Below are positions 1 to 64,000 of a DNA stretch of 64,000 nucleotides, one piece after another. The notes beneath the pieces are model-generated. The model was given only the letters and a program-made list of their open reading frames with translations. It did no database searches and was not told the origin of the DNA. Source of the stretch: Paraprevotella sp. Its GTDB lineage: Bacteria; Bacteroidota; Bacteroidia; Bacteroidales; Bacteroidaceae. The position numbers were made by a program, and so were the translations under genes. The stretch is taken from contig JAGBCQ010000017.1 of assembly GCA_017937925.1 (NCBI GenBank), positions 1 to 64,000 of the forward strand, written 5' to 3'. The stretch's first letter is position 1, and every line of letters begins with the position of its first letter.

Positions 1-14
1 CAAAAAAAGATATT

Positions 15-123
<109 letters not shown>

Positions 124-134
124 TTTTCAGGGAG

Positions 135-169
135 AAACCGCCCGGTCACATGACCGAGCGGTTTTTTTT
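135..169 (+). terminator. Intrinsic terminator of the rRNA operon
   Basis: A nearly perfect stem (AACCGC-CGGTCA paired with TGACCG-GCGGTT) is followed by eight T residues. It lies about 12 bp after the 5S gene and is a textbook rho-independent terminator for the rRNA operon. Confidence 0.9.
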
Positions 170-182
170 GGACCCACCCCGA

Positions 183-203
183 CCCCTCCACAAGGGAGGG
201 GAG
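183..203. repeat. Palindromic GC-rich intergenic repeat, copy 1
   Basis: CCCCTCC-ACAAG-GGAGGGG forms a 7-bp GC-rich stem in an AT-rich intergenic region. A near-identical copy lies at 381-401, differing only in the loop. The pair resembles REP-type extragenic palindromes. Confidence 0.7.
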
Positions 204-220
204 AATTTATCCTCTTATTA

Positions 221-310
221 TGTCATTCCGACAGAGCGATAGCGACGAGGGATCTCGTTGTTGCTTGCAAATGAAAGAGATTCTTCCTCCCTTTGGTCGT
301 CAGAATGACA
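221..310. repeat. Imperfect inverted-repeat element (REP/MITE-like)
   Basis: TGTCATTC at the left end is mirrored by GAATGACA at the right end (303-310), and inside it GGGATCTC is mirrored by GAGATTCTTCC. The element would fold into a long imperfect hairpin. GTCATTC-ended elements of this kind are scattered between genes in many Bacteroidetes genomes. A partial third end (GAAATGACA) follows at about 345-353. No coding potential is apparent. Confidence 0.65.
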
Positions 311-368
311 GGGTTGTGGAGGAGAGATTTCTCACATACGTTTGAAATGACAAAGTGCGTTATCCTAA

Positions 369-401
369 CAAAAAGAAAAACCCCTCCGCAAGGGAGGGGA
401 G
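369..401 (-). terminator. Palindromic repeat copy 2, positioned as a terminator
   Basis: The second CCCCTCC-GCAAG-GGAGGGG palindrome (381-399) is followed on the minus strand by TTTTTCTTTTTG. It sits about 65 bp downstream of the minus-strand gene ending at 467, so it can act as that gene's intrinsic terminator while also being a copy of the dispersed repeat. Confidence 0.65.
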
Positions 402-466
402 ATAGTCATTCTATATTTGCAAAATAACGAGTGTATCTAATACTTTATAATAAGATATTGTTGCCT

Positions 467-1951
467 CTATTTTAGTTTGATAATCTTGGCATTTGTATTT
501 TCGTACATTGGCATTACTCTACAGATTTCAGCACCAATGTATGTAGGGTCGCATACGAAATATTTTTTGCCATTGATAACGTAATGTGGTCCGGTTATCG
601 TTTCGTCTTTAAATGCAACGGCAGTAGCTAAGTGTCTAGGATATTCTAATAAGACAACATCTAATCCCATTAAATCGTGCATCAGAGTAGAATACAGGAA
701 TGAGCGGTCCTCGCAATCACAATACGGATAGTATAACATTTCATCTGTGAACATAGGTTTTTCTATTCCAAATTGTTCTCCATCGGTTTTGTACTGAAAG
801 GCTGTTTGAACGAAGTTTAATAGAATATTAGCAGCTTCTGCTTCGCTCTTACCTGCAATGGCATTACGCAGTGCAGGGTATAGTTGTTCTTTAGCATCTG
901 CACTCATGGCACATTTCGCATAAACAGTTTTGGTATTACCCAAAGGATAGGTTGAGAAAAAATCAATCAGGTTCTTGTTTTCTTCTACAGTTACTGACAC
1001 GTTGGGATAACGTTCAGATGTAAATGTTCTTTTGGGAGTAGGAGCGTAGGCAAACTCTTGTTCTCCCGTCAGGTGAAAGTTGACGTTCTTCTCTCTAGGT
1101 ATTTTATATTCCAATAGGTAACAACTTCCTGAGCAGTCCTTGTCATACATATAATATTTATATCCATCTACAGGGAAGTAAGGATATTGGAAAATACTCT
1201 CTTCAGAAGGTAAAAGTATTACAAGTTGTTGGTCAATGCGTCCCATGCGAACCATATAACCCGAATGAGTGAGCAAGAACATCTGCATTAGCTTGGATTC
1301 ATTACACTTCGTTGGTCCGAAAAATGTATTGCACGCATTTTTGATAAATGTTACATACCCCCAGTCACACATATTCAGTTTATTCTTCCAAGCCAAACAT
1401 TCTTCAATGATGATGTCATAGTGAGGTTTTGATAGAACTTCCCATGCATCTGCTACATGATTTTCGTAGATGCCTTTTAACGAAAAGCGATGAGAGTCTT
1501 TAAGTGATAACGCGCAATTTGTTCCATAGTAATTGAACTTGAATCCGCTGTCTGTAGGTTTAATATTTATTGGTTTGACATCGGGTCGTTTAACCTCCGG
1601 AGTCGGGATATTATTGGGCACATTTGCAATACCTGATGGCTTCAGTTCCTTTCCTTTTGGTATGTTTAATCCTTTGCCAGGTAATTCGGCTACCGGTGGA
1701 GTGGTGGGTTTGGGTTTCGATGGTACTGGTATAGCAGGTTTTACCGTATGTTTTACCCATGGTTTCCGCATATATTCAGCGAATGCTTTGTTCAGACTAT
1801 CGCGGTAAGCGTTATACTTTTTTCTTTGTTCTGTTTTATGTTGTTCAAACTTCTGTGAGATTTGTTTTTTGTAATCGTCGAATGTTTGAGCGGAAGTCGT
1901 CTGACATATGCATAATATAAACAGACCGGTTATAAATGTGATTCTTTTCAT
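467..1951 (-). CDS. Exported transglutaminase-like protein
   Basis: A 494-residue protein with an N-terminal signal peptide (about 1-21, ending TSAQ). A charged helical stretch and a proline/lysine-rich linker (about 70-135) precede a globular part. The C-terminal ~90 residues look like the transglutaminase-like cysteine-protease fold: C413 in CDCEDRS, H440 in PRHLATAV and D468 in CDPTY are correctly spaced for a Cys-His-Asp triad. The reaction and substrate are unknown; members of this superfamily include peptidases and cross-linking enzymes. It is last in a run of eight minus-strand exported-protein genes, but a terminator lies between it and the gene before it, so it may depend on read-through or its own promoter. 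No membrane anchor or lipobox is seen, so the product is probably periplasmic or secreted. Confidence 0.8.
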   Translation of the reverse strand: MKRITFITGLFILCICQTTSAQTFDDYKKQISQKFEQHKTEQRKKYNAYRDSLNKAFAEYMRKPWVKHTVKPAIPVPSKPKPTTPPVAELPGKGLNIPKGKELKPSGIANVPNNIPTPEVKRPDVKPINIKPTDSGFKFNYYGTNCALSLKDSHRFSLKGIYENHVADAWEVLSKPHYDIIIEECLAWKNKLNMCDWGYVTFIKNACNTFFGPTKCNESKLMQMFLLTHSGYMVRMGRIDQQLVILLPSEESIFQYPYFPVDGYKYYMYDKDCSGSCYLLEYKIPREKNVNFHLTGEQEFAYAPTPKRTFTSERYPNVSVTVEENKNLIDFFSTYPLGNTKTVYAKCAMSADAKEQLYPALRNAIAGKSEAEAANILLNFVQTAFQYKTDGEQFGIEKPMFTDEMLYYPYCDCEDRSFLYSTLMHDLMGLDVVLLEYPRHLATAVAFKDETITGPHYVINGKKYFVCDPTYIGAEICRVMPMYENTNAKIIKLK

Positions 1952-1975
1952 GGTGTTTTTTTACTGTGATTAGTT

Positions 1976-2013
1976 ATTATAAAAAGAGAGTGTATATAAA
2001 CATACACCCTCTT
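1976..2013 (-). terminator. Intrinsic terminator after the DUF5683 gene
   Basis: On the minus strand AGAGGGTGTAT pairs with ATACACTCTCT (one mismatch) and is followed by TTTTTATAA. It starts about 9 bp after the stop codon at 2022. It probably ends or attenuates transcription of the upstream operon before the transglutaminase-like gene. Confidence 0.8.
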
Positions 2014-2021
2014 AGTTAATA

Positions 2022-2909
2022 TTAGAATTCTACAGATGCACTCAAACCTGCGTCTCCCATAGGTGTAACAACAGGAGAGAAGGAGTAAACTCTATTTGTC
2101 CCATCTCTCTTCTTTACAACGACACGGCGTGCACCGGGTGCTACAATGGCATCTACCAGATTGTAGATATAGAGTGCTGCTGTTGCTCCGATAAAGATAT
2201 TTCTGCCAATTGCCATATTGTCGGCTTTGTTGGCATAACTTCTTTTTACTTCCACACTATGTGTTTTTGTTATTTTTGAAGAATATACCGATCTCTGATT
2301 TTCCGTAACGATAATTCCGGCAATTAGTGCAGCGCATCCTCCCATGATGCAACCTCCCTTAACCTTTGAGCCTTTATAGAGTTGGCCCCATCCAGGAACT
2401 ATAGCTGAACGCCACAAACCATGTGCACCATATTTGGTTGTAAGTTCTACTTCGTCAAATAGTGGTGGGTTTTCAAGTTCTGATTTAGCATAAAGTTTGG
2501 TTAAGAAATACTGCCCATTTTCGTTGCGTTCCCAATATTCAGCAATATTTTCTACATAAAGTTTGACTTCTTTTCCTTTTGCTTCAGTATTTGTTAAATT
2601 TTTATAATCAAGTTTTTCTTCTAATTTACCATTATTCCAATGTTGGGATAATTGTTCTTCGGATTTGTAATTAGAAATAACTACAACACCATTCTTCATT
2701 CCTGAAGCTGAAATTAATTCAGCAAGGCATTTTTCTCTAGCTCCATCTAAAGTATTACTTGTTGATGAATAAGTTTCATATCGAAATGTCGGGTTCGATG
2801 GATGTGGCAGTTTATGCAACCATTGTGGCTTTATTTTTTCTGAAACTCCTTTTTGTGCAAAAGTTTCTATTGAAAAGAATATAATTAATATGTATATAAA
2901 AGTTCTCAT
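2022..2909 (-). CDS. Exported DUF5683-like membrane protein
   Basis: The protein has 295 residues from the chosen ATG at 2909, where a signal peptide begins (MRTFIYILIIFFSIETFAQ). A longer reading frame from 3005 would overlap the upstream gene deeply and place the signal peptide internally, so it was rejected. The upstream stop codon lies one base before this start, which implies translational coupling. The C-terminal half has the DUF5683 pattern: WRSAIVPGWGQLYKGSKVKG, a hydrophobic segment (GGCAALIAGIIV), then a second hydrophobic segment (IFIGATAALYIYNLVDAIVAP). The function of DUF5683 is not known. The N-terminal half (about 25-150) resembles the LPP20-like proteins encoded just upstream, suggesting that they work together at the envelope. 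Confidence 0.8.
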   Translation of the reverse strand: MRTFIYILIIFFSIETFAQKGVSEKIKPQWLHKLPHPSNPTFRYETYSSTSNTLDGAREKCLAELISASGMKNGVVVISNYKSEEQLSQHWNNGKLEEKLDYKNLTNTEAKGKEVKLYVENIAEYWERNENGQYFLTKLYAKSELENPPLFDEVELTTKYGAHGLWRSAIVPGWGQLYKGSKVKGGCIMGGCAALIAGIIVTENQRSVYSSKITKTHSVEVKRSYANKADNMAIGRNIFIGATAALYIYNLVDAIVAPGARRVVVKKRDGTNRVYSFSPVVTPMGDAGLSASVEF

Positions 2910-2910
2910 T

Positions 2911-3567
2911 TTATTCTCCACGATTACGTTTTTTGTAATCTTCAAGTCCTGTCTCCATTTTATTAATAAACATTTCTCTGTCTGCTTTGATTCCGATAAT
3001 TTCATCTTGCGCTAAAGTGTTAGCTACTCCCTTCTTGAAAGAATCTTTATCTTGTCGCATCTCAATGCAAACATATACTTGCACGCTACCATCAGAACGA
3101 TCGTAAATAGTCGTTTTGATGGTTTTTGTATTCTCAATTTCTTCATCAACGTATTGAGACATTACAGCCTCGCCAATTGCTTCCGCAGAATTTTTTATAT
3201 TTGCAGTTGCATTTTGTTCATAATCTTGTGCAGCTCCTTCTATTGCAACTTTCATCATTTGAGCTAATTGGTTGCGTGCGTCTCTAGCAGCTTCGTTTAA
3301 AGCTGTTTTTTCTATGTATGAGGTAGCAGTCCCGTATGCTCTCCATTTGTTACAATCTTCGTTTGCTAATTCAATGCACGGTTCTGCTTCTCTCATAGTA
3401 CGGGTGGGGCGTTGCACACCATTTACATTCTGTTGCGTTTGTTGCATCTGTTGTAATTGTTGTAGCAATGATAGTTGTTGATAATCAATACCACTCTGTT
3501 TTGAACTACCGCATGATGCGAGTACGATTGTTGCAGCTACGGCTGCGATTGAAAATAATTTTTTCAT
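2911..3567 (-). CDS. LPP20-like lipoprotein
   Basis: A 218-residue lipoprotein: the signal peptide ends in the lipobox LASC, so C19 is the predicted lipidated residue. A glutamine-rich stretch (about 30-50) is followed by an LPP20/FlgT-N-like domain with the pattern RAYGTATSYIEKTALNEAARDARNQLAQMM, a long amphipathic middle, and a C-terminal strand segment (YDRSDGSVQVYVCIEMR). Such domains occur in outer-membrane-associated lipoproteins of unknown activity. It is clearly paralogous to the product of 3645-4166, sharing the AEPCIELA/DSCIELA, RAYGxxTS and YDxSxGxxQVYxC signatures. It is followed with a one-base gap by the DUF5683 gene. Confidence 0.85.
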   Translation of the reverse strand: MKKLFSIAAVAATIVLASCGSSKQSGIDYQQLSLLQQLQQMQQTQQNVNGVQRPTRTMREAEPCIELANEDCNKWRAYGTATSYIEKTALNEAARDARNQLAQMMKVAIEGAAQDYEQNATANIKNSAEAIGEAVMSQYVDEEIENTKTIKTTIYDRSDGSVQVYVCIEMRQDKDSFKKGVANTLAQDEIIGIKADREMFINKMETGLEDYKKRNRGE

Positions 3568-3644
3568 AAGATTAATTTTTAAAATTAGACAATAAGTGAA
3601 TTATAAATATTTAGTAAGTTTTGCTTTGTATATGAATAGTCATT

Positions 3645-4166
3645 CTAAAGTTGTTTTTCCATCATTTTTTTGGATTTCTCTATTTCCTCGAAAAAATTCT
3701 TAACAAATAAATTTTTATCAATGGTGGTACAGCCATTACTATTAAGTGAATCAATGATATTGTTACACAACTTTTCTTTGGTGATTTTAGTTTGTAAACA
3801 ACAGTATACTTGACACATACCATTGGAAAGGTCATAAACATTGGTTTTTAATAGAAAGCAAGGAGGGTTCATAATTCCATTTAAATACGGAGGAATACTG
3901 TCTCCATTTTTTTGTCCTTTTATGGCTTCGATTGTAGCTTTTTTTATAATATAGCAAATATTATACCTAGCTTTAAGTAATGATTCTCTTTTTGCCATAG
4001 ACTCTTTAAAACTAGTACCATTTCCATAAGCTCTTATATAATCAGAAGAGTCAACGGCTAATTCAATACATGAATCCATTGTCCAATTAGATGTTGCCGT
4101 TTTTTTTGTTTTACATGCTGATAGGATTAGAAATGCAATAATAAAGGCTAATTTAAAATGTTTCAT
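3645..4166 (-). CDS. LPP20-like lipoprotein, shorter paralogue
   Basis: A 173-residue lipoprotein with lipobox ILSAC (C18 lipidated). The core repeats the pattern of the downstream paralogue: MDSCIELAVDSSDYIRAYGNGTSFKESMAKRESLLKARYN, then NVYDLSNGMCQVYCCLQTK. It lacks the glutamine-rich linker. Two cysteines near the C-terminal strand (QVYCC) and another at C133 could form disulfides. The role is unknown. Tandem placement with a related gene suggests local duplication followed by divergence. The gene is AT-rich, like its neighbours. Confidence 0.8.
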   Translation of the reverse strand: MKHFKLAFIIAFLILSACKTKKTATSNWTMDSCIELAVDSSDYIRAYGNGTSFKESMAKRESLLKARYNICYIIKKATIEAIKGQKNGDSIPPYLNGIMNPPCFLLKTNVYDLSNGMCQVYCCLQTKITKEKLCNNIIDSLNSNGCTTIDKNLFVKNFFEEIEKSKKMMEKQL

Positions 4167-4197
4167 GATTGTTTGTTTTTTAGTTAAACATAAGGTA

Positions 4198-4839
4198 TTA
4201 ATTAATTATTTTTAATTCTTCTGTTAATTCTTCACAGAATTCTATTATCCCGTCTTCTGTAAATTGTAGTTCTTTTAGTTGTGCTACTATATATGGAAAG
4301 TTAGGCATCATTTTAGCGGAAAATGAGCCATAGGCGATGTCACCACAAGATATGGCTTGTTCGCAGTCTATTTCTATGCTGGAGAAGCAAATATTAGACA
4401 TAACTTTTCCATAGCTTTTTATCTTATATGGTTCATTCCCACTTTGATGACTTACTGTTGCCACTACTATTACTTGATTCCCGTATGAGTCTGCCGTATT
4501 TGTTATAGAGTCACCATTTTCGTATGGCTGATTATTGCAAAGAGTATTGATGACTTCGTTTGCCATCTCTTCATTATACAAATGATTGGCTGTATCTATT
4601 ATCGCAAAATATATTTTACTTTTCCCCTGTTGATGGATGATACTTAATGCCTCAGAAAGTTTTGTTGCAGAGCAGTACGTATTCCAATCTGTACCTACTC
4701 CCGAACATTTACCGCTCAAACAATACAAGGTTGGTTCCTTTGCTTGGCTCGTAACGGAAGGAGTAGCAACCCCCTCACTTCCGTACGTTGATACGGAAGT
4801 GAGCAGAACCATTATTGCTATGATAAACCTCTCTCTCAT
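4198..4839 (-). CDS. Exported protein of unknown function
   Basis: A 213-residue protein with an N-terminal signal peptide (MRERFIIAIMVLLTSVSTYG). No family was recognised. The mature part has several cysteines (YCLSGKC, TYC, TLC, NIC, DCEQAISC), suggesting disulfides in the periplasm or outside the cell. Its length and its place directly before two LPP20-like genes suggest a shared assembly. It starts 9 bp after the DUF1566 lipoprotein gene stop, so it is almost certainly cotranscribed. A perfect 12-bp inverted repeat lies in its codons 13-22. Confidence 0.75.
   Translation of the reverse strand: MRERFIIAIMVLLTSVSTYGSEGVATPSVTSQAKEPTLYCLSGKCSGVGTDWNTYCSATKLSEALSIIHQQGKSKIYFAIIDTANHLYNEEMANEVINTLCNNQPYENGDSITNTADSYGNQVIVVATVSHQSGNEPYKIKSYGKVMSNICFSSIEIDCEQAISCGDIAYGSFSAKMMPNFPYIVAQLKELQFTEDGIIEFCEELTEELKIIN
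4774..4803 (-). other. Perfect 12-bp hairpin inside an early coding region
   Basis: CTCACTTCCGTA (4774-4785) and TACGGAAGTGAG (4792-4803) are exact inverted copies with a 6-nt loop. In the mRNA the hairpin would form 36-65 nt after the start codon of the 213-residue protein, at the signal peptide cleavage region. It may slow early translation or protect the downstream mRNA, or it may be chance. Confidence 0.6.
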
Positions 4840-4848
4840 ATTACAATT

Positions 4849-6513
4849 TTATTGGATGGTGCGGACGGCGCGGACATAATTACTATAGCTACCAAAGTCA
4901 CGTTTTAAATCTCCATAATACATATTTATAGTATAATAGTAGTTATAACTCTCCTCGCTACTACTCCAATAAGTCCAAGATGATTTAACATATTCAGGAT
5001 GAGTAAACCCACCTATTTTATCTCGATTATTGTATAAAACCATCAATTCTTCTTTTGTGGGTAGACGCCAATCCGTATAGCCCCCTAATGTTGAATTATT
5101 ACACATTAGGTTGGCAGAATCCCAATTTACGAGCCCTAAATCAGTAGGCTGTACCATCAATTTTGCTGAGGATAAAACAATAAATTCAGGTTCAACCACA
5201 ACATCTTCACCGTATGCTACACCGGCTTCGTTGATAGCATAGGCACGAACGTAGAACGTTTGGTCTGTCGGAAGATTGACGGTAATAGCACTAAATGCTC
5301 CTGTGCCACTCATACCATTTTTAGCGCGTTTGTTATCATTAATGGTCGGATTCGGAGAAGTTCCATATACAAAACCACATTCTGTATATGCCGGTTCGCC
5401 TACACTAACAATGGTTCCATGAAAATTGGCACGTTCATTTTCATAATTGATGTCTGTTACTTCTTGTGTGGTAAGAACTGGAAGTACAGGTGCAGTGGTG
5501 AAAGCAGTGGAATATGTACTATATGTAGTACCTAATCCGCTGATGGCGTATGCACGTGCATAGTATGTTTTACCCAACTCTAATTCTTTAATCTCGCAAC
5601 TATACTTTGCTTTGCTATTTTTTGGAACTGCTACTTTGGCAATACAATTTTCAATCGTTGGATTCGTACTGGTGCTATAAACAAAGCCACGTTCAGAATA
5701 CGCTGGTTCTCCTACAGATGTTACTTCTGCATTAAGAGTAGCTGAATATGCTCTGATGCTAGAGGCATCGTAAATCTCAAGAATCGGTAGTGCTTTGTAT
5801 TCCCCAATTGCCCTTACTCTCACTTCGGTGTTACCGTTAGATGATTTAACGACAATGACGGAGGTATTCTCTCCACTCTCTAATTTGCTACGGTCAATAA
5901 CTACTACGATGGTTTCTGTCTTGCCATATTTTAGAGTTCCGCTCTGCTCTTTTACCTGTGTAATCCATTCACAATTTTCTTCAATGGTCCAGGCAAGATC
6001 TTCGTAACTGTCATTAACAATATTGAATGATAGGGTGTTAAGACTCTTACTGTCTCCAAAGTCTAATAACTCCTTATCTGCAGTAACCATAGCCGGTTTA
6101 CGCTTAATAAGCATATGTATGGGGGTAGTTTCTCCTACTTTTACATTAATGTTCTCGTAATAGTTGTATTCATATCCGCTCTTCTCAATCTCTATTTCGT
6201 ATGTACCCGGATTTAATCCTTTGAAACTGAAACTCCCATCACTGCCTGTTACAGTTGATGCAATAGCTGTGTATGAATTAGAACCATAGTCATTATAGTA
6301 ATATTCTTCATAATTACCCCAATTATCTTCTCCATAGCCTCCATCATAGTCATCTATAGAATACAATTTTACATTAACAGTTGCAACAGGTTCGCCTGTT
6401 GTTTGGTCTGATACACTACCGGCTATATCACCGGTTGTGATATTCTCTGTAATGTCCTCTGTACAAGCCATAAAAGGCAAAAGCATTAACAGTGCATAGA
6501 TTATCTTTTTCAT
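4849..6513 (-). CDS. Surface lipoprotein with two repeats and a DUF1566 tip
   Basis: A 554-residue lipoprotein: lipobox FMAC (C17) followed by TEDITEN, whose acidic residues resemble the Bacteroidetes lipoprotein export signal for surface display. In order: a carboxypeptidase regulatory-like beta-sandwich (about 28-135, DIAGSVSDQTTGEPVATVNV), a BACON-like domain (about 140-235, CEWITQVKEQSGTLKYGKTE), two ~90-residue fibronectin-like repeats marked by ERGFVYSTSTNPTI and ECGFVYGTSPNPTI, and a C-terminal DUF1566 domain (about 452-551, GGYTDWRLPTKEELMVL to NYVRAVRTI). DUF1566 has a C-type-lectin-like fold in known examples. The product is probably an adhesin or ligand-binding surface protein. It is the short paralogue of the 1,412-residue protein next to it; the first 143 bp of the two genes are nearly identical. 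Confidence 0.85.
   Translation of the reverse strand: MKKIIYALLMLLPFMACTEDITENITTGDIAGSVSDQTTGEPVATVNVKLYSIDDYDGGYGEDNWGNYEEYYYNDYGSNSYTAIASTVTGSDGSFSFKGLNPGTYEIEIEKSGYEYNYYENINVKVGETTPIHMLIKRKPAMVTADKELLDFGDSKSLNTLSFNIVNDSYEDLAWTIEENCEWITQVKEQSGTLKYGKTETIVVVIDRSKLESGENTSVIVVKSSNGNTEVRVRAIGEYKALPILEIYDASSIRAYSATLNAEVTSVGEPAYSERGFVYSTSTNPTIENCIAKVAVPKNSKAKYSCEIKELELGKTYYARAYAISGLGTTYSTYSTAFTTAPVLPVLTTQEVTDINYENERANFHGTIVSVGEPAYTECGFVYGTSPNPTINDNKRAKNGMSGTGAFSAITVNLPTDQTFYVRAYAINEAGVAYGEDVVVEPEFIVLSSAKLMVQPTDLGLVNWDSANLMCNNSTLGGYTDWRLPTKEELMVLYNNRDKIGGFTHPEYVKSSWTYWSSSEESYNYYYTINMYYGDLKRDFGSYSNYVRAVRTIQ
6371..6513 (-). repeat. 143-bp near-identical 5' end, copy 1 of 2
   Basis: This stretch encodes the signal peptide and start of the regulatory-like domain. 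It matches 10633-10775 over 143 bp without gaps, with about eight differences counted by eye. Direct repeats of this length 4.3 kb apart could recombine and delete or swap the long repeat gene. Confidence 0.85.
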
Positions 6514-6536
6514 TGTTTTTATATATTTAAATGCTG

Positions 6537-9500
6537 TTACTTAATGGTGCGGACGGCACGGACGTAGTAATCATTATATGCGTTTTCAACAGAAATTTCT
6601 CCGCTTTTAAAATCTACGTAATATCTACGTCTTGAGTCGTTCTCGTATAAAGTGGATGACCAATATTTTTTCTCTTTAAAATTCCCAATTTTATTCTTGT
6701 TACTGTGTATAATTATAAGTTCTTCTTTACTCGGTAATCTCCAATCATTGTACCCTCCTAATGAAGATGATTGACATAGTGTAATTGCTGTGTATGATGA
6801 TGTATTTCCTAAGTCTTTTGTCTGTACCATTAGATTTGCTGATGTTAATTCTATATATTCAGGACCTACAATTATATCATCACCATATGTTGTCCCATTT
6901 AAACTTGTTGCATATGCTCGTATATATATATTCTCAGTAGAAATTGGTAACCCAATAGCATTACATTTATATTCACCAATTCCCAATTCAGTATTAACTA
7001 TTTTGTTGTCACTAATTGTTGGATTAGGTGATGAACCATATACAAATCCTTTTTCAAAGAAACGTGGGTTCCCACTATTAATTATAGAACCTATAAATGT
7101 AGCAGTTCCTTTTTCGTAATCAATATTTGTAACAGACATCGTGGAAATGATGGGATTTGTAGGGTCTTCCCACTCTGTATATTCACTATAATAAGTACCT
7201 AATGAATTAATGACATAAGCTCTTACATGAATACGACTGTTTGCAGGTAATTCCGTGATTTCACAACTAAACACTCCTGTATCCGTTCCTGTACAGATGA
7301 TTTTTTTATCATTAGTTGTTGGGCTCATTCCAATACCTGTAACTGAAGTACAATATACAAATCCTTTTTCTATATAATGTGGATTGCCGGCATTTGTAAT
7401 AGAACTTGTAATTTGGGCAGTACCATTTGCAAAGTCTATGTTACTAATAGTTGCAGGTGCGACAGAAGGTGCCGTCGTTTCTACGTATACATTACTTCCG
7501 TAAACGGTTCCAGTTGAATTGGTTGCATAGGCTCTCATATAAATTTTTTCACTGGGCAGTCCGGTAGCTGTGCTAGTAAATGTACCTACTCCTGTGCCGG
7601 AGCATACTATCTTATTGTCGTAAATAGTAGGATATGACATTGTTCCATAAACAAATCCTCTTTCACTATAATGCGGATTTCCTGTATTTGTAATTGATCC
7701 GGTAAATGTCGCAGTCCCTTGTGTAAAATCAACATTAGAAATATTTCCTGTAGAGACTGTAGGAGCAGAAGGAGATACTGAAACAACTTCGCCATAAACA
7801 GTCCCCGTTACATTGGTTACAAAAGCTCTGACGTATAACTTTTCAGCACTTATTCCTGTAACGTTGCATGTGAATGAACTAGCACCATTTCCTTCACTAA
7901 TTACTTTGTTGTCATTAATAGTCGGTTCTGGTGTTGTTCCATAAGCAAAACCACGTTCAGTATATTCGGGATTACCTGTTTTTGTAACCGTACCAGAGAA
8001 TGTTGCTGTACCTTTTGCAAAATCAACACTTGTTATACTTCCTGTTGTAACAGCGCCTTGTGTAGGTTCTGCTGTCACTTGTTCTCCATAAGCCGTACCT
8101 TTTGCGTTTGTAACATAAGCACGAACGTATAAAGTTTCTGAAGGAAGTCCAGTGACCTCGCTACTAAAAGAACCTGTTCCGGAACCTTCTTTAACAATCT
8201 TTGTATTGTCGATAGTAGGATTAGGCAAAGTGCTATATACAAAACCTCGTTCGGTATAAGCCGGCATACCTACAGACGTTATGTTGCCATGGAATGTGGC
8301 AGTTCCTTTAGTGTAATTCAAGTTTGTGATTTCTTTGGTAGTAACACTTGCCATTCCAGGAGACCTTGAAACTTCTTCGCCATATGCTACGCCGGCATTA
8401 TTGATGGCATAAGCACGAACATACAAGGTTTGTCCCGTAGGTAAATCATTTGCGGTCGCATTGAAAGTTCCAACTCCGGCACCTTGGCTGATGACTTTAT
8501 CACCATTGATGGTAGGATTCGGAGATGTACTATATACAAAACCACGTTCAGTATATGCCGGTGCACCAGCATTGACTATAGTTCCGTAGAATGTTACCGT
8601 TCCGTCTTCTGTTTCTGAATATTTGAATTCGGCGGTAGTAACAACGGGTAAAGAAGGGGATGCAGTTACTTGCTCACCATATACTACACCCGCTTCGTTT
8701 ATGGCATAAGCACGAACGTAGAATTTCGTGTCGGTCGGTATTCCGCTTGCTTGGCAACTGAAAGCACCGGTTCCTGTTCCTGTTTTAACTATTTTATTAT
8801 CATTGATAGTAGGGTATGACGTTGTTCCATATACAAAGCCACGCTCATAATATGTCGGTGTACCGGCATTGATGATAGTTCCATGGAACGTTGCGGTAGC
8901 TTTATCTAAATTAAGATTAGTTATTTCTTGGGTACTTACTTGTGGTTTTGAAGGAGATATAGAGATTTCTTCACCATAAGTCGTTCCAATTGCGCTCTTG
9001 GCATAAGCTCTTACATAAACAGTTTTCTCAGTGGCAACATTGGTTGCTGTTATACTGAAAACACCGGTTCCAGTCCCACTTTTTATTACTTTATTATCAT
9101 TGATGGTAGGGTTGGGTGAAATCCCATATACAAATCCTCTTTCAGTATATGCCGGTGCTCCAACATTCGTGATGGTCGCATACATCGTTATGCTACCTTT
9201 AGTCCCGTTGACGTACTCCACTTTTTGGGTTTTTACTGTAGGTGCTTCAGGAGTTTTTGTTATTTGTTCGCCATAAGCAACACCGGCTATATTTTTTACG
9301 TATGCTCTAAAATAGAGCGTTTTTCCAGTCTCTAATCCTATGATTTTACTGTTGAATGAGCCGACTCCTTCTCCCTCATTTTTTATCTTATTGTCGTTAA
9401 CCGTAGGATTGGGTGATGTTCCATATACAAAACCGCGTTCTGTATATGGTGGCTCTCCTTCCTCAATAATTGAGCCATAGCAGATAACAGCACCTTCTTC

Positions 9501-10775
9501 TCCACTGACATAATCAACTTTTAGAGTACTAGCAGAAGCCGTTCCCGGTGATTTGGCTACAGATTCTCCATAAACAATCCCGGCTTCATTTTTTGCATAT
9601 GCTCTAACGTAGAATGTAACGTCTGTTGGCAAACCGGTTACATAGCTGCTATACGCACCAATACCTGTTCCATCCTTAACTACTTTGTTATCATTGATGG
9701 TAGGATTGATAGAGGTCCCATATACAAACCCTCTTTCGCTGTATGGAGGTTCGCCTTCTTTGATAATCTCTCCGTGTAATGTGGCGGCACCTTTGTCGTA
9801 ATTGATATCTATAATTGTCTTAGTTACAACTTCTGGTGCAACCGCACTTGTCGTGAAGTTGATGTCATGAGAACTATATCCAACGCCTTTACTGTTTTTT
9901 GCGTAGGCTCTGGCATAATAAGTAGCACCTAATGTCAGTTCTTTTATGGTATAATTATATGTATTGTCTTCGTTTTTAGGAACAGTTACCCTTGCTTCGC
10001 ATTCTTCTAATGTTGGCATAGGAGCAAGGCTGTAAACAAATCCACGTTCAGTATATTCCGGTGTGCCTGGGAATTTTATTTCTCCTTTCAGTATCGCAGA
10101 GAAGGCTTTGACTTCTTCAGCTTCAAATATCTCAAGTGAAGGGTAAATAGTATATTCTCCAATAGCAGTGATTTGGATTTCTATATTTCCATTGGTGGAT
10201 CTTATGACAAGAACTGTTTTATTATCACCACCATCCAATTTGTTTCGGTCAATAATAACTACAATGGTTTCTGTTTTACCGTATTTTAGTGTCCCACTAG
10301 TAGGTTTTACTTCCGTAATCCATTCACAATTTTCTTCTATTTCCCATGCAAGGTCTTGATAACCTGGGTTGACAAGGCTAAACGAAAGAGTATTTAGACT
10401 TTTATCATTTCCGAAATCTAATAAATCTTTGTCAGTAGTTAGTTTTGCAGGTTTACGTTCTATAAGCAGATGAGCGTCCGATACTTTTCCTGCTGCTACA
10501 ATAATTTCCTTTGAGTTATTAAGATAACCTTCCTTGTTTATTTCAAGTGAATACTTGCCGGGCTCTAAATCTTTATAACTGAAACTTCCATCACTACCTG
10601 TCACGGTGGATTTGCCTCCAGGGTTAAGGACTACATTAACAGTTGCAACAGGTTCGCCTGTTGTTTGGTCTGATACACTACCGGCTATATCACCGGTTTT
10701 GATATCTTCCATTATGTCCTCTGTACAAGCCATAAAAGGCAAAAGCACTAATAGTGCATAGATTATCTTTTTCAT
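6537..10775 (-). CDS. Giant surface lipoprotein with eleven tandem repeats and a DUF1566 tip
   Basis: 1,412 residues from the ATG that matches the paralogue; an in-frame ATG two codons upstream (10781) is also possible. Lipobox FMAC (C17) is followed by TEDIMED, a likely surface-export signal. The carboxypeptidase regulatory-like (about 28-120) and BACON-like (about 125-225) domains match the 554-residue paralogue. Then come eleven tandem ~90-residue fibronectin-like repeats, each with a variant of YTERGFVYGTSPNPTINDNK and a strand ending FYVRAYAxNxAGxxYGE. The protein ends in a DUF1566 domain (about 1,320-1,410, GGYNDWRLPSKEELIII to YYVRAVRTI). The repeats probably form a stalk that projects the tip from the cell. 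Repeat number is likely to vary between strains. Ligand unknown; adhesin is an inference from architecture. Confidence 0.88.
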   Translation of the reverse strand: MKKIIYALLVLLPFMACTEDIMEDIKTGDIAGSVSDQTTGEPVATVNVVLNPGGKSTVTGSDGSFSYKDLEPGKYSLEINKEGYLNNSKEIIVAAGKVSDAHLLIERKPAKLTTDKDLLDFGNDKSLNTLSFSLVNPGYQDLAWEIEENCEWITEVKPTSGTLKYGKTETIVVIIDRNKLDGGDNKTVLVIRSTNGNIEIQITAIGEYTIYPSLEIFEAEEVKAFSAILKGEIKFPGTPEYTERGFVYSLAPMPTLEECEARVTVPKNEDNTYNYTIKELTLGATYYARAYAKNSKGVGYSSHDINFTTSAVAPEVVTKTIIDINYDKGAATLHGEIIKEGEPPYSERGFVYGTSINPTINDNKVVKDGTGIGAYSSYVTGLPTDVTFYVRAYAKNEAGIVYGESVAKSPGTASASTLKVDYVSGEEGAVICYGSIIEEGEPPYTERGFVYGTSPNPTVNDNKIKNEGEGVGSFNSKIIGLETGKTLYFRAYVKNIAGVAYGEQITKTPEAPTVKTQKVEYVNGTKGSITMYATITNVGAPAYTERGFVYGISPNPTINDNKVIKSGTGTGVFSITATNVATEKTVYVRAYAKSAIGTTYGEEISISPSKPQVSTQEITNLNLDKATATFHGTIINAGTPTYYERGFVYGTTSYPTINDNKIVKTGTGTGAFSCQASGIPTDTKFYVRAYAINEAGVVYGEQVTASPSLPVVTTAEFKYSETEDGTVTFYGTIVNAGAPAYTERGFVYSTSPNPTINGDKVISQGAGVGTFNATANDLPTGQTLYVRAYAINNAGVAYGEEVSRSPGMASVTTKEITNLNYTKGTATFHGNITSVGMPAYTERGFVYSTLPNPTIDNTKIVKEGSGTGSFSSEVTGLPSETLYVRAYVTNAKGTAYGEQVTAEPTQGAVTTGSITSVDFAKGTATFSGTVTKTGNPEYTERGFAYGTTPEPTINDNKVISEGNGASSFTCNVTGISAEKLYVRAFVTNVTGTVYGEVVSVSPSAPTVSTGNISNVDFTQGTATFTGSITNTGNPHYSERGFVYGTMSYPTIYDNKIVCSGTGVGTFTSTATGLPSEKIYMRAYATNSTGTVYGSNVYVETTAPSVAPATISNIDFANGTAQITSSITNAGNPHYIEKGFVYCTSVTGIGMSPTTNDKKIICTGTDTGVFSCEITELPANSRIHVRAYVINSLGTYYSEYTEWEDPTNPIISTMSVTNIDYEKGTATFIGSIINSGNPRFFEKGFVYGSSPNPTISDNKIVNTELGIGEYKCNAIGLPISTENIYIRAYATSLNGTTYGDDIIVGPEYIELTSANLMVQTKDLGNTSSYTAITLCQSSSLGGYNDWRLPSKEELIIIHSNKNKIGNFKEKKYWSSTLYENDSRRRYYVDFKSGEISVENAYNDYYVRAVRTIK
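6866..10100 (-). repeat. Eleven tandem ~270-bp coding repeats
   Basis: The repeat units encode the eleven ERGFVY-type modules of the giant lipoprotein. The signature is YxERGFVY-xxxxxPT(I/V) in most units; the last two (nearest the tip) read EKGFVY. The tenth unit has a 5-residue insertion in the loop (CTSVTGIGMSPTT). Units differ clearly at the nucleotide level, so the array is diverged rather than freshly amplified. Confidence 0.85.
10633..10775 (-). repeat. 143-bp near-identical 5' end, copy 2 of 2
   Basis: The partner of 6371-6513, covering the first 47-48 codons of the giant lipoprotein. The match ends sharply after the start codon on one side and inside the first domain on the other, as expected from recent duplication or gene conversion. 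Confidence 0.85.
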
Positions 10776-10799
10776 TGTCATTATATATAATAAGGTGTA

Positions 10800-11159
10800 T
10801 TATTGCGGAATTTTAGTCATAGGAATTTGTATGGTGATAGTTTCACCGCTGACAGCTGTTACAATCTTACGATTAGGTTGGTAGCCTGATTTTTGTACGG
10901 TAAGATTATATTGTTTCGCTTCTAAATTCTCAAAAGTGAAGTTGCCGTTGCTATCTGTTATTTTAGTAATTTCTCCAGGGGAGAGTAAGATGCTGGCATT
11001 GACAAGTGGAGCGCCTGTTTCATAGTCCGTTACAGTGCCATTGATGGTTGAGAAAATCTCGTATTCATTCTCACTAGAACAAGAGAATGTAAAGACGGTA
11101 AGAAATGCTAAGAATAGTGTTTTTAAAAGTCCTTTTGAGGTTGTTTTAATGGTAGTCAT
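10800..11159 (-). CDS. Small lipoprotein with a carboxypeptidase regulatory-like domain
   Basis: A 119-residue lipoprotein: signal peptide with lipobox FSC followed by SSENEYE, an acidic stretch typical of surface-exposed Bacteroidetes lipoproteins. The rest is one carboxypeptidase regulatory-like beta-sandwich (STINGTVTDYETGAPLVNASILL to YNLTVQKSGYQ), the same domain that begins the two larger lipoproteins downstream. It is the first gene of the eight-gene run and starts about 54 bp from the invertible element at 11213-11401. It could act as a chaperone-like partner or base for the longer proteins, but that is inference. Confidence 0.85.
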   Translation of the reverse strand: MTTIKTTSKGLLKTLFLAFLTVFTFSCSSENEYEIFSTINGTVTDYETGAPLVNASILLSPGEITKITDSNGNFTFENLEAKQYNLTVQKSGYQPNRKIVTAVSGETITIQIPMTKIPQ

Positions 11160-11212
11160 AACTCTATAATTGTTTTAGTTTTAAGTTCTTTTTCAATGTT
11201 CAAATTCTATAA

Positions 11213-11401
11213 CTCTAAGTAAGAGAGCAACCAATCTTGAAAAATGTTTTAGATAAAAGGTGTTGAGAATTAAAATGTTTATCATTTGTTTTACGTTTTA
11301 CTTTACGTTGAACAAATAGTTGTTTTTTTTATATGTAAATCTTTGTGAATAGCAATAAATTACATATTTTTGCATTTGATTGGTTGCTCTCTTACTTAGA
11401 G
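11213..11401. promoter_or_regulatory. Probable invertible (phase-variable) promoter segment
   Basis: A 24-bp sequence at 11213-11236 (starts CTCTAAGTAAGAGAG) recurs as its exact reverse complement at 11378-11401. The 141 bp between the arms holds one complete promoter, TTTG-N19-TATTTTTG, pointing right, away from the lipoprotein operon. No TAnnTTTG box points left anywhere between 11160 and 11400. If the segment flipped, the -10-like box would fall at 11249-11242 on the minus strand, placing transcription start near 11235 and a ~75-nt leader before the first ATG at 11159. Size, arm length and promoter content match invertible promoters known in Bacteroides. The recombinase is not in this window. 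Read state: OFF. Confidence 0.8.
11342..11372 (+). promoter_or_regulatory. Promoter inside the invertible segment, currently facing right
   Basis: TTTG at 11342-11345, 19 bp, TATTTTTG at 11365-11372: a perfect fit to the Bacteroides-type consensus. In this orientation it reads toward the 3' end of recQ (antisense), where no plus-strand gene lies. Confidence 0.75.
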
Positions 11402-11473
11402 ATTATGCGTTTTTATGCTACACCTCATTGTATATAAGGCGGTTCATTTCTAACATTAAAAGTATAGAGTGAT

Positions 11474-11500
11474 AAGAAAAAATCTGAATGATTTTTTCTT
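11474..11500. terminator. Hairpin between the invertible promoter and recQ
   Basis: AAGAAAAAATC (11474-11484) and GATTTTTTCTT (11490-11500) form a perfect 11-bp stem with a 5-nt loop. It could terminate recQ transcripts from the right and stop rightward transcripts from the OFF-state promoter. The stem is AT-rich, so its strength is uncertain. Confidence 0.5.
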
Positions 11501-11532
11501 TCAATAAATATAGAATGGCAACCCGTATTTTG

Positions 11533-13437
11533 TTATGCCAAATATAACAACCCGTCTTTAATGCCAATTCGTTCTTCTTCTAAAAGGTATTTAAGAACGG
11601 AACTGATGTCCTCGCGAGAGTAGTTGGGGAATATAAGTTCGCTGAATGGATGAGGGCATCCGTCATTTAACTTTTCAAGGATGAGAGTGGTTATGGTGGC
11701 TCTTTTCTCTCTGTCGTTTGAAGGGTGATTCCGTATGGTCTTACAGACGTCACATTGATGACAATCGGCAGAATTGCTCTCACCGAAGTAGTGTAGTAAC
11801 ACTTTACTGCGGCAGAACTCTTGCTCTTCTGCATAATAGAGTATCGCATCAATCCTTTTTTTGAACTCGTCCTTACGTTGCTCATACACTTCGGGCGGTA
11901 GTAAGATTCGTTCTTTCTCTATCCGTTTACAACTGAAAGTGATGTAGGGTGTCCGTTTGTGAGGGATGTAGTGTAAGATGCCCGATTTACTGATGTCTAT
12001 CAGTTGGTGGTAAATCAGGTCGGGACTGAGTTGAGTAAGGGTAGCTATACGTCTTTCGTCAATGAAAACGTAATCACTGAAGACACCTCCATAGTTTCTT
12101 AGTACGCATTGGAGAATTTTTTCTTTATCCGGCGATAATTCACGGAGTCGATACAGTTCTTCGCGTTTCAGTAGGAAATGAATACGTGACGCGTTGTCCT
12201 GTTCGTCGGTATATTCAATATATCCGGCTCGTGACAAGATGTTTAGAGCACTGTTGACCTGTATGGGGAAGTGTTTGAAGTTGCGACAAAACTCGTCTAG
12301 GTTGAACTCACGAGTGACGTTATATCCATCGCCCATAGCTATTTGTAAATAGTAGCAGATATCTTCGTAGATGTTACGGATAAAGTCTTTGTCGGGATAG
12401 GTGTCCGGGATGCGTTTCATGAGTTTCGTACGGTCGGACTTATTGAAAAGTAGTACGGCGTATGCTTTTTGTCCGTCGCGCCCAGCACGTCCCGCTTCTT
12501 GAAAATAAGCTTCGATGGAATCGGGCAAATCCATGTGTATGACCAAACGAACATCCGGCTTGTCTATACCCATTCCGAATGCGTTGGTGGCAACCATTAT
12601 ACGTGCTTTGTCTTCTTGCCATTGATGTTGGCGCAAATCCTTCTCTGCATCGTTGAGCCCGGCATGGTAGAATGTCACAGTGAAACCTTCATGACTTAAC
12701 AATTCTGCTATTTCTCGTGTGTTTTTCCGACTTCGTGTATATATAATTGCAGAACCTGCTACACTTTGCAGGATATGAATCAGTTCGCCTATTTTATCGT
12801 CAGCATTGCGTACTACGTAAGAGAGATTCTTACGGTGGAAACTCATTTTGAACGCATTCTCTTCCTGAAAAGCTAATTGGTGTTGAATATCCTTTACTAC
12901 CTCAGGGGTAGCCGTCGCTGTAAGAGCCAATATGGGGATATTCGGAAGGGTTTGTCGAATCTCTGCAATCTTGGTATATGAAGGTCGGAAATCGTATCCC
13001 CATTGTGAAATGCAGTGCGCTTCATCAACTGTGATGAAGCTGACGGTCATGTGCCGAAGTTTGGTTAAGAAAAGCTCGGATGCCAATCGTTCGGGTGACA
13101 CATAAAGAAATTTGTAGTTGCCAAAGATACAGTTTTCTAACATGACAATGATTTCTTCATGAGATAGACCGGAGTGAATGGCTGCAGCTTTGATACCTCG
13201 TTTCCGCAAATTGCGGACTTGATCCTTCATTAAAGCAATGAGCGGTGTGACGACGATACAGATGCCGTCCTGACTCAAAGCCGGTACTTGGAACGTTATG
13301 GATTTACCTCCACCGGTAGGCATCAGACCGAGTGTGTCTTTCCTACTACCGATACTTTCAATGATGTCGCGCTGAATGCCACGAAAGTTATCGTATCCCC
13401 AGTATTTCTTGAGCGTGGATAGATAGAGATCGTCCAT
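11533..13437 (-). CDS. recQ: ATP-dependent DNA helicase RecQ
   Basis: A 634-residue RecQ-family 3'-5' DNA helicase used in recombination and stalled-fork repair. Visible motifs: motif 0 FRGIQ (about 18-22), Walker A TGGGKS (41-46), the DEAH box with the RecQ signature DEAHCISQWGYDFR (138-151), QEAGRAGRDG in motif VI, and a RecQ zinc module (CRSKVLLHYFGE, then CHQCDVC). A short winged-helix (RQC) region follows. The C-terminus stops soon after a helical domain, so an HRDC domain is not evident. It lies 10 bp downstream of recJ on the same strand, so both DNA-processing enzymes are probably made from one mRNA; RecJ and RecQ cooperate in DNA end processing in other bacteria. Confidence 0.96.
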   Translation of the reverse strand: MDDLYLSTLKKYWGYDNFRGIQRDIIESIGSRKDTLGLMPTGGGKSITFQVPALSQDGICIVVTPLIALMKDQVRNLRKRGIKAAAIHSGLSHEEIIVMLENCIFGNYKFLYVSPERLASELFLTKLRHMTVSFITVDEAHCISQWGYDFRPSYTKIAEIRQTLPNIPILALTATATPEVVKDIQHQLAFQEENAFKMSFHRKNLSYVVRNADDKIGELIHILQSVAGSAIIYTRSRKNTREIAELLSHEGFTVTFYHAGLNDAEKDLRQHQWQEDKARIMVATNAFGMGIDKPDVRLVIHMDLPDSIEAYFQEAGRAGRDGQKAYAVLLFNKSDRTKLMKRIPDTYPDKDFIRNIYEDICYYLQIAMGDGYNVTREFNLDEFCRNFKHFPIQVNSALNILSRAGYIEYTDEQDNASRIHFLLKREELYRLRELSPDKEKILQCVLRNYGGVFSDYVFIDERRIATLTQLSPDLIYHQLIDISKSGILHYIPHKRTPYITFSCKRIEKERILLPPEVYEQRKDEFKKRIDAILYYAEEQEFCRSKVLLHYFGESNSADCHQCDVCKTIRNHPSNDREKRATITTLILEKLNDGCPHPFSELIFPNYSREDISSVLKYLLEEERIGIKDGLLYLA

Positions 13438-13447
13438 ATCGTTTCTC

Positions 13448-15172
13448 CTAATCGGTTTCTGAAGGACGGATGTCTTCTATTTGCAACTGAATGTCTCCGC
13501 GTTTATGCGTGTTCTCTTCAATGGTGTAGCAGATGTCGAATGAACTTTTGGTTTTGATGTATCGAACTTGTGAACTCTGTCCGAAGGCTATTCCATTCAT
13601 GACATTGTTACTCTTGTTATCTACCAACTCCAATTTGATATGCTCTTGTTCGCGTCCTACCACTTTGCTTGTTCCATAGTCGTACACATGAAGCGTGCAA
13701 AAACGAGGCTTCTCATTTTCAGGACCATAAGGTTGGAATCTTTTGAGTTCGTGCATGAGTTTTGGAGTGATGTCCTTGAAGTCCAAACGAGCGTTGATGT
13801 TCAGTATGGCCGAAGTCTGTTCCGGTAAAATGTTTTGTTCTACGTATGCTTCAAAACGGCGACGGAATTCCGGTACATTTTCAACCTTTAGGGATAGTCC
13901 GGCGGCGTATGTATGACCTCCAAAATTCTCCAATAAATCGCGACAACTCTCAATAGCTTTATACACGTCAAAACCACAAACGGAGCGAGCCGAACCGGTT
14001 GCCAAATCGTCAGTGCGCGTGAGGACTACTGCCGGGCGGAAGTAGATTTCTGTGAGGCGTGATGCCACGATACCGATAACCCCCTTGTGCCATTCTTCGT
14101 TGAAAAGTACAATAGAATGTTGGTCATCTTGTTTGTACAATTTATCTACGATGTTATTGGCTTCCTCAGTCATGGACTTGTCCAAATCCTTTCTTTGTTC
14201 GTTGTATTTATCAATCTGCTCCGCAATTTCCCGTGCCTTATTGTAATCTTTTTCTATCAAAAGAGCAACTGATTCTTTGCCATTCTGCATACGACCGGAC
14301 GCATTGATGCGAGGCCCGATTTTGAAGATGATGTCACTGATAGTCAGTTCTCTGTCGGACAGACCGCAAACGTCAATGATGGCTTTTAGACCTACGCTGG
14401 CATTGGCATTAAGTTGTCTCAATCCGTGATATGCTAGGATGCGGTTTTCGCCCATGATAGGAACAATGTCGGATGCGATGCTGACTGCACATAAATCCAG
14501 AAGCGGAATCAACTGACAAAACTCAATACCATTACTTATAGCAAAGGCTTGCATGAACTTAAATCCTACTCCGCAACCGGACAAATGAGGGTAGGGGTAG
14601 GTTGATTCAAACCGTTTGGGATTAAGGATAGCAACAGCCGGCGGCAAAACGTCATCCGGCACGTGATGGTCGCAAATGATGAAATCAATACCTTTCTCTT
14701 TGGCATACGCAATTTCCTCAACGGCTTTGATACCACAGTCCAGCACGATAATAAGTTTGACCTGTGTGTCGTAAGCGTAGTCTATTCCTTTTTTGGAAAC
14801 TCCATATCCATCTTCGTAACGATCGGGGATGTAGTAATCTATATTGGATGAGTATTGTTGTAAGAACTTATACACCAATGCTACGGCAGAGCATCCATCT
14901 ACATCGTAATCTCCGTAAACCATAATCCGTTCCTTACTGCCTAGTGCATCGTTCAGACGATCGACTGCCTTGTCCATATCCAGGAGTAAGAATGGGTCGT
15001 GTAAATCAGTTAGTGAGGGACGAAAAAATTTTTTCGCGTCGGTCACATTCGTAATGCCGCGCTCCCATAACAAACTTGCTGTTATGGGGCTAACGTTGAG
15101 CTCTTTAGCTAGCTCGTTAGCCGCTTCCTGTTCTTTTGGTATGGGAGTTTCTAATTTCCATTCGTAACTCAT
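13448..15172 (-). CDS. recJ: Single-stranded-DNA exonuclease RecJ
   Basis: A 574-residue 5'-3' single-strand exonuclease of the DHH family. Metal-binding motifs are present: YGDYDVDG (about 86-93), LDCG (about 144-147) and DHH (168-170), then the DHHA1 part with GKESVALL and the GGHTYAAGLSL signature, and an OB-fold region near the C-terminus. The ATG at 15172 was chosen because conserved sequence begins there (MSYEWKLETPIP) and an AGAAG stretch precedes it; an extended frame to 15244 adds 24 residues of no RecJ likeness. The gene is followed by recQ after 10 bp. Confidence 0.96.
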   Translation of the reverse strand: MSYEWKLETPIPKEQEAANELAKELNVSPITASLLWERGITNVTDAKKFFRPSLTDLHDPFLLLDMDKAVDRLNDALGSKERIMVYGDYDVDGCSAVALVYKFLQQYSSNIDYYIPDRYEDGYGVSKKGIDYAYDTQVKLIIVLDCGIKAVEEIAYAKEKGIDFIICDHHVPDDVLPPAVAILNPKRFESTYPYPHLSGCGVGFKFMQAFAISNGIEFCQLIPLLDLCAVSIASDIVPIMGENRILAYHGLRQLNANASVGLKAIIDVCGLSDRELTISDIIFKIGPRINASGRMQNGKESVALLIEKDYNKAREIAEQIDKYNEQRKDLDKSMTEEANNIVDKLYKQDDQHSIVLFNEEWHKGVIGIVASRLTEIYFRPAVVLTRTDDLATGSARSVCGFDVYKAIESCRDLLENFGGHTYAAGLSLKVENVPEFRRRFEAYVEQNILPEQTSAILNINARLDFKDITPKLMHELKRFQPYGPENEKPRFCTLHVYDYGTSKVVGREQEHIKLELVDNKSNNVMNGIAFGQSSQVRYIKTKSSFDICYTIEENTHKRGDIQLQIEDIRPSETD

Positions 15173-15267
15173 TATATATAGTTTTTCTTCTTTTATTTCT
15201 ATCTCGGAGATGCGTGTAAAATGTAAGTACACACAATACGTCATGTAAAAGTAGAAAAAATATATAA

Positions 15268-15310
15268 GAAAACCGCAGTTTTCAGAGCTTTTCTTGAAAA
15301 CTGCGGTTGC
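15268..15310. terminator. Strong bidirectional terminator
   Basis: AACCGCAGTTTTC (15271-15283) pairs perfectly with GAAAACTGCGGTT (15296-15308). It separates the C1-family peptidase gene from recJ on the minus strand and has T-rich flanks on both sides. Confidence 0.85.
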
Positions 15311-15345
15311 TTTTATCTTTTAGTAAGGTGATTTCTTAAAGAAGT

Positions 15346-16551
15346 TTACTTCAAACCTAATTTTTTCTTGATGGCTTTTGGAAGGGCATCTTTGTGAACA
15401 ACGATGTTCATAGTCTTATAGCGAGCGAAAGCTTTGGAAGCATACCAAATACCTTCGTACTTACCGCTCTTGCCCCAAGAATTTTTCACCATATAGTAAT
15501 CGTTGCCGTCTTGGTCTTTAGCGATACCATAGATAATCATACCATGATCATCGGTTGTTTCCCAGTTGTCGTACGCCTTTTGACGTTCTTCTTGAGTACA
15601 CCATTTTTGAGGTTGTGGTTTGGTGTTGAGTTTCTTCTCTTCCGGTTTCAATTTCAACCAGTGTGCCATATCAGAACCACTTAATTCCTGAACTTTCTCA
15701 ACATCAGGCATTACGGCAATACCATTACGTGTGAAACCTTGTTCGCTGACATCAGAACCCCAAGCAATAGTGTAACCATTCATGATGGCATTGTCAAATA
15801 CTTCCATCAACTCATCAATAGGTAAGTTGTAAGAAGGTGCCCAACGCCAGTTGTCTTGAACCTCAATAACAAATTGGCTATAGAAAGGATGGTGGGTATA
15901 TGATGTCAAAGAAACGTAATCATCAGCGTTCAAACCTGTTGATTCATAGAATGACATCGGAGTATATTCTTTTCCTTTGTATGTAAATTTTTCAGGTGCT
16001 TTGCCTAAATAGATGTCGTGAATAGCTTCAACGGCTTTCTTCCAAAGAGGAACGTTGTTAGCATCTGTTTGCAAACTGTTAAGTTTACCTTTTGCAATAG
16101 CTGTAACAACAGCATCGCTCACAGCTGATAACTCTGTGTGATTACTGAGAGTGTCGCCATACATTACGCCCGGACGCATTTCTTCTTCAGGAATCAAACC
16201 ATAATGTTTCATTCCGTAAAGTACGTCGTAGAAAGAACCACCTTGTGAGAAAGACGCATCACCATGAGTGCGTACCGCCTTGTCTGCGCGGTCTAAATAA
16301 GTTTTTTGAACGATGTACATTTCAGAAAAATCATATTCTCCTTTCCCCATACGGAGCAATTCAGCTTCGATGAAACCTAGTGTTGAATAGCACCAGCAGG
16401 TTCCTGCTCTGTTCTGATTTTTAATACTAGTGATAGGGTTTTCTTTTACTACGGTAAATTCAAATCCCTCTTCTTTCTTTTTTTCTTCTTCTTGGGCAAA
16501 AGTTCCTAATGTGAAGCATCCCAAGGCTAATAACAATAATTGTTTCTTCAT
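15346..16551 (-). CDS. C1-family aminopeptidase (bleomycin hydrolase/PepC type), exported
   Basis: A 401-residue cysteine peptidase of family C1B. The signal peptide (about 1-20, ending TFAQ) directs it out of the cytoplasm, unlike PepC of lactic bacteria. Catalytic residues fit: Q46 and C52 in NQNRAGTCW, H336 in DDHGMIIYG and N357 in VKNSWG. The ending (KKKLGLK) matches the long C-terminus of bleomycin-hydrolase-like enzymes, which trims its own active site. It probably acts as a periplasmic aminopeptidase in peptide use by a proteolytic anaerobe. The gene starts 20 bp after the aminopeptidase P gene stop, so the two peptidases are likely cotranscribed. Confidence 0.9.
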   Translation of the reverse strand: MKKQLLLLALGCFTLGTFAQEEEKKKEEGFEFTVVKENPITSIKNQNRAGTCWCYSTLGFIEAELLRMGKGEYDFSEMYIVQKTYLDRADKAVRTHGDASFSQGGSFYDVLYGMKHYGLIPEEEMRPGVMYGDTLSNHTELSAVSDAVVTAIAKGKLNSLQTDANNVPLWKKAVEAIHDIYLGKAPEKFTYKGKEYTPMSFYESTGLNADDYVSLTSYTHHPFYSQFVIEVQDNWRWAPSYNLPIDELMEVFDNAIMNGYTIAWGSDVSEQGFTRNGIAVMPDVEKVQELSGSDMAHWLKLKPEEKKLNTKPQPQKWCTQEERQKAYDNWETTDDHGMIIYGIAKDQDGNDYYMVKNSWGKSGKYEGIWYASKAFARYKTMNIVVHKDALPKAIKKKLGLK

Positions 16552-16571
16552 TTTGAAATTATTTAAAGTGA

Positions 16572-17972
16572 TTAATCTAATCTTTGTGCTAAGAATTCTT
16601 CTACTTCATTGAGGTGGTACGGAATATGTTTACCTAAAACACGACATCCGTCAGCAGTAATCAAAATGTCATCTTCAATACGTATTCCACCGAAATTCTT
16701 GTATGTTTCCACCACGTCAAAGTTGATGAATTCTTTATTGATACCTTTGTTGCGCCATTCGTCAATGAGGGCGGGTATGAAGTAAATACCGGGTTCGTCG
16801 GTCATGACCCAACCTTCTTGTAGTCTGCGTCCACAACGCAAACAGTTGGTCCCGAATTGTGTTGAAGGGCGTACTTCGTCGTCGAATCCGACATATTGTT
16901 GGCCTAATCCTTCCATGTCATGCACATCCATTCCCATCATGTGTCCCAATCCGTGAGGGAAAAACATGGCATGTGCTCCGGCTTGTACAGCATCGGCTGT
17001 GTTGCCTTTCATCAATCCTAAATCTTTCAGTCGTTCTGTCATCAAGGTTGCTACTCCCAAATGTACGTCTAACCATTTGATACCGGGTTTTGCAACTTCA
17101 ATTGCATAGTCGTGACACGCTTCAACGATAGAGTAAATATCCTTTTGCTTTTGTGAGAACGTGCCACTGATAGGAGTTGTACGTGTGTGGTCGGAAGAAT
17201 AATTCTCGTTTGTTTCAGCACCGGCATCACATAACATCAATCTACCTGCTTCCAAAGGACGGGGTGAGGGATTGCCATGCATAATCTCTCCATGCATAGT
17301 TAAGATAGCGGGAAAACTCACAATGCATCCCTTTGATGCCGCAATGCCACTGATTGTTCCGGCAATTTCTTGTTCTGTTACTCCCGGACGACACATACGC
17401 ATAGCGGTGGTGTGCATCTCGTATCCGATGGCACAAGCACGTTCAATTTCTGCTATTTCCTCAATACTTTTTACTGCTCTTTGGTTGATTACTGCCATGA
17501 TGAGTTCCAAAGATGCTTTTTCACGTTGCTCACGTGGATGAATACCGGTCAAATCCATAATCTGAATCATTTGGTCATGACGGTAAGGAGGTAAGAAATG
17601 AACTTTTCTTCCCTTCTCCGTAGCATCTTTGACAATCGTGGATAGTTGACTCATAGGAGCACTATTTGCTACACCACATTGCGCAGCAAGTTCAGCAACA
17701 CAATCAACGGCTCCACACCAAACGATGTCCTCAATGTCAATATCATTGCCAATTAAATATTCTTGATCATTATCTATATCAATGACACCGACCAAACCTT
17801 CACGATGCTGACCATAGAAATATAGAAAACTACTGTCTTGTCTGAACTTATAACTGTTATTCGGGTAATTTACAGGTGAATCATTATTACCGAATAGCAA
17901 AATGATACCACTTTTTACTTGTTCTTTAAGACGTTTGCGACGTGCTGTGTATATTCCTTTTTCAAATAACAT
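16572..17972 (-). CDS. Aminopeptidase P family (Xaa-Pro aminopeptidase)
   Basis: A 466-residue metallopeptidase of family M24B that removes an N-terminal residue preceding proline. The N-terminal domain (about 1-170) resembles AMP_N; the C-terminal pita-bread domain carries the dinuclear metal ligands: D and D in DAGAETNENYSSDHTRT, H in HGLGHMMGMDVHD, E in TDEPGIYF and E in RIEDD. The ATG at 17972 was preferred; a start at 18011 would overlap a TATTTTTG promoter box at 18016-18009. No signal peptide, so cytoplasmic. It heads a two-gene unit with the C1-family peptidase. Confidence 0.93.
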   Translation of the reverse strand: MLFEKGIYTARRKRLKEQVKSGIILLFGNNDSPVNYPNNSYKFRQDSSFLYFYGQHREGLVGVIDIDNDQEYLIGNDIDIEDIVWCGAVDCVAELAAQCGVANSAPMSQLSTIVKDATEKGRKVHFLPPYRHDQMIQIMDLTGIHPREQREKASLELIMAVINQRAVKSIEEIAEIERACAIGYEMHTTAMRMCRPGVTEQEIAGTISGIAASKGCIVSFPAILTMHGEIMHGNPSPRPLEAGRLMLCDAGAETNENYSSDHTRTTPISGTFSQKQKDIYSIVEACHDYAIEVAKPGIKWLDVHLGVATLMTERLKDLGLMKGNTADAVQAGAHAMFFPHGLGHMMGMDVHDMEGLGQQYVGFDDEVRPSTQFGTNCLRCGRRLQEGWVMTDEPGIYFIPALIDEWRNKGINKEFINFDVVETYKNFGGIRIEDDILITADGCRVLGKHIPYHLNEVEEFLAQRLD

Positions 17973-18008
17973 AACAACGGATTTAGGGTGTAACAAATTT
18001 AAAGTATG

Positions 18009-18016
18009 CAAAAATA
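18009..18016 (-). promoter_or_regulatory. Promoter box for the peptidase pair
   Basis: TATTTTTG on the minus strand fits TAnnTTTG and lies 36 bp upstream of the chosen start at 17972. The upstream TTTG element is weak (AATG at the expected distance). Confidence 0.5.
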
Positions 18017-18067
18017 CGCTTTTTAACTCGGATTTTCATTATCTTTATCGTGTTTTTAGAATTTATT

Positions 18068-18925
18068 ATGGAGATTAACCAAAAAACCGGATTAGTTCTT
18101 GAAGGTGGCGGGATGCGTGGCGTCTTCACGTGTGGCGTGTTGGACTGGATGATGGACCACCATTTGGAGTTCCCATATGCGATAGGAGTGTCAGCCGGAG
18201 CGTGTAATTTATTGTCATATATCAGTCGTCAACGCGGTCGTGCCAAATTTAGTAATATAGATTTGTTGGAGAAGTATAAATACATTGGATTTAAGTACCT
18301 ATTGACTCAAAGAAGTATTTTTGACACAAAGTTGTTGTATGAGGATTTCCCTAAACGTTTGATACCGTTCGATTTTGCGACATATCGAGCGAATCCGTGT
18401 GTAGCTGAGATGGTGACGACAAATTGTGTGACAGGTAGAGCATGCTATTTAGAAGAAAAAGATGATTTCCAACGTATGATGCAAATCGTTAAGGCTTCGA
18501 GTAGTTTACCTTATGTGAGTCCGATTGTTGAGGTGGATGGACAACCCATGTTAGATGGTGGAATTGTTGATTCAATACCTGTTGAAAGGGCCATGAGTTT
18601 GGGATTTGAGCAGAATGTGGTTGTGCTTACTCGAAATAAAGGTTACAGAAAAACCGAGTCGGATGTTCGTATACCTAATATTATATATAGGAAATATCCC
18701 CGTCTTCGAGTGGCGTTAAGTCATCGTTGTGAATGTTATAACAAGCAATTGGAATTGGTTGAACGTTTGGAAGAAGAAGGCAAGGTAATAGTCATTCGTC
18801 CGCTTACTCCGTTGAAGGTTGATAGATTGGAGAAGAACTCAGAACGATTGACAGCTTTATACGAAGAAGGGTATGCATGTGCTGAACAGGTGTTGACACC
18901 TTTAATGATTAAGAATGAAAAATGA
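18068..18925 (+). CDS. Patatin-like phospholipase
   Basis: A 285-residue patatin-family acyl hydrolase. The oxyanion motif GGGMRG (13-18), nucleophile S42 in GVSAG and the catalytic Asp in MLDGGIVDSIP form the usual Ser-Asp dyad. It resembles the YjjU group of bacterial patatins, with the C-terminal region (HRCECYNKQLELVERLEEEGKVIVIRP) present. No signal peptide, so it likely acts on membrane lipids from the cytoplasm; the substrate is unknown. The ATG at 18068 was chosen over a GTG at 18050. The next gene overlaps its end by 11 bp. Confidence 0.92.
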   Translation: MEINQKTGLVLEGGGMRGVFTCGVLDWMMDHHLEFPYAIGVSAGACNLLSYISRQRGRAKFSNIDLLEKYKYIGFKYLLTQRSIFDTKLLYEDFPKRLIPFDFATYRANPCVAEMVTTNCVTGRACYLEEKDDFQRMMQIVKASSSLPYVSPIVEVDGQPMLDGGIVDSIPVERAMSLGFEQNVVVLTRNKGYRKTESDVRIPNIIYRKYPRLRVALSHRCECYNKQLELVERLEEEGKVIVIRPLTPLKVDRLEKNSERLTALYEEGYACAEQVLTPLMIKNEK

Positions 18926-19217
18926 TGTAATGATGGAACTAAAGGATAAAGATTTTTTTAAGGATAGTTATTCAGAAGAAGAAGTTAATGATGTATTGGC
19001 GTGGTTTGATGATAAAATGAATCAACTGCCAAAGACCTTGAATATAAATAAATCCACTTCTTCTTTGGATTTGCCTAAGACTGTAAGTTCGTTGGTGCAG
19101 TTAATCAGAGCACAACAGGAGAATGGTGGCTTATCTGTAATTTTTAGTGGTTATATAGCTCATTTGATGTTGATAAGACATCGTCTAAAAGAACTCAATC
19201 CGGAGTGGGAAAAATAA
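18915..19217 (+). CDS. Small conserved protein, possibly DUF6965-like
   Basis: A 100-residue protein overlapping the patatin gene end by 11 bp; internal ATGs at 18930 and 18933 are equally possible starts. The sequence VNDVLAWFDDKMNQLPKTLNINKSTSSLDLPKTVSSLVQLI resembles the small DUF6965-type proteins of Bacteroidetes, in which an acidic helix is followed by an LP-x-x-L-x-(I/L)-N motif. No catalytic motif, no signal, probably cytoplasmic. The function is unknown. Cotranscription with the patatin gene is very likely. Confidence 0.7.
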   Translation: MKNDVMMELKDKDFFKDSYSEEEVNDVLAWFDDKMNQLPKTLNINKSTSSLDLPKTVSSLVQLIRAQQENGGLSVIFSGYIAHLMLIRHRLKELNPEWEK

Positions 19218-19218
19218 A

Positions 19219-19250
19219 AAATGGGAACTTGATGAGTTCCCATTTTCTTT
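19219..19250. terminator. Bidirectional terminator
   Basis: AAATGGGAAC (19219-19228) pairs with GTTCCCATTT (19236-19245) and is followed by TTCTTT. It lies between a plus-strand and a minus-strand gene that converge here and can serve both. Confidence 0.85.
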
Positions 19251-19253
19251 GTC

Positions 19254-19442
19254 TTATTTCAACATTTTTTCTAAGTTCTCGCGTCCCCAGAAATAGTAAA
19301 CAGCTAAACCCACCCAGCTGGTTAATAATACGAGGATGATAACTAATAACTTCTTTACAGAATCAATATCCCACTTCCAAATTTCCAATACAGCTTTGAT
19401 GCATAGGATAACACCAATAAGCCAAATAATAGTTCCAATCAT
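19254..19442 (-). CDS. Small PLDc_N-like membrane protein
   Basis: A 62-residue protein with two hydrophobic helices (about 2-20 and 31-50) and the ending WVGLAVYYFWGR, the pattern of the short phospholipase D N-terminal (PLDc_N) family found as free-standing small inner-membrane proteins. No catalytic part. A good promoter box (TATCTTTG, 19485-19478 minus) lies 36 bp upstream, supporting a real single-gene unit. Confidence 0.75.
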   Translation of the reverse strand: MIGTIIWLIGVILCIKAVLEIWKWDIDSVKKLLVIILVLLTSWVGLAVYYFWGRENLEKMLK

Positions 19443-19477
19443 AATTCTTTTTATTAAAATGTTGCTTAAATTCGGTA

Positions 19478-19485
19478 CAAAGATA
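19478..19485 (-). promoter_or_regulatory. Promoter box of the PLDc_N-like gene
   Basis: TATCTTTG on the minus strand, with TTTC 19 bp further upstream as a near match to the TTTG element. The remaining intergenic DNA to 19832 shows no other clear signal; a 70-residue frame from 19676 is doubtful. Confidence 0.55.
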
Positions 19486-19832
19486 GTGTAAACTGAATTA
19501 AACAGAAAGAAAACGGTTTTTTATTTTACTAATGATTTGTACCGTTAATGTTTAAATGAAATTTTGAAAGTTCTCGGTGGTGTTGATGTTTAAAACTAAA
19601 TGAGAGTAAGTAAAATTGCTTAATAACTCTTCATTCACGAGAAAAAGAAGATAATCTACCATCGTTTCGTGATAATTGTTTATTTTTACAAATGTGAATC
19701 GTTATGTAAATGAAGATATGGACAGACAATCTCAAAATCGAATGACCTATTTCATATATTGTATAAATGCTTTTGCAAACTATATTGAGAGAATGAAACC
19801 ATCGTTCATTATAAACCTAATTGATAGAGACG

Positions 19833-20111
19833 ATGGAAACAAAAAGAAACAAAGCTTGGAGAAGATACCAAGAGAATCGTGTATTTAAAGCACGAATGCT
19901 GAAATTTGCAGGATGGCAAATGGTTGTATGGGACGAAAACGGCAATTGTATTGAACATCCACATTGGTTTGAATTTGCCAAAGAAAAGTGGGCGAAGAAG
20001 TACAAGGATTGTAGTACTCCATGTAGTTGTGCTATTTGTAGGGCTGAAAAGTATAGTCGCTTGCAATTTAAAAAGGATGCCGAACGTATTTTAATTGAAT
20101 CGTTTGAGTGA
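19833..20111 (+). CDS. Small basic conserved protein with a CSC-x2-C motif
   Basis: A 92-residue protein from the ATG at 19833 (METKRNKAWRRY); a TTG four codons upstream is less likely. It is basic at the N-terminus and ends in DCSTPCSCAICRAEKYSRLQ, a compact cysteine motif reminiscent of the small Bacteroidetes and phage-like proteins carrying CSC-x2-C motifs, which may bind zinc. No known function. A clean terminator 27 bp downstream supports a complete single-gene unit. Confidence 0.75.
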   Translation: METKRNKAWRRYQENRVFKARMLKFAGWQMVVWDENGNCIEHPHWFEFAKEKWAKKYKDCSTPCSCAICRAEKYSRLQFKKDAERILIESFE

Positions 20112-20137
20112 CTTATAATATAGATTTATTCTAATTT

Positions 20138-20176
20138 GGTAGTTTCGCTTGTTATTAGCGAACTACCATTTTTTTT
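20138..20176 (+). terminator. Intrinsic terminator
   Basis: GGTAGTT(T)CGC pairs with GCGAACTACC and is followed by ATTTTTTTTA. It ends the unit of the 92-residue protein. Confidence 0.9.
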
Positions 20177-20244
20177 ATATGAGAGAGATAATAAATATAT
20201 GTGGAATATTTTCTCTTAAAAGAGTCGTGTTAGTATAAATTTAT

Positions 20245-20252
20245 TACCTTTG
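20245..20252 (+). promoter_or_regulatory. Promoter box upstream of the structured RNA region
   Basis: TACCTTTG fits TAnnTTTG; no clear TTTG 19-21 bp upstream. Transcription would start near 20258 and run through the structured region to the lipoprotein gene at 20604. Shortly downstream, AAAGGAGGT (20281-20289) is an unusually strong Shine-Dalgarno sequence, but it precedes only ATG-AAA-TAA. Confidence 0.5.
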
Positions 20253-20303
20253 TATGTGTAATATAGAATATAAACACAAGAAAGGAGGTATAGATGAAAT
20301 AAA

Positions 20304-20324
20304 ATGCAAATGAACGCTTTGTAG
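20304..20324 (+). other. Minimal leader reading frames after a strong ribosome site
   Basis: After AAAGGAGGT (20281-20289) come ATG AAA TAA (20294-20302) and a six-codon frame MQMNAL (20304-20324). A strong ribosome site feeding a two-codon frame is odd. It may be a leader-peptide arrangement or an RNA element rather than a coding signal. Confidence 0.3.
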
Positions 20325-20392
20325 TTTTCTTGATGGGAACTTTCCTTATGTATTAGGTAATATGCAATTAATTAACCCAAGGAAAGGCGTTC
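20312..20392 (+). ncRNA. Structured RNA region, first hairpin
   Basis: GAACGC (20312-20317) pairs with GCGTTC (20387-20392), and directly inside it CTTTCCTT (20340-20347) pairs with AAGGAAAG (20379-20386). Together they close a two-helix structure of about 80 nt. The region has no long reading frame. Family not recognised. Confidence 0.5.
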
Positions 20393-20423
20393 TTTCATAT
20401 TTAAATAGAGTTGAGCTTTAGCT

Positions 20424-20563
20424 CTTGTTCTTATCTACGTTGAATACCGCCAATATTCGTCACACAAGAACAAGCGTTGAATGTTCACGTTCCAATAGAG
20501 CGTGGACCATTCGTGCTTGTAAGTGTGGCTGGTCACTTGGCGGTAACCAAACGTAGAAACAAG
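20424..20563 (+). ncRNA. Structured RNA region, long multi-helix hairpin
   Basis: A 140-nt segment folds into one long hairpin of stacked helices: CTTGTT/AACAAG, TCTACGTT/AACGTAGA, TACCGCCAA/TTGGCGGTA, CACAC/GTGTG, ACAAGC/GCTTGT, GAATG/CATTC and TTCACG/CGTGGA, separated by small internal loops, about 45 bp in total. Such pairing is far beyond chance for AT-rich intergenic DNA. A further segment at 20559-20580 is similar to the inner 5' arm and could pair with the same 3' arm, giving an alternative fold. It could be a free small RNA or a leader controlling the lipoprotein gene 40 bp downstream. No match to tmRNA, SRP RNA or RNase P RNA signatures was seen. Confidence 0.65.
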
Positions 20564-20603
20564 TAATGAATGGTTACACGCTTTTCTGTAATAATAATAA
20601 TTT

Positions 20604-21233
20604 ATGAAAAAAATATTAATAATATTTATAACTGCTTGTGTCTTTTTAAACACTTCATGTACTTCACATTTAGCTGTATATAGTGTAAGCCTAAAAACAG
20701 TTGAATGTCCAAAGGCGGTTAATAAACAATTTGGTGAGACAAAAGTTGTAACATATGACGATGGAAATATTACAAAATATCGTTATGAAGATGATTATAT
20801 TGAAATAACATGGTTTGTGAGTTTGTCAAGATTTAATTTTGAATTAAAAAACAAATCTGATTATACAATTAAAATTAATTGGGATGACATAAGTTATGTA
20901 GATATTGAAAATAAATCAGGACGAGTAATCCATGCTGGGGTAAAATATGCAGACAGAAGTAGATCACAGGTGTCAACAGTATTAGCTAAAAATACAAAAA
21001 TATCAGATATGTTGTTGCCTGTAGATAATGTATATTATAAACCCTATAATGGTTTCTCTTTTGGAGGTTGGGGTGAAGCGAATTTAATACCATCTTATTA
21101 TAAAACAAAAAAAGATTTAAATAAATTTGCTCCTTTATATATAGGGCAAAAAATGAAAATATTGATGCCTATTTTGATAGAAAATGTTCAGAATGATTAT
21201 ATATTCGAGTTTGTAATAGACGATTGGAAATAA
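20604..21233 (+). CDS. AT-rich lipoprotein of unknown function
   Basis: A 209-residue lipoprotein with a signal peptide ending in lipobox LNTSC. The mature part is rich in beta-prone, charged and aromatic residues (FELKNKSDYTIKINWDDISYVDIENKSGRVIHAG), the pattern of a small beta-sandwich. A strand-rich segment and the ending IFEFVIDDWK follow. No family recognised. Base composition is clearly more AT-rich than the neighbouring genes, which suggests foreign origin. It stands alone between a structured RNA region and a strong terminator. Confidence 0.8.
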   Translation: MKKILIIFITACVFLNTSCTSHLAVYSVSLKTVECPKAVNKQFGETKVVTYDDGNITKYRYEDDYIEITWFVSLSRFNFELKNKSDYTIKINWDDISYVDIENKSGRVIHAGVKYADRSRSQVSTVLAKNTKISDMLLPVDNVYYKPYNGFSFGGWGEANLIPSYYKTKKDLNKFAPLYIGQKMKILMPILIENVQNDYIFEFVIDDWK

Positions 21234-21245
21234 GGCGTGTTTGGT

Positions 21246-21285
21246 AAATAAATGGCGACCCTCAACCGAGAGCCGCCATTTATTT
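21246..21285. terminator. Strong bidirectional terminator
   Basis: AAATAAATGGCG (21246-21257) and CGCCATTTATTT (21274-21285) are exact inverted copies. It sits between the convergent lipoprotein and nifJ genes. Confidence 0.85.
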
Positions 21286-21302
21286 ATGCTAATCAATAAA
21301 GA

Positions 21303-24300
21303 TTATTCGTTAGTCCAATCCATCTTAGTCATGCGGACATAGCTTTGGTAACGTTTCTTTGCCATGTCTTCGCAAGCTTGGAAGAGGTCAGCTGCTTCTG
21401 CAGGATATTGTTTCATTACAGAAGCGAAACGAACTTCGCCCTTAAGATATTCTTGGAAACCTTCCCAATTCGGTTCTTTTGAATCGAGTGTGAACGGATT
21501 CTTACCTTCTTCTTCCAATGCCGGATTGTAACGCCACAAGTGCCAGTAACCGCAAGCTACAGCTGCAGCTTCTTCAGCTTGGCTCTTGCCCATACCCTTC
21601 TTCAAACCATGGTTGATACATGGAGCGTATGCAATGATGATAGAAGGTCCGGGGTATGCCTCAGCCTCACGAATTGCTTTCAAACATTGTGCTTGGTCTG
21701 CACCCATAGCAATTTGTGCAACATAAACATATCCGTATGTGGTAGCAATCATACCAAGGTCTTTCTTGCGTACACGCTTTCCTGATGCAGCGAATTTAGC
21801 GATAGCACCAAGAGGAGTTGCCTTAGATGATTGACCTCCTGTGTTAGAATAAACTTCAGTGTCAAGAACGAGGATGTTAACATCTTCACCGGATGCAATC
21901 ACGTGGTCAAGACCTCCGTAACCGATATCGTAAGATGCACCGTCACCACCGATAATCCATTGTGAACGTTTTACGAGGAAGTGTGTTAAGTCTTTCAATT
22001 TAGCGCATGACGGACAACCAGCTGCTGCGCCGGCTTCAATCATTGGTTTCAAAACGGCAGCCGCAGCTTTTGAAGCATCTGCGTCTTCCTTGCCATCCAA
22101 CCATGCTTGTGCAGCCTCTTTAAATTCTGCAGGAGTATTCTCGTTAGCCATACATTCGCCGAGTAAATCTACGATGCGAGCTTTCATCTTCTTGTTGGCC
22201 AAAGTCATACCCAAACCAAACTCACAGAAATCCTCGAACAAAGAGTTTGCCCATGCAGGACCTTGACCGTTTTCGTTGGTTGTGTAAGGAGTAGATGGAA
22301 TAGAACCGGAGTAAATAGATGAGCATCCTGTTGCATTAGCTACAATTTCTCTGTCACCGAACAATTGTGAAATCAACTTCACGTATGGAGTTTCACCACA
22401 TCCGGAACATGCTCCTGAGAACTCGAACAATGGAGTTGCGAATTGTGAGTTCTTAACATTACTCTTGATGTCAACCAAATCTTGTTTGCTCTTAACATTC
22501 TTTGTACAGTAAGTCCAGTTGTCAGCTTCATCCAATTCGCCTGCCAATGGAACCATTTCAAGGGCTTTACCCAATTTAGGATTACCCGGACAAACATCGG
22601 CACAGTTACCACAACCCAAGCAGTCCATTACGCTGACTTGAATACGGAAGTTCATGCCCTTCATGGCTGCCGGTGCTTTCATTTCAATTGCCGGAGCATT
22701 GAATCCTTGCATTTCCTCTGCATCAAGAACGAATGGGCGGATAGCAGCGTGAGGACAAACGTAGGCACACTTATTACATTGAATACAGTTATCAGGATTC
22801 CATGTCGGAACGAATGGAGCTACGCCACGTTTCTCATAAGCAGCACAACCTTGTGGCCATGTACCATCCTCGATACCTTTGAATGCAGAAACCGGTAATA
22901 AATCACCATTTTGTGCATTGATAGGACGAACCACTTCATTGATGAATGCCGGATCGTTGTTCTCAGCCTTTTCATCAGCCGGGAGGTTAGACCAAGATGC
23001 ATCAACTACTAATTGCTTGTACTCACCACCACGGTCAACAGCTGCATAGTTCTTGTTAACGATGTCTTCACCTTTCTTACCGTATGATTTTACGATGAAC
23101 TTCTTCATCTGTTCGATAGCCAAATCAACGGGGATAACTTCGGTAATACGGAAGAAAGCTGATTGAAGGATGGTATTGGTACGATTTCCTAATCCGATTT
23201 CTTGAGCAATCTTAGTGGCGTTGATGTAGTAAACAGTGATATTGTTGTCCGCGAAATATTTCTTCACGTTGTTAGGCAAGTTCTTTGCCAATTCTTCACC
23301 TTCCCAAATGGTATTCAAAAGGAAGGTACCGTTCTTCTGTAAACCACGAGTTACATCGTACATATTTAAGTAAGCTTGTACGTGGCAAGCAACGAAATTC
23401 GGGGTGTTAACCAAGTAAGTTGAACGGATAGGAGAGTCACCGAAACGGAGGTGTGAACAAGTGAAACCACCAGACTTCTTAGAGTCGTAAGAGAAGTAAG
23501 CTTGACAGTGCTTGTTAGTATTGTCTCCAATGATTTTTACAGAGTTTTTGTTCGCTCCTACTGTTCCGTCTGCTCCTAAACCGTAGAATTTAGCTTCGAA
23601 CATACCGGCACCGCCTAAGGCGATTTCTTCTTTTTGTGGAAGTGATGTGAATGTGACATCATCTACGATACCGATAGTGAAGTGGTTCTTAGGTTCTGCC
23701 AAAGTCAAGTTCTCAAATACAGAAAGGATTTGTGCCGGAGTGGTGTCGTTAGAACCCAAACCATAACGACCACCTACGATAAGCGGAGTATTCTCGGCAC
23801 CATAGAAACATTCTTTAACGTCCAAATATAATGGTTCGCCGTTAGCACCGGGCTCTTTAGTTCTGTCAAGAACAGCGATACGTTTTGCTGTCTTTGGAAC
23901 TGCAGCCAAGAAGTGTTTAGCAGAGAATGGACGATACAAATGTACAGATACCATACCGACTTTTTCACCTTGTGCAACCAAGTAGTCAATGGCTTCGCGG
24001 GCAGCTTCTGTTACAGAGCCCATAGCAATGATAACGCGTTCTGCATCTTCTGCTCCATAATAATCAAACAAACCATATTTACGTCCTGTGATTTCAGAAA
24101 TCTTATTCATGTATTCCTCTACCACTTCGGGAACTGTTTCATAATAAGGATTACAAGATTCGCGATGAGCGAAGAATGTATCCGGGTTTTCAGCCATACC
24201 GCGAGCAACCGGTTTCTCCGGAGTTAAGGCACGACTACGGAACTCTGCTAATGCTTTTTGGTCGATAAGCGGAGCTAAGTCCTCATTTTCTAACATTTCA

Positions 24301-24854
24301 ATTTTTTGGATTTCGTGTGAGGTGCGGAATCCGTCGAAGAAGTTCAAGAATGGAACGCGACTCTTGATAGTTGCTAAGTGAGCGACACCTGCCAAGTCCA
24401 TAACTTCCTGTACAGAACCCTCAGCCAACATAGCGAAACCGGTTTGACGGCAAGACATAACGTCTTGATGATCGCCGAAGATACATAGTGCGTGTGACGC
24501 CAATGTACGAGCAGATACGTGGAATACGCAAGGTAAGAACTCACCTGCAATCTTGTACATATTAGGAATCATCAATAACAGTCCTTGAGAGGCTGTGTAA
24601 GTAGATGTTAAGGCACCGGCTTGCAATGAACCATGAACGGCACCTGCTGCACCTCCTTCAGATTGCATTTCTTGAACTAATACTGTTTCGCCGAAGATGT
24701 TCTTACGACCTTGTGCTGCCCATTCATCTACATATTCTGCCATGGTAGATGATGGCGTGATGGGGTAGATAGCAGCGACTTCAGAGAACATATACGAGAT
24801 ATGTGCTGCTGCCTGGTTACCATCACACGTGATGAATTTTTTTTCTTTTGCCAT
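21303..24854 (-). CDS. nifJ: Pyruvate:ferredoxin (flavodoxin) oxidoreductase
   Basis: A 1,183-residue single-chain pyruvate:ferredoxin oxidoreductase, the usual length for the fused homodimeric enzyme. It oxidises pyruvate with CoA to acetyl-CoA and CO2, passing electrons to ferredoxin; it is central to anaerobic energy metabolism. Order: PFOR N-terminal and core domains (about 1-420, YPITPSSTMAEYVDEWA at the start), the gamma-type domain (about 430-610, GRYG/GADGTVGANKNSVK), a two-cluster ferredoxin domain with CIQCNKCAYVCP and CLGCGNCADVCPG, and the thiamine diphosphate domain with CSGCGETPY and GGDGASYDIGYGGLDHV. All cluster cysteines are present. Upstream by 39 bp is the ATPase gene on the same strand. 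Confidence 0.97.
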   Translation of the reverse strand: MAKEKKFITCDGNQAAAHISYMFSEVAAIYPITPSSTMAEYVDEWAAQGRKNIFGETVLVQEMQSEGGAAGAVHGSLQAGALTSTYTASQGLLLMIPNMYKIAGEFLPCVFHVSARTLASHALCIFGDHQDVMSCRQTGFAMLAEGSVQEVMDLAGVAHLATIKSRVPFLNFFDGFRTSHEIQKIEMLENEDLAPLIDQKALAEFRSRALTPEKPVARGMAENPDTFFAHRESCNPYYETVPEVVEEYMNKISEITGRKYGLFDYYGAEDAERVIIAMGSVTEAAREAIDYLVAQGEKVGMVSVHLYRPFSAKHFLAAVPKTAKRIAVLDRTKEPGANGEPLYLDVKECFYGAENTPLIVGGRYGLGSNDTTPAQILSVFENLTLAEPKNHFTIGIVDDVTFTSLPQKEEIALGGAGMFEAKFYGLGADGTVGANKNSVKIIGDNTNKHCQAYFSYDSKKSGGFTCSHLRFGDSPIRSTYLVNTPNFVACHVQAYLNMYDVTRGLQKNGTFLLNTIWEGEELAKNLPNNVKKYFADNNITVYYINATKIAQEIGLGNRTNTILQSAFFRITEVIPVDLAIEQMKKFIVKSYGKKGEDIVNKNYAAVDRGGEYKQLVVDASWSNLPADEKAENNDPAFINEVVRPINAQNGDLLPVSAFKGIEDGTWPQGCAAYEKRGVAPFVPTWNPDNCIQCNKCAYVCPHAAIRPFVLDAEEMQGFNAPAIEMKAPAAMKGMNFRIQVSVMDCLGCGNCADVCPGNPKLGKALEMVPLAGELDEADNWTYCTKNVKSKQDLVDIKSNVKNSQFATPLFEFSGACSGCGETPYVKLISQLFGDREIVANATGCSSIYSGSIPSTPYTTNENGQGPAWANSLFEDFCEFGLGMTLANKKMKARIVDLLGECMANENTPAEFKEAAQAWLDGKEDADASKAAAAVLKPMIEAGAAAGCPSCAKLKDLTHFLVKRSQWIIGGDGASYDIGYGGLDHVIASGEDVNILVLDTEVYSNTGGQSSKATPLGAIAKFAASGKRVRKKDLGMIATTYGYVYVAQIAMGADQAQCLKAIREAEAYPGPSIIIAYAPCINHGLKKGMGKSQAEEAAAVACGYWHLWRYNPALEEEGKNPFTLDSKEPNWEGFQEYLKGEVRFASVMKQYPAEAADLFQACEDMAKKRYQSYVRMTKMDWTNE

Positions 24855-24893
24855 AATCTTTTTATTATTATAGTGATAAAATATATGTTTGTT

Positions 24894-26072
24894 TTAGTAG
24901 AGGAATCCGAATAACCACAATGGTATTTCGTTTCCTTGTCCTATCTCAATGTTATGTTTGGCGTATATTATTTCCTTATCTTTTTTGTGATTCTTTTTTG
25001 TGGTAATCGTGAAATACCTTTCTCCATCAACGACAAAAGAGTAACCCTTTCCGCCCTTATTTAATTTATGGTCTTTCCACATCGTATTTTGAAAGAAAGT
25101 TTCCAATACATTCTGTTCGTCCAAATTGCGTGGGTAAATCGTATATAATAAATTGGTATTATGCATCATGATACTTGCCGGTTTTTTGGGGAACTCTTCG
25201 CCGGCGGGGTATATCATATTGATAAGTCGTGCGTCAGCCAAATACTTGATGTAGTTCATGACGGTGGCGCGAGATGTTTTTATATCATCTGCCAACTGAC
25301 TGACATTAGGTGATTTGGGTAAATTAATAGAAAGCAAGTAGAACAGTTTTTTCAGTCTTGCCAAATATTTTTGTTCTATTTGTTTAATCAACAAGATATC
25401 CACTTCAAGCATCATGTTCATAGTTTTAATCAGGTTTTCAGAGAAGTTACGCTTCTCAAGAAAGAACGGATAGAATCCATGATGCAAATAGTCCTGAAAA
25501 TATTTTAAAGGACTAACCTTAGGGAGTATCTCACGGACAATTTTTTCGTGATTGTTTATGATTTCGTCTAATGTGTAAGCTTTGAAGTCGTTGCCTGTTT
25601 GTAAATTTAGAAATTCACGGAACGAGAAACCTCTTAAGTTATATGACTTTACCAATCCGTTTAATTCTGGATTCTCTTCTTTCAAGCGCATAACGCTTGA
25701 ACCGGTAAATACAATCTTTAAATGGGTCAGATTGTCGTAACATTTTCTGAGTTCAGAACTCCAATCGGGATGTTTGAACACTTGGTCAATTAAAAGAACC
25801 TTTCCGCCTGATTGATAAAACTCTTCGGCAAACTCGGCAATACCCTTACCTTGAAAATAAAAGTTATTCATATTGATGTAAAGACATTCGCGTTTCTTTA
25901 CGTCAAAATTCTCTTTAGCATATTGCAATAAGAACGTAGTTTTCCCAACACCGCGTGTGCCTTTAATGCCAATCAAACGGTGGCTCCAATCAATCTCGTC
26001 CATTAAAGCTCTACGGACCGGAGCGTTTGTATGTTCTACAAGATAAGCGTGTGTTCTGAAAAACGATTCCAT
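24894..26072 (-). CDS. AAA-type ATPase with a DUF4143-like C-terminus
   Basis: A 392-residue ATPase of the widespread AAA_14/DUF4143 group. Walker A is GTRGVGKTT (about 38-46), Walker B KVLLIDQ. A winged-helix-like segment (NVSQLADDIKTSRATVMNYIKYL) and a nuclease-like C-terminal region (NMYTITTKKNHKKDKEI-like strand pattern) follow. Start at 26072 chosen because it falls just after a perfect promoter (26124-26094) and leaves out 35 residues that would be encoded upstream of the transcript start. Biological role unknown; the family is often linked to defence or mobile elements by association, but nothing here proves it. Confidence 0.85.
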   Translation of the reverse strand: MESFFRTHAYLVEHTNAPVRRALMDEIDWSHRLIGIKGTRGVGKTTFLLQYAKENFDVKKRECLYINMNNFYFQGKGIAEFAEEFYQSGGKVLLIDQVFKHPDWSSELRKCYDNLTHLKIVFTGSSVMRLKEENPELNGLVKSYNLRGFSFREFLNLQTGNDFKAYTLDEIINNHEKIVREILPKVSPLKYFQDYLHHGFYPFFLEKRNFSENLIKTMNMMLEVDILLIKQIEQKYLARLKKLFYLLSINLPKSPNVSQLADDIKTSRATVMNYIKYLADARLINMIYPAGEEFPKKPASIMMHNTNLLYTIYPRNLDEQNVLETFFQNTMWKDHKLNKGGKGYSFVVDGERYFTITTKKNHKKDKEIIYAKHNIEIGQGNEIPLWLFGFLY

Positions 26073-26093
26073 TCTTGCTATATACTTATCGTG

Positions 26094-26124
26094 CAAAGAT
26101 AGCTTAAAAGCATAAAATTGCAAA
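26094..26124 (-). promoter_or_regulatory. Complete promoter of the ATPase gene
   Basis: On the minus strand TTTG (26124-26121), 19 bp, TATCTTTG (26101-26094). It fits the consensus exactly and would start transcription near 26088, about 15 nt before the ATG. Confidence 0.8.
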
Positions 26125-26165
26125 GTGGAGTTGGCAAAATATTTTCTTTTTTCTACTTTTGTTAC

Positions 26166-27368
26166 ATGGATTTGCATGTTTTTAACCCTGAGAACGATTT
26201 GGCATTGGCTTGTTTTAATCCGAATTTTATTCCTCCTGCCTCTGCAAGACTGATGGCAAAAGATTTGGCTTGTTTGCCGATGTGGTGGGCGAACGAAGGA
26301 GATGCAGTGTTTTTGGAGTCTTTAGAAGGTGTTTGTGAGTGGAAGAAGCAGATAACAGATTTATGCCCTCAAATAGAATGTGTTTGTACGCCACTAAAGT
26401 CGGTTTATTCACAAGTACGGCCATGGGGATGGAGCCCGATGCTGGTGCGAAAGCTTATGGCGGCCGGAGTGCATGAAAGTATTCTCCCGGACAACAATAA
26501 GCTGAATGTTTATAGAGATTTATCCAATCGTAGGCATGCGGTAAGTCTGTTGTCAGATATTTTAAAAGATGATAGTAGGTTGTATCAAAAACGGGGAGAG
26601 AGACTTTGCGGTCAGTCTTTTTATTGTCAAGATGAGGAGGATGTTTCGTTACATGTAAGACGGTGGAGACGTTCCATCCTAAAGTCGCCTTGGTCGGGAA
26701 GTGGTAAAGGGTTAAGATTGGGAAATGGGCAATACGTATCCCCCCTTTCCGGATGGTGTCAAAGAATCTTGAGGGAACAAGGCGCAGTGGTAGTTGAACC
26801 ATTGTATAACCGAAAGCATGATTTTGCTTTGGAATTTTATTCCGATGGCAAAGGACAAGTCAAATATGTCGGACTATCTTTATTCCTTACAACTCAAAGA
26901 GGTACTTATATGGGTAATCGGGTTGCTTCGGAAGAAATGAACGTTGAATGGTTGATGCGCTATATTCCGGCAGCGATGTTTGAGGATGTTAGAGAATGTT
27001 TACAAGAAGAACTGAGGCAACGGTTCGGAAGTGTTTACGAAGGTTATTTGGGAGTAGATATGATGCTTTGTGAAGTCGAAGGTCGTGGAAGTTGGTGTGT
27101 GCATCCATGTGTGGAAGTCAATATGCGTCGTACAATGGGATGGGTTGCTGTACAGTTGTCAAACTTGTTGCCGAAAGGCACGGAGGGCATCTTTCGTATT
27201 GATTATTATAAAGAAAGTGCAGAATTATATCAGGACCATGTTTTAAAATTAAAGCAAGAACCAATTATTATAAAGTCTGGGAAACTACAAAAAGGCTACC
27301 TCCCGCTTGTTCCTGTAACAGAGTCATCACATTATAGAGCAGCTTTGATAGTAGAATCCGGTGAATGA
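26166..27368 (+). CDS. ATP-grasp-like protein of unknown substrate
   Basis: A 400-residue protein beginning MDLHVFNPENDLALA. Two features suggest an ATP-grasp ligase fold: a lysine and glycine-rich loop ILKSPWSGSGKGL (about 171-183) and a metal-site-like motif CVEVNMRRTMG (about 320-332, E-x-N). The substrate is unknown and the rest shows no domain I can name. The ATG at 26166 is preceded by TACTTTTG (26154-26161) only 4 nt away, so the mRNA may be leaderless; a frame from 26118 would start inside the divergent promoter. The gene is divergent from the ATPase gene. Confidence 0.65.
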   Translation: MDLHVFNPENDLALACFNPNFIPPASARLMAKDLACLPMWWANEGDAVFLESLEGVCEWKKQITDLCPQIECVCTPLKSVYSQVRPWGWSPMLVRKLMAAGVHESILPDNNKLNVYRDLSNRRHAVSLLSDILKDDSRLYQKRGERLCGQSFYCQDEEDVSLHVRRWRRSILKSPWSGSGKGLRLGNGQYVSPLSGWCQRILREQGAVVVEPLYNRKHDFALEFYSDGKGQVKYVGLSLFLTTQRGTYMGNRVASEEMNVEWLMRYIPAAMFEDVRECLQEELRQRFGSVYEGYLGVDMMLCEVEGRGSWCVHPCVEVNMRRTMGWVAVQLSNLLPKGTEGIFRIDYYKESAELYQDHVLKLKQEPIIIKSGKLQKGYLPLVPVTESSHYRAALIVESGE

Positions 27369-27434
27369 GGGTAATCAATAAGGTATTAGAACTAATAAAA
27401 GAATAAGTCGGGATGTGAATTGTTTCTTTATCTC

Positions 27435-27466
27435 TTTGTCTTGGTACGTATAATATGTTACATTTG
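27435..27466 (+). promoter_or_regulatory. Complete promoter of the fucosyltransferase-like gene
   Basis: TTTG (27435-27438), 20 bp, TACATTTG (27459-27466), an exact consensus fit 20 bp before the ATG. Confidence 0.8.
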
Positions 27467-27486
27467 TGTCCTAAAAAAGAAGATAT

Positions 27487-28299
27487 ATGAAGAAGGTCTC
27501 AATAATACCACACGCAGGATTGTGTAACAGGATGCGGGCTATTGCATCAGGCATTCGGATAGCTCAGAGAACGGGAGCAAAAGCCAATGTTTATTGGAAT
27601 GTAACACCGGATTGTAGAGCGAAGTTTACGGATTTGTTTGCTGAGTTACGAATAAATGATGTAAAACTTATAGAAAATCAGAACTTGATGTATAAAACCA
27701 AAATGAGGAGATACTTTAAAATCCCTTATATTTTGCAGAAGATTTGTTATGATCAAGTGGTATATGATTTTGATAAAAACCGTAGAGGGGACATTTTCCC
27801 TCTACTGAATTATAAGAGCGCCTTATTACTTTACTCTTGTTATATTATGTGTGATTATGATAGCTTGAGTTCTATATTTAAACCCTCACCAGCAGTAAAT
27901 CAAAAGTTAGAAAAAATCACGTCGTCCTTTAATTCAAAAACGGTAGGGGTACATATTCGAGGTACCGACCATACGACGGCTAAAACGCAATCGCCATTAT
28001 CAAAGTTTATTGAACTGATGGATGCAGAAATTGATAAGGATGATACGGTAACGTTTTTCTTGGCTACAGATGAGTTGACAGTCAAACAGACGATGATTGA
28101 AAGATATGGTCCTCGTATTTTAACCAATCACGTACAACTCAATCGTGATTCGCTTGAAGGAATGATTGGTGGTGTTGTGGACCTGTTTGCTCTTAGTCAA
28201 ACGTCTAAAATAATAGGTAGTTATGGGTCTTCATATTCCGAAGTAGCCGCAGAGTTGGGGAATATTGAATTAGTAGTGGCGCATGAGCGTAAAAACTAA
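27487..28299 (+). CDS. Fucosyltransferase-like glycosyltransferase
   Basis: A 270-residue protein with a GxxN-R start (PHAGLCNRMRAIASGIRIA) and the motif VGVHIRGTD (153-161), the pattern of the O-/alpha-1,6-fucosyltransferase superfamily in which an arginine contacts GDP-fucose. A late glycine-rich segment (IIGSYGSSYSEVAAELG) resembles the second nucleotide-binding motif. It therefore probably transfers a sugar, perhaps fucose, onto a glycan. It stands alone with its own promoter rather than in a glycan cluster, so its target is unknown. No signal peptide. Confidence 0.75.
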   Translation: MKKVSIIPHAGLCNRMRAIASGIRIAQRTGAKANVYWNVTPDCRAKFTDLFAELRINDVKLIENQNLMYKTKMRRYFKIPYILQKICYDQVVYDFDKNRRGDIFPLLNYKSALLLYSCYIMCDYDSLSSIFKPSPAVNQKLEKITSSFNSKTVGVHIRGTDHTTAKTQSPLSKFIELMDAEIDKDDTVTFFLATDELTVKQTMIERYGPRILTNHVQLNRDSLEGMIGGVVDLFALSQTSKIIGSYGSSYSEVAAELGNIELVVAHERKN

Positions 28300-28309
28300 G
28301 GTTAGGTTT

Positions 28310-30028
28310 TTATTTCATAAAGTAACCAATGCGGATGGTTCGTCCTTTCTTACCAAGAGTCCTAACTTCATACATCCCCTTCGGTAATGAACTGATGTTA
28401 TAATTCTGATTGTAAGTTCCTGTTTGTACAATATGTCCGAAAAGGTCTGTTATCACAACGAATGGATAATCTTGTTCCGGCAACGAAACAGTACTTCCGT
28501 CGTTGCATAAAAAATATTTCGTACTTTGGTATATTGATTTTTCGGCAGTTAATAACTGTGTCGCTACACTTTCGTTGCCAAATCGGTCGATTGCGGTCAC
28601 GGCAAAATTGAATCCGTGTGCATCACAATGTAGTCCGTCAATGCTGAAATGGCAAGAATCCAAGTTGGTAGCAATGAGATTTTGTGCAAGACTTATGTCA
28701 ACAGGATAGGTTTTAGATGCGTATATATTGTAGCGTACAATAGTCCCTTTGGTATTATCAGCGGACGGTTGCCAACAGAGTTGTGTCTCGCAACCTTTTG
28801 TTTGTTTCTTGAGTGTCTGCGGAATGCTTGGCGGAATACTGTCTATTTTGTTGCACGGGACAGGTAAGGCGGGATAAGGATAAAATGTATTTCTCAGATA
28901 GTCGTATATACCTTTATGATTCTCGTTTATGAATTTGTATCGAAAAAAGGCTTGCCCTCCCAACTTGATAGAACGGATGAATTGAAGTTCTCTGCTTATT
29001 GTTTCCAACGGCCAATCCTTTTCTTGCGGACTGAGGAAATAAATGCCCAAACCCGGAGCAACAGATCCTTCGTGTTCATTTTCTTTCCAATCAATCGCAA
29101 AAGGATAGAAATGATTGCCTTGAAAATACATCATAGGGTACAGCATATCATGAATACCTTCTTGTAGCCAGCCTTGCGCATCTTGGTAAACAGCCGAATA
29201 GGCATTCCAATTATAGGAAGAATAGTGGGTTAGGTCTTCGTGTTTGCCCACCGGAGAACTGCTGATTTTCACCCATGGTTTAACGGCTTTTACTGTATTG
29301 TAAATGGTACGCACACAATGCGTAATATTGTTTCGGCGCCATGAATCTTTCTTTTGCTTCTTGCCGTATTTCTGATAGGAGTTATTGTCTTTGAACCGTT
29401 TGGCGTTCTCCGGATAGCGAATGTAATCTAAATGAATACCATCAATATCGTAGTTCTGTGTGATTTCTTTGCAAATGGTGGCAAGGTAAGTTGCCGTTTG
29501 CGGTTGTCCCGGGTCGAGATACCAACTATCATTGTGTCTGATGCAGATTTTTGGATACTTCTTTAGAACTGAATTCTTACCCATACGTTTGGCTACAGAG
29601 ATTTTGAAACAAGGGATTGTTACAACCCAAGCGTGAAGTTCCATGCCACGTTTATGACATTCTTCTATGGCGAACGCCAAAGGGTCATAACCGGGATTCT
29701 TCCCAATGGTGCCGGTTAGACAACCGTCCCAAGGTTCGATGCTTGACGGGTATATCGTTGTTCCACGAACTCTGGTTTGTAATAAGACAGTATTGATATT
29801 GATGGCTTTCAAGCGGTCCAATATTTCACAAAACTCTTGTTGCTGCTTCATACGTCCGTTTGAAGAGGTCGCTTTGCTTAAGGGCCAATCTAAGCTGTTG
29901 TAAGTGGTAAGCCATACCGCTCTCGTTTCTCGTTTCGGAGATTCCGGTATGACGTTCGTTAATGTTTGAGACAGAAGTATGACAATGCTCAGACAACAAG
30001 CTATTATGGTTGCGAAAATCCTTTTCAT
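28310..30028 (-). CDS. GHL10-family glycosidase-like protein with a sorting-type C-terminus
   Basis: A 572-residue exported protein. After the signal peptide (about 1-22) is a glycosidase-like TIM barrel of the GHL10/DUF187 group (about 30-395): RAVWLTTYNSLDWP, NTVLLQTRVRGTTIYPS, GMELHAWV and DIDGIHLDYIRYPE are hallmarks. A fibronectin-like domain (about 405-500, LCWQPSADNTKGTIVRYNIYAS) and a C-terminal strand domain (VITDLFGHIVQTGTYNQNYNISSLPKGMYEVRTLG) follow; the latter resembles type IX secretion sorting domains. It probably acts on a polysaccharide or peptidoglycan-like glycan outside the cell. Promoter-like TAACTTTG lies upstream. Confidence 0.87.
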   Translation of the reverse strand: MKRIFATIIACCLSIVILLSQTLTNVIPESPKRETRAVWLTTYNSLDWPLSKATSSNGRMKQQQEFCEILDRLKAININTVLLQTRVRGTTIYPSSIEPWDGCLTGTIGKNPGYDPLAFAIEECHKRGMELHAWVVTIPCFKISVAKRMGKNSVLKKYPKICIRHNDSWYLDPGQPQTATYLATICKEITQNYDIDGIHLDYIRYPENAKRFKDNNSYQKYGKKQKKDSWRRNNITHCVRTIYNTVKAVKPWVKISSSPVGKHEDLTHYSSYNWNAYSAVYQDAQGWLQEGIHDMLYPMMYFQGNHFYPFAIDWKENEHEGSVAPGLGIYFLSPQEKDWPLETISRELQFIRSIKLGGQAFFRYKFINENHKGIYDYLRNTFYPYPALPVPCNKIDSIPPSIPQTLKKQTKGCETQLCWQPSADNTKGTIVRYNIYASKTYPVDISLAQNLIATNLDSCHFSIDGLHCDAHGFNFAVTAIDRFGNESVATQLLTAEKSIYQSTKYFLCNDGSTVSLPEQDYPFVVITDLFGHIVQTGTYNQNYNISSLPKGMYEVRTLGKKGRTIRIGYFMK

Positions 30029-30124
30029 TGGTTCAAATGTCCGCTTTCGTATGCAAAGTTAAGATTTTCGGGTTATAAACTAAAAGTTTGGCAACTAAAT
30101 GAACGCAGTTATGTCCTATTTTAT

Positions 30125-30132
30125 TAAATTTG
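30125..30132 (+). promoter_or_regulatory. Promoter box of the cstA unit
   Basis: TAAATTTG fits TAnnTTTG and lies 25 bp before the start codon; the TTTG partner is not clear. An AAGGAG ribosome site follows at about 30145. Confidence 0.55.
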
Positions 30133-30157
30133 CGTATTATAATTAAGGAGATAGGTC

Positions 30158-31597
30158 ATGATAACGTTTTGTACGGCTCTTGTTGTCCTAATATTAGGGT
30201 ATGTTATATATGGAGCGATAGTTGAAAAGATTTTTGGAGTTGAACCGGAGCGGAAGACGCCTTGTTACACCATGCAGGACGGTGTGGATTATACACCGAT
30301 GCCAACATGGAAGGTTTACTTGATTCAGTTCTTGAATATTGCCGGTACCGGACCGATATTCGGTGCGATATTGGGTATTCTTTATGGACCGGCTGCATAT
30401 TTGTGGATTGTCTTCGGATGTATATTTGCAGGAGCTGTACACGACTATTTGTCCGGTATGATTTCCTTGCGAAAAGGCGGTTCAAGTCTGCCGGAAGTGG
30501 TGGGCGATGAGTTGGGCTCCGGAGTTCGTTTGGTGATGCGTGTCTTTTCGCTGATTTTGATGATTTTGGTGGGTACGGTTTTTGTGACAACTCCTGCGGG
30601 ACTATTATCTTCTATGACTGATAGTTGGGGCATTTGGGGAACTCCTTTGTTCTGGAGCTTGATTATTTTTGTTTATTATATATTAGCAACGTTGTTGCCT
30701 ATTGATGCACTGATAGGTCGTATATATCCTATATTTGGTTTTGCTCTCTTGTTTATGGCGTTAGGAGTATTATTGGGGATTTTTACTCATGATGGTTGGA
30801 TGCCCGAGATTACTTCGGCATTTGAAAGTCATCATCCAAGTAAACTATCAATATTCCCTATGTTGTTTATAACGATAGCATGTGGAGCTATCAGCGGATT
30901 CCATGCTACGCAAAGTCCGATGATGGCACGATGCATGAAGAATGAGAAGTTGGGTCGTCGGGTATTTTATGGCGCAATGATAACGGAAGGTATCGTAGCT
31001 TTGATATGGGCTGCTGCCGCTATCAAATTTGCGGGTAGTTATGAAAACTTGGCAACCATGATGGCTCCGGCAGGAAAGTCAAACCCGGCGATTATTGTTA
31101 ATGCGATTTGTCAGGACTGGTTGGGAACGGTTGGTGCAATACTTGCTATTTTAGGTGTTGTGGCAGCTCCGATAACGTCCGGTGATACCGCATTTAGATG
31201 CGCACGTTTGATTGCTTCCGATTTCTTGAAGTATAAGCAAGATAAGGTTTGGCGTAGATTACTTATTTCTCTGCCCCTCTTTGTTGTTGCGATTATCCTT
31301 ATGAATGTCAACTTTGATATATTGTGGCGGTATTTCGCATGGTTCAATCAAACCTTGTCAATCTTTACATTATGGGCTGTTACAGTTTGGTTGGTTAAGA
31401 ACAAGAAGAATTTTTATATCTCACTGTTACCGGCTTTATTCATGACGATGATTTGTACGACCTATATTATGGTTGCTCCCGAAGGATTTAGCTTGTCACA
31501 GCTTTTGGGAACGGTGATAGGAGGCGTCGTGACAATAGCCCTTTTGGGAATGTTTGTCAGATGGTTGAAGATTTATAGAAGTCAGGACGTCGTATGA
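30158..31597 (+). CDS. cstA: CstA-type carbon starvation transporter
   Basis: A 479-residue inner-membrane protein with about 12 hydrophobic helices. The CstA signatures TPMPTWKVYLIQFLNIAGTGPIFGAI and GAVHDYLSGMISLRKGGSSLPEVVG are clear. CstA proteins import peptides or pyruvate when carbon is short. This is the short form, lacking the long C-terminal extension of the E. coli protein (about 700 residues). A tiny membrane-protein gene overlaps its stop by 4 bp. Confidence 0.93.
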   Translation: MITFCTALVVLILGYVIYGAIVEKIFGVEPERKTPCYTMQDGVDYTPMPTWKVYLIQFLNIAGTGPIFGAILGILYGPAAYLWIVFGCIFAGAVHDYLSGMISLRKGGSSLPEVVGDELGSGVRLVMRVFSLILMILVGTVFVTTPAGLLSSMTDSWGIWGTPLFWSLIIFVYYILATLLPIDALIGRIYPIFGFALLFMALGVLLGIFTHDGWMPEITSAFESHHPSKLSIFPMLFITIACGAISGFHATQSPMMARCMKNEKLGRRVFYGAMITEGIVALIWAAAAIKFAGSYENLATMMAPAGKSNPAIIVNAICQDWLGTVGAILAILGVVAAPITSGDTAFRCARLIASDFLKYKQDKVWRRLLISLPLFVVAIILMNVNFDILWRYFAWFNQTLSIFTLWAVTVWLVKNKKNFYISLLPALFMTMICTTYIMVAPEGFSLSQLLGTVIGGVVTIALLGMFVRWLKIYRSQDVV

Positions 31598-31818
31598 GAA
31601 ACAAAAGAATAAGAAAATCCACGTTGATGCTGTTGGGCTTTACATTGTATTCCATAGCGATGTACGCCTACTTGATACCTCGTGCAAATATGTCGTTGGA
31701 TAAAATTTGTTTAACGGTAGGAACGAATGCTGTTGTAATTATAGCATTGTGGCTTTTATATCGGAAGAAAGAGAATATGTCAGGTAAATACAATGACGTG
31801 GATAATAAGAAAGATTAG
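31594..31818 (+). CDS. Small membrane protein coupled to cstA
   Basis: A 74-residue protein with two hydrophobic helices (about 9-28 and 41-58) and basic/polar ends. The ATG overlaps the cstA stop (ATGA), a sign of translational coupling. It may be an accessory subunit of the transporter, but no family was recognised and function is inferred from position alone. Confidence 0.7.
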   Translation: MRNKRIRKSTLMLLGFTLYSIAMYAYLIPRANMSLDKICLTVGTNAVVIIALWLLYRKKENMSGKYNDVDNKKD

Positions 31819-31881
31819 AGTTGTTATGGCAGATAGGCTATAAGTCGGTCTGCTGATGTTTTACTTATAATAATTGAAAGA

Positions 31882-32358
31882 ATGAAAAAAGTGATGTTAT
31901 CTTTGTTGCTATTAGTTGCGACAGTTTCAGCAAGCGCTCAGTTTGAGAAAAACACAAAGTATGTGTCAGCTTCAGCTACGGGTTTAGGTTTGTCTTATAG
32001 CTCAGCCGAAAAGTTTACGTTAGGTTTGGATGTAACAGCAGGTTATTTCATTAAAAAAGCTTGGATGTTGTACGGTAACGTTGGCTACGACCATACTCGT
32101 TATACAGACAATTTCCAAATAGGAGCAGGCGGACGCTATTATTTTACTCAAAACGGAATTTATTTAGGTTTGGGCTTGCAGTACGCTCATGCGACAAAGA
32201 GCATAAACAACTTGCATCTTTGCCCGGAAGTGGGTTATGCTTTCTACATCAACCGTTTCATTACCATTGAACCGGCAGTGTATTACAACATGAGTCTGAA
32301 TGACTTCTCGGATGGCAGTAAAGTAGGCTTGAAGATTGGTGCCGGATTCTACTTCTAA
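31882..32358 (+). CDS. Small outer-membrane beta-barrel protein
   Basis: A 158-residue exported protein: signal peptide (about 1-20, SASAQ) and then eight or so alternating beta strands (GLGLSYSSAEKFTLGLDVTAGYF, AWMLYGNVGYDHTRY, IYLGLGLQYAHATK), ending in the aromatic strand KIGAGFYF typical of outer-membrane barrels. Likely a small OmpX/OprF-type porin or structural barrel. Function unknown. Confidence 0.85.
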   Translation: MKKVMLSLLLLVATVSASAQFEKNTKYVSASATGLGLSYSSAEKFTLGLDVTAGYFIKKAWMLYGNVGYDHTRYTDNFQIGAGGRYYFTQNGIYLGLGLQYAHATKSINNLHLCPEVGYAFYINRFITIEPAVYYNMSLNDFSDGSKVGLKIGAGFYF

Positions 32359-32373
32359 TGCATACGATATTAT

Positions 32374-32419
32374 ACAATAAGAGGGGCGCAATGTCAAATT
32401 TGCGCCCCTCTCTTATTGT
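32374..32419. terminator. Strong bidirectional terminator
   Basis: GAGGGGCGCAA (32381-32391) pairs with TTGCGCCCCTC (32400-32410), extended outward by ACAATAA/TTATTGT. It separates the convergent beta-barrel and GH127 genes. Confidence 0.9.
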
Positions 32420-32436
32420 ATTGTTATAACCAATGT

Positions 32437-35400
32437 TTAATTGGTTACTTTCTTTCCGCCTATAATATAGATGCCTTTAGGAAGTCCTTGCAAAGAATTA
32501 TTCTTATCAAATTCGCCCACTTTTATACCATTGATACTATAAACATCAACGGCTTTTACGTCACCGTTTATTTGTTGAATACCATCAGGCATAGGGTCGA
32601 ATGAGATGGTAACTTCTTTGATGGTAGTCATATCCTCATCCGTTAGTTGGATGTAGAAACAAAGTCCGTTGATTTGTTCTGCGTCGGAATTTGCTTCAAA
32701 CGTTTCTCCGTTGTATGTGTAGGTATTACCGTCAAGGTTATGTTGTGTATAGGTGCCTTGAATGTTGATGTTACCATTTGTTTTTGCCTTAGGCTCTTCG
32801 GAAGAGTACATCTTGATGGCTGTAAATTCCATGTTGTCCATGTCCTCCTTGCTTTTGACTAATAGTAAGGAGTCCTTCAAAATACGATTAAAGTCATTGA
32901 AGTAAAGTGTCAACGTACCCTCATCTGACTTCGTCATACCGTAATACTTCTTAATGCCGGAGAACAAACCGTCACAAACGCTTTTGCTGATATTGAACGG
33001 AAAGCATAAGGCGGTCCATTGTTCCGCCTTAAAACTCTTTTTTACGAATACATTTTGGTAACTTTTTGTGTATTTGTAGGTCTCGTCATTTTCCGTAAAT
33101 ACGTTTACTTTGCAAAAGTCGCCGACTTCGGGATATTTGTTAAGCATCTCGGTCAAGGAATAAAAACCTATGTCTGAAATGACAGCGCTGTAGTCAGCTG
33201 CACTTGATGTGATACCAAATACGGTGGACATGGCATTACCATGTGTTGAGATATTGATGCTGTCGGTTTTCATGTAGTCATTTAATCCGCCGACGGTCGT
33301 GTCCCAAATGATAAATGTTTCACCCTTGTCGTTCTGACCTTCGTAGGTGGCAGCTACTTGAGAGCCATGGTTTGCACCGTTGAGCCACCATAGATAAGAC
33401 ATTCCCGTACCGGTCTTCAACGATGTACCTTTTATGAGAAAATATTTTTGCTCAATTTTTATATAGGTGCTGTCGTCATAGACGGGGTTCATTTGTAATG
33501 CGATGTTGTTGCTGCCGGCTTTACCATTCACCTTGATAGTGTTTGCCTCTCTGTCGTACTCTACTGTATTGACACGATTGGCATCGGCAGATTTCCAATG
33601 GTAACAAGCAAAAGTGTATGGTTGGATAGAACGATATTCTTTTAACAAGCGCAAGTAGTACAATCCGGGAGCCATTGTACCTCTGTCGGCAGCAAATTTC
33701 ACGGTGATGCTGTCCATGACCTCACCCTGGTCGTCTAGTAAGAATTCTTCAGGGATATAGTACTCAACATTGAAGAAACCTGCAGTGGCTTGAGACTCTA
33801 TGTTCACTTGCTTGAACTCTTTGCCGTTGATGTAAATGGTGGATTTACGTCCTACATCGGCAGAGTGATAGCGACACATCAATGCGACATCATTTTTGAC
33901 TCCTTGAGTGGCAAGTTGATAGCTGAACCATTTGCCGTTGGCTGCGTCAACATAGAACTCACCGGAGTAAGCGCCTTTCCCAAACTCACCTTGCAATACG
34001 TGTCCGGCATCGCTTTGTTGCTCGCCAGTTGCTACGAAATCGAGTGTACGATCCTGAAGGCGTTGTATGGCTTGTTCCTCAGCGATAACCTCTTCTTTAA
34101 TAGCGTCCCATTGAGTTTGAGTCAATTGATTCCAATAAATCATGTAGCGTGCCTCATGTACGGTAAAGAAGGGTTGTAGGATAAGGTCATTAAAACGTTC
34201 GCTATTGTAAAGTCCCGGTTTCAGTTTAAAGTGTAATTTACTCTTATCTACAGGTTCAACATAACTTAACACGTCCGCACGATTGCCAATAAGCATAGGA
34301 GCTGATGTCAAACTCAATTGTGCGCCTTGTGATGGTGCATGATCCATACGTCCTTCGCCGGCGAACTGTCCGGTAAGGTTTTCAGTGCTAGTGATAGCGC
34401 TTAATAATACAGGACCGTATTTGAAGGCTACATAGTTGGTATTGTTAGGACAAGCCTCCAGTTCTAAAGCCATAGGCATCTTAACAATGATTTCATCACC
34501 TTCAGCCCATGAGCGATTGATGTATGCGTATGTTCCGGGGGTAGAATTGACATTGGCATCGCTACCATTGATGAGAATCTTGTATTCGCCTTTGCACCAT
34601 TGTGGGTGGCGGATTGCCATAACGTAATTTCCTGCCTTTTCAATGGTTAGTTTTGTTTGCTCCTCATACGGATATTGAGTCTCTTGTTTCACACTGAAGT
34701 ATTCGTTTGTCAGCGTACTTGCTACGAAGAGGTTGACGTACAAACTGTCATTTTCGGGAGAGTGTGCATAAATGAACTCGCCATATTTACTATGGTTCTC
34801 CATACCTGTACCTACACAACACCACATACCTTGGTTTACTTGTGAGTACATACGATAATGTTGTGGGCGAAGACTTGTGAAGTAAACGTAACCTCCTGTG
34901 TGCGGGTGTTGGGTTGAAAGGATGTGGTTTAACATCGCTTGCTCGTAGAAATCGGCATACTTGGCATCTTGCTTGTCCGCAAACAGGTCCTCTGTCAATT
35001 TCATCATGTTATTGGTGTTACAACTTTCCGGTCCGTCAGGGTGGGTAGTATATTCAGAACCACGTGATGCAGGTAGGAAGTGTTCACTGATACTGTTACC
35101 ACCGATGGCAACGGTACGGTTGTTGACCACTTCAGTCCAGAAATTGTTGGCAGCTTTGCGATAAGTATTGACTGTACTAGCGGTACTCTTGTCATCCTCT
35201 TGTGCCAAACGAGCAAATCCTATGTATTTAGGTACTTGCGTGTTGGCATGTTTGTTGTCCAAGAATGTTGAATTGACCGTTTGCATATTAGTTACCATCG
35301 TTTTGTGCGAATAGCGGATGGCTGCAGTCAGATATTTCTCGTCGCCCGTCATTTGGTAAGCATCTACGTACATTTCGTTAATACCGCCATGTTCTGTGTC

Positions 35401-36087
35401 AAGGATGCTTTGTACGGTAGCATCGTTAATGTTGGAAATTAAGTTGATACCCCAGTCACAAAGTTTCAAGAAACAAGTCTTTGCTTTTTCGTTACCGCCA
35501 TACATCCAAGCATCACGGAAACCGGCGTAAACCTTATGCATGGTGTATAATGGTACGTTACCACGGTTGTTATTGTATGCTGTCAAGTTGCCATTGTATA
35601 TACCGGTCCAAACGTTATTGTCAGGCAGACCTCCGATGTAACCATACAGTCCATTGGTGTTGCTATCAAACACTTTTTGACATTCGTCCATTTTGTCCAC
35701 CATATAGTCCATGCGTTCTTTCATTCTGGCTTTCATGGTTTCATCTTGCGATGCTGCATAGGCGAGAGCCAAAGCAGAAAGGTAGTGACCTCCCACATGA
35801 CCGTCCAAACGGAAATTTCCGGAACCCCAGTTGGGGAAGTTCGGATGAGCAGCTTCCCACGACGTAATGCCGGCTTGACGGAAGTAGGGTGTCAGTAAAC
35901 GATCAACATCGTATTCCAAAAGTACACTATCGTTCAGCTCCATGGCGTATTTGAACATACCATTGTCTAAACTCACTTCTTGGAGGTCGAACAAACGGGG
36001 ATAAAGCTTGCTTTGAGCTTCAACAAATGTAGAAGTCGACCAAACTAGCGCTGCGAGCAACGCGATTTTCAGTTTGTTAGTTTTCAT
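32437..36087 (-). CDS. GH127-family beta-L-arabinofuranosidase-like protein, exported
   Basis: A 1,216-residue secreted protein. The signal peptide (about 1-24) precedes the GH127 (DUF1680) catalytic domain (about 30-560). Active-site residues fit the zinc-dependent retaining enzymes: acid/base E238 in HGGINEMY, and the zinc/cysteine set E354 and C356 in PESCNT plus C423-C424 in MWCCVG, where a cysteine is the nucleophile. A glycoside-like C-terminal module, a possible carbohydrate-binding domain, and a sorting-type ending (VYSINGIKVGEFDKNNSLQGLPKGIYIIGGKK) follow. It presumably removes beta-L-arabinofuranose from plant glycans outside the cell. It stands alone without SusC/SusD genes in the window. 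A TATATTTG box lies upstream. Confidence 0.9.
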   Translation of the reverse strand: MKTNKLKIALLAALVWSTSTFVEAQSKLYPRLFDLQEVSLDNGMFKYAMELNDSVLLEYDVDRLLTPYFRQAGITSWEAAHPNFPNWGSGNFRLDGHVGGHYLSALALAYAASQDETMKARMKERMDYMVDKMDECQKVFDSNTNGLYGYIGGLPDNNVWTGIYNGNLTAYNNNRGNVPLYTMHKVYAGFRDAWMYGGNEKAKTCFLKLCDWGINLISNINDATVQSILDTEHGGINEMYVDAYQMTGDEKYLTAAIRYSHKTMVTNMQTVNSTFLDNKHANTQVPKYIGFARLAQEDDKSTASTVNTYRKAANNFWTEVVNNRTVAIGGNSISEHFLPASRGSEYTTHPDGPESCNTNNMMKLTEDLFADKQDAKYADFYEQAMLNHILSTQHPHTGGYVYFTSLRPQHYRMYSQVNQGMWCCVGTGMENHSKYGEFIYAHSPENDSLYVNLFVASTLTNEYFSVKQETQYPYEEQTKLTIEKAGNYVMAIRHPQWCKGEYKILINGSDANVNSTPGTYAYINRSWAEGDEIIVKMPMALELEACPNNTNYVAFKYGPVLLSAITSTENLTGQFAGEGRMDHAPSQGAQLSLTSAPMLIGNRADVLSYVEPVDKSKLHFKLKPGLYNSERFNDLILQPFFTVHEARYMIYWNQLTQTQWDAIKEEVIAEEQAIQRLQDRTLDFVATGEQQSDAGHVLQGEFGKGAYSGEFYVDAANGKWFSYQLATQGVKNDVALMCRYHSADVGRKSTIYINGKEFKQVNIESQATAGFFNVEYYIPEEFLLDDQGEVMDSITVKFAADRGTMAPGLYYLRLLKEYRSIQPYTFACYHWKSADANRVNTVEYDREANTIKVNGKAGSNNIALQMNPVYDDSTYIKIEQKYFLIKGTSLKTGTGMSYLWWLNGANHGSQVAATYEGQNDKGETFIIWDTTVGGLNDYMKTDSINISTHGNAMSTVFGITSSAADYSAVISDIGFYSLTEMLNKYPEVGDFCKVNVFTENDETYKYTKSYQNVFVKKSFKAEQWTALCFPFNISKSVCDGLFSGIKKYYGMTKSDEGTLTLYFNDFNRILKDSLLLVKSKEDMDNMEFTAIKMYSSEEPKAKTNGNINIQGTYTQHNLDGNTYTYNGETFEANSDAEQINGLCFYIQLTDEDMTTIKEVTISFDPMPDGIQQINGDVKAVDVYSINGIKVGEFDKNNSLQGLPKGIYIIGGKKVTN

Positions 36088-36128
36088 ATTATCGGATTAT
36101 AGTTATTAGTTTGTTTTTCTTTGCTTTG

Positions 36129-36136
36129 CAAATATA
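36129..36136 (-). promoter_or_regulatory. Promoter box of the GH127 gene
   Basis: TATATTTG on the minus strand, 42 bp upstream of the start codon. No TTTG partner at 19-21 bp, which would suit an activator-dependent gene. Confidence 0.55.
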
Positions 36137-36436
36137 CGGATATTTTTAAAGTAAGTATTAGGCTATAGCCTCTTTTTTTACTTTTCGTTTTTGGGTAAGA
36201 GTTTTTTCTAACAAATGTCAGATGAAAATGTTATTTCCGAACAGAATGATAGGAAAAGTGCTACTAACGTGTGATTAGATAAATGAGAAAAGGTTGAGAT
36301 AATTGCGAAAAGGCTTCAAAACGAGTATTATTATTCTAGAAATATTCAAAAAGAGACGATTTAATCGCGGTTTTTAACCGTTTGGGAAAGACTTTTCGGC
36401 TAGAGAAAAACAAATTGACGGCAGTCTTACGTTTGA

Positions 36437-36472
36437 ATGACATCAGTCCGGCGTGAAAATTTGTGACTGATG
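36437..36472. repeat. Dispersed hairpin element, copy 1
   Basis: CATCAGTC (36441-36448) pairs with GACTGATG (36465-36472). The 14-mer ATGACATCAGTCCG at 36437-36450 recurs exactly at 60669-60682 in another intergenic region, also next to inverted repeats. Confidence 0.6.
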
Positions 36473-36645
36473 GCGTTTTACGGACCTCCTTTTTCTGCCC
36501 ATTTTACATTATTTGCTATTAAAAATAGCTTCATTTCAGAAAGCAAAAAGATAGCGTTGATAGGGTGTGAGATAGATTGATAATAAAAATGAAACGTCCA
36601 ATGTTTCTGTCGGGATTTTCCTTTGTAAGAAAAGTTCTTGAATAG

Positions 36646-36660
36646 TTGACAAAATGTCAA
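36646..36660. repeat. 15-bp palindrome, copy 1
   Basis: TTGACAAAATGTCAA is an inverted repeat (TTGACA/TGTCAA around AAA). The identical 15-mer recurs at 36748-36762, 102 bp away. The form fits an operator for a dimeric regulator. Confidence 0.65.
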
Positions 36661-36747
36661 AATGCCGATGACTGAGAATCGTTTCTTTATAAACAAAGTT
36701 GCTAAGTACACGTTTTGTGACACTGGCGAAATGTTGTTTTTGACGTT

Positions 36748-36762
36748 TTGACAAAATGTCAA
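36748..36762. repeat. 15-bp palindrome, copy 2
   Basis: An exact copy of TTGACAAAATGTCAA. The two sites lie just downstream of the paired-module region and far (over 600 bp) from the GH127 start, so the regulated gene is not obvious. Confidence 0.65.
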
Positions 36763-36789
36763 TGTGAGATATTGAGTATTAAGAACTGG

Positions 36790-36836
36790 TTAAAAAAATA
36801 TAGCTCCGGCATCATAGAGTGTTATAATGCCGGAGC
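36790..36836 (-). terminator. Terminator of module 2
   Basis: GCTCCGGCAT (36803-36812) and ATGCCGGAGC (36827-36836) form a perfect 10-bp stem; on the minus strand it is followed by TATATTTTTTTA. It ends the second peptide/membrane-protein unit. Confidence 0.9.
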
Positions 36837-36857
36837 GAGCGATGTTTTAATCCTGAA

Positions 36858-37397
36858 TCAATCTTTATTGTATAGTTCGAGCAAGTCCGATATGCGTTTC
36901 GCATCTTCGTCCGAATAATAATGTATATTGGTCAGCGGGCAGAAAAAACCGGATTTGTATTGCATTAGTTGCAAGGTAGCAAATTTGCAATCCTCTGACA
37001 GATAGATATCTAAACGAACTATCCCACTATAAGAACTCGTAGGCTTGATACAATCGGGAATACCATCTACATTGATAATGGACATCAGTGTTTTCTTCTG
37101 TGCCTTGTCAAAGTATAAATGATGCTCCTCTACAGAGTCTTGAATAGGGTAAACGACATTTTCATCGGAACCTTTAAAACATAAAACCAATCCATATACG
37201 GCTATTACGCTTCCCATAGTCATCATAAACAGTCGGAACATGATACCATAATCTGTAACGGCAAAAGATGATGCGGCTATAATAAATCCGGAAATGATGA
37301 AGAATAGAGCAGTAATGAATTGTGCTGCACTTGACTTGTCACGAACTTGATATAAATCGTGTGACATATATTCTGAAGTTAAGGTTTGACTTATCAT
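36858..37397 (-). CDS. Two-helix membrane protein, module 2 partner
   Basis: A 179-residue protein with a short polar N-terminus, two hydrophobic helices (about 27-48 and 54-73) and a soluble C-terminal domain of ~105 residues (EHHLYFDKAQKKTLMSI, VRLDIYLSEDCKFATLQLMQYKSGFFCPLTNIHYYSDEDAKRISDLLEL). It is clearly paralogous to the 38114-38641 product: same helix layout, shared (T/I)VRLDI-(Y/L)xSxDxxFAxLQLMxY and the same strand/helix ending. Function unknown. It follows a small exported peptide gene, as does its paralogue. Confidence 0.78.
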   Translation of the reverse strand: MISQTLTSEYMSHDLYQVRDKSSAAQFITALFFIISGFIIAASSFAVTDYGIMFRLFMMTMGSVIAVYGLVLCFKGSDENVVYPIQDSVEEHHLYFDKAQKKTLMSIINVDGIPDCIKPTSSYSGIVRLDIYLSEDCKFATLQLMQYKSGFFCPLTNIHYYSDEDAKRISDLLELYNKD

Positions 37398-37438
37398 AAT
37401 AAATAGGTTTTAGTTGAAAATAAACAATAGTGGTGCTT

Positions 37439-37456
37439 GCCGTTAAAAATTACGGC
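37439..37456 (-). other. Short hairpin between the two module 2 genes
   Basis: GCCGT (37439-37443) pairs with ACGGC (37452-37456) around an A/T-rich loop. It lies 40 bp before the membrane-protein start and could set the ratio of the two products. The stem is only 5 bp. Confidence 0.35.
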
Positions 37457-37493
37457 GCGTTTCATGTTTTTTTACAAGACTAAATCCTATTGG

Positions 37494-37895
37494 CTAAATG
37501 ATAATGTGCCTTAACGCGAATACATAATATTCACAGGAGGTTTGATAGTCAAATGGGGTTGATATGTAGTACGGTTTGTTTTTGCAAACCGTTGGAAAGT
37601 GTTTTGTTTGGATATAAATCCGATACGATATTTTTTTGAATGATAGTTGTGAGACATGTTGATGATTGCGTGTCGGACGACTGAATTCTCCTCTTTCTGA
37701 GGTGTTTTCTGTGGAGTACTCATTACATGGGAATTCATAATCGCGCTTAAAGTCGTTTGAGGAATCTTGATTGTTGCCCCATTCGCTTGTACTTTTCTGC
37801 TCTCTGTCAATGTTCTTGTCAGAGATTCTTGCTGAAGTTTGTTCGGCGACAAAAATCAGTAGTAAAGGCAATATGAACTTTAAGACTTTTGTCAT
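37494..37895 (-). CDS. Small exported peptide, module 2
   Basis: A 133-residue protein starting at MTKVLKF, where a signal peptide (about 1-22, AEQTSA) begins; upstream codons to 37970 overlap the promoter and were dropped. The middle is polar and low in complexity. The last ~22 residues (ISTPFDYQTSCEYYVFALRHIII) match the ending of the 38784-39170 product (ISTPF-x5-C-x-YYVFAL-x2-hydrophobic). Conservation confined to the C-terminus suggests a processed or recognition tail. TACTTTTG sits 6 nt before the ATG. No family recognised. Confidence 0.72.
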   Translation of the reverse strand: MTKVLKFILPLLLIFVAEQTSARISDKNIDREQKSTSEWGNNQDSSNDFKRDYEFPCNEYSTENTSERGEFSRPTRNHQHVSQLSFKKISYRIYIQTKHFPTVCKNKPYYISTPFDYQTSCEYYVFALRHIII

Positions 37896-37901
37896 ACGTC
37901 G

Positions 37902-37909
37902 CAAAAGTA
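37902..37909 (-). promoter_or_regulatory. Promoter box of module 2, near-leaderless
   Basis: TACTTTTG on the minus strand, only 6 nt before the start codon at 37895, with TTTT 20 bp upstream as a weak TTTG element. Transcription would begin at or within a base or two of the ATG. Confidence 0.6.
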
Positions 37910-38041
37910 CAATTTTATCAATAAGTTGAAAATTTTTCGGCTTGTTTTTTAGATTTTTTGCACAAAACAAGTAGGAAGGGTGTTATTTTGATTATGTTTT
38001 CTAACACTTGATTGCCAAAAAGTTAAAAGAATGTTATTAAA

Positions 38042-38082
38042 AAAGATATAACGGTAGTCGAATAACATCCCGTTATATCTTT
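38042..38082 (-). terminator. Terminator of module 1
   Basis: AAAGATATAACGG (38042-38054) and CCGTTATATCTTT (38070-38082) form a perfect 13-bp stem, followed on the minus strand by TTTTAATAAC. It separates the two modules. Confidence 0.88.
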
Positions 38083-38113
38083 AATTTTCGGAGATTATTT
38101 TGAACTATTTTTC

Positions 38114-38641
38114 TTAATGCCTGTTCATCAGTTCTATGACTTTAACGACTTCCGGTGAATGGAAACAATAGATGTCTGTAGCCGGATGAAAAATGTAGTT
38201 TTCATACTTCATCAATTGTAGTTGAGCGAACTGTTGGTCATCTGACATGAGGATGTCCAATCTGACTGTGGCGTTATTGTCTTTCTGTGGCTTAACCTCT
38301 GATGAGAAGTCAAGTGTGTTGATGCCGTTTTGGAGAGCTTTCAAATGTTTTTCTTCAAAGTATAATGTATATTCCTTAATAGAGCTTCCTGTGAGTTGAT
38401 ACACGTTTTTGTAAACTTTTCCTAAGCAGCGGAATATACCGTATAAGGCTATAATACAACCCACAGTCATGAGAATAAGTGGCAGCATGCTGTCTTTGTC
38501 TTGAATGGTAAAGGTTGTGGCGAAGATGGCACCACCTATTATGATGGATAATACGGAGATAAAAATATTTTTTTTGTCCAAAACTTTGATAATATCTTGA
38601 GAGTTGGGACGTGTATTGTTTGATATAGTTTGATTTTCCAT
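38114..38641 (-). CDS. Two-helix membrane protein, module 1 partner
   Basis: A 175-residue protein with two hydrophobic helices (about 27-48 and 53-70), then a soluble domain (YTLYFEEKHLKALQNGIN, VRLDILMSDDQQFAQLQLMKYENYIFHPATDIYCFHSPEVVKVIEL). It is the paralogue of the 36858-37397 product, with matching layout throughout. The soluble domain, predicted to face one side of the inner membrane, may bind the cognate exported peptide; this is inference from gene pairing. It is followed by a terminator. Confidence 0.78.
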   Translation of the reverse strand: MENQTISNNTRPNSQDIIKVLDKKNIFISVLSIIIGGAIFATTFTIQDKDSMLPLILMTVGCIIALYGIFRCLGKVYKNVYQLTGSSIKEYTLYFEEKHLKALQNGINTLDFSSEVKPQKDNNATVRLDILMSDDQQFAQLQLMKYENYIFHPATDIYCFHSPEVVKVIELMNRH

Positions 38642-38783
38642 TGGTTTTATATGTTTACTGTTTGATAATAATGAATAATAAGAAAATACGTCAAGATGTC
38701 CCTCGTGTTCATTGACTAGATTTTAAAGAGACGGGGAGGCATTCGCACTTCTCTTGGCGCAAAATAAAATTCTTAAAATAAGG

Positions 38784-39170
38784 TCAAATCAGTAAACGTT
38801 GCAGAGCGAATACATAATATCTGCAAACAGGAAAACAGTAAAAGGGAGTAGAAATTTCAAATTGTTTGTAGTGCTCCGCCTGAGCAAAGCAAGAAATGAT
38901 TTTTTTTAAATGTGAAATTCCTTTTTTGAGCGCCGATAATGATGAAGAAGCTAAACGATGGGTTGGGATGCGTTCAATTTGTAAGGTTGGAGAATATTCT
39001 CCATCTGAAAACAGCGTCTGTTCAACGGTATCTAGCTCTTCTGTTTTAGGGAGAATGGTGGTATGTGTTCCATCATCCGCAAGGGTGGGCGCAGGATGAG
39101 TGCTTGCCGATAAGAAAACAGCATTTATGGCAAGTAAAAGAAACAATATTGATTTTATCCATCTCTCCAT
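38784..39170 (-). CDS. Small exported peptide, module 1
   Basis: A 128-residue protein with a signal peptide (about 1-24, VFLSASTHP) and a polar middle. Its C-terminus (ISTPFYCFPVCRYYVFALQRLLI) matches that of the module 2 peptide in spacing and residues, though the middle differs. The unit promoter TAACTTTG lies 5 nt before the ATG. No family recognised; a short secreted or periplasmic signal-like protein is one possibility. Confidence 0.72.
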   Translation of the reverse strand: MERWIKSILFLLLAINAVFLSASTHPAPTLADDGTHTTILPKTEELDTVEQTLFSDGEYSPTLQIERIPTHRLASSSLSALKKGISHLKKIISCFAQAEHYKQFEISTPFYCFPVCRYYVFALQRLLI

Positions 39171-39175
39171 GACTG

Positions 39176-39183
39176 CAAAGTTA
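39176..39183 (-). promoter_or_regulatory. Promoter box of module 1, near-leaderless
   Basis: TAACTTTG on the minus strand ends 5 nt before the ATG at 39170. The same tight spacing as in module 2 is unlikely to be chance. Confidence 0.6.
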
Positions 39184-39255
39184 AACAGACATTTGTTAGC
39201 ATGAGTTTTTATGAAACGCTTTTTAACTTCTTTTATACTACTCGTCGGGCATTTA

Positions 39256-39294
39256 GTAAAAATAATCCCCTTTCACCACTATGAAAGGGGATTA
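39256..39294 (-). terminator. Terminator of aroC
   Basis: TAATCCCCTTTCA (39263-39275) pairs with TGAAAGGGGATTA (39282-39294); on the minus strand TTTTTAC follows. Nothing else is seen in the 277 bp between aroC and module 1 except the module promoter. Confidence 0.88.
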
Positions 39295-39447
39295 CAACAC
39301 AAAAACTAAACTAAACTTTTAACTAAGCTATCTTCAATGTTTCACAACGTTTTTTATAAACAGTTCAAAGTTATGTAATATTTTAATCAAAATGTAATAA
39401 AATCTACGAATTACCTCTTTTCTTAGATGAATCGCCTTTTTACATTC

Positions 39448-40530
39448 CTATTTTTTGACGTGGGTTGTTTGGTTCAATAAGTAATAATCCAGTATCGTCA
39501 TGGCAGCCATGGCCTCTACAATGGGGACAGCACGAGGAAGTACACATGCGTCGTGCCTACCACGTGCAGTGAGGGTGGTAGGTGTGCCATCCAAAGTTAC
39601 TGTTTCTTGTGCCATGAGCAAAGTGGCTACGGGCTTGAAGGCGACATTAAAATAAATATCTTCTCCGTTGCTGATGCCTCCTTGTATGCCACCGCTGTTA
39701 TTCGTTCGAGTATGAATGACGCCGTTTTGATTCTCAAATATGTCATTCTGTTCACTACCGCGTTGCGTTACGCCAGCAAATCCTAGTCCGTATTCAAAAC
39801 CTTTTGCAGCGTTGATGCTCAGCATGGCTCCGCCAAGAGCAGCATGTAATTTACCGAATGCCGGTTCACCGAGTCCTACTGGACAACCTTTAATGACGCA
39901 TGTGATAATGCCTCCGATAGTGTCGCCTTGAGCTTTAACTTCAGATATTAAAGCTGTCATCTGCTCGGCAACTTCGCTGTCGGGGCAACGTACATCATTA
40001 CTTTCTGCCGTTGACAAATCGTAAGATGTATAGGGCTTTTCTAAACGGATGTTGCCGACTTGTGAAGTGTAGGCTTGAACCGTTATGCCTAATTGTTGTA
40101 ATGCGAGTTTTGCCAATGCTCCGCCAACACATCTTGCAATCGTTTCGCGAGCAGAGGAGCGTCCACCGCCTCGGTAATCCCGTAATCCGTATTTTTGCTG
40201 GTATGTATAATCGGCATGAGATGGGCGGTAGGTGTCTTTGATATTACTATAGTCATTGGAATGTTGATTCGTGTTACGTACCAAAAAACCAATAGGGCAT
40301 CCGGTTGTGACACCTTCGAATATGCCGGATAAAAACTCCACCTCATCGTTTTCTTTGCGAGCTGTGGTGAGTTTACTCTGTCCCGGTTTGCGACGATTTA
40401 ACTCTTTTTGAATAAAGTCCAAATCAATTTGTATGCCTGCGGGCATACCGTCGATGACTCCACCGATGGCTGCTCCATGACTCTCACCGAAACTTGTCAA
40501 TCTAAATATATTACCAAACGTATTGCTCAT
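39448..40530 (-). CDS. aroC: Chorismate synthase
   Basis: A 360-residue chorismate synthase, the last step of the shikimate pathway: 5-enolpyruvylshikimate-3-phosphate to chorismate, with reduced FMN. Signatures: [18 protein letters not shown] near the start, RYR-like [16 protein letters not shown] in the middle, and [16 protein letters not shown] near the end. Length is normal. It is followed by slyD upstream with a 50-bp gap on the same strand. Confidence 0.97.
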
Positions 40531-40580
40531 ACGATGCTGATTGTTTTTGTGAGCGTTACTTTATATCTTACTTGTTCAGA

Positions 40581-41180
40581 TTAGTGGCAATGTCCGCAAC
40601 CACATCCGCCGTCGTGGTGACCATCGTGTCCACAGTCGTCGCCACATCCACCGCAACTGTCGCAACCACATCCGCAACCACCTTCGCCGCTCAACATGTT
40701 CAACATTCCTTGAATCTCCTCTTTTGTTGCGTCGCGATGTTCGGTAACTTCACCTACGAAATTCAGCTCTTTACCGGCTAGTGGATGGTTTAGGTCAACC
40801 GTAACGGTATCTTCTTTGACTTCGGTAATGGTCCCGTTGAAACGTGCTCCGTCTGCATTCATCAAAGGTACAACGCTACCCGGATAAATGTGTTCTTTGT
40901 CAAAATGACCGTTGATTTTAAATACGTCCTTGCTCAGTTCCAGAACGCGCTCTTCTTCATATTCTCCGTAAGCTTCTTCAACTGTCAGAGTGAAGTCAAA
41001 TTTGTCGCCTTTCTTTAACGGCTTGATTTGAGCCTCAAAAGCGTCCAATGTCGTTCCCATGTCGGAAATAAATTGGAACGGATGCTCAACAGGAGCCTTT
41101 TCGATAAGTTCTTTATTACCGTCGTTGTCTGTAAACAATTCGTATGCAACTGTAATGTACTTGTTTGGTGTCGTGTCCAT
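40581..41180 (-). CDS. slyD: SlyD-type FKBP prolyl isomerase
   Basis: A 199-residue FKBP-type peptidyl-prolyl isomerase of the SlyD group: FKBP half (about 1-70, ITVAYELFTDNDGNKELIE and PFQFISDMGTTLDAFE), inserted chaperone flap, then the rest of the FKBP fold (DGARFNGTITEVKEDTVTVDLNHPLAGKELNF). The tail (about 165-199) is rich in Cys, His, Asp and Gly and should bind nickel or zinc, as in E. coli SlyD. A TATCTTTG box lies upstream. No signal peptide; cytoplasmic folding and metal handling. Confidence 0.93.
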   Translation of the reverse strand: MDTTPNKYITVAYELFTDNDGNKELIEKAPVEHPFQFISDMGTTLDAFEAQIKPLKKGDKFDFTLTVEEAYGEYEEERVLELSKDVFKINGHFDKEHIYPGSVVPLMNADGARFNGTITEVKEDTVTVDLNHPLAGKELNFVGEVTEHRDATKEEIQGMLNMLSGEGGCGCGCDSCGGCGDDCGHDGHHDGGCGCGHCH

Positions 41181-41212
41181 ATATAAATTTCTTTTAGTTT
41201 ATAGATATGGCA

Positions 41213-41220
41213 CAAAGATA
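41213..41220 (-). promoter_or_regulatory. Promoter box of slyD
   Basis: TATCTTTG on the minus strand, with TTTC 19 bp upstream. It lies 32 bp before the start codon and may also serve aroC by read-through. Confidence 0.55.
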
Positions 41221-41245
41221 GAGTATTTTATTGAGAAAAGAAACG

Positions 41246-41257
41246 GTTTTGTACATT
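41246..41257. promoter_or_regulatory. Operator-like half, left arm
   Basis: GTTTTGTACATT is the exact reverse complement of AATGTACAAAAC at 41370-41381. This arm lies just upstream of the slyD -33 region. Confidence 0.45.
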
Positions 41258-41369
41258 AGAATCTCCGAAAAATGTGACGAATAGAGCCTTTTGTACTAGA
41301 GAACTTGCATAAGAATATGGGTAAGTCGCTTGTTTTTTGTTGTTCTTACTATATATATAAGGTGTAAAT

Positions 41370-41381
41370 AATGTACAAAAC
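41370..41381. promoter_or_regulatory. Operator-like half, right arm
   Basis: AATGTACAAAAC ends two bases before the TTTG element of the ilv promoter. The two arms, 112 bp apart, flank the divergent promoter region and could bind one regulator by looping. Confidence 0.45.
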
Positions 41382-41382
41382 G

Positions 41383-41414
41383 TTTGTAGAGTATGAAAAA
41401 AGAGCGTAATTTTG
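41383..41414 (+). promoter_or_regulatory. Complete promoter of the ilv operon
   Basis: TTTG (41383-41386), 20 bp, TAATTTTG (41407-41414): an exact consensus fit, 36 bp before ilvD. No leader-peptide attenuator is evident in the short leader. Confidence 0.82.
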
Positions 41415-41450
41415 CACATTTAGACAAACAAACATAAAATAAAGATAAAG

Positions 41451-43253
41451 ATGAAACACAAACTACGTAGCGCTCAGAGTACTGAGGGGCGTCGAATGGC
41501 AGGCGCACGCGCATTGTGGGTAGCTAATGGTATGAAGCATGAGCAATTTGGAAAACCCATTATTGCAATAGCCAATTCTTTCACACAGTTCGTTCCGGGA
41601 CATACCCATTTGCATGAGATAGGTCAATTGGTAAAGGCCGAAATCGAAAAGTTGGGTTGTTATGCGGCAGAGTTCAATACTATAGCTATTGATGATGGTA
41701 TCGCTATGGGGCATGATGGTATGCTGTATTCATTGCCATCACGTGATATTATTGCCGATAGTGTGGAATATATGGTAAATGCTCATAAGGCGGATGCTTT
41801 GGTGTGTATATCCAACTGCGATAAGATTACGCCGGGAATGTTGATGGCTAGTATGCGATTGAATATCCCTACGGTATTTGTTTCAGGTGGTCCGATGGAA
41901 GCGCATAAATATAATGGCGAAAATGCGGATTTGATTACGGCAATGATTAAAGGCGCCGATACGTCCGTGTCGGATGGAGAAATACAGAAAATTGAGAGTT
42001 GTGCTTGTCCGGGTTGCGGAAGTTGCTCCGGTATGTTTACAGCTAATTCAATGAACAGCCTGACTGAAGCTATCGGTTTGTCTTTGCCGGGTAATGGTAC
42101 AATATTGGCAACACATGCCAATCGTATCCGTTTGTTTAAAGATGCAGCCAAGTTGGTGGTAGAAAACGCCTATAAATATTATGAGCAAGGTGACGAAAGT
42201 GTACTTCCGAAAAGTATTGCTACACGTCAAGCATTCATGAACGCAATGACATTGGATATAGCAATGGGCGGTTCTTCTAATACCGTATTACATTTGTTGG
42301 CGGTAGCGAACGAGGCCGGTGTTGATTTCAAAATGTCGGATATTGACGCCTTGAGTAGAAAAGTACCTTGCTTATGCAAGTTGTCGCCTAACACGCAGAA
42401 GTATTCCATGCAGGATTGCAACCGTGCCGGAGGTATTCTCAATATTATGGCAGAGTTGAAGAAAGCAGGTTTGTTGGATTTGACTTGTAACCGTGTGAAT
42501 GGTACGACTCTAGGAGAAGATATAGATAAGTATTGCATCACAAATGCAGAAATTGATTCGGAAGCCAAACGTATCTATAGCAGTGCGCCCGGAATGGTGT
42601 TTAGTAACAAGATGGGCTCTCAAGACAATACTTTTGCCGAATTGGATACAGACAGACAGAATGGTTGTATCCGTTGCGTGGAAAATGCTTATAGCAAGGA
42701 TGGCGGTTTGGCTGTACTGTTTGGGAATATAGCTCAGGACGGATGTGTTGTGAAGACTGCAGGAGTAGATGAAAGTATATGGCACTTTACAGGCCCGGCA
42801 AAAGTCTTTGATTCGCAAGAGGATGCTTGTGAGGATATTTTAAGCGGAGCAGTAGTAAGTGGCGATGTTGTTGTCATTACTCACGAAGGTCCTAAGGGCG
42901 GTCCGGGTATGCAAGAAATGTTATATCCAACATCTTATTTGAAAAGCCGTCATTTAGGTAAGGAATGTGCATTGATAACAGACGGACGTTTCTCAGGAGG
43001 AACGTCAGGATTAAGTATCGGTCATATCTCACCGGAAGCGGCTGCCGGCGGTAATATCGGTAAAATTGTGGATGGTGATATTATAGAAATAGATATTCCT
43101 AGTAGAAGTATTAACGTGAAGTTGACCGACGAAGAGTTGGCTGCACGTCCGCAACGCCCAATGCAAAGGAATCGTGTTGTACCTAAATCATTGAAAGCGT
43201 ATGCATCAATGGTAAGTTCTGCCGATAAAGGTGGAGTACGTATTATAGACTAA
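41451..43253 (+). CDS. ilvD: Dihydroxy-acid dehydratase
   Basis: A 600-residue dihydroxy-acid dehydratase: 2,3-dihydroxy-3-methyl acids to 2-oxo acids, third step of valine/isoleucine synthesis, with an Fe-S cluster. Cluster cysteines fall in [11 protein letters not shown] and [20 protein letters not shown]. The C-terminal signature [19 protein letters not shown] is present. First gene of a five-gene operon, 10 bp before ilvB. Confidence 0.97.
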
Positions 43254-43263
43254 ATGAAAGACT

Positions 43264-44967
43264 ATGGCAAAAGAAAGAATAACAGGTGCGGAGGCTTTGA
43301 TGCGCTCTTTGGAAAATGAAGGTGTGAAAACACTTTTCGGATATCCCGGAGGTGCAATCATGCCAGTCTATGACGCATTATATGATCATAAAGACACGTT
43401 GTATCATGTTTTGGTGAGACATGAGCAAGGAGCTGTGCATGCAGCGCAAGGTTATGCCCGTGTTTCTGGTAAGGTTGGTTGTTCGATAGTAACAAGCGGA
43501 CCGGGAGCAACGAATACGATTACAGGTATTGCAGATGCAATGATTGATTCAACACCGGTGGTCGTAATATGCGGACAGGTGGGTACGTCCATGTTGGGAA
43601 CGGATGCTTTTCAAGAGGTCGATGTCGTGGGTATAACTCAACCAATCTCTAAATGGAGCTATCAGATTCGTCGTGCAGAGGATATTGCTTGGGCTGTGAG
43701 TCGTGCTTTTTATATAGCAAAAAGCGGACGCCCGGGACCGGTCGTTCTTGACTTTGCAAAAAATGCACAAACAGCAATGGTAGATTATGAACCACAACAA
43801 GTGGATTTCATCCGAAGCTATAATCCCGTACCGGAAATTGACATGGATGCGGTGCGTCAGGCAGCGCGTATGATAAATTCATCCGTAAAACCGTTCGTAT
43901 TAGTAGGACAAGGTGTGGAGCTAGGAAATGCTCGTCAAGAATTGAGAGCTTTTTTAGAAAAAGCACAGATACCTGCCGGTTGTACGATGTTAGGTCTTTC
44001 TGCATTACCTTCTGACCATCCATTGAATATGGGAATGTTGGGTATGCATGGCAACTTGGGACCAAATGTCATGACCAATCAGTGTGATTTGCTGATAGCT
44101 GTCGGTATGCGTTTCGATGACAGAGTGACAGGAAATTTGAAAAACTATGCTAAACAAGCTAAAGTTATTCACTTTGAAATTGACCCCTCTGAGATAAACA
44201 AGAACGTAAAGGTTAATCTCGCTGTTTTAGGAGATTGCAAGCAGACATTGGCTGCTGTTACAGAACTTTTGGAAGAAACAAAACATCAAAGTTGGATTGA
44301 CGGGTTCAAACCATACGCAGAAAAAGAATATAATAAGGTAATAAAGAAAGCACTTGAACCAAGTGAAGGACCGCTTTTGATGGGAGAAGTTGTGGCAAAA
44401 GTTAGCGAAGCTACTAATCACGAGGCTGTATTGGTTACAGATGTTGGACAAAATCAATTGTTTGGTTGTCGTTACTTCAGATTCAAGAAGGGACGTAGCA
44501 CAATCACGTCCGGTGGTTGTGGTACTATGGGATTTGGCTTACCTGCAGCGATTGGTGCTACATTTGGAGCGCCTGAAAGAACGGTTTGTATGTTCTGTGG
44601 AGATGGCGGTTTGCAAATGACAATTCAGGAGTTAGGAACCATCATGGAGCAGCAAGCACCTGTTAAGATAATTCTTCTTAACAACAACTATCTTGGTAAT
44701 GTGCGCCAATGGCAAGCAATGTTCTTCAATCATCGTTATTCGTTTACTCCTATGGCTAATCCGGATTACGAAATGATAGCAAAAGCGTATGGTATTCCGG
44801 TGCGCACGGTTATTGAACGAGGAGACCTAAATGACGCAATACAAGAAATGATAACGACAGACGGCCCATTCCTGTTGCAATGTGCCGTTATGGAAGAGGA
44901 TAATGTTCTTCCGATGACACCTCCCGGAGCGGATGTGGATGATATGTTGTTGGAAGTGGAAAATTAA
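43264..44967 (+). CDS. ilvB: Acetolactate synthase large subunit
   Basis: A 567-residue thiamine diphosphate enzyme that condenses pyruvate with pyruvate or 2-oxobutyrate, the first committed step to valine and isoleucine. Visible: the activating glutamate in RHEQGAVHAAQGYAR, the central FAD-binding domain, and the diphosphate-binding motif GDGGLQMTIQELGTIMEQ then NNNYLGNVRQWQ. Length normal. 23 bp before ilvN. Confidence 0.97.
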   Translation: MAKERITGAEALMRSLENEGVKTLFGYPGGAIMPVYDALYDHKDTLYHVLVRHEQGAVHAAQGYARVSGKVGCSIVTSGPGATNTITGIADAMIDSTPVVVICGQVGTSMLGTDAFQEVDVVGITQPISKWSYQIRRAEDIAWAVSRAFYIAKSGRPGPVVLDFAKNAQTAMVDYEPQQVDFIRSYNPVPEIDMDAVRQAARMINSSVKPFVLVGQGVELGNARQELRAFLEKAQIPAGCTMLGLSALPSDHPLNMGMLGMHGNLGPNVMTNQCDLLIAVGMRFDDRVTGNLKNYAKQAKVIHFEIDPSEINKNVKVNLAVLGDCKQTLAAVTELLEETKHQSWIDGFKPYAEKEYNKVIKKALEPSEGPLLMGEVVAKVSEATNHEAVLVTDVGQNQLFGCRYFRFKKGRSTITSGGCGTMGFGLPAAIGATFGAPERTVCMFCGDGGLQMTIQELGTIMEQQAPVKIILLNNNYLGNVRQWQAMFFNHRYSFTPMANPDYEMIAKAYGIPVRTVIERGDLNDAIQEMITTDGPFLLQCAVMEEDNVLPMTPPGADVDDMLLEVEN

Positions 44968-44990
44968 ATTAGAACGAAATCATAAAAGAT

Positions 44991-45608
44991 ATGGCAGAAC
45001 AACATAATGACTGCAATACATGCGGTAAGTGTAATGGAGCGCAGGCGAATTGTACTCAGCAAGAGCAGCAAACACTTTATACCATATTGATTTACTCAGA
45101 GAATATAGCCGGTTTGCTCAGTCAGATAACAGCGGTATTTACGCGTCGTCAAGTTAACATAGAGAGTTTGAATGTATGTGCTTCCTCAACGCCGGGTGTC
45201 CATAAATACACCATCACTTGTTATTGTGACGAGGAGATGGCAAAGATGCTGACTAAGCAGATTGAGAAAAAGATAGATGTTCTCCAAGCAAACTATTTTA
45301 CTGATGACGAGATTTTTATATTGGAAACGTCCTTACTGAAAATTTCAACGCCTAAAATGCTTGAGGACGCTACGGTGAGTAAGATAGTGCGTTTGCATGA
45401 TGCTCGCATCGTTGAAGTTAATCCGACATACGCAACAATTGAAAAGACCGGTATTACTGAAGATATACTTTCATTGTATAATAGTTTAAACGAATTGGGT
45501 GTTATTCTTCAGTTTGTACGTTCAGGAAGAATTTGTATCACTAAGAGTTATGTAGAACTTCTTGACGAGTATTTGACAGAGCGAGAAAGAAAGCGTTTGC
45601 AACATTAA
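44991..45608 (+). CDS. ilvN: Acetolactate synthase small subunit with Cys-rich N-terminus
   Basis: A 205-residue regulatory subunit. An ACT domain (about 31-105, LYTILIYSENIAGLLSQITAVFTRRQVNIESLNV) that senses valine is followed by a C-terminal ACT-like half. It is longer than compact IlvN (about 96) and IlvH (about 163). The first 27 residues are unusual, with C8, C11, C14 and C21 (CNTCGKC then C), a possible metal or redox site. 12 bp before the thioesterase gene. Confidence 0.93.
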   Translation: MAEQHNDCNTCGKCNGAQANCTQQEQQTLYTILIYSENIAGLLSQITAVFTRRQVNIESLNVCASSTPGVHKYTITCYCDEEMAKMLTKQIEKKIDVLQANYFTDDEIFILETSLLKISTPKMLEDATVSKIVRLHDARIVEVNPTYATIEKTGITEDILSLYNSLNELGVILQFVRSGRICITKSYVELLDEYLTERERKRLQH

Positions 45609-45620
45609 ACAAGCAATAAG

Positions 45621-46385
45621 ATGAAGGAAAAAGTAGGTTCATATACTTTACAAGTAGAACCATTTCATGTGGATTTCTCAGGAAAGTTGTTGATAGGAGT
45701 GCTCGGTAATCATTTCTTGAATTGTGCTGGCTATCATGCTAAAGAGCGCGGCTTCGGCATTGCAGAGATAAATGAAAGTAATTTTACTTGGGTGTTGTCG
45801 CGCTTGGCAATAGAGTTGAATGACCTCCCCAACCAATATGAAACGTTTACGATACAAACGTGGGTAGAGAATGTGTATCGTTTGTTCACGGATCGTAACT
45901 TCGCAGTTTACGACAAGGACAATAATGTATGCGGTTATGCCCGCTCAGTTTGGGCGATGATAAATATTGATACACGCAAACCAGCAGACCTTTTGACATT
46001 ACACGGCGGAAATATCGTAGATTATATAGAAACAGAAAAAAGTTGTCCGATAGAGAAACCGAGTCGCATCAAGGTTGGGAGTGCGATGCCAATGCGAACA
46101 ATAGAAACTTATTACAGTGATATAGATATCAATGGTCATGTTAATAGTATTAAGTACATAGAACATATCCTTGATTTATTCTCTAAAGATTGGTATAACA
46201 ATAAAAGAATTAAACGCTTTGAAATGGCTTATGTTGCTGAAACTTACTTCGGAGAGACGTTAAGTTTCTATCGCGATGAAGTAGAGGATGGCACATTTGA
46301 CATCGAAGTGCGCAAGAATGTCGGTGGAGAGGTGCCCGAAGGTGAATTGGTTTGCCGTAGTAAGGTGGTTTTTGTTAACAAATAG
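45621..46385 (+). CDS. Acyl-ACP thioesterase
   Basis: A 254-residue protein with two hotdog domains, the build of FatA/FatB-type acyl-ACP thioesterases that release fatty acids from acyl carrier protein. Signatures: FGIAEINESNFTWVLSRLAIELNDLP in the first half, and SDIDINGHVNSIKYIEHILDLF in the second, with the catalytic Asp/Asn/His set (D-I-N-G-H-V-N). Between ilvN and ilvC, it may tune branched-chain fatty acid supply, which starts from the same oxo acids. This pairing is common in Bacteroidales. Confidence 0.9.
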   Translation: MKEKVGSYTLQVEPFHVDFSGKLLIGVLGNHFLNCAGYHAKERGFGIAEINESNFTWVLSRLAIELNDLPNQYETFTIQTWVENVYRLFTDRNFAVYDKDNNVCGYARSVWAMINIDTRKPADLLTLHGGNIVDYIETEKSCPIEKPSRIKVGSAMPMRTIETYYSDIDINGHVNSIKYIEHILDLFSKDWYNNKRIKRFEMAYVAETYFGETLSFYRDEVEDGTFDIEVRKNVGGEVPEGELVCRSKVVFVNK

Positions 46386-46417
46386 CTACGAAACTTAGGC
46401 AAAACCAAATAATTTTG

Positions 46418-46425
46418 TATTTTTG
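46418..46425 (+). promoter_or_regulatory. Possible internal promoter before ilvC
   Basis: TATTTTTG lies 69 bp upstream of ilvC in the longest gap of the operon. A small hairpin (GCGAC-ACA-GTCGC, 46464-46476) lies 18 bp before the ATG. No TTTG partner. Confidence 0.45.
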
Positions 46426-46493
46426 CAATTGATTTAGTAACAAAACGAATTATTATTAAAAACGCGACACAGTCGCATAAAAACAAAAATAAA

Positions 46494-47537
46494 ATGGCAG
46501 AACTTAATTTTGGCGGTGTTATCGAGACAGTGATGACCCGTGAAGAGTTTCCTTTGGAAAAGGCTCGTGAAATTTTAAAGAATGAAACCATTGCGGTTTT
46601 AGGTTATGGAGTACAAGGTCCTGGACAGGCATGCAACTTGCGCGACAATGGTTTCAATGTAATCGTTGGACAACGTCCCGGAAAAACTTATGATAAGGCA
46701 GTAGCCGATGGTTGGGTTCCTGGTGAGACTTTGTTCTCACTAGAGGAAGCTGCTGAAAAAGGTACAATCGTTTGTATGTTGCTTTCTGATGCAGCGCAAA
46801 TGCAATTATGGCCCACAATCAAGCCTTATTTGACTGCAGGAAAAACACTTTACTTCTCTCATGGTTTCGCAATCAATTGGAGCGATCGCACCGGTGTGGT
46901 ACCTCCAACGGATATTGATGTTATTATGGTTGCACCTAAGGGTTCAGGTACTTCTTTGCGTACGATGTTCCTTGAAGGTCGTGGATTGAATTCATCTTAT
47001 GCAATCTATCAAGATGCAAGCGGTAAGGCTTTGGATAAGGTATTGGCATTTGGTATCGGTATCGGTTCTGGTTATATGTTTGAAACAACATTCAAGCGTG
47101 AGGCAACTTCAGACTTGACTGGTGAGCGTGGCTCTTTGATGGGTGCTATTCAGGGTTTGTTGTTGGCACAGTACGAGGTGTTACGTGAGAACGGACATAC
47201 TCCTTCAGAAGCTTTCAACGAGACTGTAGAGGAGTTGACACAATCATTGATGCCTTTGTTCGCAAAGAACGGTATGGATTGGATGTACGCAAACTGTTCA
47301 ACAACTGCTCAACGTGGTGCTTTGGATTGGATGGGTCCTTTCCATGATGCGATTAAACCGGTAGTTGAGAAATTGTACCATAGTGTAGTGACAGGTAACG
47401 AGGCTCAAATCTCTATCGATTCTAACTCTAAACCTGACTATCGCGTTAAGTTGGAAGCAGAGCTGAAAGCATTGCACGATAGTGAAATGTGGCGCACAGC
47501 AGAAACAGTTCGTCAGTTGCGTCCTGAGAACAACTAA
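46494..47537 (+). CDS. ilvC: Ketol-acid reductoisomerase
   Basis: A 347-residue NAD(P)H-dependent enzyme that isomerises and reduces acetolactate, the second step of the pathway. The Rossmann loop GYGVQGPGQACNLRDNG and catalytic region (MVAPKGSGTSLR, EATSDLTGERGSLMGAIQG) are present. Class I length. It closes the operon and is followed by a terminator. Confidence 0.96.
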   Translation: MAELNFGGVIETVMTREEFPLEKAREILKNETIAVLGYGVQGPGQACNLRDNGFNVIVGQRPGKTYDKAVADGWVPGETLFSLEEAAEKGTIVCMLLSDAAQMQLWPTIKPYLTAGKTLYFSHGFAINWSDRTGVVPPTDIDVIMVAPKGSGTSLRTMFLEGRGLNSSYAIYQDASGKALDKVLAFGIGIGSGYMFETTFKREATSDLTGERGSLMGAIQGLLLAQYEVLRENGHTPSEAFNETVEELTQSLMPLFAKNGMDWMYANCSTTAQRGALDWMGPFHDAIKPVVEKLYHSVVTGNEAQISIDSNSKPDYRVKLEAELKALHDSEMWRTAETVRQLRPENN

Positions 47538-47569
47538 GAACTTGACAGAGGAATCTGTCAGTATAGGAT

Positions 47570-47598
47570 AAAGGTTGAGTTATTGCTCAACCTTTTTT
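47570..47598 (+). terminator. Terminator of the ilv operon
   Basis: AAAGGTTGAG pairs with CTCAACCTTT, followed by TTTTG. It lies 33 bp after the ilvC stop. Confidence 0.9.
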
Positions 47599-47740
47599 GT
47601 TTTCATAAAGTAATAATCTAATCCTTAAAAATATTGTGGCGCGCTATGCTTCTTTTAATGCACCAACTAATAGCCCACACTCATATAATAAGGTGTATGA
47701 TAATGTATTCGTAAAAGTTATTCAGTTAGTGCATTTACTC

Positions 47741-47784
47741 ATAAAAATGATATGCGCCTTGAACTGCTGTTCAAAGCGCATATC
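47741..47784 (-). terminator. Terminator of the ppiD-like gene
   Basis: GATATGCGC-TTGAAC pairs with GTTCAA-GCGCATATC; on the minus strand ATTTTTATG follows. It lies 26 bp after the stop codon. Confidence 0.88.
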
Positions 47785-47809
47785 GTATATTTACAAAGTT
47801 TATTTCTTC

Positions 47810-49957
47810 TTAGTAGAAAATGTAGCGGTTGTCTTCTACTTCTGCTTTTTCGTAAAGTTCGTTAATGAAACGGCTGGCACCACGTAAGTTCATTGTTTCT
47901 TGTTGGGTAGTTTCTTTCTTGATATCGAAAGTTTCAGCTGTTTTGTTCTTACCGATTACTTGTACGGTGTATACACCGCCATTACCTTTCACCGGACCGG
48001 CAAAGTTGTTTACTTCTGTTTTTGCAGTGATAGCACTTATGATAGGTTCACTTGCACCAGTCTTAACGATGAAAGTAAGAGAGTTAAATGTAACGTGCTT
48101 GATGGTGTCTGTTACGATACCTTCAACCTTCATAGCGTCAGCAAGACTCTTTACGTTAGCTAGTTTCTCAATGAGAAGTTCTGCTTTTTTATCTTTAATG
48201 ACCTCTTGAGTCAAATAGTCTTTAACATCTTCTAATTTGCGGTAACCCTCTTTGTGAATGCCGGTTAGTATAACCACTAACATGTGGTCGTTGTTGCCAC
48301 ATTCGTAGAGAGGTGATACGTCGCCCACTTCTGTATCTTCATTGAATACCCATCTAAGAACGTCGCGAGTACTCTTTACTCCGGCAACAGAGTGTTCATT
48401 GCTGAACATATCTTTACGCTCTTGAAGATTGTAACCTTCTTTCAGTGCATTAGCCTCAATGTCTTCTTGAGACGGGTTAGAGGCAATAAAGTGACTGAAG
48501 TCATTATATGCCTTAGCATAGGTTTCTTTACTGAATTCAATCGGACGCTTTATGACAGCTACATCATATTTGGTTATCATAGCGCGACGGTCAGTTACTT
48601 GTGCTATGATGCAACCTTGTGCAAAGTCAATTTTCTCAAATTTGTTGATAGGCGCATTAGTGATAGTTTTGATGAACTTCAAGTTATCTTCACTCATGAT
48701 AGCTCCTTCGTAGTCGCGAGAAGTAATCCAAGTTTTTTCTCCTGTTTGGTTGTATTTCTTTGCGATAGAGTCAAAAGCAATACCACTGTTCAATGCTGTC
48801 ATTATGCTGTCTGCAGTCTTTTCAATAGCCTCCATGTCTGCACCACTTACCTGAATTTGACGAAGTTGAATAGAATCAGGAGCGGTTACTTTGGCATTCA
48901 TCTTAATGATGTTCATAGTGTTGTCACCTGCATTAAAGTAAGGTTGTTTTATTTCGCCTACTGCCAAGGTGTCAAAACTTGCTGAAATATCTGTTGGGAA
49001 AATGTTCTTGCTGACAGGTAAAACGCTGTATGAGATTGTAGAACCGCTCTCACGTACAATTTTAGCGATGTCGCCACCGGCAGCTAAAGCTTGAGCAGTT
49101 TCTTCCATTTCCTTATCTAAGGCTGCTTTATCCTCAGCGCTTGCTTTAACTTGAATATCGATGAACTTAATGTCACGACTTTCGGCAAGTTGTTTGAATG
49201 TTTCCTTTTGCTGGTTGTATTTAACCTTCAAATCGTTTTCTTCAACCTGAACGTCATTGTCGTTGATTGTTGAGTAAGGAAGTGCTGCGATAACAATGTC
49301 GCTTTCGTTAGTACGATTACCAAATACCGCGTTGGCTGTGATTTTGTTTGTCAAAAGTGACTTTGCCAAAAGAGTTTGATATTTTTCATTTAGAGTCTCT
49401 TGACGAAGTGATTTCTCGATGAACATCCAGAAGTTGTAAAGTCCGTTGTAATACTCAATGTACTCCAGTGGCATTTGAGCGTTGTTCTTCATAGCTTCGT
49501 AGTCTGCGAGGAATTTCTTCAAAAGATTTGCATCAAAGCGTCCTGTCTGTTCGTTTCTGAACGGAGTCTGCATCAACAAAGGACTAGTGCCGGCAGTAAT
49601 GATAGATTGAATTTCAGCGTCAGTTACTGTCAATCCTAGTTTGTCAGCTTCTTTTTCTAAAAGTTTATTGTTGACATAAGCGCTCCATACTTGGTCGCGG
49701 ATTTGTGCAATTTGCTCATCGTTGACAGCTGAGTTACCACTTGTAAATTTCACAACGTCAAGGTACTCGTCCACTAAGTCTTGAAACTCGTGTACGGATA
49801 CACCTTCACCGTAAACTTCTCCTACTTGTTGTCTGCTCTCATTGGTAGCAGATTGAATGGAACGCATCGCTTCTTCTGCGATAAATGCGAAAAGTGCCAA
49901 GCCGAGTATGATAACCAGCAATGGACCTTTTGATCTGATTTTTTGTAATGTTGCCAT
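47810..49957 (-). CDS. PpiD-like periplasmic folding chaperone/peptidyl-prolyl isomerase
   Basis: A 715-residue inner-membrane-anchored protein: one N-terminal helix (about 11-31), SurA-N-like helices (about 35-190, VGEVYGEGVSVHEFQDLVDEYL), a parvulin-like region (about 345-450, LRQIQVSGADMEAIEKTADSIMTAL) and a long C-terminal part. This is the layout of PpiD, which holds and folds outer-membrane and periplasmic proteins. The parvulin segment is diverged, so isomerase activity is uncertain. It follows the CNNM-type gene by 99 bp. Confidence 0.9.
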   Translation of the reverse strand: MATLQKIRSKGPLLVIILGLALFAFIAEEAMRSIQSATNESRQQVGEVYGEGVSVHEFQDLVDEYLDVVKFTSGNSAVNDEQIAQIRDQVWSAYVNNKLLEKEADKLGLTVTDAEIQSIITAGTSPLLMQTPFRNEQTGRFDANLLKKFLADYEAMKNNAQMPLEYIEYYNGLYNFWMFIEKSLRQETLNEKYQTLLAKSLLTNKITANAVFGNRTNESDIVIAALPYSTINDNDVQVEENDLKVKYNQQKETFKQLAESRDIKFIDIQVKASAEDKAALDKEMEETAQALAAGGDIAKIVRESGSTISYSVLPVSKNIFPTDISASFDTLAVGEIKQPYFNAGDNTMNIIKMNAKVTAPDSIQLRQIQVSGADMEAIEKTADSIMTALNSGIAFDSIAKKYNQTGEKTWITSRDYEGAIMSEDNLKFIKTITNAPINKFEKIDFAQGCIIAQVTDRRAMITKYDVAVIKRPIEFSKETYAKAYNDFSHFIASNPSQEDIEANALKEGYNLQERKDMFSNEHSVAGVKSTRDVLRWVFNEDTEVGDVSPLYECGNNDHMLVVILTGIHKEGYRKLEDVKDYLTQEVIKDKKAELLIEKLANVKSLADAMKVEGIVTDTIKHVTFNSLTFIVKTGASEPIISAITAKTEVNNFAGPVKGNGGVYTVQVIGKNKTAETFDIKKETTQQETMNLRGASRFINELYEKAEVEDNRYIFY

Positions 49958-50056
49958 TGATTAGATGTTTTTATATTGTTTTTCTTTTTTACGTTTTAAG
50001 CGCACGAAGTTACGAATTTCTTTGCATATATGGGGTATATTTGCCTTAAAAAATGG

Positions 50057-51322
50057 TTATTCCGCAATTTTCAGTCGAACGAGCTCTATTTTTGTCGTTG
50101 TGTTTTTGATTATTTTAAACTCCAAATTGTCAAACTTCACAACTTCGTTGAGTTTGGGGAAACTTTGATGACGGTGAAGTATCAAACCATTTACCGTGAC
50201 ATATTCATCCGATTCTGGAAGTGAGATATTCAGTAATTCATTAGCTTTTTCAACTTCCAATCGACCGGAGATAACATACTCGTTCGGGTTGATTTGTTTT
50301 GCGATATAGTTTGTATTATCGTGTTCATCTTCGATTTCACCAAATATTTCTTCAACCAAGTCCTCCAATGTAACCAAACCGGATGTACCGCCAAACTCAT
50401 CAACAACAATAGCAATAGATTTCTTCTGTTGCATGAATTTCTGCATGAGTTTTTGTGCCGGCATGGTCTCAGGTACAATAGGAATTTCGCGGATGTGTTT
50501 GCTCCAGTCCGTTGGGTTGTTGAACATTTCTGACGAGTGAATAAACCCTATGACATGGTCGATGTCTTCTTCGTACACGATGATTTTTGAGATACCACTT
50601 TCAATGAACAAACTCTTTAATGTCTCAATTGAAGCAGAGGCTTCTACCGCTTCAATCTCAGTTCGTGGTATCATACAGTCACGCACCTTAACTTCTGAAA
50701 AACTTAAGGCATTCCTGAATATCTTGATTTCATCTGTTATTCGCTTCTCGTCTTGAGTTGATTCAATGCTTGACTGAATCAAATTGTCTAAGTCAATCTT
50801 CGTAAATGCTTGTTCTGATGCAGTTTTGTTAATCTGTAACCCAAACAAATGTAGAATGCCTCGCGATAAAGCACTCGTGAATTTAGAGATTGGATATAAA
50901 ATGATATAGATGATGAATGCAGGGACTGCAAAAGTCCTAAGCATTAGGTTGGGATTGACTTTAAATAAGGTTTTAGGGAGGAATTCACCGGTTACTAAAA
51001 CGATGAGTGTTGAAATCAGCGTTTGTAATGTAACTTGTGCACCTTCATTATGGATGTTGATGGGCTCTAACAGGAACGTATTGATAACTTCTGCCATCAA
51101 AATACCGTAAACGACCAATGCGATATTGTTACCAACCAATATTGTTGATATGAAGTCGTTGGGACGATTATAAAATATAGAAAGAATCTTAGATGTTAAG
51201 TTTTCATTGTTTTTGTCCAATTCCGCCCTAAGCTTATTGGAAGAAACGAAAGCGATTTCCATCCCGGAGAAAAAAGCCGAGAATAGGAGGATGATAATGA
51301 TTTCTATAATAGTTAATGTCAT
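50057..51322 (-). CDS. CNNM/CorC-type (GldE-like) membrane protein
   Basis: A 421-residue inner-membrane protein: DUF21/CNNM transmembrane domain (about 1-175), two CBS domains (about 195-320, [23 protein letters not shown] and [24 protein letters not shown]), then a CorC/HlyC domain (about 335-421). Members act in magnesium or other cation efflux; in Bacteroidetes the nearest family is GldE of gliding/T9SS clusters. Overlaps the lptC end by 4 bp, so translation is coupled. Confidence 0.9.
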
Positions 51323-51966
51323 GATTGTCGGTTTTTTGTGGGTGCGGGACGTGTTGCTGTAGTGTCGCTCTCAGTCGCTTTACTATCATTTTTGAATGGC
51401 GTTTCCGCATTGGCATTCGTTACTGTGTAGCGGGTCATTTGTTCGTTCGACCTGAAATTATATCCTTGCAGAAATTCATTAGGTTTTCGAATAGTCATGA
51501 ACATGTTTGAATACATTTCATGTTTGTCCATATCCCAAAAGAGCTCTTCACTTGTAAATACGGTCCCCTCTTGATTTCTGATATTTACTCTTCCTCGTAA
51601 TTCCCATAGTTTCTGATTATGGCAATAGGCAGTGTCTGATTGTACGTACCAATCAACGTGGAAAGTGGAGTCAAATTTCTCCATAAAGATGCCTTTGACA
51701 AATGTCCATAGCGGTGGGTTCGTCGTATTGTAGATGTCCCATTGCTCTGCGATGATTTTGTAGCGAATGACGCCGGAATCGGAAATCAGTGTTGAAATGC
51801 CATACGATTGTAGGAAAGGTAAAGAGTCGTTTTCGTTGATGGCTTCAGCACGTTGCTTTTCTTCGGACGAACAAGATAAAACAAACATAGCAGTTACGAA
51901 TAAAGTAGCTGCAATCTGTGTAAATTGTCTTAAAAAGGACGTATTTGTTTGTCTTGCTTCTTGCAT
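51319..51966 (-). CDS. lptC: LPS export protein LptC
   Basis: A 215-residue lipoprotein-like LptC: signal/anchor ending in LSCSS, then the beta-jellyroll (YGISTLISDSGVIRYKIIAEQWDIY, LRGRVNIRNQEGTVFTSEELFWDMDKHEMYSN) that bridges the inner-membrane LPS exporter to LptA. The ATG at 51966 overlaps the preceding stop as TAATG, a strong argument for this start over 51993. The tail is low-complexity. Fits an envelope gene cluster. Confidence 0.88.
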   Translation of the reverse strand: MQEARQTNTSFLRQFTQIAATLFVTAMFVLSCSSEEKQRAEAINENDSLPFLQSYGISTLISDSGVIRYKIIAEQWDIYNTTNPPLWTFVKGIFMEKFDSTFHVDWYVQSDTAYCHNQKLWELRGRVNIRNQEGTVFTSEELFWDMDKHEMYSNMFMTIRKPNEFLQGYNFRSNEQMTRYTVTNANAETPFKNDSKATESDTTATRPAPTKNRQS

Positions 51967-53273
51967 TATTGAATCTTCCACTTCATGAACCATCTCTCGT
52001 TAAACGTGATACCGATATTGAGTCTGAGATAGTTTTCTGTTATTAAAGATGAATGTTCAGGTTTTGCTTTCACCCATTGAAAAGCGACATTTACCAATGA
52101 ACGACTGGATGGGTTGTTGGATACAGGTAAACTAAAACCTGCGGACAAGCTGAACTCTTGTGGCCCATTGTAACCATTTACCTTATAATATGGTGTTGAG
52201 TAGGATGCTCCCAAACAATATCGCACGCGTCTTAAATACTTGTTGCTATATTTGTCCGGCTGGAACTCTCCGCCGACTGTTACTTTAGTCTGATTTTGAT
52301 AGTTCTCGTTTGTACTGACAAATTTATCTCCGATGATTTGTGGAACATTGCATTCTCCCCATCTTTGATGTGTCACGTCAACACCGATTTTCCATTGGTC
52401 TTTATGGCTCCATGACAAACCTCCTCCAAATGACATCGGGAGTTCAAAAGCATTTTCAATGTGGGTTTGAGTCGTGTCGCCGGAGTTGATGTAATTGTAA
52501 CAATGCGCCGGAGATTTGATTGTATGCCCGATGCCGTATGTTGCACCTAATGTCAATACATCATTCTTACCTATTTTAATAGGGTACTGCGCACCGATGT
52601 CTATCTTGTATGATGATAGATCTGCGTCAATGTCCCTACGTAGTCCGTTGCTGGAAGCCATTTCCTTTCCATTCTCATAAAATGATTGTACGATACTTTG
52701 GTCGTATTTTCCCCAGATATAACCGATGTTAGCGCCGATGGAAAGGTCTGCTACCGGATTCCATCCTAGTCCGACAAATGCTTCATGAATACCGCCGTCT
52801 CCGGAATAGGTAATACTCTGTTCTATTCGATTCCCACTATTAAAAGACGAGTTGATGTATTTTTTTTCGGAGAAGTTGTACCCAATAGATGAATATGGGA
52901 TAAATCCGAAAGTGAATCCTAAACCGGAACGTATGCGGAATCCTCCGTGTATGTAGTCTAATGCCGTATTATGTGCACTAGTACTTTGCCCGTTGCTTTT
53001 AAAACTTGTTCTTTGCAATGACATTCCTACGTCAAAGATGAATGATAAAGAATCAATGGCTGAATAAGAAGCCGGGTTCTGACTGTTCAATTGTCTACCA
53101 TCCCTAAAACCTAGAGCAACTCCTCCCATGCCTTTGTTAAAACCTTGTGAACGCTCTTTTAATAGCCCCAATCCAAATCGTGAATATGGTGAGTTTGTTC
53201 CGTTGGTTTGTGCATACAAACAAGATGTTGCTACCAATAGCAACATACATATAATGTGTTTATAATAACTCAT
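51966..53273 (-). CDS. Outer-membrane beta-barrel protein
   Basis: A 435-residue exported protein: signal peptide (about 1-21, SCLYAQ) then strands typical of FadL/OmpP1-like barrels (NSPYSRFGLGLLKERSQGFNKGMGGVALGFRDG, LDYIHGGFRIRSGLGFTFGFIPYSSIGYNF), ending in an aromatic strand. Probably a transport or assembly barrel; substrate unknown. Overlaps coaX by 14 bp and lptC by 1 bp, so the four genes form one coupled operon. Confidence 0.82.
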   Translation of the reverse strand: MSYYKHIICMLLLVATSCLYAQTNGTNSPYSRFGLGLLKERSQGFNKGMGGVALGFRDGRQLNSQNPASYSAIDSLSFIFDVGMSLQRTSFKSNGQSTSAHNTALDYIHGGFRIRSGLGFTFGFIPYSSIGYNFSEKKYINSSFNSGNRIEQSITYSGDGGIHEAFVGLGWNPVADLSIGANIGYIWGKYDQSIVQSFYENGKEMASSNGLRRDIDADLSSYKIDIGAQYPIKIGKNDVLTLGATYGIGHTIKSPAHCYNYINSGDTTQTHIENAFELPMSFGGGLSWSHKDQWKIGVDVTHQRWGECNVPQIIGDKFVSTNENYQNQTKVTVGGEFQPDKYSNKYLRRVRYCLGASYSTPYYKVNGYNGPQEFSLSAGFSLPVSNNPSSRSLVNVAFQWVKAKPEHSSLITENYLRLNIGITFNERWFMKWKIQ

Positions 53274-53991
53274 TGTTATATTCTAAGATTCTATTTAATC
53301 CCTTAGGGACAATGTATTTGTCTGCAAAGATGCGGTTTTTTATCTTGTTATCAAAGTTAAAAATATCGCCGCCCGTTAAAAAAACCAAAAGCGAAGGATA
53401 CTTTTCAAGAAAAGCATTGATTCTGCCCTCAATTTCAGCAACCAATCCTTTGACGACACCGGAGCGGATAGATGTTTCTGTATCATATCCTATTTCAGGC
53501 ACCTCGCCTTCAATATCTACAAGTGGTAATTTTGCAGTAAGGTCGTGAAGAGCCTTGAGGCGCATCTGTAATCCTGGCGAAATACTTCCGCCCTTATAAT
53601 GTCCGGCTTTGTTTACAAATTCATAAGTTATGCATGTGCCGGCATCAATAATAAGGATGTCATGGTTAGGAAAACGTGTATATGCTCCAACGGCAGCTGC
53701 CAACCGGTCCGTTCCCAATGTTTCGGGGGTGCGATAATCGTTGACAAGGGGGGTGGGAGTGTTTGAACTCAATCGCAATATAGGTATGTTCAACCTGTCT
53801 AATTCTTTGTTGATGTTAGGAGTAAAACCTATAACGGAACTCGCGATGCCTCTTTTGAAGGGGTACTTGTTGAAGAATACTGCTAAACCCTCCAAGTCAG
53901 TGTTGGGGACTCTAACTTCTTCTATAATGGTGTCGCCTTTGAATGCAACCAATTTGGCAGACGTATTTCCTATATCAATAATCAGATTCAC
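53260..53991 (-). CDS. coaX: Type III pantothenate kinase
   Basis: A 243-residue pantothenate kinase of the CoaX type, first step of coenzyme A synthesis. Signatures: N-terminal phosphate loop IDIGNTSAKLVAFKGD, GTDRLAAAVGA, DAGTCITYEFV and GGSISPGLQMRLKALHDLTAKLP. It leads an operon of outer-membrane biogenesis genes (barrel, lptC, CNNM), an arrangement found in many Bacteroidetes. Its promoter has TATCTTTG with TTCG 19 bp upstream. Confidence 0.95.
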   Translation of the reverse strand: MNLIIDIGNTSAKLVAFKGDTIIEEVRVPNTDLEGLAVFFNKYPFKRGIASSVIGFTPNINKELDRLNIPILRLSSNTPTPLVNDYRTPETLGTDRLAAAVGAYTRFPNHDILIIDAGTCITYEFVNKAGHYKGGSISPGLQMRLKALHDLTAKLPLVDIEGEVPEIGYDTETSIRSGVVKGLVAEIEGRINAFLEKYPSLLVFLTGGDIFNFDNKIKNRIFADKYIVPKGLNRILEYNNELL

Positions 53992-54013
53992 TGTCTTAAC
54001 TTATTTGACGATG

Positions 54014-54044
54014 CAAAGATATAGGTTTTTATTCATCCTACGAA
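54014..54044 (-). promoter_or_regulatory. Promoter of the coaX operon
   Basis: TATCTTTG (54021-54014, minus) with TTCG (54044-54041) 19 bp upstream, three of four bases matching TTTG. 22 bp before the start codon. Confidence 0.65.
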
Positions 54045-54167
54045 CGGAATGTTTGAAAAGATTTCTTAGGTTTCCTCAGTGGGTTGGCAAGTGTGTCATG
54101 GCTTAATGTGTGTGGAGTTAGAGAAAATAAAGTACCGTACTCTTTCTTTTCTTATAAGGATAAGTGT

Positions 54168-54175
54168 TATCTTTG
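54168..54175 (+). promoter_or_regulatory. Promoter box of the DUF4105 unit
   Basis: TATCTTTG with TTTC 21 bp upstream. Transcription would start near 54180, giving a ~68-nt leader. Confidence 0.55.
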
Positions 54176-54248
54176 CGAGTATAATTGGTGTGAAATGAAA
54201 AGAATGTTCTTTTTGTGAGACGCATCAAGGTTAGAACTTTCATTAAGA

Positions 54249-55499
54249 ATGTATAGACTCGTGAAAAGTTTTTTGAAACTCAAATATAATAAGGAGAAGA
54301 AAAGGCGTAAGGTATGTCTTGTGTTCGTTTTTTTTACTCTTTGTTTTTTGAATCTGCCGATGTTGTTTGGTGCGACGCATGGCGATTCGTTAGAAGTTGG
54401 TCTGATGACTTGTGAGCCCGGTAGTGAAGTCTATTCTTTATACGGTCACACGGCCATTCGTATAAAAAACTATACTACAGGCGAGGATTGGGTGTTCAAC
54501 TATGGGACGTTTAGTTTTCGACAGCCATATTTTGTTTGGCGCTTTGTACGAGGGGAGTGTGATTATCAAATAGGTGCTATTCCATTCATGTATTTTGCTT
54601 CCGAATATCGTGAACGCGGTTCTTCGGTTTATCAGCAAACGATAAATATGATGCCGGACGAAAAAAGACGCTTATTTGCTTACCTTTTGGAAAATATGCG
54701 TCCCGAAAACAGGGAATACAGGTATAACTTTTTGTATGATAATTGTACAACCAGAGCGCGGGATGTTATAGAGAATGCGATTGAAGGCAATGTGATTTAT
54801 CGTGCGTCTGACTCCGTTCGTACCTATCGCCGGATTTTGCATGAATATACATCGGCAAATTACCCATGGACGGAGTTGGGCAATGATATTTGTTTGGGCG
54901 CCGGTGCCGATGTTGACATTGATGAGCGCCAAGAAATGTTCGCCCCCTTTTATTTGTTGCGATATGCTGACGCTGCAGTGATTAGGGACTCTGTTGGAAA
55001 TGAACGCCCTTTCGTACTCTCAAAATATGAAGTTGTCAAGAAAAATGAAGTGCCAAAGGCCTCTTCATTGCTTCCTCATCCGAGTCATTTGGTATGGCTT
55101 TTGGTCGTTGTTGTTATCACTCTGACTTTAGTAGAATATAGGAGACATCTTTGCTTTTGGTGGTTGGACGCTATCGTAATGACGCTTGCCGGTATTATAG
55201 GTGTAGTCGTGACTTTCTTATTTTTCTTCTCGGTCCACCCGACAGTGGCTACCAATTGGCAGGTATGGGTGTTCAATCCTTTACCATTGTTGGCGATGCC
55301 GTGGGTGGTGTGGTGTGCAATAAAGGGGAAAAAGACAAGGTATCATGCGTTTAATGCGCTTGTTTTAATATTTTTTATACTTTTTTCTCCTATAATACCG
55401 CAGGATTTCTGTGTTCTCGTTGTACCTTTGGCGTTAGTTTTGTGCTGTCGTTCATGTAGCTACATTGTACGATACAAAAAAGAAACAAGCAGATGTTAA
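54249..55499 (+). CDS. DUF4105 membrane protein
   Basis: A 416-residue protein. The first ~40 residues are basic then hydrophobic (signal or anchor). The DUF4105 domain (about 45-250) shows YSLYGHTAIRI, FNYGTFSF and YNFLYDNCTTRARDVIE; the conserved His and Cys suggest a papain-like (NlpC/P60-related) enzyme fold, though activity is unproven. Four or so C-terminal helices (about 275-405) anchor it. It overlaps the next gene by 7 bp and both are likely envelope proteins. Confidence 0.85.
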   Translation: MYRLVKSFLKLKYNKEKKRRKVCLVFVFFTLCFLNLPMLFGATHGDSLEVGLMTCEPGSEVYSLYGHTAIRIKNYTTGEDWVFNYGTFSFRQPYFVWRFVRGECDYQIGAIPFMYFASEYRERGSSVYQQTINMMPDEKRRLFAYLLENMRPENREYRYNFLYDNCTTRARDVIENAIEGNVIYRASDSVRTYRRILHEYTSANYPWTELGNDICLGAGADVDIDERQEMFAPFYLLRYADAAVIRDSVGNERPFVLSKYEVVKKNEVPKASSLLPHPSHLVWLLVVVVITLTLVEYRRHLCFWWLDAIVMTLAGIIGVVVTFLFFFSVHPTVATNWQVWVFNPLPLLAMPWVVWCAIKGKKTRYHAFNALVLIFFILFSPIIPQDFCVLVVPLALVLCCRSCSYIVRYKKETSRC

Positions 55500-57082
55500 G
55501 AAAGAAAAACTATCGTTTCCTTACTCCACTAATCATGGCGTTGGCTTGGGCTAATCTAGAAGCCCAGACCGTGCATCCCGTTCCACGTCTTGTGGTCAAT
55601 GTGATGATAGACCAACTGCGGGCTGATTACATGGAGGCGTTCTCAACGCTATATGGCAATGATGGTTTTAATAAAATTCTGCGTGAAGGGCGTATCTATG
55701 CTGATGCTGCCTATCCGTTTACGAATGTAGATCGGGCGTCGGCAGTAGCAAGTGTGATGACAGGCACGGTGCCCTATGACAATGGAATCGTGGGAAATCG
55801 TTGGATGGACCGTAAGACGTTGCGACCGGCTTATTGTGTCGATGATGTTTCATACGATTGTTGGGGTGGCGACACGCATTATGCCGCGACTACACTGAAT
55901 GTTTCAACTATTACGGATGAGTTGAAAGTAGCAACCGGTGGTAGGGCTTTGGTTTATAGCGTTGCCCCCGAAGCTGATGCCGCCATTTTGGGGGCAGGAC
56001 ATGCTGCCGATGCAGCTTTTTGGATAGACGATGTTACCGGACAGTGGAGTTGCACTTCTTATTATGGTGATTATCCCGGTTGGGCATTGGCGGATGAAGA
56101 AATAGACCGCTTGCCCGGTCGTATTGCCGGTATGACTTGGTCGCCCATCAGTCCTCTTGTAGGTAATTTCAACTTCTTTATCTCTCCTTACGAGAGCAAG
56201 GGATTCAAACATAAATTCTCTGACGAGCGTCGCTATCGTTCCTTTAAGTCCAGCGCATGTGTCAATGCTGAAGTGAACAATTTTGTTCGTCATTGTTTGA
56301 ATACGACCGAAGTTGGTGAGGATGTAGTGACGGACTTCCTCGCTATTACATATTATGCCGGTACGTTCAATCATCAACCGGTATCAGAAGTACCAGTGGA
56401 GTTGCAGGATACTTATGTGCGTCTTGACATCGAATTGGCTAATTTGATGAAGATGTTGGATGCGAAAGTCGGAACAGACAATTACTTGTTGGTGCTGACC
56501 TCTACGGGTTATACCGATGGAGAAATAACAGACCTGTCAAAATTCCGAATCCCAACGGGTACGTTCAGCATAACTCGCGCATCAGCTTTACTCAATATGT
56601 ACTTGATGGCGGTGTATGGCGCAGGACAGTATGTAGAGACAGAGTTTGGTTCTCAACTATTCCTCAACCAAAAACTTATTGAAGACAAGCAACTTAACTT
56701 AGGCGATGTCTTGACACGTTGCGAAGCATTCCTCATTCAAATGGCAGGCGTAAGGGATGTCTTTACGTCACAGCGTTTGGCACTTTCTTCGGGGGCTGAA
56801 GGAATCGGGCGTTTACGTAACAGTTTCAATCAAATGCGTTCAGGTGATATTTTTATCGAAGTAGCACCGGGATGGAAAGTCCTGAACGAGGAAACGTTTG
56901 AAGAGACACAGGTGCGTGCGTCTTATCTTAGTTTCCCTATATGTCTTTTGGGCAATAATGTCCGCCCCGAAACGATTAAGACACCGGTTACGGTGGATTG
57001 CATTGCTCCAACATTGGCGCGTTTCATGCGCATACGGGCTCCGAATGCTTGTTCTGCGGCTCCTTTGTCGGCTGTACGTTAA
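55493..57082 (+). CDS. Alkaline-phosphatase-fold protein with lost metal ligands
   Basis: A 529-residue exported protein related to PafA-type alkaline phosphatases. The signal peptide is about 1-24. The fold is recognisable from LVVNVMIDQLRADYM (D40), ASVMTGTVPYDNGIVGNRWMD and DTYVRLDIELANLMKMLDAKVGTDNYLLVLT. The usual TADHG metal motif reads TSTGY (336-340), so the Asp and His ligands are gone. The STDYxGH motif reads AGTFNH (289-294), keeping only the His. No Thr or Ser lines up clearly with the nucleophile. It is probably a non-hydrolytic member of the fold, perhaps a binding or structural protein. Coupled to the DUF4105 gene. Confidence 0.8.
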   Translation: MLRKKNYRFLTPLIMALAWANLEAQTVHPVPRLVVNVMIDQLRADYMEAFSTLYGNDGFNKILREGRIYADAAYPFTNVDRASAVASVMTGTVPYDNGIVGNRWMDRKTLRPAYCVDDVSYDCWGGDTHYAATTLNVSTITDELKVATGGRALVYSVAPEADAAILGAGHAADAAFWIDDVTGQWSCTSYYGDYPGWALADEEIDRLPGRIAGMTWSPISPLVGNFNFFISPYESKGFKHKFSDERRYRSFKSSACVNAEVNNFVRHCLNTTEVGEDVVTDFLAITYYAGTFNHQPVSEVPVELQDTYVRLDIELANLMKMLDAKVGTDNYLLVLTSTGYTDGEITDLSKFRIPTGTFSITRASALLNMYLMAVYGAGQYVETEFGSQLFLNQKLIEDKQLNLGDVLTRCEAFLIQMAGVRDVFTSQRLALSSGAEGIGRLRNSFNQMRSGDIFIEVAPGWKVLNEETFEETQVRASYLSFPICLLGNNVRPETIKTPVTVDCIAPTLARFMRIRAPNACSAAPLSAVR

Positions 57083-57127
57083 AGGAGTATATTTCTAAGT
57101 TTTCTCTTTTCTTTTACATTTTTTGTT

Positions 57128-57135
57128 TAACTTTG
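57128..57135 (+). promoter_or_regulatory. Promoter box of secA
   Basis: TAACTTTG lies 54 bp before the secA start; the upstream element is not clear in the T-rich tract. Confidence 0.6.
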
Positions 57136-57189
57136 CACAATCTCATTGTGTAAAAGCATTTTAACTAGGAAATAAAGTAATATTTAAAT

Positions 57190-60100
57190 ATGGATATAAA
57201 TAAATTTTTAAGCAAGCTGTTCGGCAATAAGTCCACACGCGACATGAAAGCCATTCAGCCTTTGGTGGAGAAGGTGAAGAGTGCCTATCCTGAAATACAG
57301 GCACTTGACAATGATGCCTTGCGTGCCAAGACACAGGAAATAAAGAATTATGTGCAATCTTCAGCCAACGACATCAAAGAAAAAATCAGCGAATTAAAAG
57401 CCCAAGTGGAGGAACTTCCTATTGAGGAACGTGCATCCTTGTTTGCACAAATCGATAAACTTGAGAAGGAGGTATTGGAACGTTATGAGGTGGCACTGAA
57501 CGAAGTAATGCCTAAAGTGTTCAGCATAGTCAAATCCTCTGCGGAACGTTTCGCGAATAACGAGACGGTGGTGGTGACGGCAAATGATTTCGATAGAGAA
57601 CTTGCTGCGAAATATGATTTTGTGGAGATAGATGGCGACAAGGCTGTATATTTCAATCATTGGTCGGCTGGTGGCAATGAAACCGTTTGGAACATGATTC
57701 ACTATGATGTACAGTTGTTCGGTGGTGTGGTTCTTCATCAAGGTAAGATTGCCGAAATGGCAACGGGTGAAGGAAAGACCCTTGTTGCAACGTTGCCCGT
57801 ATTCTTGAATGCCTTGACCGGTAACGGTGTTCATGTGGTGACAGTGAACGATTATTTGGCAAAACGTGACTCTGAATGGATGGGGCCGCTTTATATGTTC
57901 CATGGATTGAGTGTCGATTGTATTGACAAGCATCAACCCAATAGCGAGGCGCGTCGTAAAGCCTACTTGGCAGATATTACATTCGGAACGAATAACGAGT
58001 TTGGTTTCGACTATTTGCGTGATAATATGGCTACCAATCCTCAGGATTTGGTGCAACGCGCACACAACTATGCCATTGTCGATGAGGTGGACTCTGTGTT
58101 AATTGACGATGCTCGTACGCCATTGATTATTTCCGGTCCCGTGCCTAAGGGCGATGACCAATTGTTTGAACAATATCAGCCGTTGGTGGAGAAGTTGGTA
58201 GGTGAGCAACGTCAGTTGGCAACACGATATTTGGCTGAAGCCAAACAGATGATTGCGTCAGGAGATAAGGAACAAGTAGAAAAAGGATTCTTGCAACTGT
58301 ATCGAAGCCATAAAGCTCTTCCCAAGAACAAACCGTTGATTAAATATTTATCTGAACAAGGTATTAAGTCGGGAATGTTGAAGACGGAAGAAATCTACAT
58401 GGAGAATAACAACAAACGTATGCCGGAAGCAGTCGAACCGTTGTATTTCGTTGTAGATGAAAAATTGAATAGCGTTGATCTTACGGATAAAGGTTTTGCA
58501 TGGTTGGCAAAATATGCGTCCGATCCCGATTTGTTTGTCATGCCGGACATTACCTCAGCAATGTCGGAATTGGAGGCTGATACCTCTATAACCGACGAGG
58601 AGAGAGTCATGAAAAAAGACCAGTTGTTCTCGGAATTTGCAGTCAAGAGTGAGCGTATGCATACTTTGCAGCAGCTATTGAAAGCATACACCATGTTCAA
58701 CCGTGACGATGAGTATGTTATCATCAATGGCGAAGTGAAGATTGTCGATGAACAGACAGGTCGTATCATGGACGGTCGCCGTTGGAGCGACGGCCTGCAT
58801 CAAGCTGTTGAGGCAAAAGAGCATGTGAAGATTCAAGCAGCAACGCAAACTTTCGCCACCATTACGTTGCAAAACTATTTCCGTATGTACCATAAGTTGG
58901 CTGGTATGACAGGTACGGCGATTACAGAGGCAGGCGAGTTCTGGGATATCTATAAACTCGATGTGGTGGAAATTCCAACCAATCGTCCTATTGCTCGTAA
59001 TGATATGGACGACCGCGTGTATAAGACACAACGTGAAAAGTACAAGGCTGTCATCCTAGAGATAGAGGAATTGGTTAAGGCCGGTCGTCCGGTATTGGTC
59101 GGTACGACCTCTGTCGAAATCTCTGAGATGTTGAGCAAGATGTTGAGTATGCGTAAGATTCCTCACAACGTGTTGAATGCCAAACTTCACCAGCAGGAAG
59201 CGGACATCGTTGCAAAGGCAGGTCAAAGCAGTACTGTAACCATTGCTACCAATATGGCTGGTCGTGGTACTGACATCAAGTTGAGCGACGAAGTGAAGGC
59301 TGCCGGAGGATTGGCTATTATCGGTACGGAACGTCATGAGAGTCGTCGTGTGGACCGTCAGTTGCGCGGACGTTCCGGTCGTCAAGGTGACCCGGGTTCA
59401 TCCGTATTCTTTGTTTCGTTAGAAGATAAATTGATGCGTCTTTTCGCAAGCGAGCGTATCTCAAGAGTCATGGACCGTTTAGGTTTTGAGGACGGTGAGA
59501 TGATTCAACATAAGATGATTAGTAATGCCATAGAGCGCGCTCAGAAGAAAGTGGAGGAAAACCACTTCGGTGTGCGTAAACGTTTGTTGGAATATGATGA
59601 TGTGATGAATAAACAACGTACTGTAGTTTATGAGAAGCGTCGTCATGCCTTGATGGGTGAGCGTATCGGTATGGACATCGCCAACATGATTTGGGATCGC
59701 ACGGTTAATATCATAGAAAACAACGACTATCAAGGTTGTAAGGAAGCTTACATAGAAATAATGGCTATGGAAGTACCATTCACAGAAGAGGAGTTTGCCG
59801 ATGTAAAACGTGATGATTTGTGCGAGAAAGCCTTCCAAGCGGCAATGGACCGATTCAAACAGAAAATGGACTTATTGGCATCCGTTGCGCAACCTGTTAT
59901 CAAGCAAGTGTATGAGACACAAGGACAGATGTATGAGAATATTATGGTTCCCATCACAGACGGTCGTCGTGTGTTCCAGGTTTCTACACCATTGAAGGAA
60001 GCGTATGAAACAGAATGTCGCTCAATAGTGAAAGCTTTTGAGAAAGCCATCATGTTGCACACCATTGATGAGGCCTGGAAAGAGAACTTGCGTGAGTTGG

Positions 60101-60483
60101 ATGAGTTGAAACATTCTGTGCAGAACGCAAGCTATGAGCAGAAAGACCCGTTGTTGATTTTTAAGTTGGAGAGCGTAAAATTGTTCGACAACATGGTGAA
60201 CAAAATCAATAATCAGACGGTTAGCGTGTTGATGCGCGGACAAATACCGATGCAGAATCCGGAACAGGTACGTGAGGCTGCACCGGAAGCAGCTCGTAAG
60301 GAACGTTATGTAGAGTCACGTTCTGACTTGACCGATCCTAATCAAGAGGCAGCTGCTCATCAAGACACACGTGGTCCTCGTAAGCAACAACCGATAATAG
60401 CTGATAAATTGCCGGGACGTAATGATCCATGCCCATGTGGTAGCGGTAAGAAGTTTAAGAACTGTCACGGTCGCGGATTGTAA
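57190..60483 (+). CDS. secA: Preprotein translocase ATPase SecA
   Basis: A 1,097-residue SecA, the motor that pushes unfolded proteins through SecYEG. Walker A GEGKT is at 193-197, about 85 residues later than in E. coli, because of an N-terminal helical insertion (about 55-105) typical of Bacteroidetes. DEVD ([20 protein letters not shown]), the second ATPase lobe ([40 protein letters not shown]) and the C-terminal zinc site ([14 protein letters not shown]) are intact. A further insertion near 400 enlarges the protein. Single-gene unit. Confidence 0.97.
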
Positions 60484-60504
60484 AATATATTTATTACATA
60501 AGGG

Positions 60505-60563
60505 AGAGTTCTTGAAGTGTGACGCATAGTAATGCGGACACTTTGAGAACTCTTTTTATATTC
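60505..60563 (+). terminator. Terminator of secA
   Basis: AGAGTTCT and AGTGT pair with ACACT and AGAACTCT; the inner CGCAT/ATGCG extends the stem. TTTTTATA follows. Confidence 0.88.
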
Positions 60564-60598
60564 TTACTATTGATTGATTATTAGCGAGATAGCTGTTT

Positions 60599-60682
60599 CG
60601 CTTTTTAAGACTGAGAACATCATTTTTTCGGACGTCCGCCATTAAAATTTCGGACGTCTGTCATTTGGATGACATCAGTCCG
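60599..60682. repeat. Dispersed hairpin element, copy 2
   Basis: Two copies of TCGGACGTC (near 60628 and 60651) and the shared ATGACATCAGTCCG (60669-60682). CGGAC-TGTCAT pairs with ATGACA-GTCCG around TTGG. The rest of the gap to 60935 is T-rich with a late TACTTTTG box (60893-60900) for the next gene, and shows nothing else. Confidence 0.6.
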
Positions 60683-60935
60683 TTATTTTGTCAACCTCAG
60701 TAGGTTGTTATAATACCTTCAGTCCAACTCAAAGACAGTCGTATAAAATGTTCGGATTTTTCGCATTTTGAAAAGTCCCTTTTAAGATAGTGCTTTTGTT
60801 TGCAAGTCCCTTTCTATTACCTCCGGAGAGCGCTTTTTATCTTCTTGTCTTCCTTTTTCTTTGGTTTTCTCTTGCTTTTAACTTTTTTTTTGTACTTTTG
60901 ATTTTACTAAAACAAAAGTGGAGATTAAAACAACT

Positions 60936-61376
60936 ATGAAAGCAACATTGCAAACCATTCAACAGATAGAACGTGCATTAAAAAAAGTAGCATCTAAGTA
61001 CCCACAGGGCAGTGAGGATTTGATGTTGACAGATATTCATTTGCAAGTGAAGGCTGACTCGGGAGAGTTGCTCGCTTTCAATGATGATGACGATGAGTTG
61101 ACGCGTTGTGTCGTTGAGCAGTGGATTGAATCGCCCGAAGAAGATTTTTATGGCGAAGTAGCACCGATTCTTAAGCAGTGTATTCAAGGTATGAAAGAAA
61201 CGATGGAATCTCTTTCTATCCTCAAACCTTATTCTTTTGTTTTGGTAGATGATGAGAAAGAAACGTTGACCGATTTGTTTTTAGTGGATGATGACACCGT
61301 TATTTTGGATGGTGAGTTGTTGAAAGGGCTAGATAAGGATTTAGACGATTTTTTGAAGAATCTTCTTGCAGAGTAA
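60936..61376 (+). CDS. Acidic conserved protein of unknown function
   Basis: A 146-residue, strongly acidic protein (GELLAFNDDDDELTR, VLVDDEKETLTDLFLVDDDTVI). No signal peptide. The alternation of charged helix and strand segments suggests a small alpha/beta protein. Start taken at the ATG (60936); a GTG at 60918 is weaker and its GGAG may serve as ribosome site. Family not recognised. Promoter box TACTTTTG lies upstream. Confidence 0.8.
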   Translation: MKATLQTIQQIERALKKVASKYPQGSEDLMLTDIHLQVKADSGELLAFNDDDDELTRCVVEQWIESPEEDFYGEVAPILKQCIQGMKETMESLSILKPYSFVLVDDEKETLTDLFLVDDDTVILDGELLKGLDKDLDDFLKNLLAE

Positions 61377-61452
61377 GACGATTGTTTCTCCAACCGGACC
61401 GTTGAGGGAATACAATCTATTATACATAAAAACTAACTTAAAATTAAATCTT

Positions 61453-62718
61453 ATGGAAAAGTTGAATTTTTTAGCAATAGCGTTTATTTCGCTTTTGTTG
61501 GTTTCTTCGTGTTCCGAAGAAAACGTTCCTACTCCTGAACCTCCCGGAGTTGAAGATCCGGATGGCGGAGGCTCATCTGGTGTGATGAATTTGGAGAATA
61601 TTTACGGAAGTTGGTTGGGAAAATCACCAGAAGGAGATGAAGAGTATCTTGAACGTATCACCATCAACAGAGACATGAGTGTTACAGGAAGATGGTATGA
61701 AGGGGACGATGAATATTCCTCATTCAGTGGAACATTATTTGTTCAAGGAAACAATGCAGTCTTAAAAGTCGTTTTTTATGATGAAAATGGAGAATTCGAC
61801 GAAGAAGAAACATGGGACGAATTGACCTTGACGCAATTGACTGCCAATACCTTGGTGATACGTGAGGATGGAGATGAGTTGGATGGGGAATTGTTTGACT
61901 ACTACAATTATTGTTTATACAAACCGGGAGGGGAGAATCTGTTACCTGAGGTAGGCAAAGTCTACTTGTTTACCAGTGTAGTCCCTGCTATTAAAAGCAC
62001 GAATTTGACTTATGTGTCAAACAATAAGTATAATTGTACCTATCAAAAAGGAGAATATGGTCTTGAGCTTGAAGCGATATTCACGAGATTGCATGGCGGA
62101 AAATTGAATAGTACCGGACAAGGCGTGGGTTACTTCAATGTGACAACTCCTTCTGATGGATTTATATCAATAGGTTATGATTGGGAAAATCCCAATAAAT
62201 ATAAAGTGAATGTAGATCTTAATTTATCTTCAAGTCCACGTTCCCAACAGATAGAGATAGAATATAGTTCTTATTACGGTTCTGGTCTTGAAGGTAGCAT
62301 TTTTATCGTGATCACTCAGGATGCTTATTCCGGTGGTGGTAACGATAATACAGACGATAATACAGACGACAACACAGACAACACAGGTAATACGACAACT
62401 GTAACTTCTGGAACGGTAAATGCAACGATAGATGTTATCGGTCCGGGACTAAGTTATGATAGTTATGCTCAATATATTGATGGGAAGACAGATAGAGTAG
62501 AATGGACTTATAATCCTTCCACAGGTAAATATTATGTTTATGGAGGCATTTATTGTTCCAATCCCGATGCGAATGGTGGTAAAGGTGTGAGATACGAGGC
62601 ACAAAAGGGCTATAACAGTATCACCATATATAGCGATTATTGGCTTGAATACAGACCCAATAGCGTAGTGCCTATAAAATACAATTGGGAGGCAAGATTG
62701 AAATTTACCATCCCATAG
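61453..62718 (+). CDS. Surface lipoprotein with a lipocalin-like domain and a DNT-repeat linker
   Basis: A 421-residue lipoprotein: lipobox VSSC then SEENVP, an acidic surface-export-type start. A lipocalin-like beta domain (about 40-160, IYGSWLGKSPEGDEEYLERITINRDMSVTGRWY) is followed by a middle beta domain, a low-complexity linker of Asp/Asn/Thr repeats (about 298-315) and a C-terminal beta domain (VNATIDVIGPGLSYDSYAQYIDGKTDRVEWTYN). The ATG at 61453 was chosen because the signal peptide starts there. Ligand unknown. Confidence 0.83.
   Translation: MEKLNFLAIAFISLLLVSSCSEENVPTPEPPGVEDPDGGGSSGVMNLENIYGSWLGKSPEGDEEYLERITINRDMSVTGRWYEGDDEYSSFSGTLFVQGNNAVLKVVFYDENGEFDEEETWDELTLTQLTANTLVIREDGDELDGELFDYYNYCLYKPGGENLLPEVGKVYLFTSVVPAIKSTNLTYVSNNKYNCTYQKGEYGLELEAIFTRLHGGKLNSTGQGVGYFNVTTPSDGFISIGYDWENPNKYKVNVDLNLSSSPRSQQIEIEYSSYYGSGLEGSIFIVITQDAYSGGGNDNTDDNTDDNTDNTGNTTTVTSGTVNATIDVIGPGLSYDSYAQYIDGKTDRVEWTYNPSTGKYYVYGGIYCSNPDANGGKGVRYEAQKGYNSITIYSDYWLEYRPNSVVPIKYNWEARLKFTIP
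62343..62390 (+). repeat. Short coding tandem repeat (DNT linker)
   Basis: Units of GATAATACAGAC and close variants encode DNTD/DNTDN. Such in-frame repeats can change length by slippage. Confidence 0.7.
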
Positions 62719-62732
62719 TTGGATTTATAAAG

Positions 62733-62766
62733 CAAAGCGAGGCGGTGTATCCACTGCCTCGCTTTG
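62733..62766. terminator. Bidirectional terminator
   Basis: CAAAGCGAGGC (62733-62743) and GCCTCGCTTTG (62756-62766) form a perfect 11-bp stem between the convergent lipoprotein and valS genes. Confidence 0.9.
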
Positions 62767-62782
62767 TTATATGTCAGATGAC

Positions 62783-64000
62783 TTACTTCTTCAGTTTAGC
62801 CAAACTCTCTTTGAGTGCGGCAATCTTGCTCTCTGCGTCTGCTTGCTTCTTGCGTTCCATTTCAACGACAGCAGCAGGAGCATTTGCAACGAAGCGTTCG
62901 TTCGAGAGTTTCTTCTGAACACCGATAAGGAAACCTTCCAAATGCTTGAGCTCAGCCTCTTGCTTGGCTATTTCGGCATCTACGTCGATAAGATTGCCAA
63001 GTGGTACGGCATATTCCGTAGTTCCCACCATGAACGCAGCAGTACCTTCACCTTTTTGTGCTACGGTGTCAATGGCGCTGAGGTTTGCCATTTTTTTGGT
63101 TACACTGTCATAGTCTGCTTCGGGATTCTGTCCTACAACTTCTAATGTCAATGCCTCTTTGGGAGCGATGTTCTTCTGATTGCGAACGGTACGCACGCCT
63201 GAAACGATGTTCTTTACATTCTCAATGTGACTTATCAGTGCGGTATCTTCCTCTGTGGGGGCTGCCATGTGAAGCGGAGAAATCATGATGCTCTCGCCGG
63301 GAAGACGGTCGTAAATGTGTTGCCACAACTCTTCGGTGATGAACGGCATGAACGGATGTAATAACTTCAATAGTACGTCGAAGAAACGCAATGTGTCATC
63401 GTATGTCTTTTGGTCAATTGGTTGTCCGTATGCCGGTTTTATCATTTCCAAATACCAACTAGAGAACTCGTCCCAGAATAACTTGTAAACAGCCATCAAC
63501 GCTTCGCTCAAGCGGTATTTGCCGAACAAATCGGTAACTTCGGCTGCCGTTGTTTTCAGCATGGCTTCAAACCAACGAGTAGCTATAGCTGCGCTCTCCG
63601 GTTGTTCGATGTCAGCTGTTTGCCATCCTTTAACAAGTCGGAACGCATTCCATATCTTATTGTTGAAGTTACGTCCTTGCTCACAAAGCGCATCGTCGAA
63701 CAATATGTCGTTACCGGCAGGAGCTGAAAGCATCATACCCATGCGGACACCGTCAGCGCCAAAACGTTCAATCAAATCCAATGGGTCGGGGCTGTTTCCT
63801 AATGATTTACTCATCTTGCGACCCAACTTGTCGCGCACGATTCCGGTGAAATATACGTTTTTGAATGGCATTTGTCCTTCATACTCATAACCTGCCATTA
63901 TCATGCGGGCTACCCAGAAGAAGATAATGTCCGGACCGGTTACAAGGTCGGCAGTGGGGTAGTAGTATTTCATTTCCTCGTTGCCGGGGTTGTTGATGCC
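62783..64000 (-). CDS. valS: Valyl-tRNA synthetase, 3' part only
   Basis: The C-terminal ~405 residues of valyl-tRNA synthetase, which charges tRNA-Val; the 5' part lies beyond the right window edge, and codons continue in frame to the last base. Visible: [25 protein letters not shown] ([10 protein letters not shown]), the anticodon-binding helical domain ([24 protein letters not shown]) and the C-terminal coiled coil ([26 protein letters not shown] to [10 protein letters not shown]). No sign of damage within the part seen. Confidence 0.95.

What the first reader, a model, noticed from the sequence alone, without database searches (positions are those of the whole stretch)
11213..11401. Probable invertible promoter that phase-switches an eight-gene surface-protein operon; read here in the OFF orientation
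Seen directly: an exact 24-bp inverted repeat bounds 189 bp; the interior holds exactly one complete TTTG-N19-TAnnTTTG promoter, pointing away from the operon; no leftward TAnnTTTG box exists between 11160 and 11400. Mirroring the segment puts the box at 11249-11242 on the minus strand, about 75 nt before the first ATG. Known: Bacteroides use promoters of this size and build to switch surface structures. Inference: the lipoprotein operon is ON only after inversion.
Basis: partly seen in the sequence, partly recalled or inferred. Interest (0 to 1): 0.9.

Follow-up and report, generated by a model that had tools for sequence, protein, structure and literature searches.

The report
Invertible promoter before surface-protein operon
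A gut Paraprevotella carries a 189-base segment that looks like a flippable promoter, read here pointing away from a surface-lipoprotein operon; it is one of at least eight such switches in the genome, probably all turned by one recombinase made elsewhere on the chromosome.

Summary
An exact 24-bp inverted repeat bounds 11213-11401. Its interior has one complete TTTG-N19-TAnnTTTG promoter, pointing away from an eight-gene leftward surface-protein operon. The repeat is not unique: eight such elements were found in this genome (78.6% complete, genus Paraprevotella) and more in congeners. They share a CTCT-N5-AGAG core with GGTTGC-like outer arms; the five spacer bases match inside a pair but vary between loci. 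Ten of 27 interiors carry a full promoter, against 0.14 in shuffles. No serine invertase was found here. The best candidate enzyme is an unlinked tyrosine recombinase (G000:C6:148544-149749): its orthologue clade occurs in exactly the ten of 18 genus genomes with the highest site excess per Mb, and 7 of 30 loci of its family have a CTCT-N5-AGAG inverton next door, against 0 of 33 control integrase loci. This is a new member of a known kind, the Bacteroidales inverton. The unexpected part lies outside the window: another element (contig C25) stands before a complete diversity-generating retroelement, and a congener has a second inverton-retroelement cassette. Flipping itself is inferred; no reads, isolates or RNA could be examined.

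The parts
11213..11236 (+). left arm of the 24-bp inverted repeat; recombination core CTCT-AAGTA-AGAG at 11213-11225, GCAACC arm towards the interior
11378..11401 (-). right arm, exact inverted copy; core at 11389-11401 with the same spacer
11237..11377 (.). invertible interior, 141 bp, 21% GC
11342..11372 (+). only full promoter in the segment (TTTG 11342-11345, N19, TATTTTTG 11365-11372); points right, away from the operon; would lie at 11272-11242 on the minus strand after inversion
10800..11159 (-). operon gene 1: 119 aa lipoprotein (by eye) with CarboxypepD_reg domain; ATG 54 nt from the left core
6537..10781 (-). gene 2: 1414 aa repeat lipoprotein (by eye), CarboxypepD_reg + BACON_2 + C-terminal Lcl_C domain
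4849..6513 (-). gene 3: 554 aa lipoprotein (by eye), CarboxypepD_reg + Lcl_C
4198..4839 (-). gene 4: 213 aa, signal peptide by eye, no Pfam match
3645..4166 (-). gene 5: 173 aa lipoprotein (by eye), related to gene 6 (E 1e-12)
2911..3567 (-). gene 6: 218 aa lipoprotein (by eye); only a Pfam match below cut-off
2022..3005 (-). gene 7: DUF5683 protein (ORF 327 aa; its true start is probably inside the listed ORF, which overlaps gene 6)
467..1951 (-). gene 8: 494 aa, signal peptide by eye, no Pfam match
11533..13437 (-). recQ-type helicase upstream of the element, same direction as the operon; possible read-through in the OFF state

Best explanation
The 189-bp segment is a site-specific invertible promoter. 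A tyrosine recombinase pairs the two CTCT-AAGTA-AGAG cores, exchanges strands within the AAGTA spacer (identical in both sites when one is read inverted), and reverses the segment. In the orientation read here the Bacteroidota-type promoter fires rightward into the gap beside recQ, and the leftward surface-lipoprotein operon lacks its own promoter (OFF). After inversion the same promoter reads across the left arm into the 119-aa lipoprotein gene and the operon is ON. The probable enzyme is encoded far away (G000:C6:148544-149749) and probably serves at least eight elements in this genome, so the cell can sample many surface combinations. Shown by sequence: repeat, promoter, family, spacer rule, enzyme-site association. 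Inferred: that the segment flips, that this enzyme flips it, and that expression follows orientation.
For: The arm recurs in the own genome with 8 hits at up to 3 mismatches and 0 control hits. Eight elements with paired sites were found there: C12 (window), C17, C25, C23, C5, C6:59k, C14, C18. The exact paired pattern is in 3 of 399 family genomes, all among the 18 of this genus, and in 5 stretches of genome contigs, 3 of them Paraprevotella. In one search, whose pattern leaves the spacer open, 19 of the 20 genus pairs printed (55 counted) have identical spacers. Full promoters (N19-20) occur in 10 of 27 interiors, against a mean of 0.14 in 300 shuffle sets and 5 of 875 flank segments, and all 10 read outward. 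PF00239 serine recombinases: 0 in this genome and in 2 of 18 genus genomes. The orthologue clade of the C6 recombinase (99/100 support) is in 10 of 18 genus genomes, and these ten have the highest site excess per Mb (Mann-Whitney p 2.3e-5; raw counts p 2.6e-4). Of 30 loci of this recombinase family, 7 carry an identical-spacer CTCT-N5-AGAG pair next to the gene, against 0 of 33 control loci (its printed 34 include L005, which is the C6 gene itself).
Against: No second orientation was seen; no reads or second isolate were available. Seventeen of 27 elements lack a strict consensus promoter. The enzyme-site association rests on only 1-2 independent phylogenetic contrasts. None of the ten orthologue loci fetched (L123-L132, some cut short by contig ends) shows a neighbouring element by the strict core. 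The own genome is 78.6% complete, so another recombinase may be missing. Orthologue-free genomes G005, G011, G014 and G015 also have CTCT-N5-AGAG pairs, and orthologue-bearing G003 (70% complete) has none in the range searched, so paralogues use the same core. In raw counts G016 (no orthologue) ties with G003 (orthologue) at 10. Contigs C12 and C17 share a spacer, so the spacer does not insulate loci from each other. Read-through from recQ could keep the operon partly on.
Confidence: 0.88

Rival explanations
1. The element is an inverton as described, but another enzyme turns it: a housekeeping Xer protein, a paralogue, or a recombinase gene missing from this incomplete genome.
For: The genome is 78.6% complete and holds four other tyrosine recombinases: XerD-like and XerC-like (each just under the NCBIfam cut-off) and two that look like mobile-element integrases. 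P. clara has a 52%-identical paralogue beside its own element. Up to 12 matches to the family occur per congener genome at E 1e-10.
Against: A strong Xer-like match was found in each of the 18 genus genomes, also in those without site excess. The seven paralogue-side elements have inner flanks other than AGCAACC. Only the C6 orthologue clade was seen to track the GTTGC-arm sites; other paralogue groups were not profiled one by one.
Confidence: 0.25
2. The segment can invert but is now locked or rarely used; the repeat is a relic and the operon is silent or transcribed from recQ.
For: One orientation only is known; no terminator-like site was found in 11100-11620. The element with its operon was not seen beside recQ in the 15 congener recQ loci inspected, three of which end within 155 nt of the gene and one at 429 nt, so it looks like a local module.
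Against: Arms are identical over 24 nt and both cores are intact, and the promoter is intact. Decay would be expected to break the match.
Confidence: 0.1
3. The repeat is the pair of ends of a miniature inverted-repeat transposable element that happens to hold a promoter.
For: Size and end repeats fit; several dispersed copies exist in the genome.
Against: Interiors of different copies are hardly alignable: the best of 351 pairs scored 55 against a maximum of 48 for 400 shuffled pairs, whereas a transposon family shares its interior. Spacers vary between loci yet match inside pairs. The flanks TATAA and ATTAT show no target duplication.
Confidence: 0.02

Closest known systems
B. fragilis BF2766/tsr19 tyrosine recombinase with IVp-I and IVp-II (PMC4747536, abstract and passages seen)
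   Same: One tyrosine recombinase inverts a local and a distant promoter. IVp-II stands before a seven-gene membrane-protein cluster, and expression follows orientation in locked mutants.
   Different: There the enzyme has a neighbouring invertible promoter and two reported targets. Here no neighbour was seen and eight elements share the arms. Sequence relation to BF2766 was not tested.
Bacteroidota inverton groups of read-based surveys (PMC11892184 and PMC8748976, passages seen; Jiang et al. 2019 not held)
   Same: Short inverted repeats around the Bacteroidota promoter motif, often near surface genes, and tyrosine-type invertases enriched near some inverton groups.
   Different: Their repeat motifs were not visible to me, so I cannot say whether CTCT-N5-AGAG is one of the published motifs; it may well be.
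Global DNA invertase (Mpi) and capsule promoters of B. fragilis (review PMC12632263, passages seen; serine class named in PMC4747536)
   Same: One global invertase for many promoters that control surface products.
   Different: The enzyme class differs: PF00239 is not found here, and the site has an odd-length spacer between its arms rather than a 2-bp centre (the 2-bp centre of serine sites is recalled).

Membership tests
Bacteroidales invertible promoter (inverton) | inverted repeats of about 10-40 nt around a segment of promoter size | tested here: met
   24 nt exact arms, 141 nt apart
Bacteroidales invertible promoter (inverton) | promoter inside, able to face a gene in one orientation only | tested here: met
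   one full promoter, no leftward box; mirrored box 83 nt upstream of the ATG
Bacteroidales invertible promoter (inverton) | both orientations present in reads or isolates | not testable with these tools
   no reads and no second genome of the species; the syntenic C17 / P. clara C16 locus has promoters facing opposite ways in two species, but the interiors do not align
Bacteroidales invertible promoter (inverton) | a site-specific recombinase for the sites in the same genome | tested here: inconclusive
   a tyrosine recombinase is linked by profile and by the neighbourhood of its family; activity on these sites not shown
Bacteroidales invertible promoter (inverton) | expression of the downstream genes depends on orientation | not testable with these tools
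   no RNA data
Mpi-type (serine invertase) inverton | serine recombinase of family PF00239 in the genome | tested here: not met
   0 matches in the own genome, 2 of 18 genus genomes; the own genome is incomplete
Tyrosine-recombinase site (arm, short crossover spacer, arm) | spacer identical between partner sites, arms conserved between loci | tested here: met
   19 of 20 listed genus pairs of 55 counted; arm consensus over 27 elements
Diversity-generating retroelement (C25 cassette, outside the window) | reverse transcriptase, variable target gene, template repeat with adenine-directed differences | tested here: met
   RVT_1, HRDC and FGE-sulfatase target; 17 of 18 mismatches at template adenines in a 70-nt window; 18 of 28 over an alignment stretched to 142 nt, whose ends run past the repeat

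The most novel reading that the evidence does not exclude
One trans-acting tyrosine recombinase of Paraprevotella runs a regulon in which at least one switch gates a whole diversity-generating retroelement (target, accessory protein and reverse transcriptase in one operon). The cell then decides by DNA inversion both whether a hypervariable surface protein is shown and whether it may mutate. A congener (G014) has the same coupling with a recombinase gene of its own next door.
Probability: 0.35. Interest if true: 0.75.

Novelty: new member of a known kind. Interest (0 to 1): 0.5.

Why it matters
Invertible promoters are well known in Bacteroides. In the searches I found no description of this system in Paraprevotella; one paper names P. 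xylaniphila as a host of a resistance-gene inverton class, and the other paper was seen as a listing only. This case gives a genus-wide set of elements, a site rule and a named candidate enzyme, so that one gene deletion in a cultured P. clara could lock many switches at once. It also places surface operons, SusCD-like genes (by eye), a sigma-factor-like gene (by eye) and a retroelement under one recombination system, which links two ways of making surface diversity that are usually studied apart.

Tried and rejected
Transposon reading (MITE): rejected on unrelated interiors, pair-specific spacers and lack of a target duplication. Serine invertase: not found by PF00239 in this genome, with the caveat of 78.6% completeness. 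The single hit at G000:C6:210646 was not counted as an element: no partner was found and it looks by eye like a hairpin followed by T's. The hits in a Pseudomonadota and a Bryobacterales contig were not pursued; about seven chance hits were expected by hand estimate. Viral contigs: 0 stretches with the paired pattern. Interspecies proof of inversion: C17 and P. clara C16:4k share the left-hand gene (72% identity) and have promoters facing opposite ways, but their interiors score 28 and 25 in the two senses, below the shuffled 95% mark of 33, and the right-hand outer-membrane genes hardly match, so I do not claim it. Opposite orientation at the window locus itself: no congener recQ locus inspected has the module. 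Remote retroelement targeting of the window's Lcl_C genes: the C25 repeat region has no match longer than 18 nt in the window, and the Lcl_C gene ends match only window sequence among the loci held. The spacer as locus barcode: rejected, since C12 and C17 share AAGTA and several P. clara loci share spacers. Literature searches for retroelement plus invertible promoter, phase variation or inverton listed 4, 16, 7 and 2 papers; I saw passages of three, none coupling the two; the others were seen as listings only. Rows dropped: the XerD tree has 16 of 18 genomes (G015 and G002 gave no row); the recombinase tree has 29 of the 30 loci L123-L152 (L151, whose match has internal stops, was left out) plus L107, and one row (G009) is a long branch of unsure place. 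One search pairs sites only if their 13-base cores are exact inverted copies, so it is no evidence for the spacer rule; that rests.

Full report
WHAT IS THERE. The exact 24-bp inverted repeat at 11213-11236 / 11378-11401 is real and is the only exact 16-mer inverted pair at 30-500 bp in the window. The interior holds one complete TTTG-N19-TAnnTTTG promoter facing right and no box facing left. To the left lie eight leftward genes. Five of them start like lipoproteins by eye. Pfam matches over cut-off are CarboxypepD_reg (genes 1-3), BACON_2 (gene 2), Lcl_C (genes 2, 3) and DUF5683 (gene 7); genes 4, 5 and 8 gave none at E 0.01 and gene 6 only one below cut-off. To the right recQ faces left, and no rightward ORF of 80 aa or more starts between 11402 and 15393. 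Inversion would place the promoter box 83 nt upstream of the first ATG.

A FAMILY OF ELEMENTS. The arm is found 8 times at up to 3 mismatches in the own genome, with 0 hits for the reversed control pattern. A looser site scan gave 31 hits against 3 for the control in this genome and 52 against 2 in P. clara. Script searches of fetched stretches gave eight paired elements in the own genome (C12, C17, C25, C23, C5, C6:59k, C14, C18), 17 in P. clara and one each in G006 and G013, 27 in all. The genus name comes from record titles of matching contigs: Paraprevotella clara YIT 11840 and an uncultured Paraprevotella. The exact arm pair was found in 3 of 399 family genomes, all in this genus. The bare core CTCT-N5-AGAG in paired form is far wider: 87 of 399 family genomes, 15 of 30 genera, with reversed-control hits in 8 genomes by my count. 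Some of the 87 are chance, since a few printed pairs have unlike spacers. So the core is family-wide, and the GGTTGC-like outer arm is the form seen in Paraprevotella.

THE SITE. Read from the core outwards the commonest arm is A-G-C-A-A-C-C on the inner side; on the outer side A-G/T-A/C-A-A-C-C. The five spacer bases vary between loci but agree inside pairs: 19 of the 20 genus pairs printed (55 counted; the pattern did not ask for it). The exception pairs a site with an arm of the next element. An odd spacer between two arms, with spacer identity kept, is what strand exchange by a tyrosine recombinase needs (established knowledge, recalled).

THE PROMOTER. Ten of 27 interiors have a full TTTG-N19/20-TAnnTTTG promoter (4 of 8 in the own genome), against a mean of 0.14 and a maximum of 2 in 300 shuffle sets, and 5 of 875 equal-length flank segments; with N17-23 it is 10 of 27 against a mean of 0.62. 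All ten read outward, 14-19 or 34-37 nt from the next core. Seventeen elements have none by this strict pattern. By direction, the window and C25 are OFF, while C17 and C5 face a gene; C23 has a one-mismatch promoter facing its gene, C14 one facing away, and C6:59k and C18 show neither. In P. clara several elements stand between divergent genes, once between two 827-codon ORFs, so some may choose between two genes rather than switch one.

THE ENZYME. PF00239 serine recombinases were not found here and are in 2 of 18 genus genomes. Of five tyrosine recombinases, two are XerC- and XerD-like and two look like mobile-element integrases from their neighbourhoods. The fifth, 402 aa with Phage_int_SAM_5 and Phage_integrase domains, lies at G000:C6:148544-149749, about 2.4 kb before a NusG-like gene. 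Its best matches in nine other genomes are 57-61% identical; the next best are 54% (a second gene of G007) and 53% (G015). The ten form one clade (99/100). These ten genomes have 10-52 site hits; the eight without have 1-10. Excess over control per Mb is 3.7-13.6 against -1.8 to 2.5 (rounded genome sizes). On a XerD tree of 16 genomes the trait changes twice, so there are just 1-2 independent contrasts; G007 and G011 (without) come out as sisters at 93/88 support. Independently, 7 of 30 fetched loci of this recombinase family have an identical-spacer CTCT-N5-AGAG pair next to the gene, against 0 of 33 Xer and other integrase loci (the printed 34 include L005, the C6 gene itself; one-sided hypergeometric about 0.004 by hand). 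Two further cases lie outside that count: P. clara C16 and G006:C3. Paralogues therefore seem to share the core and differ in outer arms, and the C6 clade appears to be the trans-acting form for the GTTGC arm.

A RETROELEMENT BEHIND A SWITCH. The C25 element (promoter facing away) stands 50 nt before a run of same-strand genes: a 158-aa protein with a weak FlgO match below cut-off, a 457-aa FGE-sulfatase protein, an HRDC protein and a reverse transcriptase. A template repeat follows the transcriptase; in a 70-nt window 17 of 18 differences from the variable region fall on template adenines, and 18 of 28 over an alignment stretched to 142 nt, whose ends run past the repeat. Relatives of this transcriptase at E 1e-15 or better were found in 5 of 18 genomes, six places. 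I fetched wide stretches for four of the five further places. In G014 the order is recombinase, inverton, lipoprotein and CsgG-like genes (labels by eye), FGE-type target, HRDC, reverse transcriptase, with 9 of 9 adenine-directed differences in 70 nt, 12 of 19 in the stretched alignment; no full promoter was found in that inverton. In P. clara C65 an inverton lies in the stretch, but no template pair was found by the same scan. G009 has a template-like pair but no such inverton in 14 kb, and P. clara C29 has no inverton and was not scanned for a template. G016 was not inspected. So the coupling is seen in two of the five genomes.

WHAT IS INFERRED. No read, isolate or transcript was seen. That the segment flips, that the C6 enzyme flips it and that the operon follows are inferences by analogy with B. 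fragilis, where a tyrosine recombinase (BF2766/tsr19) inverts a distant promoter before a seven-gene membrane-protein cluster and locked mutants show orientation-dependent expression (PMC4747536, abstract and passages). The OFF state may leak through recQ. The module was not seen in any of 15 congener recQ loci, although four of these end within 430 nt of the gene.

VERDICT. The element is an ordinary kind of switch in a genus where my searches found no description of it; the added value is the regulon, the site rule, the candidate enzyme and the retroelement coupling.

Noticed in passing
L020:8723-12500 (G000:C25:44722-48499): Complete diversity-generating retroelement (FGE-type target, HRDC, reverse transcriptase, template repeat) directly behind an inverton of the same family, read in the OFF orientation.
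   Followed up: yes
L205:4900-11812 (G014:C26): Second cassette in another Paraprevotella: tyrosine recombinase, inverton, CsgG-like and FGE-type genes, HRDC, reverse transcriptase and adenine-directed template repeat.
   Followed up: partly
L104:6579-7391 (G000:C6:59 kb): An inverton stands before a 198-aa ORF that looks by eye like an ECF-type sigma factor, with further leftward genes behind it.
   Followed up: no
L109:4887-10323 (P. clara C3:160 kb): An inverton lies between two divergent 827-codon ORFs, as if the promoter chose between them.
   Followed up: no
L021:7184-13999 (G000:C23): An inverton with differently arranged arms stands before thioredoxin-like, SusC-like and SusD-like genes (labels by eye).
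   Followed up: no
L019:979-3082 and L063:3516-6324: Syntenic invertons in two species beside an orthologous outer-membrane gene (72% identity), promoters facing opposite ways, right-hand genes hardly alike.
   Followed up: partly
family-wide: Paired CTCT-N5-AGAG sites occur in 87 of 399 family genomes, up to 13 in one genome of genus g14; the recombinases there were not examined.
   Followed up: no
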